Assembly (NCBI GenBank): GCA_903837075.1
Contig: CAILTI010000029.1
Span: 1 to 39,225 of the forward strand
Direction of reading: 5' to 3'
Source of the DNA: an uncultured bacterium
GTDB lineage: Bacteria; Patescibacteriota; Minisyncoccia; Phycocordibacterales; PALSA-1337
Length of the DNA: 39,225 nucleotides
Shown: piece after piece, positions 1-39,225 of the stretch
Layout: the number at the start of each line of letters is the position of its first letter
Numbering within the stretch: the first letter of the stretch is position 1
The notes under the pieces: generated by a model
The model's database searches: none
What the model saw: only the letters and a program-made list of their open reading frames with translations
Told to the model about the DNA's origin: nothing
Program-made: the position numbers and the translations under genes

Positions 1-149
1 GTGACCAATATACCAGCGCATTTTCCAAAGGATGAGTGAATCCTTGGAGCGAGTCCTTTGTGAAAATGCTGGTATATTGGGAACAAAGCCGCAGACGATT
101 CAGCAGAATCGTGTCGTCTGGACTCTGAAAAGAGGTGTGAGAGGTTACT
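1..149. repeat. Structured repeat element, copy truncated by the window edge
   Basis: 94 bp nearly identical to 29373-29466; 3' arm AGAGGTGTGAGAGGTTACT retained. Confidence 0.85.
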
Positions 150-159
150 TTTATAGCTA

Positions 160-187
160 TTGACTTTTACCTATATTGCGGTATAAT
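160..187 (+). promoter_or_regulatory. Predicted sigma70-type promoter of the DGR target gene
   Basis: TTGACT (160-165), 16-nt spacer, TATAAT (182-187). Confidence 0.7.
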
Positions 188-364
188 ACATGCAGTTCTT
201 TGATATGCTAACTTAGTAGGTGATTTTGCAAAATCGCCTACGTTCGCTACAGCATTTAGTGGTCTAGGAGGTAGACTATTGAATGCTGTGGCGAAGAGTC
301 CAGCGACAAAAATAACCGAGCTTGCCATTTGAGGCTTGCTTAACAATAGAAAGGACACGTTATT

Positions 365-997
365 ATGAATAGCACGTTCACGTTGAGTCAGGGTGCCGGT
401 CAGAAACTGGAATTCGCATTCCAACGAAATGATGGTAATACAGCCGATTTGGAGTGGTTATCGACGGGCGACAACCTCAGGTCAGTCATCCAACTCGCAC
501 GAGGCGAAGCGGATCTGGGTCTCAAGGCTAAACCCGCTCTTGAGCCCGAGCCGGCGATCGACTCGATCATCCGTGTGGATCGTTCGATCCGCCCCACTTA
601 TCCAGACTGGGTGAAGACAGTGATGCATCCTGAATTGGAATCCATTGGCCCAGCTGAGTACGATATCTCACGAGTCGAGCAGTGGCTCCATGACGGCCAG
701 AAGGATGGGAAATGTATCGAAGGTAGCAAGATCTATGCCCATCTCAAGGAGACCTACACACTCAAGACTTGTCTAGGACTGTGTGACCTGAAGGTAATCC
801 AGAATAAAGGCACCGCCTTTTTCCGGGAGCACTTCAAGTACAAAGCAGTCTTCGCGTGGAAAGGGGTCGTGCGGAGCCGCGATGGCGACCTCCGCGCCCC
901 GTACCTCTACGATCTCGGCGACGATGTCGCCCTGTCTTGGTTTTGGCTCGGCAACGGCTGGTTCGACAGTGACCCGGCCCTGCGTCTCGCAAGTTAG
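365..997 (+). CDS. DGR variable (target) protein, C-type-lectin-like C-terminus carrying the VR
   Basis: 210-aa ORF. Its last ~42 codons (VRSRDGDLRAPYLYDLGDDVALSWFWLGNGWFDSDPALRLAS) match the downstream TR except mostly at TR adenines. GAAAGGA RBS-like sequence upstream. Confidence 0.92.
   Translation: MNSTFTLSQGAGQKLEFAFQRNDGNTADLEWLSTGDNLRSVIQLARGEADLGLKAKPALEPEPAIDSIIRVDRSIRPTYPDWVKTVMHPELESIGPAEYDISRVEQWLHDGQKDGKCIEGSKIYAHLKETYTLKTCLGLCDLKVIQNKGTAFFREHFKYKAVFAWKGVVRSRDGDLRAPYLYDLGDDVALSWFWLGNGWFDSDPALRLAS
867..992 (+). repeat. DGR variable repeat (VR)
   Basis: Aligns without gaps to 1338-1463 (offset 471 = 157 codons): 105/126 identical, 18 of 21 mismatches at TR adenines. 21-bp identical GC-rich 3' end (972-992) is a likely IMH. 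Confidence 0.95.
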
Positions 998-1095
998 TAC
1001 TTTGGACTGAGTCACTTTGCACTTTCTGCACTTTGACCTTAGCTCTAAAAATCTGGTGGTATAACCACTCGGCATGGAATGAGCCGCTGACATTC

Positions 1096-1127
1096 AAAAC
1101 CCGAACGATGAGATCGTTCGGGTTTTC
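1096..1127. terminator. Bidirectional intrinsic terminator after the DGR target gene
   Basis: Perfect 14-bp stem AAAACCCGAACGAT-GAG-ATCGTTCGGGTTTT. Confidence 0.8.
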
Positions 1128-1337
1128 TAATATTGAAATATGCTATGATTATTTGCGGTAGTAGGTGAATACGCTGGCGGCCATGTGCTTCCGGCTACCG
1201 AATCCAGTATCCATAAACTGAGAGCGTCTGCGGCCAACCCAGTAGGTCATCCTACTGGATGAGACGCTAAATCAGATTCAATCCTGAGATCGCTAATGGC
1301 TTCGAGGGGTGGTGATATGGATGGTGTTTTGTATGTA

Positions 1338-1463
1338 TCGTGCGGAACCGCAATGGCAACCTCAACGCCCCGTACCTCTACGAGAACGGCGACAATGTCG
1401 TCCTGAACTGGAATTGGCTCGACAACGACTGGAACGACAATAACCCGGCCCTGCGTCTCGCAA
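1338..1463 (+). repeat. DGR template repeat (TR)
   Basis: Adenine-rich AAC/AAT template encoding, in the VR frame, VRNRNGNLNAPYLYENGDNVVLNWNWLDNDWNDNNPALRLAT. Lies between the target gene and the RT on the same strand. Confidence 0.95.
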
Positions 1464-1484
1464 CTCTCTTCATTTCTCTCCCTT

Positions 1485-1840
1485 TTACATTTTCGTAGAT
1501 TTGGGAGAGTTTTGTTTTGTAAGCTGTCCGCTCCAACCGCCGAGATTTTTGCCAATTTCCTCTAATATTAACGAAAGCGCAATGTATCGCTTGTCAATTA
1601 GCGACTTGGTTTCCCACAAGATCATGAGAAGTATTTTCAATGCATCTAGCTTCTTAATAGCCAACCTTACATACGGTTGCTTTTCGGTTGGACCGAGGAA
1701 GCTGGCTGCGGCGATTGCTTCAATGATTTCAACAAATAATGATTCAATCCTGAAACCGATTGAGTGTCTATGCAGTTTCGGTATGTCTTGATAATATGTG
1801 TACCAAAGCAAATATGCATCCTTCACTTTACTCAAAACAG
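1485..1840 (-). CDS. avd: Avd-like DGR accessory protein (four-helix bundle)
   Basis: Minus-strand ORF segment LPVLSKVKDAYLLWYTYYQDIPKLHRHSIGFRIESLFVEIIEAIAAASF...LDALKILLMILWETKSLIDKRYIALSLILEEIGKNLGGWSGQLTKQNSP has the look of bAvd/four-helix-bundle DGR accessory proteins. Start codon uncertain (TTG near LPVL is possible). The ORF-track extension to 2045 overlaps the RT and is probably not real. Confidence 0.8.
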
Positions 1841-1875
1841 GCAAAATTCGTGCGGGGGGGGGTCCGATTAATAGT

Positions 1876-2895
1876 ATGTCTAGAATCCAATTCAACCATA
1901 CATACGATAGTATCATTTCTGTAGAGAATCTGCTCGGAGCATGGAAAGATTTTTTGAAAGGCAAAAAGAAGAGGAAAGATGTGCAGGAATTTGAACGCGA
2001 TCTGATGGCGAACATCATTTCATTACATAACGATCTGCAATCCAAGACCTACAAACATTCAGTGTACGAATTTTTCCGAATATATGACCCAAAACTGAGA
2101 GACATTCATAAAGCTACTGTGCGAGACAGGGTATTGCACCGAGCTGTGTACAGGGAGTTGTACCGATTTTTTGACAAAACATTTATAGCGGATTCATTTT
2201 CATGCCGGATGAGAAAAGGAACACATAAAGCTATTGATAGATTCAGGTCATTTGCTCGCAAGGCATCTCGTAATCATACAATGACAGTATGGGTTCTAAA
2301 ATGTGATATACGAAAATTCTTTGCATCGATTGATCAGAATATTTTGAAGGAGATAGTCAAACTGTATGTATATGACAGATACATCCGTAAATTGCTCTTG
2401 GAAATCACTAATAGTTTTTCGTCTGGTGAAAAAGGTGTCGGTCTTCCACTAGGGAATCTAACGTCTCAACTGTTTGTGAACATTTATATGAATGAATTTG
2501 ACCAATATGTAAAGCATAAGATGAAAGCAAAACACTACATACGTTATGCAGATGATTTTGTCATCATTTCACGAGATAGAGAATGGCTTTGTAATCTCAT
2601 TCCTCAAATTGGTGACTTTCTCTGGTACAGATTGAAGTTACGACTTCATCCTGATAAGGTCTCCATAGGAACTATTGCCGCTGGTGTAGACTATCTTGGC
2701 TGGGTAAGTTTTCCTGATCACCGAATAGTTCGTACATTGACGAAAAAGAGAATGTTTAGAAGACTTAAGGATGTTGATGGTAAAGTTGAGACGGTCCGTT
2801 CGTATCTCGGATTGTTGAAACATGGAAATGCCAAGATGTTACGAGATAAGGTCGAATCAATGAAAACTACCCATAAACGCCGAGACACAGTATAA
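1876..2895 (+). CDS. DGR reverse transcriptase
   Basis: RT motifs LKCDIRKFFASID, GLPLGNLTSQLFVNIYMNEFD (DGR-type SQ instead of SP) and HYIRYADDFVIIS. ATG at 1876 preferred over the 1798 extension. Confidence 0.93.
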   Translation: MSRIQFNHTYDSIISVENLLGAWKDFLKGKKKRKDVQEFERDLMANIISLHNDLQSKTYKHSVYEFFRIYDPKLRDIHKATVRDRVLHRAVYRELYRFFDKTFIADSFSCRMRKGTHKAIDRFRSFARKASRNHTMTVWVLKCDIRKFFASIDQNILKEIVKLYVYDRYIRKLLLEITNSFSSGEKGVGLPLGNLTSQLFVNIYMNEFDQYVKHKMKAKHYIRYADDFVIISRDREWLCNLIPQIGDFLWYRLKLRLHPDKVSIGTIAAGVDYLGWVSFPDHRIVRTLTKKRMFRRLKDVDGKVETVRSYLGLLKHGNAKMLRDKVESMKTTHKRRDTV

Positions 2896-2904
2896 TTAAC
2901 CCCA

Positions 2905-4047
2905 ATGAAAACACTCAAAGATATCGAATATCTATCTGGCGTAAAGGTGCTCGTGCGCGTTGATTTCAATGTACCTATCAAGAACGGCCTAGTTGCTGAT
3001 GACTTTCGTTTGAAAGCGGCTTTGCCGACGATAGATTTCCTCACAGGTAAAGGTGCCAAGGTGATCTTGATGAGTCATCTAGAGTCTGCAGATGGTACCA
3101 ATCCATCCCTTGCGCCAGTTGCCGACAGACTGAAGAAACTCGGCCGAGAGGTAATATTCATCAAGGATTTCAATAAGGCGCATGAAGTTATCAATGAACA
3201 ATTGAAAGGTGGAGCATGCGCACTGCTAGAAAATTTGCGTTATTTTGATGGTGAAAAGAAAAACGATCCGAAGTTTGCAAGAGAGTTGTCTTCACTCGGA
3301 GATCTATATGTGAACGATGCTTTTTCCGCCTCACATAGAGAGCATGCGTCGATCGTCGGTGTGCCGAGATTGATGCCTAGTTACGCAGGATTACAGATGG
3401 AGAAGGAAGTCACGAGTCTGTCAAAGGCGTTCGATCCAGCACATCCATTCCTATTCATTTTGGGAGGGGCGAAATTCGGCACCAAATTGCCATTGGTAGA
3501 AAAGTTCATGAATATCGCCGATCAGATCTTTGTAGGAGGGGCATTGGCGAACGATCTATTGAAGGCGAAAGGATATAATGTTGGCATGTCGAAGGTTTCT
3601 GAGGAAAAGGATTTCCCAGTTCCCATGTCAGATCTCAGAACTATGGCACAAAATACGAAACTCATATTGCCTATAGATATCATAAACGAGCAGAAAGTCG
3701 CAAAGATGACAGATGCACTATCAGCGAGTGACAAGAATGTCGACATGGGACCGAAAACACTAGAAAATATCAAGGATATAGTTTCCAAGTCTAGATTCGT
3801 TCTCTGGAATGGGCCGATGGGAGTATATGAGTCTGGATTCAAGGAGGGAACTATAGAATTGGCGAAGATAATGAGTGAGGCAACAGCCAGAGGTGTCGAG
3901 ACGATAGTCGGCGGGGCAGATACATTGGCGGCGATCGCTGAGCTCGGCAGTCGAGAGACATTCTCTTTCATTTCTACTGGAGGTGGTGCGATGCTAGATT
4001 TCCTAGCAAAGGGAACTCTACCAGGAATCGAGGCGTTGAAGGATTAG
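2905..4047 (+). CDS. pgk: Phosphoglycerate kinase
   Basis: VLVRVDFNVPIKNG, ...GGAKFGTKLPLVEKF, NGPMGVYE, STGGGAMLDFL motifs. Confidence 0.97.
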   Translation: MKTLKDIEYLSGVKVLVRVDFNVPIKNGLVADDFRLKAALPTIDFLTGKGAKVILMSHLESADGTNPSLAPVADRLKKLGREVIFIKDFNKAHEVINEQLKGGACALLENLRYFDGEKKNDPKFARELSSLGDLYVNDAFSASHREHASIVGVPRLMPSYAGLQMEKEVTSLSKAFDPAHPFLFILGGAKFGTKLPLVEKFMNIADQIFVGGALANDLLKAKGYNVGMSKVSEEKDFPVPMSDLRTMAQNTKLILPIDIINEQKVAKMTDALSASDKNVDMGPKTLENIKDIVSKSRFVLWNGPMGVYESGFKEGTIELAKIMSEATARGVETIVGGADTLAAIAELGSRETFSFISTGGGAMLDFLAKGTLPGIEALKD

Positions 4048-4161
4048 TAATCAATATTGTAATAGGGATATTTCTGCCCGTAATAAGGTAGGGTGGGGAT
4101 AAAATGAGGTTATCCACAGATATGCTTGCTATTTTAAGTATATATATTGTATACTATACCC

Positions 4162-5283
4162 ATGAATTACAATAGGACAATAAATAAGATCCTAGTTGAA
4201 AATATAGGCAGCAAGCCGATATTGGTGCTTTATGGTGCACGACAAGTCGGTAAGACAACATTGATGAAATCAATAATGGAAAGGTTTACAAAAACCCTAT
4301 ATTTACAAGGAGATGATCCGAAGGATGCGTTACTGCTCGAACACAGATCATCAGATGAGTTGTCCAGTCTCGTATCTGGTTATGATCTCATAGTTATAGA
4401 TGAAGCTCAGAGGGTGAAGGATATAGGTACAACACTCAAGTTGATCGCTGATAATGTAAAAGATGTGAGAGTTATCGCATCGGGGTCGTCTTCATTTGAA
4501 CTAGCTAATAAATTGAGTGAGCCTCTGACGGGTAGGAATCGTAAATTTTACCTTTACCCATTATCTGTATCAGAATTGGTGGAGGCATATGGGAAAATAA
4601 ATACAGACAAGGAACTTGAGACATACATGACTTTTGGTATGTATCCAAAGATCGTTTCTGCGCAATCTAGAGAAGAAAAGGCGATCCTTATAAAAGAATT
4701 AGCAGGGGATTATCTATTCAAGGACTTGTTCATGTTTGGGGATATTCGAAACTCATTTGCTTTTGAGAAGTTGATCAAGCTTCTAGCGCTTCGCATAGGC
4801 AGTGAGATTTCGTACTCAGAATTGGCCAAAGAAGTGGGAATAAGTAGAGATACTGTTATGAATTATATCAAATTACTCGAACAGGCATTCATCATATTCC
4901 GATTGACACCACTATACACCAATAAGGCAAAGGAGATAAATAAAAGTCATAAGATTTACTTTTATGATATTGGTATAAGGAACGCTCTCATAAATAATAC
5001 CGATCCGATGGAATTACGCCCTGATAAAGGTGCGATTTTCGAAAACTTCTTTATTGCGGAAAAAGTGAAGGAAAGAGAATATTCCGGTCGATCAGGAGAA
5101 ATTCATTTTTGGAAGAGTCGAAGTGGAAGCGAAATTGATTTTGTTGAAGTCTCTGGCGGTATTATCAAGGCATATGAATGTAAATGGAAGGAGATCGCTA
5201 AAGCGCCGAAGGCGTGGCTAGAGACATATCCAAAGTCTAGTTTTGAATGTGTTACAACAGAAAATGTTGTTGACCATTTCTAG
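4162..5283 (+). CDS. AAA ATPase with DUF4143-type C-terminal domain
   Basis: Walker A GARQVGKTTL, Walker B LIVIDEAQ, C-terminal HFWKSRSGSEIDFVE. ATG at 4162 lies 6 nt after a TATACT -10. Confidence 0.88.
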   Translation: MNYNRTINKILVENIGSKPILVLYGARQVGKTTLMKSIMERFTKTLYLQGDDPKDALLLEHRSSDELSSLVSGYDLIVIDEAQRVKDIGTTLKLIADNVKDVRVIASGSSSFELANKLSEPLTGRNRKFYLYPLSVSELVEAYGKINTDKELETYMTFGMYPKIVSAQSREEKAILIKELAGDYLFKDLFMFGDIRNSFAFEKLIKLLALRIGSEISYSELAKEVGISRDTVMNYIKLLEQAFIIFRLTPLYTNKAKEINKSHKIYFYDIGIRNALINNTDPMELRPDKGAIFENFFIAEKVKEREYSGRSGEIHFWKSRSGSEIDFVEVSGGIIKAYECKWKEIAKAPKAWLETYPKSSFECVTTENVVDHF

Positions 5284-5372
5284 AACAGCGGCTCGCAGAG
5301 TGGGGGGTTTCTTATCCGTATGTTCAAATCGGTGAACACGATCGACAGTGAAATATTGAATTCACGGTCTTT

Positions 5373-5738
5373 CTAATTCTTCAGCGCATCGATCAACTTT
5401 TTCTTGTTTCCATCAAAATCCATCTTTTCTCCTTTTACTGTCGAATTTGGGAAGACCCAGATGTGCGCATGCGGCACCTCATCGCCGATGATCTTGCTCA
5501 TGACCCATTCGGTATCGAAAGCTTTTCTCTCTGCGAGGGCCAGTTTCCTAGCTACTTCGAAGTATTCCCCAATATTCGGTAAATCCCAGACCCATCTGAC
5601 ATGCGTTTTCGGAATAACTTGTACGTGTCCAGGTGTGTGAGGGTGAATGTCTAGAAATGCCAGGAAGTTGTCATCTTCATAGACGATATGGGCGGGAATC
5701 TCTCTGCTCACTATTTTACAAAATATGCATGATGTCAT
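5373..5738 (-). CDS. HIT family protein
   Basis: CIFCKIVSREIPAHIVYEDD...; C-terminal HAHIWVFP. Confidence 0.92.
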   Translation of the reverse strand: MTSCIFCKIVSREIPAHIVYEDDNFLAFLDIHPHTPGHVQVIPKTHVRWVWDLPNIGEYFEVARKLALAERKAFDTEWVMSKIIGDEVPHAHIWVFPNSTVKGEKMDFDGNKKKLIDALKN

Positions 5739-5837
5739 AGATGTATAATAACATAGATATTCGGCGCGTCGTGGTGGGATGGTGGTGGCTTAAAAAAGCC
5801 CACCAAATGAATGGCAGGCTGAACTAGTGTCTAGATA

Positions 5838-6524
5838 TTATACGGGATGACCGTAACGTTCCAGGAAGAAATCGAAGGTGGACTTCGGAGATGACAATTT
5901 CTTCAAAATATCTACGAATTTGCGGTCCGTAGGAACAGTAGTACGTGGGGAGTACTCTGTAACCTTGAAGTGGTTGACGGTGCTCTCGACCAAAATGAGA
6001 TTCGATGCCATCACCTGTGCGATTGTTGGCGCGTTGAATGGTTCATACAGTGTTGCGAGAGCGAGGGTTGGACGATCGCTATATGGACTTTTATCACTGT
6101 TCTTCTGTTCAGGCTCGTTTTCTTTGTATAGATCCAGAACATATACTCGTTGGTCGCTAGGAACCAAGACTTGTTCGAAGATCGTATGAGTGTCTAGTAT
6201 GCGGGTAGAGTTTATGCTTTCGCTCCACTGGACTCGCTTCGGAGCAAAGCCGCATATGCCGGTGCCGTCAGAGAACTGAACGCAATGATCGTCGTTGGTA
6301 AATAACTTCTCTACAAACATACGAAATCCTTGGTCATGTTTCAACTGATCACGCACGTTATCTTGAGCTACAGACAAGAGGTTTGTGAGCCATCTCATTT
6401 GTTCTTTTCCCAACTTTTGTTTGGCGAGTAGGTCTCGCTTGGCTATTTGCTCTGCTAATGTTTTGGCCCGATCTCGAGCTAACTCGAATTGACGGGCTCT
6501 TTCGATGAAACTTCCTTTTTTCAT
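5838..6524 (-). CDS. Hypothetical protein (228 aa)
   Basis: Long ORF with coding-like composition; no family recognised. Confidence 0.6.
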   Translation of the reverse strand: MKKGSFIERARQFELARDRAKTLAEQIAKRDLLAKQKLGKEQMRWLTNLLSVAQDNVRDQLKHDQGFRMFVEKLFTNDDHCVQFSDGTGICGFAPKRVQWSESINSTRILDTHTIFEQVLVPSDQRVYVLDLYKENEPEQKNSDKSPYSDRPTLALATLYEPFNAPTIAQVMASNLILVESTVNHFKVTEYSPRTTVPTDRKFVDILKKLSSPKSTFDFFLERYGHPV

Positions 6525-6611
6525 TGTAATGTTCCTTTCTGAATATCAGATTACGCCAACTCGGTATATTGTCAATGATGTTTGTCTAGAAGCTTGGTGT
6601 ATAATTCACGC

Positions 6612-8453
6612 GTGTCATATATCGTCCGACAGCCATTATCAGAAAAGGAACGAGCGAAACTCGGGGCTTTTTCGCCGTTGTTGGCGCACCTCTTGTTTCA
6701 TCGTGGAATAGTTGGAGGGGAAGAGGCGGAGCGGTTCATCTCGCCAAATTATGAGAATGGTACACATGATCCATTCCTATTGAAAGATGCGGAAAAAGCA
6801 GCGATCAGGGTGATCAGTGCCATAGATAAAGGTGAAAGGATCGCTATATATTCTGATTATGATGCGGACGGTATCCCTGGTGCGGCTATTTTCAATGATT
6901 TCTTCCAGAGAATTGGTTACAAGAATTATTCGGTTTACATTCCTCATAGGCACGATGAAGGTTTCGGAGTGAATGCTGAGGCAGTGGAATTGTTGGCTAG
7001 CGAAGGGGTTAAACTCATGATCACTATAGACTGCGGGATCACAGATGTTGAGCCGATCAAGTTGGCTAGAGAAAAGGGGATCGATGTCATCATCACTGAC
7101 CACCATGAAGCGCCGGTACAGCTGCCAGAAGCCTACGCGATCATCGATCACAAGCAGGTAGGTTGCATGTATCCAGACAAGAATCTATGCGGCTCCGGTG
7201 TGGCATACAAGCTGATCCAGGCGATCTTGAAGAAAGATAGATTTGGTCTCAAGGATGGAATGGAAAAATGGTTGCTCGATCTGGTCGGCATCGCTACGAT
7301 GTCAGATATGGTGCCGCTCATGGGGGAGAATCGTATCTTTGCTCACTACGGTTTGGCTGTTCTACGCAAAAGTCCGAGAAAAGGCATCATGCAGTTGCTG
7401 CGCAAGCTCGGTATCAACCAGCGCCACCTCACCGAAGATGACATTGCTTTTATGATAACGCCGCGTATCAATGCCGCTTCCAGGATGGGGGTGCCCATGG
7501 ATGCATTCAAGTTATTGGCGGCAGATAATGATGATGATGCTTATACGGCGGCCAATCATCTGGATAAGATCAATAACGAGAGGAAGGGGGTGGTCGCTTC
7601 TCTCGTTAAGGAGGTAAAAAAGATATTGCATACGAGATACGCGGAAAATATCCAATATCCCATGCCAGCTGTCATAGTCATGGGCAACCCTGACTGGAGG
7701 CCATCATTGTTGGGTTTGGTGGCGAACTCTGTAGCCGAAGAGTATAGTCGACCAGTTTTCCTCTGGGGCCGCGATGGTGATAATATCATCAAGGGATCGT
7801 GTAGATCTGGAGGCAAGACCGATCTCGTCGCACTCATGCGTGCTGTGCCCGTGGGATCTCTGGGACATTTTGGTGGTCACAAGCAGGCGGGGGGATTTGA
7901 AGTGCATAATGACGCTATTCATTTTCTAGAAAAGCATCTGAATGATGCTCATAAGGCTGTTACAAATTTATCGGCTCACCCTTTTGGGGAGAGTAGTTCC
8001 TCTCCTCCTGCCTGCCGGCAGGCACGGCAAACCTCGCAAGGGGGAATCGTAGAGAAATTCTCTCCCCAAGCGGGTGAAATGAATGTTGCAGCTATTAATG
8101 AAGACATGGTCGACATGGAATTGACATTAGACGAAGTCAGTTATGCATTTCATGATGATCTGAACAAATTGGCACCATTCGGGATGGCCAATCCCAAACC
8201 GATATTTTTATTTAAAAAAGTGTCACCAAGTTCGGTGAGAACATTTGGTAAGACCAACAATCACGTGGAGCTGGTCTTCAAAAAGTCGAATGGAGTGAAA
8301 ATTCCAGCGATCTCATTCTTCGGTGCTGAAAACGAATGGGCCAAGACCGTGCAGGTCGGAAAACCCATCGACCTCGTAGCATCAGTGGAAAAGTCCTTGT
8401 TCAGAGGAAGGGAAGAGCTAAGATTGAGAATTATTGATACAATACAATTATGA
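6612..8453 (+). CDS. recJ: Single-stranded-DNA-specific exonuclease RecJ
   Basis: IYSDYDADGIPG, ITIDCGITD, DHHE motifs (DHH family). GTG at 6612 favoured because TATAAT at 6600-6605 lies just upstream; the track start at 6582 would precede the -10. Confidence 0.92.
   Translation: MSYIVRQPLSEKERAKLGAFSPLLAHLLFHRGIVGGEEAERFISPNYENGTHDPFLLKDAEKAAIRVISAIDKGERIAIYSDYDADGIPGAAIFNDFFQRIGYKNYSVYIPHRHDEGFGVNAEAVELLASEGVKLMITIDCGITDVEPIKLAREKGIDVIITDHHEAPVQLPEAYAIIDHKQVGCMYPDKNLCGSGVAYKLIQAILKKDRFGLKDGMEKWLLDLVGIATMSDMVPLMGENRIFAHYGLAVLRKSPRKGIMQLLRKLGINQRHLTEDDIAFMITPRINAASRMGVPMDAFKLLAADNDDDAYTAANHLDKINNERKGVVASLVKEVKKILHTRYAENIQYPMPAVIVMGNPDWRPSLLGLVANSVAEEYSRPVFLWGRDGDNIIKGSCRSGGKTDLVALMRAVPVGSLGHFGGHKQAGGFEVHNDAIHFLEKHLNDAHKAVTNLSAHPFGESSSSPPACRQARQTSQGGIVEKFSPQAGEMNVAAINEDMVDMELTLDEVSYAFHDDLNKLAPFGMANPKPIFLFKKVSPSSVRTFGKTNNHVELVFKKSNGVKIPAISFFGAENEWAKTVQVGKPIDLVASVEKSLFRGREELRLRIIDTIQL
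7977..8076 (+). repeat. In-frame palindromic element inside recJ
   Basis: CACCCTTTTGGGGAGAG...CTCTCCCCAAGCGGGTG imperfect terminal inverted repeats, with inner palindrome TGCCTGCCGGCAGGCA. Related to 25469-25546. Confidence 0.75.
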
Positions 8454-9190
8454 AAAACATTCACACAACGATCTTTACTGACGGGTCTTCACGTGGCAAT
8501 CCAGGTCCGGGAGGATGGGCCAGCGTTATCATTGAAGATTCGAAGATCGATAGCCAAAATGCAGAGGTAATAGTTACGGAGTTGGGTGGACACGAAGCGA
8601 TGACGACGAATAACAGGATGGAACTATCGGCGGCATTGCACGGGATCTCGCACCTACCTGATGGTGCTCAGGCGAAAGTATTGACTGATTCGTCTTATGT
8701 GATCAATGGGATTACAAAATGGATAAATGGCTGGAAGAGAAATGGCCGGAAAACCAAGACGAAAGATGACGTGATGAATCGAGATTTGTGGGAGAAGATC
8801 GATGAGGCGATAGTTGGCAAGAAAATCGAGTGGAAATATGTCGGAGGCCATGTTGGCATCATCGGTAATGAGAGGTGTGACCATATCGCTACGGATCTCG
8901 CGGATGGTAACAAGATAGATCTGTACCATGGACCACTCAGCGGATATGATCTGCCGAATATTCTGGATATTTCATATGATGAAGTCAAAGCGAAATCGAA
9001 GAAATCATCTTCGTCGCATTCACGAGCAGTGGCGTATTCGTACGTCAGTTCTGTCGGAGGAGTGATCGAAACTCACAGGGTGTGGACGGACTGTGAGAAG
9101 AGGGTAAAAGGTATGAAAGGGGCGAAATACAAAAAATCAACCAGTGTCGGAGATGAGGCCAAAATAATATCTGAATTTGAGGCGATCTAG
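8450..9190 (+). CDS. rnhA: Ribonuclease HI with C-terminal viroplasmin/HBD-like domain
   Basis: TIFTDGSSRGNPGPGGWA, NNRMELSA, TDSSYV and GHVGIIGNERCD motifs. C-terminus AYSYVSSVGG...VWTDCEKRVKGMKGAKYKK resembles RNase H hybrid-binding/viroplasmin domains. Confidence 0.88.
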   Translation: MKNIHTTIFTDGSSRGNPGPGGWASVIIEDSKIDSQNAEVIVTELGGHEAMTTNNRMELSAALHGISHLPDGAQAKVLTDSSYVINGITKWINGWKRNGRKTKTKDDVMNRDLWEKIDEAIVGKKIEWKYVGGHVGIIGNERCDHIATDLADGNKIDLYHGPLSGYDLPNILDISYDEVKAKSKKSSSSHSRAVAYSYVSSVGGVIETHRVWTDCEKRVKGMKGAKYKKSTSVGDEAKIISEFEAI

Positions 9191-9239
9191 TAGTGTTCAC
9201 TGATCGGAAATAGCAGATCCCGGTCTTCGAGGTTTGATA

Positions 9240-9265
9240 CAACGGCCATACTAGGCCGTTGTTTT
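9240..9265 (+). terminator. Intrinsic terminator downstream of rnhA
   Basis: CAACGGCC-ATACTA-GGCCGTTG-TTTT. Confidence 0.7.
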
Positions 9266-9365
9266 CGACGAGGGTAGGCCGCGATTCTTTATATCTTCTT
9301 TATCATTTCTTCATTGTTTCTTCACCGGATCTTTATCGGACTTTTGATATGTTAAGTGAACATAT

Positions 9366-10832
9366 ATGAAGAAAGGTACATACATATTTTGGAGCATATT
9401 TGTTGCCGCGGCCATTTTTCGTGTCTACCAATCTCTATATGTTATACCTCCATCGATAGGTCCCTGCGTCAAACAGGTAGTTTCCGGTAATGGCACAGTG
9501 ACGGATGAGCCGGAGATCAAGGACACGGGTCAGGTATTGGTTGTCTCGGTCAGTGCATTGTCTGTGACGAGTTCATCTCGTCAGTGTGGAACTGATTTCC
9601 TGATCAGAATGAAAACCAAAAGCTATCCGAGATTTCAATATGGTGACGGGGTTTTCTTCAAGGGGAAATTGCTGAAACCGATGAATTTCGTGAATGGTGA
9701 CGACCCTGGTCGGTCTTTTGATTACGAAGGATATTTGGCAAAGAGTGATATTTTCTATGAAATGAAAAGTGCGGAGGTGCACATATTCGCCGAGCGCACT
9801 GGTCCGAATACGAGCGAGTCATTCCTGGCCACTCTAGCTCATGATATTAACGGGTTGTTGTATTCACTGAAAAGGCATTTTGTGGCAGTTTTAGAGAAAA
9901 CTCTCGGTGAACCACATGCGGCACTGGCGTCAGGACTGGTCGTGGGAGAAAAGTCTGCGTTAGGAGCCGATCTTCTAGCGGATTTTAGAACTGTCGGACT
10001 CATACACATCGTCGTTCTGTCTGGTTACAACATCACGATCGTCGGTGATGCGATGCGTAGATTGCTCATATTTCTACCCCGCATCTGGGGCATATCGATA
10101 GGGGGGATCGGTATCGCGCTGTTCGGTATGCTCGTTGGTGGTGGAGCGACTGTCGTTCGATCATGCTTCATGGCTGGGGTGGCATTGTCTGCAGACATCA
10201 TCCGTCGTGACTATGATGTCACTCGAGCTCTCATCTTTGCGGGACTCATCATGCTCATACAGAGTCCGATGATCTTGTTACATGACCCGTCATTCCAGTT
10301 GTCATTCTTGGCGACTTTGGGGCTCATATTGCTGGCGTCGCCTATCGAGGAGAGATTGACTTTCATTCCTGACAAGTTCGGTGCACGAGGGATCGTCGCG
10401 GCGACGGTAGCCACACAGATATTCGTCTCGCCTTACATACTATATATGATGGGCAATCTCTCTATCGTTGGGATGATAGTAAACATATTGGTTCTTCCAT
10501 TCATCCCGATAACGATGTTGTCGGTATTTTTGACGGGCGCGATCGGGCTGTTCTCTATGCCCATCGCACAGCTTTTCGCCTGGGTGACGCACCTGCTCCT
10601 GTCTTATGAGCTATTCATGGTGCAAACCTTCGCCAAACTACCATTCGCGGCTGTTCATCTGCCCGCATTTTCGAAATGGTGGGTGGTGGGATTCTATGTG
10701 ATATTTTTCGTGGTCTATTTTAGGCGGAATCCGAATATTATTCAGATTATGCGAGGCATCTATGGATATGCGAGTTCAGTGGTCACTCATGTAACATTTA
10801 GAAAATTTCAAAAACTTCCAAAAGAACTTTGA
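9366..10832 (+). CDS. comEC: ComEC/Rec2-family competence membrane protein (no MBL domain)
   Basis: GLVVGEKSAL...FRTVGLIHIVVLSGYNITIV; multiple TM segments. Confidence 0.9.
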   Translation: MKKGTYIFWSIFVAAAIFRVYQSLYVIPPSIGPCVKQVVSGNGTVTDEPEIKDTGQVLVVSVSALSVTSSSRQCGTDFLIRMKTKSYPRFQYGDGVFFKGKLLKPMNFVNGDDPGRSFDYEGYLAKSDIFYEMKSAEVHIFAERTGPNTSESFLATLAHDINGLLYSLKRHFVAVLEKTLGEPHAALASGLVVGEKSALGADLLADFRTVGLIHIVVLSGYNITIVGDAMRRLLIFLPRIWGISIGGIGIALFGMLVGGGATVVRSCFMAGVALSADIIRRDYDVTRALIFAGLIMLIQSPMILLHDPSFQLSFLATLGLILLASPIEERLTFIPDKFGARGIVAATVATQIFVSPYILYMMGNLSIVGMIVNILVLPFIPITMLSVFLTGAIGLFSMPIAQLFAWVTHLLLSYELFMVQTFAKLPFAAVHLPAFSKWWVVGFYVIFFVVYFRRNPNIIQIMRGIYGYASSVVTHVTFRKFQKLPKEL

Positions 10833-10945
10833 GATTCTCTGGAGGACGGGCGGCTCACGTTAGTGAGTCGATCCCTCCATACTGCGTATTCGCTTTTGGC
10901 GAACGCTGGCGGCCGACCCGAATTTTCCGCTCTTAGAGAATCTCA
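10830..10945. repeat. Cloverleaf-like palindromic element
   Basis: TGAGATTCTCT (10830-10840) / AGAGAATCTCA (10935-10945) closing stem enclosing CTCAC-GTTA-GTGAG and TTCGC-TTTTG-GCGAA hairpins. Confidence 0.55.
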
Positions 10946-11003
10946 AAATGCTCAAGGTACTTCATTTCCGATCAGTCGTATACTATTCGAAAATACTCGA
11001 AGG

Positions 11004-11594
11004 TCAAGGTTTCAATAAGTTTTTTTCTACAACATTCCAATTCAGGTTCGTGAAAAAGTCATCGATATAAGTTTTCTTTCCTGATGGTTGGTAATCATAG
11101 ACAAATGAGTGTTCCCACATGTCGAGTCCGAGTATGAGGGTGCAGTCTTGGAGTTGGCCGAGATGCTGTTCGTCTACCCAGGTATTCAATAGGCGACCAT
11201 CTTTGCGGTCATAGTAGAGCATGGCCCAGCCGATGCCGCGTGTTAGAGCTAGGGCTTTGAATTCATCCAGCCATGCGTCGAACGACCCCCAGGTTTCGGT
11301 GATCGATGTTTTGAGGGCACTATTTTCTGCCAATTGCGCCGGACCACCTTCGAGTGTGGCGAAATATACTTCATGATTGCGCATGCCGTTGTATTCAAAT
11401 CCGAAACGACGACTGATCTCGCTGATAGCATAAGCATTGTTGCCGGCATCCTTTCTGAGTTCTGCGATCTTTTCCACGATGAAGTTGGTATTTTTCACAT
11501 AACCGGCATATAACTTTAGATGCTCCTCGATATTCTTTGCTGAGATTCCTCGGAGTGCGGGAATTTTGAATGATTTTGTTTCAAATGGTTTCAT
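11004..11594 (-). CDS. sod: Fe/Mn-family superoxide dismutase
   Basis: MKPFETKSFKIPALRGIS...EEHLKLYAGYVKNTN, RNHEVYF, DMWEHSFVYDY motifs; start at the internal ATG. Confidence 0.88.
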   Translation of the reverse strand: MKPFETKSFKIPALRGISAKNIEEHLKLYAGYVKNTNFIVEKIAELRKDAGNNAYAISEISRRFGFEYNGMRNHEVYFATLEGGPAQLAENSALKTSITETWGSFDAWLDEFKALALTRGIGWAMLYYDRKDGRLLNTWVDEQHLGQLQDCTLILGLDMWEHSFVYDYQPSGKKTYIDDFFTNLNWNVVEKNLLKP

Positions 11595-11799
11595 AATCGT
11601 TGATTTTTTATATCTGATAAATGGTTCCAACTGCGACCCAGACGCGGTGAGCGTGTATCTAGTATACGTCAACAACACGAATATAGGTGAGGATGATCAG
11701 GATATGTAGCAGTGAAGCCGTGTATGGAGACAAGGGTAGGCCTCGTTTCTGCATTGTTTCTTTATCAGATCTTGATCTGGCTTTTGGTAGTATTCGTAT

Positions 11800-12636
11800 A
11801 TGAAAAGAAAAAGACCATTAACATTCATAGTAGCCATCATTGCCATCACGGTATTGTTCGTAGGGATCAGTGGCTATGTCTGGAAAGAAGGACATCGGCC
11901 AAAAGTATTGGAGATATACATATTCGCCTTGAAGAATGGTCGGTCGATGTTCGTACGTACTCCAGATGACGTGAGAATTCTCATCGACGGTGGTGGAAAT
12001 TCAGATATTGTTCGTGAGATCACAAAGATTTTGCCGTTCTATTCACGACGAGTAGATACCATTTTCGCTACGAACACTGACGGCAAGAATGTAGCAGGAA
12101 TCATCGATGTTGTCAGTCGTTATAAGGTTGTGAATGCATATATGCCTGCTATTTCCACTCAATCTCTCGGACTCGCTAGTTCCACTGACGATATATATGA
12201 GACTTTGATAGAGAAACTGCACATTTCGAACGTGCCGGTCTACAGATTATCAGCCAATGATTCTGTCGATCTCGGGCTCGGTGTGCGGATGAACATACTA
12301 TTTCCGATCTCTATGGAGCAGGCATCCAGCACCAAGTTCAAGTATTCGAAGGCCAGCGCACCAGAACTACTATTCAATATCGAGTATGGTAGGACATTCG
12401 TGAGTTTCCTCGGCAATGCTAGTGTAAAAATCCAAAAATATATATCTGCACACTTGGCAACTTCGACTGATCAGCAGGGAAATGTCCTCATCGTTTCTCA
12501 TGGTGCAGAACCTACAAAGATGTCGCCGGCTCTCCTTCAGAAATTGAAACCAGCAGACTCGATCTATAAAGAAAAAAAGACCATTCATCTGGTCTCTGAC
12601 GGGGTATCTGTGACGCTCACAGGGGAAGTGGACTAA
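11800..12636 (+). CDS. ComEC C-terminal MBL-like protein, metal-binding motif degenerate
   Basis: N-terminal TM helix, then RTPDDVRILIDGGGNSDIVREITKILPFYSRRVDTIFATNTDGKNVAGIIDVV. Same layout as ComEC MBL domains, but the HxHxDH position reads NTDGKN. Confidence 0.75.
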   Translation: MKRKRPLTFIVAIIAITVLFVGISGYVWKEGHRPKVLEIYIFALKNGRSMFVRTPDDVRILIDGGGNSDIVREITKILPFYSRRVDTIFATNTDGKNVAGIIDVVSRYKVVNAYMPAISTQSLGLASSTDDIYETLIEKLHISNVPVYRLSANDSVDLGLGVRMNILFPISMEQASSTKFKYSKASAPELLFNIEYGRTFVSFLGNASVKIQKYISAHLATSTDQQGNVLIVSHGAEPTKMSPALLQKLKPADSIYKEKKTIHLVSDGVSVTLTGEVD

Positions 12637-12875
12637 ATGAGGCCGGCCTTTTTGAGGGTGGCATAGGCGCCGTTCTTCTCGATGGTGCGGAGGCCGCGTG
12701 TGGATACTTTGATAACGACAGACTTCTTGAGTTCTGGAACGTAGACGCGCTTCTTCTGCATGTTTGGGTACTTTCGGATAGCTCCGCAAGGGTTGTATTG
12801 GGTAGCACGAGTCCTGTTGGAGTATCTACCTCCGACGACTGATGTTTTCTTTGTTATTGCGCATATTTTGGCCAT
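12633..12875 (-). CDS. rpmB: Ribosomal protein bL28
   Basis: MAKICAITKKTSVVGGRYSNRTRATQYNP...RGLRTIEKNG. Confidence 0.95.
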   Translation of the reverse strand: MAKICAITKKTSVVGGRYSNRTRATQYNPCGAIRKYPNMQKKRVYVPELKKSVVIKVSTRGLRTIEKNGAYATLKKAGLI

Positions 12876-12957
12876 ATGGGTGTTGTGGTGGTATGCTATC
12901 ATAGACAAATGGAAAAGGCAAAATGGAAAGTGGAAAATGACAACTTAAATTAACGCA

Positions 12958-13569
12958 ATGCTAACCGTCCTATTCATCATTATCCTCATATTCTCGGTTA
13001 TCGTCCATGAAGTTTCACATGGATATATGGCTGATCTCCTGGGTGATCCTACAGCCAGACTGCAAGGTAGACTGACGTTAAATCCATTGAAGCATATCGA
13101 CCCTGTCGGTTCTATCATAGTACCGATCATCACATCATTTGCCGGTTTTACCTTTGGTTGGGCAAAACCGGTGGTTTACAATCCATACAACCTGAAGGAT
13201 AGACGGAAAGGGGAGTTCTTGATCGCCGCGGCAGGACCGCTGTCCAATCTATCTCTAGCTATCATTTTTGGGCTGTTGATACGTTATCTAGTTAGCGGAG
13301 CTGGCGTCGTTACTCCGTTTGCAGAGTTTGCTTCATATATAGTGATCATAAATATCGTTTTGGCTGTATTCAATCTAGTCCCTGTACCACCATTAGATGG
13401 ATCGAAATTATTCCTAGCGTTCCTGCCAGATCAATATGGCCAGATACGGATGATCATGGAAAGATATGGACCGATCCTCGTTCTTATCGTTATTCTCTTT
13501 GTTTGGCAGGTTATCTCACCGATAGTGCCGTATTTGTTCCAGTTGATTACAGGAATAAGTATGGGGTAG
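12958..13569 (+). CDS. Site-2 protease family (M50) membrane protease
   Basis: VIVHEVSHGYMADLLGD (HExxH) and NLVPVPPLDGSK. Confidence 0.93.
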   Translation: MLTVLFIIILIFSVIVHEVSHGYMADLLGDPTARLQGRLTLNPLKHIDPVGSIIVPIITSFAGFTFGWAKPVVYNPYNLKDRRKGEFLIAAAGPLSNLSLAIIFGLLIRYLVSGAGVVTPFAEFASYIVIINIVLAVFNLVPVPPLDGSKLFLAFLPDQYGQIRMIMERYGPILVLIVILFVWQVISPIVPYLFQLITGISMG

Positions 13570-13851
13570 GGATGTAGAAGGAATAGATTTGTTGGATTAT
13601 GGCGGAATTTATCATTCCGTGTTATGGTGTAACCAATGTCCTAGTCGTATTGGGACACGTTCATTATCAAGGTAAACCGTGAGTAATCGTCTAGGCAGGG
13701 CCACATATGGTCCACTCAAGCCAAAAGCGGTGAAAAATTCAAGGGTTACCACAGAGTTCATAAAGTCTTTTAAGTCTGTAAAGTCCATAAAGTGGGCACA
13801 AAGACTGCGATTGGCTTTATAGACTTTCTAACTTTAGGTACTATATTATCC

Positions 13852-14271
13852 ATGCCTACAATTAACCAGCTTACAAAGAGCAACCGTGCTCGTTTCAAGA
13901 AGAAGTCCAAGTCTATAGCATTGACTCGTACTTTCAACTCGATCCAGAATCGTCCGAGTTTCTTCCCAGCACCATTCAAACGCGGTGTTTGCGTGAAGGT
14001 CACAACAAAGACACCAAAGAAGCCGAACTCAGCTATCCGCAAGATCGCTCGTGTACGTCTCACGAACGGTGTCGAAGTTACAGCATATATCCCAGGTGAG
14101 GGTCACAATCTGCAGGAACACTCAGTCGTATTGCTTCGTGGTGGTCGTGTAAAAGATGTAGGTCTCCGTTATTCAGTCGTTCGTGGTGTCCTAGATGCAG
14201 CAGGAGTAGAGAAGCGTAGAAAAGGTCGCAGTCAATATGGTAATAAACGCCCAAAGGCAGTTAAAGTATAA
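13852..14271 (+). CDS. rpsL: Ribosomal protein uS12
   Basis: [12 protein letters not shown]...[23 protein letters not shown]...[13 protein letters not shown]. Confidence 0.98.
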
Positions 14272-14277
14272 ACTAAC

Positions 14278-14748
14278 ATGAGAAGAAAACTAAACATAAA
14301 AAGAGATCTTAGGCCTGACATCAATTATAATTCATTGAAATTGGGCAAATTTATCAATTATATTATGGAATCTGGCAAAAAGAATGTTGCTCGTTCTATA
14401 GTTGCAGATTGTATGACCCTTATAAAAGAGAAGGCTAAGGTAGAGAACCCACTCGAAGTCTTCGAATTGGCGTTGAAGAATACTACACCAGCTATGGAAG
14501 TACGATCACGTCGTGTTGGTGGAGCGAATTATCAGGTTCCTCGCGAAGTTCGTCCTGAACGAAAACAATCATTATCTATGAAGTGGATTATAGAAGCAGC
14601 GCGAAGTAAGAAAGGCAAACCTATTCATGAGAAATTAGCAGATGAGATCATTGCTGCTTCAAAGAATGAAGGCGAAGCTGTGAAGAAACGTGAGAATGTC
14701 CACAAGATGGCAGAAGCTAACAAAGCTTTCGCTCACTTTGCTTGGTAA
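14278..14748 (+). CDS. rpsG: Ribosomal protein uS7
   Basis: MRRKLNIKRDLRPD...VGGANYQVPREVRPERK. Confidence 0.97.
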   Translation: MRRKLNIKRDLRPDINYNSLKLGKFINYIMESGKKNVARSIVADCMTLIKEKAKVENPLEVFELALKNTTPAMEVRSRRVGGANYQVPREVRPERKQSLSMKWIIEAARSKKGKPIHEKLADEIIAASKNEGEAVKKRENVHKMAEANKAFAHFAW

Positions 14749-14869
14749 GTTTGCTCTGTAAAATTATCCCTAACGAAGTCGGGGGGTAATTTAAAGAAAA
14801 ATCCATTCGAGAATACAAGAAATGTCTAGTCAATATTGACTGGGCATTTTTTGGGAGTAAAATAGTGGT

Positions 14870-15106
14870 ATGACAACGAAAAATCAGTTTACAGCTATAT
14901 ATAAAAAGACCAAGGATTGGTTTATTGCATGGATTGAGGAAATCCCTGGTGTAAATACGCAAGGTAAAACTCTCAAGGAAGCCCGTGAAAATCTACAGGA
15001 AGCCCTTTTAATGGTTCTGGAATCAAATCGTGCTTCTTCGCGCACTCAGGTTAGAAAGAACCAAAAGGCTCGTAAAGAACTGATGGAGGTGACTCTTCCA
15101 GCGTAA
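14870..15106 (+). CDS. hicB: HicB-like antitoxin
   Basis: YKKTKDWFIAWIEEIPGVNTQGKTLKEARENLQEAL, adjacent to HicA. Confidence 0.88.
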   Translation: MTTKNQFTAIYKKTKDWFIAWIEEIPGVNTQGKTLKEARENLQEALLMVLESNRASSRTQVRKNQKARKELMEVTLPA

Positions 15107-15110
15107 AATC

Positions 15111-15299
15111 ATGCGTCGTAGCGATCTTGTCCGCCACATTGAGCGGTATCATTGTAGATTAGTTCGTGAAGGAGCTCGGCATTCAATATTTCGTAATACT
15201 ATTTCCGGTAGAACGTCTACAGTGCCAAGACATACCGAGATTGATGATTTTTTAGCAAAGAAGATATGTAAGGATCTCGGTATCCCGAAGAAGTCATAG
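15111..15299 (+). CDS. hicA: HicA-like toxin
   Basis: LVRHIERYHCRLVREGARHSIFRNTISGRTSTVPRHTEIDDFLAKKICKDLGI. Confidence 0.9.
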   Translation: MRRSDLVRHIERYHCRLVREGARHSIFRNTISGRTSTVPRHTEIDDFLAKKICKDLGIPKKS

Positions 15300-15325
15300 T
15301 TTATTAGTCTAATCAATAAATTATC

Positions 15326-15583
15326 ATGCAAACGCAAACAATCCAAGGACCGATGCACGGTTTAATCCATAAATGGAAAGCCCTCCGCCGCTGTCGCAAA
15401 TGTGATCATTTGATGTTTGTTGTATTTTCAAGCGACGGCACGTATTTTGGAGCACATTACTCTAGTATCTGTACTCAATTTCCAGAGAATGAATCGTGTT
15501 GGACTTGTAATGAATGTTTTGGAGACAAGAAAGAGGCAGATAAGCCGGCCAAGAAGAAAGGGAGGATGGGGTTTAGGATTTGA
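15326..15583 (+). CDS. Hypothetical small Zn-ribbon-like protein
   Basis: 85 aa with paired CRKC and CWTC cysteines. Confidence 0.6.
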   Translation: MQTQTIQGPMHGLIHKWKALRRCRKCDHLMFVVFSSDGTYFGAHYSSICTQFPENESCWTCNECFGDKKEADKPAKKKGRMGFRI

Positions 15584-15633
15584 CGTATGACGCTATTGTA
15601 CAAGTTGAAACTTCTTGTTAAACTTTCTTCATT

Positions 15634-17205
15634 ATGTCAAATTCTCAATTGCTCGATTACATCAAGAAGCAGTTAGCTCAAGGTTTTAGTAAAGAGGTAA
15701 TCCAACAAAATTTGATCTCTGCGGGTGGATGGAACTTGTCTGATATTGCAGAGGCATTTTCTGAGCTTGGTATCAGTAAAGATACATCAGATATTAATAA
15801 AGATAAAATTGTAACAAAAAAGTTTAATAAATCATCGTTGGTTATCATCGCAGTTATCGTCATATTAGTGGTTATGGGTGTCAAAATCTATTTGGGAAAT
15901 AAAGGAATAAAAGTTCAGGAATTACCAACGGTTTCTTCTCAAGAAGAATCACAGCCTGTGGTCCCAATTTCTGTCGAGACATCTCTACCTTCGTGTGTAA
16001 AGGATGTCAATGAGGGACATTTTGTTGAAGGTAGTAATAAGTACTATTCTATAAGGCCGTATTTTAATATTTCAGCATCTGAATCAGATTGTGATGTGTA
16101 TTATGTTGGAACTTATGCCACAGAGACTAGCCCACATGATTGGTATTATGATGATGTAATTGTAAGAAATAATATTGAAGTCACATCTCGACAGAGTGGT
16201 CGAACTATTGGTGGCGTCAGTATCATAGATAAAAAAATTGCTTATATTAGTATGTTACCGAGTCTAGGGAAAAGTCAGGTCATATGGGGTGATTTTGTCG
16301 GTAAGAGCTACGATACTATTTTTGGTCATTTTGATGCGGGAAAGTATGTAAAAGATATTGAAAGTTTGGAAAATAAACCAGTTTATGTTGCTGGTGATGC
16401 AAAATTACAAGGTAGTGACGAGGCGGGTGGAGACATTGTAGTTGTATGGTGGAACAAAGAAGTTAAGCGTTTGAAAAATTTAGTGTTCGTTGACGGTTTA
16501 AATTTATCTGGTGATATAGTTTCATTCGATGCAGTAGATACTAATTCATCCAAGAATATTAAAAGTTTTGAAGAAATTAAAGCTAATACGAAGAAATATT
16601 CAATAAATATACGTACAGGCAATGTTACTATAGAAAAAAGTGCTACAGATAATAAATCCTCATGTGTATCGCCGTATGGGTATGATAATACAAAAAAATG
16701 TTTCGTAACCCAAAAGAGTGGAGGGAACTTTTTTGTTAGTTATAAAAATAACACGTGGGGACCATATAAATATGTGCAAGATATCATCGTAATCGATGGG
16801 AAGCTTACGTACTTGGCCGCCGAGCAAGTAAACACGAATTTATATTCTGACGGGAAACAGATTTCAGACAGCACGGTTAATGTTTGGAGTTTTGAAAAAA
16901 TTGGAAAGGAAATTGCTTATTTTGGTACAGAAAATAAATCTAAAAAGATGGTTGTTGTAGACAAAGGAATAAAAAGTAGTGAGTATAGCGGTAAAATAGT
17001 GAATCTTTTTGATGTTCGCGGCAAGCCAGCCTTCTTGGTTGAGGATAAGAATGAGAGTTTTATTGTTTTTAATGGTGTAGAACAGAAACATTATCCTAAG
17101 ATTGATTATTTTAAAATTGGAATGCTTGGTGGGAAATTATTTTATACTGTAGAGTATCCCAGCAAAGGTTTTGAGAGTAAAGCAATGGCGGTTTATGAAC
17201 AATAG
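15634..17205 (+). CDS. Hypothetical membrane-anchored protein (523 aa)
   Basis: N-terminal helical domain (QLLDYIKKQLAQGFSKEVIQQNLISAGW-type), TM segment SLVIIAVIVILVVMGVKIYL, large extracytoplasmic region. Confidence 0.75.
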   Translation: MSNSQLLDYIKKQLAQGFSKEVIQQNLISAGGWNLSDIAEAFSELGISKDTSDINKDKIVTKKFNKSSLVIIAVIVILVVMGVKIYLGNKGIKVQELPTVSSQEESQPVVPISVETSLPSCVKDVNEGHFVEGSNKYYSIRPYFNISASESDCDVYYVGTYATETSPHDWYYDDVIVRNNIEVTSRQSGRTIGGVSIIDKKIAYISMLPSLGKSQVIWGDFVGKSYDTIFGHFDAGKYVKDIESLENKPVYVAGDAKLQGSDEAGGDIVVVWWNKEVKRLKNLVFVDGLNLSGDIVSFDAVDTNSSKNIKSFEEIKANTKKYSINIRTGNVTIEKSATDNKSSCVSPYGYDNTKKCFVTQKSGGNFFVSYKNNTWGPYKYVQDIIVIDGKLTYLAAEQVNTNLYSDGKQISDSTVNVWSFEKIGKEIAYFGTENKSKKMVVVDKGIKSSEYSGKIVNLFDVRGKPAFLVEDKNESFIVFNGVEQKHYPKIDYFKIGMLGGKLFYTVEYPSKGFESKAMAVYEQ

Positions 17206-17423
17206 GTTGTGACATTGCCCCTACTTTTAACCACAATTCTAATATATTTTATAGCCACAAAACGCCTATAAAGATCGCTTTTATAATCTTTAGATTCTAA
17301 TAAAGTTATAATAGCTTTTGTACAGTGACCCAAAGAGAATTGTAATCGTTCCGTGACTCATTCTTGTAGTAAAGGGTACACCAATTTGATTTCTTCCATC
17401 TTTTCCCGTATAGTATGTGTATT

Positions 17424-17447
17424 AAGCAGTCTCTGCTTTTTTTAGAT
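17424..17447 (+). terminator. Possible attenuator/terminator upstream of fusA
   Basis: AGCAG-TCT-CTGCT followed by T7. Confidence 0.5.
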
Positions 17448-17514
17448 ATTATTTAATAAATTAACCTTAGATTCCCTTCGCCAACTGGCGAATTAGGGGA
17501 CGAAAAAGACCATC

Positions 17515-19659
17515 ATGAACCGCGACTACCCATTAGAAAAAGTTAGAAATTTCGGAGTCATTGCTCACATCGACGCCGGCAAGACTACTACTTCAGAGCG
17601 CATCCTGTTCTATACAGGTATGACTCACAAGATCGGTGAAGTTCATGATGGTAATACCACCACTGACTGGATGGAACAGGAAAGGGAACGCGGTATCACG
17701 ATCACGGCCGCAGCCATCACATGTTTCTGGAATCCGTCATATATGCCACTCACTGACACTTCAAAGAAGGTCAGATTTAACATCATCGACACACCTGGGC
17801 ACATCGACTTTACTGTAGAAGTGAAGCGCTCTCTCCGTGTTCTAGATGGTGCAGTCGTAGTTTTTGACGGAGTTGCCGGAGTAGAACCTCAGTCTGAGAC
17901 GAATTGGCGCTATGCCGATGATGGTAAAGTTCCACGGCTATGTTTCATCAACAAGATGGACCGCATGGGTGCGTCCTTCGAACGTTCATTCAAGTCTATC
18001 CTGGAACGCCTCAATAAAAATGCTATCAGATTCCAACTCCCGATCGGTCTAGAAGGTGACCATGTCGGTGTTGTCGACCTTATGCGCATGAAAGCCTTCT
18101 ATTTCGAAGGTGAAATGGGAAGCAAAGTCATCGAAAAGGAGATTCCAGCAGAACTCCTCGAAGATGCAAAGAAATACCGAGCAGAAATGGTTGAAAAGAT
18201 CGTCGAACATGATGATGCTGCTATGGCCAAGTATCTCGAAGGGAAGGAGGTGAGTACCGAAGATCTGAAGACTATCACCAGAAAAGCCGTTATCGGCAAC
18301 TTGATTTTCCCAGTCTTTACAGGCTCAGCGCTGAAAAACGTCGGTGTCCAGCTAGTATTGGACGCTGTCGTTGATTACCTACCGTCACCACTCGACATGC
18401 CACCAGTTAAAGGTATCGATCCGAACACAGGCGAAGAGATCGAGAGACACGCATCAGATACAGAACCTTTTGCTGCACTCGCATTCAAGTTACAGAACGA
18501 TCCTTTCGTCGGGGCACTAACATTCTTCCGTGTGTACTCGGGATCTATCGAAGCGGGTACTTATATATACAATTCCTCAACTGGCAAGAGAGAACGTCTC
18601 GGTCGTATCGTCCGCCTCCAAGCTGACAAGCGCGAAGAGGTAAAGAAAGTATATGCTGGTGAGATCGCCGCCGCAGTGGGACTCAAAGATGCATTAACTT
18701 CAAATACGTTCTGTGACGAAGAGAAACCTATAGTACTGGAGATCATCAAGTTCATGGAGCCAGTCGTTTCTCTACGTATCGAGCCAAAGACCAAGGCTGA
18801 CCAAGAGAAAATGGGTATGGCACTGAAGAAGCTCGGTAACGAAGACCCAACATTCCGCGTCTCATCGAACCAAGAGACTGGCGAGACGATCATCTCTGGT
18901 ATGGGAGAACTCCACCTCGAGATCATGGTTGATCGTATGAAGCGAGAATTCAGTGTCGAAGCCAATGTCGGTGAACCTCAGGTAGCATATCGCGAAACTA
19001 TTCTCGGAAAAGCAGAGGCTGAACACAAATACATCAAGCAAACTGGAGGTAAGGGTCAGTATGGTCACGTCCGTCTCAATGTGAAGCCTATGGAAGCTTG
19101 GCCAGAAGGGGAGAAGATACCAAAGACTGTACATAGATATGATGATTATGAATTCATCAACTCTATCAAGGGAGGTGTTATTCCAAACGAATTCATTCCT
19201 GCTGTCGAGAAAGGTGTCCATGAAGCCATGGATCGCGGTATTGTTGCCGGATTCAAGATGGTCAATATCTCTTGTGAGCTAACATTCGGTTCCTACCATG
19301 ACGTTGACTCATCCGAGATCGCCTACAAGATCGCCGCTTCTCAGGCCTTCCAGGATGCCGCCAAGCGCGCCAAAGCCGTCATTCTCGAACCTATCATGAA
19401 ACTCGAAGTGGTCTGTCCAGAGAAGTACATCGGTGACGTCAATGGCTCGATCGCCTCAAAACGTGGTCTTATCGAAGGGCAGAATCCAAAAGGTCAGAAT
19501 ATCTCTATCATTGCCAAGGTTCCTCTCTCAGAAATGTTCGGTTACACCACACAGCTACGCTCTATGACATCAGGTCAGGGTAGTGCCATGATGGAATTTG
19601 ACCACTATGAGGTTGTGCCAGCCAATGTTGCTCTAGAAATTGCTGAAAAGAGGAAATAA
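17515..19659 (+). CDS. fusA: Elongation factor G
   Basis: [39 protein letters not shown]; full-length EF-G. Confidence 0.98.
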
Positions 19660-19688
19660 ACACCTCAAGGATCGTTGGCGAACGTTGT

Positions 19689-19812
19689 AGTAAAAGCTTG
19701 GAACTACTCCACTAGACACGAAAAGCCCCTGCAGGGGCTTTTCTCGGCTTCAGAAATTTTGTGCTCAAAATTTCTTGCAGATGGTCTATCGGATCAGTTC
19801 CAAGCTTTTACT
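19689..19812. repeat. Multi-stem palindromic element downstream of fusA, including a terminator-like hairpin
   Basis: Perfect 17-bp AGTAAAAGCTTGGAACT/AGTTCCAAGCTTTTACT closing stem around palindrome AAAAGCCCCTGCAGGGGCTTTT and AGAAATTTTG-TGCT-CAAAATTTCT. Confidence 0.7.
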
Positions 19813-19834
19813 CTGCGTACAATTAACTGATATC

Positions 19835-20045
19835 TTATCTCGGGAACTCCTCAAGTAACTCATCTGAGTAATAGAAACTCCCAGCGAGCCCGCCGAAACT
19901 ATATGTAGTAGTTCCTATATCTATCTTCGCACCACCTGATAGAGGGTTCGGATTGGGTCGAGAATTGGCGAAGCCGATATTGAATGCAGCAGTATCCTTC
20001 AGGTACAAAGAATCAACTATGGTACAAGAATTGCGTGAGTGGTAT
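19835..20045 (-). pseudogene. Possible degraded gene fragment
   Basis: Minus-strand open frame ...TIVDSLYLKDTAAFNIGFANSRPNPNPLSGGAKIDIGTTTYSFGGLAGSFYYSDELLEEFPR* with no start codon. Confidence 0.3.
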
Positions 20046-20066
20046 CAAATAGATTAGAATGAGGTT

Positions 20067-20222
20067 ATGAAACAAGAGGTATCACTGTTCGGCAAAAACT
20101 TCAAATATGTCTTGGCACTGACCTTTCTCGCTTGGTTCGTTTATACGATGCCAGCAATAAGGATTCTGCTTTCAGGAGTGTCAAAATTGAGCCCAGTGCA
20201 AACGGCGCTTCCTCCATTGTGA
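20067..20222 (+). CDS. Small membrane protein candidate (51 aa)
   Basis: ATG...TGA: MKQEVSLFGKNFKYVLALTFLAWFVYTMPAIRILLSGVSKLSPVQTALPPL; GAGG upstream and a hairpin terminator (AAAACCACA...TGTGGTTTT) downstream. Confidence 0.45.
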   Translation: MKQEVSLFGKNFKYVLALTFLAWFVYTMPAIRILLSGVSKLSPVQTALPPL

Positions 20223-20285
20223 AATAGTCTCGGAATATCACTAGAGAAAAACCACATCAGACGATCCTGGTGTGGTTTTCGGGTC

Positions 20286-21300
20286 TAATGGTAATTTAAG
20301 CAGTCTGTTTTCGTAGAATCTCTGTAGCAATTTTTCTGATTCTTTCTTTGTTTTTTCCTCTGTGCGCGCTCAAAAGATTTTTAATTCGACTCCAATAACC
20401 ATCCAACGAATTGGTTGTGTTCGGAATTTTTAGATCTGGGTATTTTTGATATGTATATAGATATGGGAGATTTCTTTTTAGACTGTTGTAAGCAGACCTC
20501 ACCCTCCTGTGCGTATATCTCCATCGTTTTGTACCGTTCGTGTAGGTGTGTTCATTAATGAAGTCACCATACTTTTTGAACCACTCTGTGAGGTCACTGG
20601 TTAAGATGGCCTCTGTCTTTTTTGATATTGAAAATCCAATTGCGAGAAGCGTTTGACCAGCTTCGGTCTCCGGTCTAAGTGTCAGTTTTCGTCTGACGAT
20701 TTGTAATTGATGGAACTGACAAATCTGTACTGGAATACCCTCAAAAACCCTTGGTATGCCTGTTCTGCCGTCTAAAATGACCGCCTTGAGGTTGAACCCT
20801 CTCGACTCTAGATTTGCTTTGAGTGTGGCGTAGCCTTCCTTGGTTTCCGATTCGATCCATGCCCAGCCGAGATTCAATTTGAGATTGGGTTCTCGAGCAT
20901 TCAAAAGGACATCGTCTCCAATATGAGTGGCGTCAAAAATACAGACCACGCACTGTGGTGGAATGTATACACTGGGCCGAGTCTCTGCTCGGTCAAGAAT
21001 TGTTCGTATAGTCTTTTCGCTTTTTTCGTAGGTTTTCGTCAGATCATTTACGGTCTGTCTTTTCCATACATGGTCCTTCCACATCTGCTGATCAGACCTA
21101 TCTGGTCTTCTGTCATTTTGAAATTGTTTACCACAATCAGGACATCTGTAATGTTGTACTCCTCGTCGCTTTCCATTCTTTTTAACGGCGGTTTTACCGC
21201 ATTCTGGACACTTTTTTTACGCATGGTATGTAGTTAATTAAGTTGTTACCCATACAAGGTAACACAGAACAGTCAAAACAGACTGCTTAAATTACCATTA
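20286..21300 (-). mobile_element. Insertion sequence bounded by perfect 26-bp TIRs
   Basis: TAATGGTAATTTAAGCAGTCTGTTTT at 20286-20311 and its exact reverse complement at 21275-21300; transposase between them. No clear target-site duplication. Confidence 0.9.
20296..21224 (-). CDS. Transposase (IS256-like, Zn-ribbon variant; frame disrupted at an A7 run)
   Basis: 262-aa ORF with IPNTTNSLDGYWSRIKNLLSAHRGKNKERIRKI. Upstream in the same frame KCPECGKTAVKKNGKRRGVQHYRCPDCGKQF Zn-ribbon, joined to ATG(21224) only by a -1 shift in AAAAAAA. Confidence 0.75.
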
Positions 21301-21406
21301 ACTCGGTTTTCGTTTGGTTATCACCGTGTTGTAATATTTCAGCATAGTGTTAATCTTAGGCCATACTAACAATATGGATATAATCATATTAAATAAATAC
21401 AACATT

Positions 21407-22858
21407 ATGAAAAAAGCAATTATTCTCGGAGCTGTGGCTATTCTCGGATTCGTAGGTGTAACCAATGCGCAAAGTTATGTATATAACAATGATCTCGTGC
21501 TTGGCTCATCTGGTCCAGATGTTGTCCAGTTACAAGCCTGGCTCATGGATAATGGCTTCAACATCCCGTCGATCGCATCTGGCGCCATGGTTAAGGGTTA
21601 TTTTGGCGCACAGACTCAGTCGGCCCTCATCTCATATCAGAAGTCGGTCGGCCTGCCAGCTTATGGATTCTTTGGCCCGATGACTCGACAGTATCTGAAT
21701 AATAGTATCAATAATAACAATGTTGCGGTCGCTTTCCGTATCACCAGGCCTGTGGGGGGCGAATCTTGGCAGCGAGGATCAACGCAAAATATTACTTGGA
21801 CATCACCATCCTTTGCGCCATCCTTCGTTCGTACGACCTATGTAGATATCAAACTGCAACCGAGCAACGCGTGTAGTACAGGCCAAGTCTGTATCGCGTT
21901 ATACAGGATGCCTTACACTATAGCTACAGGTGTGAGTATCAACCAGAATACATATAGTTGGAATGTAGGTACATATACGAACCCAGGAGTGGTATCTCCG
22001 CCAGCCTGTTCAGGAGGCGTCATCAATGGCGTTTGTCTGTCATCAGCTAGCTATGCACCAGATGGTCAATATTCCATCCAGATATGTCAAACAGGTACTT
22101 CTGTATGTACGTCCAGCAATTCCAATTTCACTATTTATTCCAATGGCCAGACAGTGAGTCCGATCTCAGTGCTATCTCCGACCGGCGGGGAGGTCTGGAA
22201 TATAGGTGAGAACAGAACGATGTCGTGGACGGCCAACAATTATGCGGGATATTATGGCAATTCTTATGCCACCACCAATCAAACATATGACGTGTATCTA
22301 ACGTCTGAGGGGTGTGTCTATCCGATGATGTGCGCATCAAGCCTTGTGGCACCACAGATACTGGCAAGATACGTTTCTGGTACTAGCTATACCTGGTCTG
22401 TTGGCACTCTGATGGCCAATACTGGTGTGACAGGTAGATATAGGATACAGGTTTGTCAGGCTGGTTCTACGACAGTATGTGGTTCTAGCAATGCACCATT
22501 CACCATCAATTCCTCTTCGTATTCGTCGACTCCTGATATCAATGTTCTGTCTCCGAATGGGGGAGAAGTCTGGTATATGGGTAATAGTCAGCAGGTTTCA
22601 TTCAATATCACTGGCGATCCAGCTAGAGTCGGCAATAATGTGACGGCGTATCTGGTAAACACAAACAATCAGCAGATCTATCTAGGAACATTTTCACAAG
22701 GTATCTCAGCTGGGCAGAAGACATTCTATGTCACAGTACCGACGAATCTAGTTTCTGGACCATACAAGTTATTCGTCAATCTGAATTTTGCAGGCCAGCA
22801 GCAGGCTTATGACTATAGCGATAACTACTTTACCATTACAAATGGGCGTCCTTTGTAG
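21407..22858 (+). CDS. Secreted peptidoglycan-binding protein with Ig-like surface repeats
   Basis: Signal peptide MKKAIILGAVAILGFVGVTNAQS; PG_binding_1-like domain (GSSGPDVVQLQAWLMDNGF...YFGAQTQSALISYQK); three GGE(S/V)W repeats. Confidence 0.85.
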   Translation: MKKAIILGAVAILGFVGVTNAQSYVYNNDLVLGSSGPDVVQLQAWLMDNGFNIPSIASGAMVKGYFGAQTQSALISYQKSVGLPAYGFFGPMTRQYLNNSINNNNVAVAFRITRPVGGESWQRGSTQNITWTSPSFAPSFVRTTYVDIKLQPSNACSTGQVCIALYRMPYTIATGVSINQNTYSWNVGTYTNPGVVSPPACSGGVINGVCLSSASYAPDGQYSIQICQTGTSVCTSSNSNFTIYSNGQTVSPISVLSPTGGEVWNIGENRTMSWTANNYAGYYGNSYATTNQTYDVYLTSEGCVYPMMCASSLVAPQILARYVSGTSYTWSVGTLMANTGVTGRYRIQVCQAGSTTVCGSSNAPFTINSSSYSSTPDINVLSPNGGEVWYMGNSQQVSFNITGDPARVGNNVTAYLVNTNNQQIYLGTFSQGISAGQKTFYVTVPTNLVSGPYKLFVNLNFAGQQQAYDYSDNYFTITNGRPL

Positions 22859-23007
22859 TGTTGCTCGTCGATTTGACTTATAACCACCCGATCTGCTAGT
22901 ATCAACATTACCTTATACACAAGGTTTTGGAGGATATATGGATTGGAAGCACATACCTCGTCGAGGGACAGCTAACCAATCATCTTTTCTTTCAAAAATT
23001 CAACTCA

Positions 23008-23193
23008 ATGGCAAAGACATCAGTTATAGCAAGATCCAAAAAGAAACCGAAATTCAAGTCGCGCGTAGTTCGCCGATGCTTTAGATGCGGCCGAAAGCGT
23101 GGCTACATGAGGGATTTTGACCTTTGCCGTATCTGTTTCAGAGAGTTTGCTAACGACGGCGTGATTCCAGGCATAAAGAAATCTTCTTGGTAA
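23008..23193 (+). CDS. rpsN: Ribosomal protein uS14 (zinc-binding type)
   Basis: MAKTSVIARSKKKPKFKSR...CFRCGRKRGYMRDFDLCRICFRE. Confidence 0.96.
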   Translation: MAKTSVIARSKKKPKFKSRVVRRCFRCGRKRGYMRDFDLCRICFREFANDGVIPGIKKSSW

Positions 23194-23285
23194 TTTCATA
23201 AATTAAATGATTGAAAGATTAAAAATTGAAAAATAGGCGCAAAATCATCCAATCATCCAATCATTCAATCATTCAATATAAATAT

Positions 23286-23681
23286 ATGGTAACAGACCCA
23301 ATTTCAGACTTAATAATCAGACTCAAGAACGCTAGTGATGCGAAGAAGGCAACGGTTGCCATCTCGTATTCCAAGTTTGCAGAGAATGTCGCTCACGCCC
23401 TAAAGAAGTCCGGATATGTTACGACCGTCGACAAGAAGGGTAAGGCACCGATCATAGAGTTGGAGCTTGGTATAGTCTCGAATGAAGTAGATGGTGCTCG
23501 TATCCATGGAGTCGAACGAGTTTCCAAGTCTTCCCGCAGAGTATATAGGAAATACAGTGATATCAGAGTATTTCGAAGCGGTTTTGGAAACACTTTCCTT
23601 TCAACCCCAAAGGGTATATTGGTAGATCATGATGCCAAGAGGCTGAAAGTCGGAGGAGAGGTTTTATTCAAGATTTGGTAA
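23286..23681 (+). CDS. rpsH: Ribosomal protein uS8
   Basis: MVTDPISDLIIRLKNAS...FGNTFLSTPKGIL; start at the internal ATG 23286. Confidence 0.96.
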   Translation: MVTDPISDLIIRLKNASDAKKATVAISYSKFAENVAHALKKSGYVTTVDKKGKAPIIELELGIVSNEVDGARIHGVERVSKSSRRVYRKYSDIRVFRSGFGNTFLSTPKGILVDHDAKRLKVGGEVLFKIW

Positions 23682-23722
23682 TACAATTTTCCATTTTGAT
23701 TTTTACATTTTAAATTAATTAT

Positions 23723-24256
23723 ATGTCACGCATCGCAAAAAAACCCATAGTAATACCAGCCAAGACAGAGGTGTCTTTTTCGGGCGGCATTTTTACTGTC
23801 AAAGGTCCTCTAGGAACACTGTCCAAGGTGATGAAGCCACATATCAAGATACTGATAGAGAATGGCACGATCACACTCACTCCAACAAACCAGTCTCTGC
23901 AAGCCAAGGCTCTGTGGGGAACTTATGCTGCGCATATCAAGAATATGCTGGCAGGTGTTAACAAAGCCAATGAACGAAAGCTCATTATCGAAGGTATCGG
24001 ATACAAAGCTGATGTAAAAGGCAAGGATATCGTTCTGGCCCTAGGATTCTCTCATACGATCACGATGCCGATCCCAGCGGACCTCAAGGTTATTTCTGAG
24101 AAGAATACCGTTACCATATCAGGCAATGATCTAGAGAAGGTTAGTCAGTTTGCGGCCGTTATCAGGGCGCTCAAGAAACCGGAACCATATCTAGGTAAGG
24201 GTGTCAGATATTCTGATGAGGTTATCAGAAGGAAGCAAGGAAAGAAGGCGGCATAA
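23723..24256 (+). CDS. rplF: Ribosomal protein uL6
   Basis: MSRIAKKPIVIPA...KPEPYLGKGVRYSDEVIRRKQGKKA. Confidence 0.97.
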   Translation: MSRIAKKPIVIPAKTEVSFSGGIFTVKGPLGTLSKVMKPHIKILIENGTITLTPTNQSLQAKALWGTYAAHIKNMLAGVNKANERKLIIEGIGYKADVKGKDIVLALGFSHTITMPIPADLKVISEKNTVTISGNDLEKVSQFAAVIRALKKPEPYLGKGVRYSDEVIRRKQGKKAA

Positions 24257-24307
24257 AGAATGTTCAATGTCCAATGACGCAATGATCAATAGGTATCAAA
24301 TAAATTT

Positions 24308-24658
24308 ATGAAAACATTACAGAAAAAACAATTACAGTTCGCTCGCAGGAAGGCTCGTACTCGCGCCAAGATCAGTGGCACAGCAGAACGACCACGTCTG
24401 TGTGTTTTCAAGTCGCACAAGTATATCTATGCCGCTATAGTCAACGATGACAAGGGGCATACGTTAGTTGCGGTTGATTCTAGACTGATGAAGGGTAAGA
24501 CTCCAGTAGAGAGGGCCAAGGAAGTAGGAGTCGAGATCGCCAAGAAGGCCAAGGTTGCCAACATCACCAAAGTAGTTTTTGATCGCGGAGGCTATATCTA
24601 CACTGGTAAGATCCAGATGGTGGCAGATGCAGCGAGGGCAGGAGGACTGGAGTTCTAA
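24308..24658 (+). CDS. rplR: Ribosomal protein uL18
   Basis: RPRLCVFKSHKYIYAAIVNDDKG...VVFDRGGYIYTGKIQMVADAARAGGLEF. Confidence 0.97.
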   Translation: MKTLQKKQLQFARRKARTRAKISGTAERPRLCVFKSHKYIYAAIVNDDKGHTLVAVDSRLMKGKTPVERAKEVGVEIAKKAKVANITKVVFDRGGYIYTGKIQMVADAARAGGLEF

Positions 24659-24694
24659 TTTTCAATGTTCAATAACCAATGACCAACAAATAAC

Positions 24695-25549
24695 ATGACG
24701 GCAAAAGATATAAAAAACAATAACGACTCAGGTGCTTCCAATGAAGCAGATTTGAATGTAGCTATTCCTGCAACTGGTCTAGACACAGCAGCCGTCGTTA
24801 CTGAAGATGTCGCTGGTGCAGTACCAGTAGTCGCAGCAGCAGCGGTTCCGGCAGTTTCAACATCCAAGTTTACTCAAGGACGCAAGATGCGTGGTGATCC
24901 AGCTCGAAGGGGAGGTCGCGGAGGTACGGGTGCTCCTCAACAGGGTGGTCCAGGTCGTGGCGGTCCTCGTGGTGCTCGTAGTGGAGATCGTGAGCGCGTC
25001 AAGCCAGAATTCGATAGCAAGATCATCGATATCCGTCGTGTGACTCGTGTGACCTCAGGTGGTAGACGCATGAACTTTAGTGTAGCTGTCGTCGCCGGTG
25101 ACCATAAGGGTCGCGTCGGTGTTGGTCTAGGTAAGGGTATCGACACGGCTGGTTCTGTGGAGAAAGCTACTCGTGAGGCCAAGAAAAACATGATCAGAAT
25201 ACCTCTGTCTCCTCAGATGACGATCCCTCACGCTGTCGAAGCCAAGTACGGTAGTGCCGTGATCAAGATCTTCCCAGCTCGTGGTAGTGGAGTCGTGGCA
25301 GGAAGTTCTGCACGTGCAGTTATCGAACTTGCTGGTATCAAGGATATTTGCGCCAAGTTCCTCTCTGGTTCGAAGAATAGGCTGAATAACGCACGAGCTA
25401 CTATCGAGGCATTGAAGAAACTATCCAAGTCGCCGAGATTTGGGACGAAAATCAAAGCACCAGTAGTCCGCCCTTTTGAGGAGAGTAAATCTTCCCCTCA
25501 AACCCCCAAGGGAGAATCGGAGAATATTTCTCCCCTCAAGCGGGCGTAA
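24695..25549 (+). CDS. rpsE: Ribosomal protein uS5 with RGG-rich N-terminal extension
   Basis: VTRVTSGGRRMNFSVAVVAGDHKGRVGVGLGKG core. Confidence 0.96.
   Translation: MTAKDIKNNNDSGASNEADLNVAIPATGLDTAAVVTEDVAGAVPVVAAAAVPAVSTSKFTQGRKMRGDPARRGGRGGTGAPQQGGPGRGGPRGARSGDRERVKPEFDSKIIDIRRVTRVTSGGRRMNFSVAVVAGDHKGRVGVGLGKGIDTAGSVEKATREAKKNMIRIPLSPQMTIPHAVEAKYGSAVIKIFPARGSGVVAGSSARAVIELAGIKDICAKFLSGSKNRLNNARATIEALKKLSKSPRFGTKIKAPVVRPFEESKSSPQTPKGESENISPLKRA
25469..25546 (+). repeat. In-frame palindromic element forming the rpsE 3' end
   Basis: CGCCCTTTTGAGGAGAG...CTCCCCTCAAGCGGGCG; shares sequence and reading frame with the recJ element. Confidence 0.75.
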
Positions 25550-25602
25550 TAGGTTTTGATTTGAATTTTCCATTTTAATTTCTACATTTTACATTAACTA
25601 CC

Positions 25603-26253
25603 ATGCAAACCCATCAACTAAAAAGAAACAATCCAAACATGAAGCGTGTGATCGTCGCGCGTGGAGGTAAGCGTGGAAAGACTGCCGGTCGCGGTGGTAA
25701 AGGTCAGTCCGCTCGTGCTGGTAACAAGCGCCGTCCAGAATGGAGAGATATCATCAAGAGACTGCCAAAGTTGCGCGGTCGTGGTATCAGCCCTCAGAAA
25801 TCATTCGTTGCGAAGCCTGTTATCATCAACCTAGAAGCGTTGGAGGTCGCGTTCGTAGCCAATGATCAGGTTTCACCAACCACTCTCATAGAAAAGGGTC
25901 TAGCCAGTACTATTTCGGGTCGCGTTCCTGCGATCAAGATCCTAGGTGACGGTGAAGTCACGAAGGCTTTGAAATTGTCAGGTCTCTCTATCTCAGGTTC
26001 TGCAAAAGAGAAGATCATCAAGGCAGGTGGTACAGTAGTTGAGATCGTCCCGAAAGTTATTTCGAAGCCTGAGAAGGTCAAGAAAGTGAAGTCTGAAAAG
26101 AAAGAGGTGGTCAAAGAAGAGGGGGATAAGAGTGAAAAATCAAAAGATTCCAAAAAAGAAGCTAAACCTGCGAAAAAGGAACAAGTAGAACAAGTAGTAG
26201 AAAAAGTCGCCAAGATAGAAAAGAAAGTTGCCAAGGAAGATACGAAGAAATAA
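25603..26253 (+). CDS. rplO: Ribosomal protein uL15 with K/E-rich C-terminal extension
   Basis: RGGKRGKTAGRGGKGQSARAGNKRRPEW core. Start may be the ATG at 25639. Confidence 0.94.
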   Translation: MQTHQLKRNNPNMKRVIVARGGKRGKTAGRGGKGQSARAGNKRRPEWRDIIKRLPKLRGRGISPQKSFVAKPVIINLEALEVAFVANDQVSPTTLIEKGLASTISGRVPAIKILGDGEVTKALKLSGLSISGSAKEKIIKAGGTVVEIVPKVISKPEKVKKVKSEKKEVVKEEGDKSEKSKDSKKEAKPAKKEQVEQVVEKVAKIEKKVAKEDTKK

Positions 26254-26316
26254 CAGGCAGCAGTAACAGGAAATATAAATAGTTATTCGAGATTCTAAAT
26301 AACCAATTTCAAAACA

Positions 26317-27591
26317 ATGAACAATTTCCTAGCAAAAATATCATTGGCATTCAGAGACCAGGTCTTGCGAAAGAGGATTGGTTTCACTATTTTGATCTTG
26401 ATATTGTTCAGATTGATGGCGACTATTCCAATACCAGGTGTCGATGTTGCCAACCTAGCGAAACTCCTATCTTCGAGCCAATTCTTCGGATTCCTCAACA
26501 TCTTTTCTGGTGGTGGCCTTTCCAACCTTTCTATCGTTATGCTCGGTGTCGGACCATTCATCACGGCTAGTATCATCATCCAGCTACTCACTATGATGTA
26601 TCCGAAGTGGAAGAACCTCATGCACGAAGAAGGTGAAGCTGGTCGCATGAAACTTTCTCAATATTCTAGATATATATCGATACCGCTCGGCGTCATATCA
26701 GCTATCGGCTTCTTGTCATTGCTACAATCACAGGGCGTACTCCCACAAATCTCGACGTCAGCATTCGTCATGAATGTGATCGTCATCACTGCTGGTTCTA
26801 CGCTCCTCATGTGGTTAGGTGAACTCGTATCAGAGTTCGGTATAGGTAATGGAGTTTCCCTCATCATTTTTGCGGGTATTGTTTCCAGTTTGCCGACCGC
26901 AGTCAATCAGTTCATAGTCCAGTTCAAAGCCATAGATATACCAGTTTATATCATAGCTGTAGTTATAGTACTCATCGTCGTTGCTGGTGTCGTCTACATC
27001 ACCGAGGCTGAGCGATCAGTACCAGTCACATATGCCAAACAAGTGAGAGGGAACAAGGTCTATGGTGGTGCTTCGACATATCTACCACTACGTTTGAATC
27101 AGGCTGGTGTTATCCCGATCATCTTTGCCCTCTCAATACTACTCTTCCCTCAGATCATTTCTAACCTGTTGTCTCATTGGACAGCACATCCTACTATCGC
27201 TGCCTGGGCGACATCATTCACGGTGTTATTCAATAACCAGTGGGTATATGGTGCTGCATATTTCGTACTGGTTGTTTTGTTCACGTATTTCTATACTGCA
27301 GTCACATTCGATCCAAAGCAGATTTCTGAAAATCTACAACGTTCAGGAGCCTTCATTCCTGGTGTACGTCCCGGCACTTTCACAATGGAGTATCTCGGCA
27401 ATATCGTAACCAGAATAACTCTCGTAGGGGCATTATTCCTAGGTATTATCGCTATTCTGCCTCTCTGTATGCAAGCGTTCACGTCTAGTAAGTCCCTGGC
27501 TATCGGCGGCACAGCACTCCTCATCGTTGTTTCCGTAGTTCTCGATCTATTGAAGAAGATAGATGCTCAGGTGGCGATGAGAGAATATTAG
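26317..27591 (+). CDS. secY: Preprotein translocase subunit SecY
   Basis: RIGFTILILILFRLMATIPIPGVD...GNGVSLIIFAGI...ERSVPVTYAKQVRGNKVYGG. Confidence 0.98.
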   Translation: MNNFLAKISLAFRDQVLRKRIGFTILILILFRLMATIPIPGVDVANLAKLLSSSQFFGFLNIFSGGGLSNLSIVMLGVGPFITASIIIQLLTMMYPKWKNLMHEEGEAGRMKLSQYSRYISIPLGVISAIGFLSLLQSQGVLPQISTSAFVMNVIVITAGSTLLMWLGELVSEFGIGNGVSLIIFAGIVSSLPTAVNQFIVQFKAIDIPVYIIAVVIVLIVVAGVVYITEAERSVPVTYAKQVRGNKVYGGASTYLPLRLNQAGVIPIIFALSILLFPQIISNLLSHWTAHPTIAAWATSFTVLFNNQWVYGAAYFVLVVLFTYFYTAVTFDPKQISENLQRSGAFIPGVRPGTFTMEYLGNIVTRITLVGALFLGIIAILPLCMQAFTSSKSLAIGGTALLIVVSVVLDLLKKIDAQVAMREY

Positions 27592-27600
27592 AGAAATTTT

Positions 27601-27655
27601 CAATATTTCCTTCTTCGCCAAGGCTTCGAAGGGCAGGCAATGACACAATATTGAA
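27601..27655. repeat. 55-bp palindromic repeat, copy 1
   Basis: CAATATTTCCTTCTTCGCCAAGGCTTCGAAGGGCAGGCAATGACACAATATTGAA; near-identical to 30161-30215. Confidence 0.8.
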
Positions 27656-27706
27656 TTTCAAAATGGACGGTTTCATAGCCGTCCTTTTTGATATATAATG
27701 GAAGGT

Positions 27707-28300
27707 ATGAAACCCCAAGCATTCATCTTTATAGGTCGCTCAGGCTGTGGCAAGGGAACACAGGTAAAGTTACTCATGGAAATCTTAGCCCAGAAAGATC
27801 CGTCACTCGAGAGTCTCTATGTTCAGACTGGACAAGAGTTCCGTCAATTCATTCAAGGCGAAACATTTACCCAAAAGAAAAGTAAGGAGATATATGACGC
27901 CGGTGGTCTACAGCCAGAATTCTTGACTGTAGATATGTGGGGCAGGGTACTCATAGAGAAGTATAAAGGCGATCAGCATCTCATCTTTGATGGAACCCCT
28001 CGAAAGCTGCATGAAGCAGGTGCGTTGCATTCGTGCTTCGGATTTTATGGTTTTGACAAGCCCTGGGTGATCAATATAGACATCAGTAATGCGGAGTCAA
28101 AGAAGAGACTCCTAGCACGCAAGAGGTTCGACGATACCGAGGAGGAGATAACCAAGCGTCTGGAGTGGTATGAGACTGATGTTGAGCCGGCGCTCGGATA
28201 TTACGATGGCAATCCCAAATATACCTTTTTGAAAATCTCGGGAGAGAGGTCTGTTGAGGAGATCCATGCCGATATTGTGAAAAGGCTGGGTTTGGTGTAG
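27707..28300 (+). CDS. adk: Adenylate kinase family protein
   Basis: FIFIGRSGCGKGTQ P-loop; LIFDGTPR. The ATG at 27698 overlaps the TATAAT box, so 27707 is favoured. Confidence 0.88.
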   Translation: MKPQAFIFIGRSGCGKGTQVKLLMEILAQKDPSLESLYVQTGQEFRQFIQGETFTQKKSKEIYDAGGLQPEFLTVDMWGRVLIEKYKGDQHLIFDGTPRKLHEAGALHSCFGFYGFDKPWVINIDISNAESKKRLLARKRFDDTEEEITKRLEWYETDVEPALGYYDGNPKYTFLKISGERSVEEIHADIVKRLGLV

Positions 28301-28355
28301 GTTGATAAGGTAGATTTGAGATAAATCATAAATCTATTTATTCCCCTCACCTCAT

Positions 28356-28437
28356 AACAATGAAGGTTCCAGGGGTACGGATATTTTCCTGCTGGAAAAT
28401 TCCTCGTGCTCGCAAGCCCCCTTCAACCTTCATTGTT
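28356..28437. repeat. Palindromic element between adk and map
   Basis: Perfect 13-bp AACAATGAAGGTT/AACCTTCATTGTT with inner ATTTTCC-TGCT-GGAAAAT hairpin. Confidence 0.65.
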
Positions 28438-28479
28438 ACTCGGCTCGTGGTAATATTATTCATTGACGTAAGCTATTTT

Positions 28480-29247
28480 ATGATAACAATAAAGACAAAG
28501 GAAGACATCGCTATCCTCCGTGAGGGGGGGCGTCGTCATGCGGAAATATTGCGCGAATTGGCCAAGATGGTGAAGCCTGGTGTCCGTAGCAGTGAACTCG
28601 AGGATGCGGCGCGCAAGATGATCACCGAAGGTGGTGATGAACCGGCCCTACTCAACTACATGCCATATGGAGCAAAGAGACCATATCCTGCGGCACTTTG
28701 CGTCTCAGTGAATGATGAGATAGTGCACGGGATCCCCAATGAAACAGACAAGATCTTGAAGGAAGGTGATATTGTTGGACTCGACCTAGGCCTCACCCAT
28801 AGAGGACTGATCACAGATGCGACATTGACTGTTGCTGTCGGCAACGTGTCATCTGAAGTCCAGGAACTCCTAGAAGTCACCAAGAAAGCTCTAGCTGCCG
28901 GTGTGAAGGCCGCCAAAGGTGGCAAACGTATCGGCGATATAGGTAATGCCATAGCACGTGTAGCGGCATCGAAGGTTTACGGCGTAGTCGAAGAATTGGC
29001 TGGCCATGGTGTCGGATATGATGTCCATGAAGAACCATATGTTCCGAATTTCGGCACAGCTGGTAGTGGTCCTATATTGAAACCTGGAATGGTTCTCGCT
29101 ATCGAGCCGATGTTCAATCTCGGTTCAAAGAAAATAAAATTAGACAAAGATGGCTATACTTACAGAACTGCTGATGGTAGTTACAGTGCACACTTCGAGC
29201 ATACAGTTGTCATCACGAAGGGGGGTGCTGAGATTCTGACTATTTAG
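28480..29247 (+). CDS. map: Methionine aminopeptidase type I
   Basis: MITIKTKEDIAILREGGRRHAEIL...GHGVGYDVHEEPYVPNFG...EPMFNLGS. Confidence 0.97.
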   Translation: MITIKTKEDIAILREGGRRHAEILRELAKMVKPGVRSSELEDAARKMITEGGDEPALLNYMPYGAKRPYPAALCVSVNDEIVHGIPNETDKILKEGDIVGLDLGLTHRGLITDATLTVAVGNVSSEVQELLEVTKKALAAGVKAAKGGKRIGDIGNAIARVAASKVYGVVEELAGHGVGYDVHEEPYVPNFGTAGSGPILKPGMVLAIEPMFNLGSKKIKLDKDGYTYRTADGSYSAHFEHTVVITKGGAEILTI

Positions 29248-29334
29248 ATTTTATTCTGACAAGCGAAGATGTGTGAATATTTTTATATTCACAACATCTG
29301 AGTCGAAGTCAGAACAAACGAGTAAATACTAAAC

Positions 29335-29494
29335 AGTAACTCCTAACACCTCTTGAGTCCCGAGGATATTTTGCGACCAATATACCAGCGCATTTTCCAA
29401 AGGATGAGTGAATCCTTGGAGCGAGTCCTTTGTGAAAATGCTGGTATATTGGAAACAAAGCCGCAGGGACGAAGAGAGGTGTTAGGAGTTACTG
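29335..29494. repeat. Structured repeat element, complete copy
   Basis: AGTAACTCCTAACACCTCTT...AGAGGTGTTAGGAGTTACT outer stem; inner long arm CCAATATACCAGC...GCTGGTATATTGG. 92/94 identity of 29373-29466 with 1-94. Confidence 0.85.
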
Positions 29495-29508
29495 TCAGCG
29501 GTCAAAAA

Positions 29509-29537
29509 TTGAAATACTGCCACATTTACTATATAAT
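29509..29537 (+). promoter_or_regulatory. ndk promoter, leaderless-type
   Basis: TTGAAA, 17-nt spacer, TATAAT (29532-29537); ATG at 29547. Confidence 0.7.
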
Positions 29538-29546
29538 CACGGAACT

Positions 29547-30155
29547 ATGAAAAATCACCCAAAGTACGAGCGCACGCTAGTTATTATCAAGCCAGATGGA
29601 ATACAGAGGACGTTGATCGGAGAGATTATAAAGAGATATGAGCAAATAGGGCTGAAATTGGTCGGCATAAAGATGTTGGTACCGACAGCGGATCTGATCG
29701 AGGAGCATTACACATTGGATCCAGAATGGCGAACCAAGACAGGTCTAAAGACTATCAAAGGTTATACGGACAAGGGACTAAAGCCACCACATACAGATCC
29801 ATTGAAGATCACCGCGATCATTCTGAAGAACCTAGTTAAATATATGACCAAGGGACCAGTCGTGGCCATGGTATGGGAAGGGGCGCATGCTGTCGAGATA
29901 GTACGAAAAGTTACCGGTGGAACTGAGCCGTTGACTTCACCTATCGGTACGATACGCGGTGATTATGTTATCGATTCATATAGAATGAGTGACGTTGATG
30001 GTCGCGCCGTTCGAAACCTCGTACATGCTTCTGGATCAGTCAAAGAAGCCAATGATGAGATCTCCCATTGGTTCAAGAAGGACGAAGTCTTCGCATACAG
30101 ACATATCTCAGAGGCGATGCTCTACGATGTCGATCTCGATGGCATACTCGAGTAA
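29547..30155 (+). CDS. ndk: Nucleoside diphosphate kinase (long form)
   Basis: ERTLVIIKPDGIQRTLIGEIIKRYEQIGLKLVGIKM, VVAMVWEG, GTIRGDYV; extra internal segment after EEHY. Confidence 0.93.
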   Translation: MKNHPKYERTLVIIKPDGIQRTLIGEIIKRYEQIGLKLVGIKMLVPTADLIEEHYTLDPEWRTKTGLKTIKGYTDKGLKPPHTDPLKITAIILKNLVKYMTKGPVVAMVWEGAHAVEIVRKVTGGTEPLTSPIGTIRGDYVIDSYRMSDVDGRAVRNLVHASGSVKEANDEISHWFKKDEVFAYRHISEAMLYDVDLDGILE

Positions 30156-30160
30156 TTACC

Positions 30161-30215
30161 AATATTCCCTTCTTCGCCAAGGCTTCGAAGGGCAGGCAAT
30201 GACACAATATTCAAG
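30161..30215. repeat. 55-bp palindromic repeat, copy 2
   Basis: CAATATTCCCTTCTTCGCCAAGGCTTCGAAGGGCAGGCAATGACACAATATTCAA. Confidence 0.8.
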
Positions 30216-30315
30216 TCTACATACTAAAGCTAATTTAAAATTGCAATAGACAACAACTTCATGACACGTCTTTTGATTCGATATCAATAAATGTGTCGCA
30301 AATAGTTTTCCCCAT

Positions 30316-30526
30316 TGCGATCTTCGTCAGTAATGAATAAAATGTATTCAGGTTGCGAGAGTAAATTCCACAAAATTTACATCTACGGGAGATCGACGAA
30401 TGTTACACATTCAAATTCCTGGGCACTCCGGTGTTCTGGGTGAGATCACCCACCTGTATCCACAGGTATTCTACTCTTGCAATCCTTGGAGAATGTCTGC
30501 AGACATACGTTTGCAGGCATTTTTCT
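30316..30526 (+). ncRNA. Candidate structured ncRNA of unknown class with intrinsic terminator
   Basis: GGTTGCGAGAGTA/TACTCTTGCAATCC closing stem; inner hairpins GTAAATT/AATTTAC, GAATG/CATTC, C(UCCG)G tetraloop, GGGTGA/TCACCC, ACCTG/CAGGT; terminator ATGTCTGC/GCAGGCAT-TTTT. Confidence 0.5.
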
Positions 30527-30597
30527 TTATATATGGCCTATAAAGTCCTTATGGTCTGCAAAGTGATGTGTAGGCATATAACTGCTATAATGAACCC

Positions 30598-30978
30598 ATG
30601 TTAACATACATATTTGCACTGATCATATTATTCATCATGTTGGTGGCGCACATATTCGGTATTAACGGGTTATATTATCACTACCCATTTTATGACATAT
30701 TCATGCACGTACTGGGTGGGGCAGGGATAGGGTTGTTATTGATAGCTTTCATCAGATCGAATTTTTCCAATTTTGCCAATATACTATTTTTACGTCGGAA
30801 AGTCGTTCTAGGTGTACTGGTTGTGGGGCTCATGTGGGAGCTATTCGAGATGTATTTCGATATTGCTGGTGCGCCATTGTGGACGACGGCTTACTATATA
30901 GACACGGCCAAAGATCTCATCAATGATGTTATCGGTGCGAGCATCGTCGCCTGGTTGATCTTTAGAAAAAAGAAATAG
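30598..30978 (+). CDS. Hypothetical membrane protein (126 aa)
   Basis: Several TM segments; TATAAT (30586-30591) 6 nt before the ATG. Confidence 0.75.
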   Translation: MLTYIFALIILFIMLVAHIFGINGLYYHYPFYDIFMHVLGGAGIGLLLIAFIRSNFSNFANILFLRRKVVLGVLVVGLMWELFEMYFDIAGAPLWTTAYYIDTAKDLINDVIGASIVAWLIFRKKK

Positions 30979-30994
30979 TATTGGTTCAATAACG

Positions 30995-32452
30995 ATGTCC
31001 CATTCAGAAAACAATAAAATCAAATTTTGCTCCGGTGTAGGAACTGTAACTGGCGCGAATTTCCTATTGGAAACAGGGAAGGGTACAAAGATCCTGATCG
31101 ATTGCGGATTAGTCCAGGGCGAGAGGGTTGCTGAGGAGATAAATAGCGAAGCATTCCCATATGACCTCTCGACGATCTCGGCTATGTTCGTTACCCATGC
31201 ACACCTAGATCATGTTGGTCGTATTCCAAAATTGGTAAAGGACGGTTACAAGGGGCCGATATATTCGACACCGCAGACTAGAGATCTGGCAGAGTTGGTA
31301 TTGAATGATGCAGTCGGAATCCTGACCACTGAGGCCGAGCAGGATGGTAGAGAGCCGCTGTATGGTCAGTCTGATGTTGACGCTGTGTTCCCGTTGTGGA
31401 AGACGATCGGATATCATGAGGAGTTCAGATTGGACGACGAGGTATCTATCACATTCAAGGATGCTGGGCATATTCTCGGATCCTCGATGACTGAGGTGCG
31501 TATTCTCGCGCCGCACCGGCCGGCGGATTCCCTTGCGATTCCCCTTGCGGGTTTGAGCAGGGGAACTCCAGAGGCCGACAGTGGCGCGAGTATAAAAATT
31601 CTCTTTACTGGTGACCTAGGTAACTCGCCGGCGCCTTTGCTACGAGATACAGAGGCGGTGGGGGATGCTGATTATCTAATTATGGAAAGTGTCTATGGGG
31701 ATCGCAATCACGAAGACAAGGAAGGCCGCGAAAATAAGTTCAAACAGATAATAGATCAGACGATGGCACGTGGCGGAACATTGGTCATACCAGCGTTTTC
31801 CATCGATCGTACGCAGGTCATCCTATTCGAGTTGAATAATATGGTTGAACAGGGGAAGATCCAGTCTGTACCAGTATTCGTCGATTCACCAATGGCTATA
31901 AAGGCGACAGATATATATGCCGCGAATACTCAACTATTCAATAGCCGTGTCGCCGAGCAGATCGCTAAAGGCGATGACGTATTCCATTTCCCACGACTCG
32001 AGTACACCATGTCGTCCAATGACTCGAGAGATATCGAGCGTATGAATGGTGCCAAGATCATTCTCGCTGGTTCGGGGATGTCCGTTGGAGGACGTGTGAT
32101 CGGTCATGAAGCGCATTATTTGCCTGATGAGAAGAGTACCATCCTCCTTGTAGGATATCAGACGACTGGTTCACTCGGCCGACGATTGGCTGAAGGTGCA
32201 AAAAAGGTTCATATACATGGACAGGAGGTTAAGGTAAAGGCACATATCGAAACTCTATACGGATATTCCGCTCATAAAGATAGTGATCATTTGCTCGAGT
32301 TCGTCTCGACTGGTACGGATAGACTAAAAAAGGTATTCGTAACGATGGGCGAACCTGGTGCATCTATGCATCTGGCACAAAGGATCGGTGATGAGTTGGG
32401 TGTGAAGGCTGTAGTGCCGGGAAGAGGGGACAGTTATGAATTGAATGATTGA
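30995..32452 (+). CDS. MBL-fold beta-CASP ribonuclease family protein
   Basis: VTHAHLDHVGRIPKL (HxHxDH), DAGHILGSS, FTGDLGNS, PAFSIDRTQ, LAGSGMSVGGR, HIETLYGYSAHKD. Confidence 0.93.
   Translation: MSHSENNKIKFCSGVGTVTGANFLLETGKGTKILIDCGLVQGERVAEEINSEAFPYDLSTISAMFVTHAHLDHVGRIPKLVKDGYKGPIYSTPQTRDLAELVLNDAVGILTTEAEQDGREPLYGQSDVDAVFPLWKTIGYHEEFRLDDEVSITFKDAGHILGSSMTEVRILAPHRPADSLAIPLAGLSRGTPEADSGASIKILFTGDLGNSPAPLLRDTEAVGDADYLIMESVYGDRNHEDKEGRENKFKQIIDQTMARGGTLVIPAFSIDRTQVILFELNNMVEQGKIQSVPVFVDSPMAIKATDIYAANTQLFNSRVAEQIAKGDDVFHFPRLEYTMSSNDSRDIERMNGAKIILAGSGMSVGGRVIGHEAHYLPDEKSTILLVGYQTTGSLGRRLAEGAKKVHIHGQEVKVKAHIETLYGYSAHKDSDHLLEFVSTGTDRLKKVFVTMGEPGASMHLAQRIGDELGVKAVVPGRGDSYELND
31505..31590 (-). 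repeat. In-frame palindromic element inside the beta-CASP gene (reverse orientation)
   Basis: CTCGCGCC...GGCGCGAG ends. Reverse-complement core CAAACCCGCAAGGGGAATCG matches CAAACCTCGCAAGGGGGAATCG in recJ. Confidence 0.65.
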
Positions 32453-32542
32453 AAGATCGTGGAAAGCATTCGCCACGTCCAGGTTCAGCGATTTTGCCAG
32501 TAAATTTTTGGAGATCTATATATTCGCAGACAAAAAAGCGCT

Positions 32543-32574
32543 TCGAGAGTATAAAAAACCCCTCGAAGCGCCGA
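32543..32574. terminator. Terminator between the beta-CASP gene and rplT
   Basis: CGCTTCGAG...CTCGAAGCG stem with A/T-rich loop. Confidence 0.6.
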
Positions 32575-32707
32575 TGCAAACCGAATGATTTGGGGCATCC
32601 TGGCCAGTCACCGATGTGAATTGAGTCGACGGGACTCGCACCGGTTGCTGAAAAAAAACGAAAACAGCAGACTAAGCAGGCTCCAAATGAAAGGATCGCG
32701 CCAGTTA

Positions 32708-33052
32708 CTACTTTACCATACTCACGACTTTTGTGAAAGTCTCAGGTTTGAATTCGGCGAGATGGGCTAGAGACTTGCGGTCTAGAGCGATACCTTTCTT
32801 CTTTGCGGCACCGATGAATTTGCTATATGAAAATCCTAGTGGTCGGAGTGCGGCGTTGATCTTTACATTCCAGAGGCGGCGAAAATCACCTTTCTTGTCG
32901 CGGCGGTGAGCGAATGAGTATGCGCCAGCGTGCATGAGGGCATCTACTGCAGCTCTCTCAGTCTTGGAGCGGCGGAAACGAAAGCCTTTGGCGGCTTTCA
33001 GGATCGTGCGGCGGTTCTTTAGGGCGTGTACTGCTTTTTTGACTCTGGTCAT
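32708..33052 (-). CDS. rplT: Ribosomal protein bL20
   Basis: MTRVKKAVHALKNRRTILKAAKGFRFRRSKTERAAVDALMHAGAYSFAHRRDKKGDFRRLW. Confidence 0.97.
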   Translation of the reverse strand: MTRVKKAVHALKNRRTILKAAKGFRFRRSKTERAAVDALMHAGAYSFAHRRDKKGDFRRLWNVKINAALRPLGFSYSKFIGAAKKKGIALDRKSLAHLAEFKPETFTKVVSMVK

Positions 33053-33136
33053 TTTAGTTAGTGGTTAGTAGTTAGTGATTAGTTGTTAGTGAATGGTATT
33101 TGTGATTTCTAATCACTATTCACTAGTCACTGGCTT

Positions 33137-33331
33137 TTAAATGGTTGCTAAAAATCTACTCTTCGCCTTGTTATTCATATGCAAGATCGCATTCATACGA
33201 TGCTTGTTGGTGCTCTTTTTGGAAGAGTCCTTGGCATTGAAATGGTTCTGACCTGGTTTACGTGCCAGAATCTTGCCATTTTTGGTGACCTTGAGGCGCT
33301 TCATGAATGATTTGTGGGTTTTGATGCTCAT
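33137..33331 (-). CDS. rpmI: Ribosomal protein bL35
   Basis: MSIKTHKSFMKRLKVTKNGKILARKPGQNHFNAKDSSKK. Confidence 0.95.
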   Translation of the reverse strand: MSIKTHKSFMKRLKVTKNGKILARKPGQNHFNAKDSSKKSTNKHRMNAILHMNNKAKSRFLATI

Positions 33332-33416
33332 AGTATTTAGTCGTTAGTGACTAGTGGTTAGTGGTTAGTGTTTGCGATTACTAATCACTAGTCACTATTC
33401 ACTAATAACTGATTAA

Positions 33417-33926
33417 TTATTTCTTTTCTATATAAATGGTTAAACCCTTTGGTCCTTTCGTTGCTGATTGGGCGATCTTGTATTCGACGGTCACCAGCTT
33501 CAGGATACGTTCCAATCTCTCTTTCAGGAAATTCATATCCATATACTTGGATCGTCCGACTAGGAAGAGGTCGATCTTGACACGATTGCCTTCGGACAGC
33601 CATTCGGAGACTTTCTTGGCTTTTAGCTCAAGGTCATGGTCTCCTGTACCGATCTTGACTTGGATAATCTTGACTTCGGTAGTGGTGGTCTTGGACTTGG
33701 CGACCTTCAGTTTCTTCTTTTCATCGTACAAATACTTCCCATAATCCATGATCTTGGCCACTGGAGGTACTGCGGTAGGGGAGATCTCTATGAGATCCAA
33801 ACCTCTCGCCTGTGCCTCTGTTAGGGCCACCTGTAAGCTTATTACTCCAAAATTCGTTCCGTCATCGGCAAGGACCCGTAGTTCGGGTGCTTTGATCTGA
33901 TGGTTGATTTTGACTCGTATACTCAA
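33417..33926 (-). CDS. infC: Translation initiation factor IF-3
   Basis: INHQIKAPELRVLADDGTNFGVISLQVALTEAQARGLDLIEISPTAVPPVAKIMDYGKYLYDEKKK. Confidence 0.97.
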   Translation of the reverse strand: MSIRVKINHQIKAPELRVLADDGTNFGVISLQVALTEAQARGLDLIEISPTAVPPVAKIMDYGKYLYDEKKKLKVAKSKTTTTEVKIIQVKIGTGDHDLELKAKKVSEWLSEGNRVKIDLFLVGRSKYMDMNFLKERLERILKLVTVEYKIAQSATKGPKGLTIYIEKK

Positions 33927-34095
33927 GGGATTACAGAGTGTATTTATAGCATATATGGGTCATTGATGCAAGGTAGAAGTGCTCGGGGCCAATGATCAAT
34001 ACTCAATAACGCAATGACCAGTGAATATTGGAATATTGAATATTCAATGAACATTGTGTCATTGGGTATTGCCTGCCTGCCGGCAGGCCGGAACA

Positions 34096-35181
34096 TTACA
34101 AAAACTTTCTCACCAACCGTATCAGTATCTCAGGTATCTTCTCGATGAAAAACCTATTTTTCCAATCACTCCATAGAACTTCATTGGTTTCTTGGATGTC
34201 GCGGACGAAATGTGCGGAAAGTTCTTCGGCGAAGGAGGTGTTGGTCGTTATGATATTGGCTTCGAAATTGTAAAGTAGGCTGGCGCTGTCTAGATTCATG
34301 GAGCCGACGCTCGCCCAGGTACCGTCGATAACGGTGGATTTGCTGTGGATCATATTGCCAGTGAAAAGGAAGATGCGCACACCAGATTCTAGAAGCATGT
34401 TGAAGAATGCTCTAGCACCGAGGTCGACAGTATAATAGTCGGACTTTTCCGGAATGATGATACGTACATCGACACCTCTCTTTGCGGCCAATTTCAAAGT
34501 ACGTGCCAGACGATGAGTCGGTACGAAATATGGGGTGGTTATGTATATGTAATGTCTAGCGTTACGTATAGCTTCTATGAGATCTGCATATATATGCCTC
34601 TTGCCCGGGGCGGGGTAGTTGGTGGTGTAACGAAACTCTTCGTCACGAGCATGTTTTCGTGGAGGGAGGTCGTGGCTATCTTTGGCTCTCGCCCACATGC
34701 GTTCAAAGGCGTTCTTCATCTCCTTGGCTACTTTGCCTTCTATACGTACGTTGGTATCACGCCATCCTTTCATCCGATCATCCATACAGATACTGCCGGT
34801 ATAGCCGACATTCTCATCGATGACTAGAGTGCGGCGATGATTGCGAAGGTACCAAGAACGGAAATTGGGCACTTTGAAATATGAGGGAATGAGTGTTCTC
34901 CAGAAGACCATTTCGATACCTTTCGTTTTGAGGTCATCTGCGATATTCGTACCAAAGAATGTGAAGCTCCCCGCGGCATCCCAGAGGAAGCGGACCGTAA
35001 CACCGGCAGCAGCCCTCTCCGCGCAGACATTGATAAGTTTCTGACCGAACTCGTCGTTGGCAAAGATGAATTGTTCGAGGACGATGGACTTTTCTGCGCG
35101 AGCGCAGTCTGAAAGCATGGAGTACCACGCCTCCTCGTTGGTGTAATAGAGTTTCCAGGATGTGGGGGTGGAGGAGGACAT
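34096..35181 (-). CDS. Phospholipase D / cardiolipin synthase family protein
   Basis: HRRTLVIDENVGYTGS and HSKSTVIDGTWASVGSMNLD HKD-type motifs; internal ATG start (MSSSTPTSWKLYYTNEEA). Confidence 0.88.
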   Translation of the reverse strand: MSSSTPTSWKLYYTNEEAWYSMLSDCARAEKSIVLEQFIFANDEFGQKLINVCAERAAAGVTVRFLWDAAGSFTFFGTNIADDLKTKGIEMVFWRTLIPSYFKVPNFRSWYLRNHRRTLVIDENVGYTGSICMDDRMKGWRDTNVRIEGKVAKEMKNAFERMWARAKDSHDLPPRKHARDEEFRYTTNYPAPGKRHIYADLIEAIRNARHYIYITTPYFVPTHRLARTLKLAAKRGVDVRIIIPEKSDYYTVDLGARAFFNMLLESGVRIFLFTGNMIHSKSTVIDGTWASVGSMNLDSASLLYNFEANIITTNTSFAEELSAHFVRDIQETNEVLWSDWKNRFFIEKIPEILIRLVRKFL

Positions 35182-35264
35182 CAGGGATAGTCTACAGTTA
35201 TATTGACTTTGGCTCAAGTTTTGATATTATTGTAATGTAACTAGTCGCCAATGATTGGCAAACT

Positions 35265-35286
35265 GAACCCGCCTATAGGCGGGTTC
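35265..35286. terminator. Bidirectional terminator-like palindrome
   Basis: GAACCCGCC-TATA-GGCGGGTTC. Confidence 0.6.
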
Positions 35287-35290
35287 CGAC

Positions 35291-35704
35291 TTATACCAGG
35301 TCAGAGACGTATTTTCTGATCCTTTGAAAGTCCTGAAAAGAGACCGTGTCGATGTATCTGTCTAATCTTCTACTACTGAGTAATCTCATTTGGTGTATTT
35401 CCGCAGCCCTCACTATACCATTACATTCAAAAGTGTAGTGGATACGACTTTCGTCTGGCCACTTTTTTGTTGTAAGTGGAATTGCCCAAAAAGTATTTTC
35501 GGAAAATATTCGGAATATGATGACTGGCCGCTCGAAATGTTCATGTTTTCCATCTTCTTCACTACCAACATTACAACCAAGGAAACACCACCAAATTTGA
35601 CGTTCTACCAATCGCGGAGACTTAGTCCGCAAATGCACCTCCTGTTTTCGAATATTCCATAGGTCAAATTGTTTTATTTGTTCGTTCGGTATATTTCCTA
35701 GCAT
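35291..35704 (-). CDS. PemK/MazF-like toxin family protein
   Basis: VERQIWWCFLGCNVGSEEDGKHEHFERPVIIFRIFSENTFWAIPLTTK. Confidence 0.75.
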   Translation of the reverse strand: MLGNIPNEQIKQFDLWNIRKQEVHLRTKSPRLVERQIWWCFLGCNVGSEEDGKHEHFERPVIIFRIFSENTFWAIPLTTKKWPDESRIHYTFECNGIVRAAEIHQMRLLSSRRLDRYIDTVSFQDFQRIRKYVSDLV

Positions 35705-35866
35705 ATTTTAACCATATCATAGAGGCGATGAAGATCTGATAAAGATCTGATCAAGATTCGATAAAGAAAAGATCAAATTTTGATGAAGATTTTAGACGAA
35801 GCTGGAACTAGATAATATCGCCAACCTCATCAATTATTTGTATTTATATGGTACGATATCTGTGTC

Positions 35867-36313
35867 ATGACGACATATATAGATAACAAAAAGGCACATT
35901 TCGACTACGAAGTCCTCGACAAATACGAGGCGGGTATAGAGTTGCTCGGTTTCGAAGTGAAGTCTATAAAGAAAGGTCAGGGATCACTGGATGGTGCTTA
36001 TGTCATCATCCGTGGCGGGGAAGCGTATGCTATGAATGTATTCGTACCACCGTATCAGGAAAAGAATACTCCACCGGGGTATGAACCTAGGAGAAACCGT
36101 CGCCTCATCATGCGGAAAGAAGAGATCGCCAAACTGTCCCACACAGAGGCAGACCGTGGTTTGACAATAGTGCCTATTTCGATATATAATAAGTCCAACC
36201 TCATCAAAGTCGTCGTCGCTGTCGTCAAGGGCAAGAAGAAGTATGACAAGCGAGAGGTGACGAAGAAACGCGAAACAGATCGCGAGATCAGGAGGGATTT
36301 TAAAGATCGTTGA
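35867..36313 (+). CDS. smpB: SsrA-binding protein SmpB
   Basis: NKKAHFDYEVLDKYEAGIELLGFEVKSIKKGQGSLDGAYVIIRGGEAYAMNVFVPPYQ. Confidence 0.96.
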   Translation: MTTYIDNKKAHFDYEVLDKYEAGIELLGFEVKSIKKGQGSLDGAYVIIRGGEAYAMNVFVPPYQEKNTPPGYEPRRNRRLIMRKEEIAKLSHTEADRGLTIVPISIYNKSNLIKVVVAVVKGKKKYDKREVTKKRETDREIRRDFKDR

Positions 36314-36400
36314 AAAATGAAAGTCCATAAAGTCCGTGAAGTCCATAAAGTTTTTTCTTTATAGACTTTAGAGACTTTCTGACTTTAAGGACTTCTATAT

Positions 36401-36800
36401 GGGGATGATCGGCATAGACAATCAACCGTTCCCGTTCGTGCGGTGCGAGCACCATTAACTCGGAGTCCTTCGAAGCTCTCTTGTAGAGCGTAGTAGGACG
36501 AAAATCTGATGGAAATTCTAAATGCTAAATCAACCGTTTCGCCGTATTTCGGCCAAAAGGACTTTGCATTCGCTCTCGTTTAACGAGGCCGTCCTTCTAT
36601 AGGGATCCTAACTATAGTGTGGGCGTAATAACGTGGATGTAGGGTAGTGTGTCTTCTCAACACATCACCTGAAATCTAGAGATCGTGACTGTGTGTTTCG
36701 CAATACTTTTAGCACAGTCATCAAACTTCAAGTTTTGCTAACATCGTAGATTCGTTCGACGAACATTGATTGCACGGCGGTTCGATTCCGCCCATCTCCA
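36401..36800 (+). ncRNA. ssrA: tmRNA
   Basis: Acceptor GGGGATG (36401) / CATCTCC (36793-36799) + A; T-arm GGCGGTTCGATTCCGCC; putative tag ORF GCT...TAA 36524-36583 (AKSTVSPYFGQKDFAFALV); directly after smpB. CCA not encoded. Confidence 0.9.
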
Positions 36801-36807
36801 CAACACA

Positions 36808-36841
36808 AAAACTGACCTAGACTGCTCTGGGTCAGTTTTTC
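36808..36841 (+). terminator. tmRNA terminator
   Basis: AAAAACTGACC...GGTCAGTTTTT. Confidence 0.75.
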
Positions 36842-37054
36842 GTGTGTATGAAAGAGATGGTTGGATGAGAACGGCGGAGGCTATATGCGAGCAGTAGCGA
36901 GCATGCTGAGCCGGTGCCCAGACCGAGGCGAACGGGTAGTGAGCCGAGAGTCGCGGGAGATTCCGCCCATCTCCACAAAAGAAAATAGCCCTAATAATAT
37001 GGGCTGTTTTTTCATAAAGAATGTGAAGTTAGGACTGTGTTATAATATTGATAT

Positions 37055-37624
37055 ATGAAAAACTCTAATAAAGGTTTTGCGGTCCCATTATTAATAGGGA
37101 TTATTGTATTATTAGTTATCGGTGGTGGTGTCTATATTTATACTAACAAAAAGGTTGAAGTTCCTGCGGTTGTTGATAATGCAACAGTGCAATCAAATCC
37201 TACAGGCTCAACTCCTTTGGTTGGTGATATGGTAAATAAATCTTTTGATAAATACGTTAAACTCGCTGACAAAGAGTTATTGTTAGGTTTTGGACAGAAC
37301 TATTTTTCAGCAAAAGAAATTTTAGTACCAAAAACTAATAATGATAAATTGTATGGTGATATTTTATATAAGATGATTTATGAAAATAATACAGTTTATG
37401 ATATGTATGTAGCAGGATCGAACACTCTATATGAACATGGTAATTTTCAGTCTTGGCTAGCTAGACAGATAGCTCGATACAATTCTATTGTGCCAAGTGG
37501 TAATGGGGTTGAATTTGAAAAATGGTATGTCGAATTTAGGGGGACTGGTTCTGCCAGAGTAATTGGTAAATATGTTGATAATCAATCGATAAAAGTTGAA
37601 AAGGTTGTAACATATGTTCAGTAG
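37055..37624 (+). CDS. Hypothetical membrane-anchored protein (189 aa)
   Basis: N-terminal TM segment VPLLIGIIVLLVIGGGVYIYT; TATAAT at 37041-37046. Confidence 0.7.
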   Translation: MKNSNKGFAVPLLIGIIVLLVIGGGVYIYTNKKVEVPAVVDNATVQSNPTGSTPLVGDMVNKSFDKYVKLADKELLLGFGQNYFSAKEILVPKTNNDKLYGDILYKMIYENNTVYDMYVAGSNTLYEHGNFQSWLARQIARYNSIVPSGNGVEFEKWYVEFRGTGSARVIGKYVDNQSIKVEKVVTYVQ

Positions 37625-37660
37625 CAATAATGTTATAGGATTATTTTTTTGAAATTAATC

Positions 37661-37970
37661 TTATCTATATTTACTCAAATCTACATAGGCACGAGTTTTT
37701 GCCTCTTCAACTGCCTCGTGCCACTCCATAACATAGCTCTGTAACTGATTCCAAGTATTTGGGTCTATGTCCACATGTACAATAAAATATTCCACTCCCG
37801 TCTTGTGATACCAACAGGGCACTATATCAAGCAAAACTCAGCCCCTTTTCAAACCCCCTAGCCCCTATAATCGCCTCAGACGCTTCAAAAACCCAAGGAT
37901 ATAGTTTGGTTCCAACTTTGGCTCAATCTGAATACGATGCTGGCCATATGGTTTATCGTAGTGGTAGTAT
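37661..37970 (-). pseudogene. Possible degraded gene remnant
   Basis: Minus-strand fragments in different frames: YGQHRIQIEPKLEPNYILGF and LLDIVPCWYHKTGVEYFIVHVDIDPNTWNQLQSYVMEWHEAVEEAKTRAYVDLSKYR*. Confidence 0.3.
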
Positions 37971-38854
37971 ATGATTAATCATATGAATAACATATCTGTC
38001 AATAAAACACTCATTCAGCGGCTACGTAGCGCCGTCATGGTTGCTCATAGGGCCATTTTACAGGTCACGCCTAAAGAGAAAAACAAACTGGAAGATGTTT
38101 GGGATGTTGAACACGCATACTATTCTAGTGCTCTGGAAGGAAGTAATATTGATCGAAAAGAATTTGAGGCGTTGGCTAAACAAACAAGCTAGTCATACAG
38201 CTAAACTATGTCGGAACGACCGAAGAATGAAGAAGAATTGCAACGGTTGGAAGCAATCGGTGTGATTCGTGCATCTCGCTTTGTTAGAAAATACGCAAAT
38301 ACGCATAAAAGTCCTAACATGGATACCATTTTGATATTCATAGAAATATTTTTCAAGATGCATGGCCAGAGATTGCTGGTAAGATGCGAACAGTTGGGCT
38401 TAAGATTACAGATTCTTATCATCTTCCGCCACACCATTCGGTGGTGCCCAAATTGATTAAAGACGCCAGCGAGGAATTCAATAGTCGTCTCTTAAAATTG
38501 AGATCAACCGAATCATTTTGGTTGGAGGATGCAGAACTATCAGAAGAAAAGATGATGAAGATTGATCAGATCGTAGATACTGCAGCGTGGATTCATCACA
38601 AAATAACCTTTATTCATCCATTTCAGGATGGTAATGGTCGAACTGCTCGTTTGGCAGCCAATCTTGTTCTCGAATGTTACGGTCTTGTTGGTATTTCAAT
38701 AAAAATTGAAAGGGAGAATAAAAATCAATATCGTCAGGCGTTGGCACAAGTCGATAAGATGAGTGATTTAGAGCCATTGAAGACACACATCTACGAAGGT
38801 CTTATTGATCGTCTTGCGGGCGTTCCGATGTTTTTCGATAAAAGTCAGCATTAA
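37971..38854 (+). pseudogene. Fic-family protein, frame disrupted
   Basis: SSALEGSN inhibitory-type motif in ORF 37971-38192; HPFQDGNGRTARLAANLVL Fic motif in ORF 38384-38854. In-frame stop at 38190-38192 and a frameshift near 38335. Confidence 0.75.
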
Positions 38855-39176
38855 TCTAGATCCTATCCAGCATATGGACATAAACTAGGTATGTAAATGT
38901 AGAGATTTTCCTGCTCAAACAAAGTTCTAACGTCCTTCACGGTTTTCCACAGGTACAATTAGATACAATTTAGTACAGTTTTGCCTTATTCATCTTCCTG
39001 GTAAAAAGTCATGGGTCAAATGTGACATGATAAATGTTGTTTCTATAGAAAGACTAAATCTTGTCCGTGATAGAAAATCAGGATTACGCCACGCTCCGGC
39101 CACGCTCCGAATGTAGGAGATATTTTTTTAAAGAAGATCAAAGAATCTATCAAAAAATTTCATAATTTTTAAATCA

Positions 39177-39199
39177 GAAACCGCTTTAGGCGGTTTCTA
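39177..39199. terminator. Terminator-like hairpin
   Basis: AGAAACCGC-TTTAG-GCGGTTTCT. Confidence 0.5.
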
Positions 39200-39225
39200 C
39201 TAAGGACATGGTCAGTTTGCATTCA

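Follow-up and report, generated by a model that had tools for sequence, protein, structure and literature searches.

Proposed stochastic switching of diversity-generating retroelements in Patescibacteria by a phase-variable avd gene, with a template region predicted to be carried on its own structured RNA

We propose, with a probability of about 80%, that diversity-generating retroelements (DGRs) of Patescibacteria are stochastically switched on and off by phase variation of the accessory gene avd and that their template region (TR) is carried on a structured RNA of its own. According to this explanation, the reverse transcriptase (RT) together with Avd would produce from the TR RNA a cDNA with errors at adenines, which would replace the variable region (VR) located 3´ in the target gene, as in known DGRs. 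The avd gene is divergent from the RT gene, and a simple repeat, in most cases poly-C, separates its start codon from the conserved core. The length of this repeat would be altered by slipped-strand mispairing when the DNA is replicated, avd would be translated in about one phase of three, and mutagenesis would be turned on or off in a stochastic and reversible manner. The TR would reside on a short structured RNA, separate from the avd and RT transcripts.

The window, by which we mean the whole stretch of DNA analysed (39,225 nt), has the DGR at its start. A preliminary description of this DNA had reported a target gene with a 3´ VR, a TR, an Avd-like gene and a DGR-type RT, and all four parts (target, TR/VR, avd, RT) were found at or near the places given there. 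Two unusual features, the repeat within avd and the predicted structured RNA that includes the TR, do not appear in that description. The target gene (365-997, plus strand; 210 aa), recognised by its open reading frame and the TR/VR alignment, bears in its C-terminal part the VR (867-992, plus strand), which ends 3 nt before the stop codon. The TR (1338-1463, plus strand) aligns with the VR without gaps over 126 nt (83% identity), and 18 of the 21 mismatches fall on TR adenines (A>G 9, A>T 6, A>C 3), the other three being 1384 G>T, 1401 T>C and 1408 C>T. With 33 adenines among the 126 TR positions, the probability of finding at least 18 of 21 differences at A is 1.9e-8. The RT (1876-2895, plus strand; 339 aa; PF00078, E=1.4e-21) contains the motifs GLPLGNLTSQ and YADD. 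Its closest solved structures are the 8ub7-8ube entries (8ub7, E=6e-41), which we take to be the RT of the BPP-1 DGR (bRT), whereas RTs of group II introns reach 1.7e-13; judged by motifs and best solved relatives, the protein is thus closest to the DGR enzyme and not to introns or retrons, in agreement with the class first assigned to it. Genes 3´ of the DGR encode phosphoglycerate kinase (assigned from sequence) and, further on, ribosomal proteins and housekeeping functions; the window is therefore chromosomal, and the locus is confirmed as a real DGR on a chromosome of Patescibacteria (CPR).

We compared this locus with about 200 relatives, arranged in three locus sets. A DGR-type RT is encoded in 159 of 397 genomes of the same order and in 117 of 380 genomes of a phylum sample, the named hosts being Kaiser-, Nomura-, Adler-, Zambryski-, Wolfe-, Taylor-, Vogel-, Andersen-, Kerfeld-, Moran- and Peregrinibacteria. 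Adenine-biased TR/VR pairs are present at 76 of 81 loci in the first set, and the 72 usable loci contain 1188 mismatches at A against 34 at other bases, so the TR-VR relationship recurs throughout the relatives. Occurrence and enrichment of DGRs in CPR are already known (PMC8144416). In their features, the elements studied here resemble the CPR DGRs of clade 2 of Roux et al. 2021 as portrayed in the main text of that study (PMC8144416), sharing host group, cellular location and targets without recognisable domains; the same main text mentions neither avd nor its strand.

The genome from which the window comes (730 kb, 60 contigs) contains a second complete DGR on contig C19 (locus L004, 4054-6012), laid out as in the window. 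It has an unrelated target of 251 aa, a G10 tract and 21 TR/VR mismatches, all of them at adenines. A third RT match, on contig C32, was rejected as a DGR, since it looks like a eukaryotic Ty3/gypsy-type ORF. This ORF (L005, 1-4287; 1428 aa) has, by reading, RT, integrase-like and chromodomain-like parts and is probably a eukaryotic contamination of the assembly. Two unusual arrangements were encountered in other genomes. In L104 (genome G054), a single TR (4737-4864) appears to feed two VRs (1678-1805 and 4274-4401), with 12 and 24 adenine mismatches, located in two similar target regions. In L064 (genome G150; 2131-6475), the intact DGR has a second copy in tandem beside it, which includes a separate avd, a separate G8 tract and a partial RT.

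The avd gene of the window, an accessory gene that most DGRs possess, lies on the minus strand (1485-1899; core 1521-1829, stop codon 1485-1487). It matches the bAvd profile PF22296 (E=1.7e-7) and NF033474 DivGenRetAVD (E=6.6e-14), both below the curated cutoffs, as well as PHROG 3206 Avd (E=8e-12). Its proposed 5´ end overlaps that of the RT gene head to head, and in relatives the avd 3´ end often runs into the T-run following the TR hairpin. Wherever avd is detectable (80, 58 and 86 relatives in the three locus sets), it is antisense to RT. The order target+, TR+, avd-, RT+, which had been put forward as a notable layout of this particular locus, was therefore read correctly but is the standard of the lineage. 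Among three phage DGR regions used for control, ACA1 carries an avd annotated in the same orientation as RT, and VP58.5 has a gene in the equivalent place. The BPP-1 DGR (bRT, Avd, TR, and VR in mtd; PMC12875486, PMC3240598) shares with the present elements the RT type, Avd, adenine-specific TR-to-VR differences, the position of the VR at the target 3´ end and near-identical, IMH-like 3´ ends of TR and VR. In BPP-1, however, avd, TR and brt form one operon, with the avd 3´ end 5´ of the TR and a folded spacer 3´ of it (PMC12875486), whereas here avd is antisense and has a repeat, a large folded domain is predicted 5´ of the TR, and a short hairpin with a T-run is found 3´ of it.

Between the avd start and core, the window contains a G9 tract (1854-1862; C9 in the avd sense), which we propose to be a phase-variation tract. 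A simple sequence repeat within the 5´ codons of avd is present at 185 of 199 unique avd/RT junctions (duplicates removed), compared with 53 of 11,245 control windows (0.5%). One of the 14 junctions scored as repeat-less, L222, has a (GA) repeat just beyond the searched stretch, which leaves 13. A repeat of this junction type was found in none of the three phage DGR control regions. Most of the repeats are G/C7-14, and others are (GT)16, (CT)12, (GA)n, (CA)n, (CTGA)8 and (TTGG)10, these lengths being taken from assemblies, which may contain errors. The repeat unit is 1, 2 or 4 nt long and never a multiple of three (no 3 or 6), and the encoded peptides consist of repeated Pro, Ser-Leu or Thr-His. 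The unit type was switched at least 12 times on the RT tree, with 6 of the switches forced by well-supported branches; because of these changes, it is evidently repetitiveness, and not a sequence motif or peptide, that is kept. Throughout the 730-kb genome, G/C runs of at least 9 are confined to three places, namely the two DGRs and one intergenic site. Simple repeats do arise spontaneously, and those in avd might be neutral, functionless debris, for example of a local mutation bias, yet their excess over the control windows, at one fixed place and across the divergence of several CPR groups, makes such an origin exceedingly improbable. In two assemblies (L078 and L255), gaps (N) lie exactly within the avd repeat, as would be expected if the sample had a mixed tract length.

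Reading frames through the repeat bear on how it would act. From the core into the repeat, the avd frame is free of stops throughout the first set (79 of 79 loci), and at 32 of these loci no avd start codon is present on the core side of the repeat. An upstream ATG open to the repeat is present at 184 of the 185 repeat loci, compared with 42% in shuffles. Its phase relative to avd takes all three values (49/79/56), a distribution departing from uniform (p=0.018), and on the tree of 184 loci it changed 48 times or more. The upstream ATG is often antisense to a conserved RT His codon; the candidate start codon is explained in part by antisense RT coding, and the avd starts are predicted ones. 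In all 13 repeat-less loci avd is in frame from its ATG, as against 56 of the 185 repeat loci (30%; p=5e-7). On the tree, these 13 loci trace back to at least 7 separate changes, and a phylogenetically paired test of repeat loss against frame gave 5 supported pairs and none contradicting, too few for significance. Diversity of the VR showed no difference between in-frame and out-of-frame loci. We also considered that RT rather than avd is read through the repeat and rejected this for most loci, the RT frame being stopped in 26 of 79 and the RT ATG lying mostly after the repeat; in the second DGR of the window's genome (L004), exceptionally, the RT frame does run through it.

The repeat is situated between divergent start regions 30-110 nt apart, where promoters must be, and could therefore be phase-variable through transcription, its length determining how far apart the divergent promoters of avd and RT lie and not the avd frame. 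We regard this as unlikely in view of the missing 3n units, of repeat-less loci that are without exception in frame, and of avd coding that stays open from core into repeat at 79 of 79 loci. A very improbable alternative is that the C-run gives rise to transcriptional slippage or to programmed ribosomal frameshifting, by which a constant low amount of Avd would be made without any switch in DNA. Long homopolymers can, as a matter of general knowledge, slip in transcription, and C runs are present in most loci, but replacements involving (CT)n, (CA)n and tetranucleotides took place at least 12 times, and the frame differs even between loci that are 91% identical. The latter are the sister loci L062 and L249, which, at this identity over 2.5 kb, carry (TTGG)10 and (TTGA)7, respectively, a difference of 16 nt, and are in different phases. 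Another couple of loci, L216 and L243, was set aside as a one-G switch pair, since L243 is a deleted remnant. This decayed DGR of Nomurabacteria has, relative to L216, a deletion of about 580 nt that takes the TR and most of avd, and its RT is broken.

These comparisons favour phase variation of the avd reading frame itself, and we infer that the tract slips within a clone and that Avd is lost in out-of-frame phases. As Avd is required for activity of the BPP-1 DGR (PMC12875486), phase variation of Avd would switch mutagenesis, provided that mutagenesis is lost without Avd here as in the BPP-1 work (PMC12875486). In the window, the likely start of avd is the ATG at 1899-1897 (minus strand). 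With the C9 tract, this ATG and the core are in different frames, and by direct count they would share one at C8 or C11. An alternative ATG at 1916-1914 is in frame at C9, and either of the two may be used. In the second DGR, avd (C10) is out of frame from the nearest ATG.

Contingency genes of Haemophilus, Neisseria and Campylobacter (PMC2651432, PMC6321876) likewise have a homo-, di- or tetranucleotide repeat in their 5´ coding part, with a unit that is not a multiple of three. Features of such genes seen in our loci are a non-3n repeat in the 5´ coding frame and variation of its length and phase between close relatives. While those genes mostly specify surface structures or the enzymes that modify them, the gene in question here belongs to a mutation machine, whose accessory protein it encodes. 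If a DGR were active all the time, every good variant that it found would be lost again, a problem that a switch would solve. If our explanation is true, the avd repeat slips fast and randomly links and unlinks the mutator, a minority of cells diversifying the target and the majority keeping the current variant; one mutator would sit atop another, with random switching of a targeted mutation machine. To our knowledge, control of DGRs by cells is largely unknown, especially in uncultured CPR. We consider it quite probable that, in most DGR-bearing Patescibacteria, hypermutation is a contingency function and the template is a structured RNA that is transcribed on its own and has no earlier description.

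Comparison with relatives lets us infer that the TR forms part of a discrete structured RNA with its own promoter, a folded leader of about 200 nt, and a 3´ hairpin with a T-run; its ends and its independence from the avd and RT transcripts are predicted in the same way. Downstream of the target gene, after an inverted repeat with 14-bp arms and a 3-nt loop (1096-1126, read from sequence) that appears terminator-like, the window has a putative extended -10 promoter element (TGCTATGAT, 1141-1149, plus strand). The pattern TGnTAnnnT occurs at this position in 28 of 36 loci, compared with 7% in shuffles; a generic promoter scan of the region gave no sigma-70 sites, and the extended -10 element became visible only by comparison. 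The leader of about 200 nt between target and TR is common to the relatives. Of its 51 pairs in total, 40 show double changes: 21 of 29 predicted pairs in the 5´ domain and 19 of 22 in a three-way junction adjacent to the TR, the latter pairs being formed to 96% in 35 sequences. Covariation of the junction is 0.715; shuffles gave 0.299, and sliding gave no more than 0.22. A covariance model of the TR-adjacent domain (R1) matches 60 of 67 loci outside its building set. Directly 3´ of the TR, the window has a hairpin (1476-1509) and T-run (TTTTGTTTTG), together 1476-1519 on the plus strand and overlapping the antisense avd 3´ end. The hairpin (z = -4.4) is conserved and covarying in relatives and is possibly terminator-like or a 3´ element of the template RNA. 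In the 5´ domain of the leader, two hairpins (e.g. L046, 4303-4419) have near-identical loops (GATTACGGTTT / GGTTACGGCTT), suggesting two copies of one candidate binding site.

An Rfam search of the window and its relatives gave no family at threshold at the locus. The RT-7 RNA (RF03028) reached its gathering score of 116.8 bits in none of 247 genomes, and the window did not match it. Sub-threshold matches were obtained for the leaders of L057 and L107 (25-27 bits, E 0.02-0.06) and for G133 (44 bits); in L057 and L107 the partial match lies inside the leader, and R1 represents the TR-adjacent domain beside it. In the literature searched, of which our coverage was partial, we found no description of a phase-variable avd or of such a template RNA; DGRs in CPR are known, and these two traits are apparently new. 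By means of the conserved template RNA, this cellular group of DGRs could be searched for, classified and reconstituted.

The window copy itself differs from most relatives. Its TR-RNA leader (1160-1337, plus strand), as aligned with relatives and scored with R1, is truncated and degenerate, about 50 nt shorter than the consensus, and retains a remnant of the three-way junction (1242-1332, plus strand). R1 scores it at 19.9 bits, the closing helix being broken by mismatches, versus 47-112 bits in 60 relatives. A count of three TR/VR differences outside adenines is shared by just 4 of the 72 loci, the window included. The DGR had been called complete, and its four parts are indeed present; completeness is nevertheless doubtful because the leader of the template RNA is degenerate. 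With a damaged leader, the copy may be inactive in either avd phase. It may be silent, perhaps having stopped recently. That it is a fully active DGR, the short leader being tolerated or an assembly error, is a somewhat less probable but still substantial possibility: RT and the avd core are intact, the TR, VR and 3´ hairpin are good, and the 18 adenine-directed differences attest to past activity, while the low leader score, the broken closing helix and the rare non-A differences speak against it.

Homologues of the window's target protein are exclusively other DGR targets, and it contains no known domain. Its AlphaFold (AF2) model has a mean pLDDT of 86, rising to about 95 from residue 70 onward, the C-terminal domain being modelled confidently. 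A C-type-lectin fold is usual for DGR variable domains and is thus expected in this protein; a Foldseek search of the model against PDB and viral models returned no significant match, with weak C-type lectin hits among noise. Two further elements of the window were observed: a long imperfect inverted repeat 5´ of the target gene (9-79; CCAATATACCAGC...GCTGGTATATTGG) and, far downstream on the minus strand (20296-21084), an ORF that reads like a transposase remnant.
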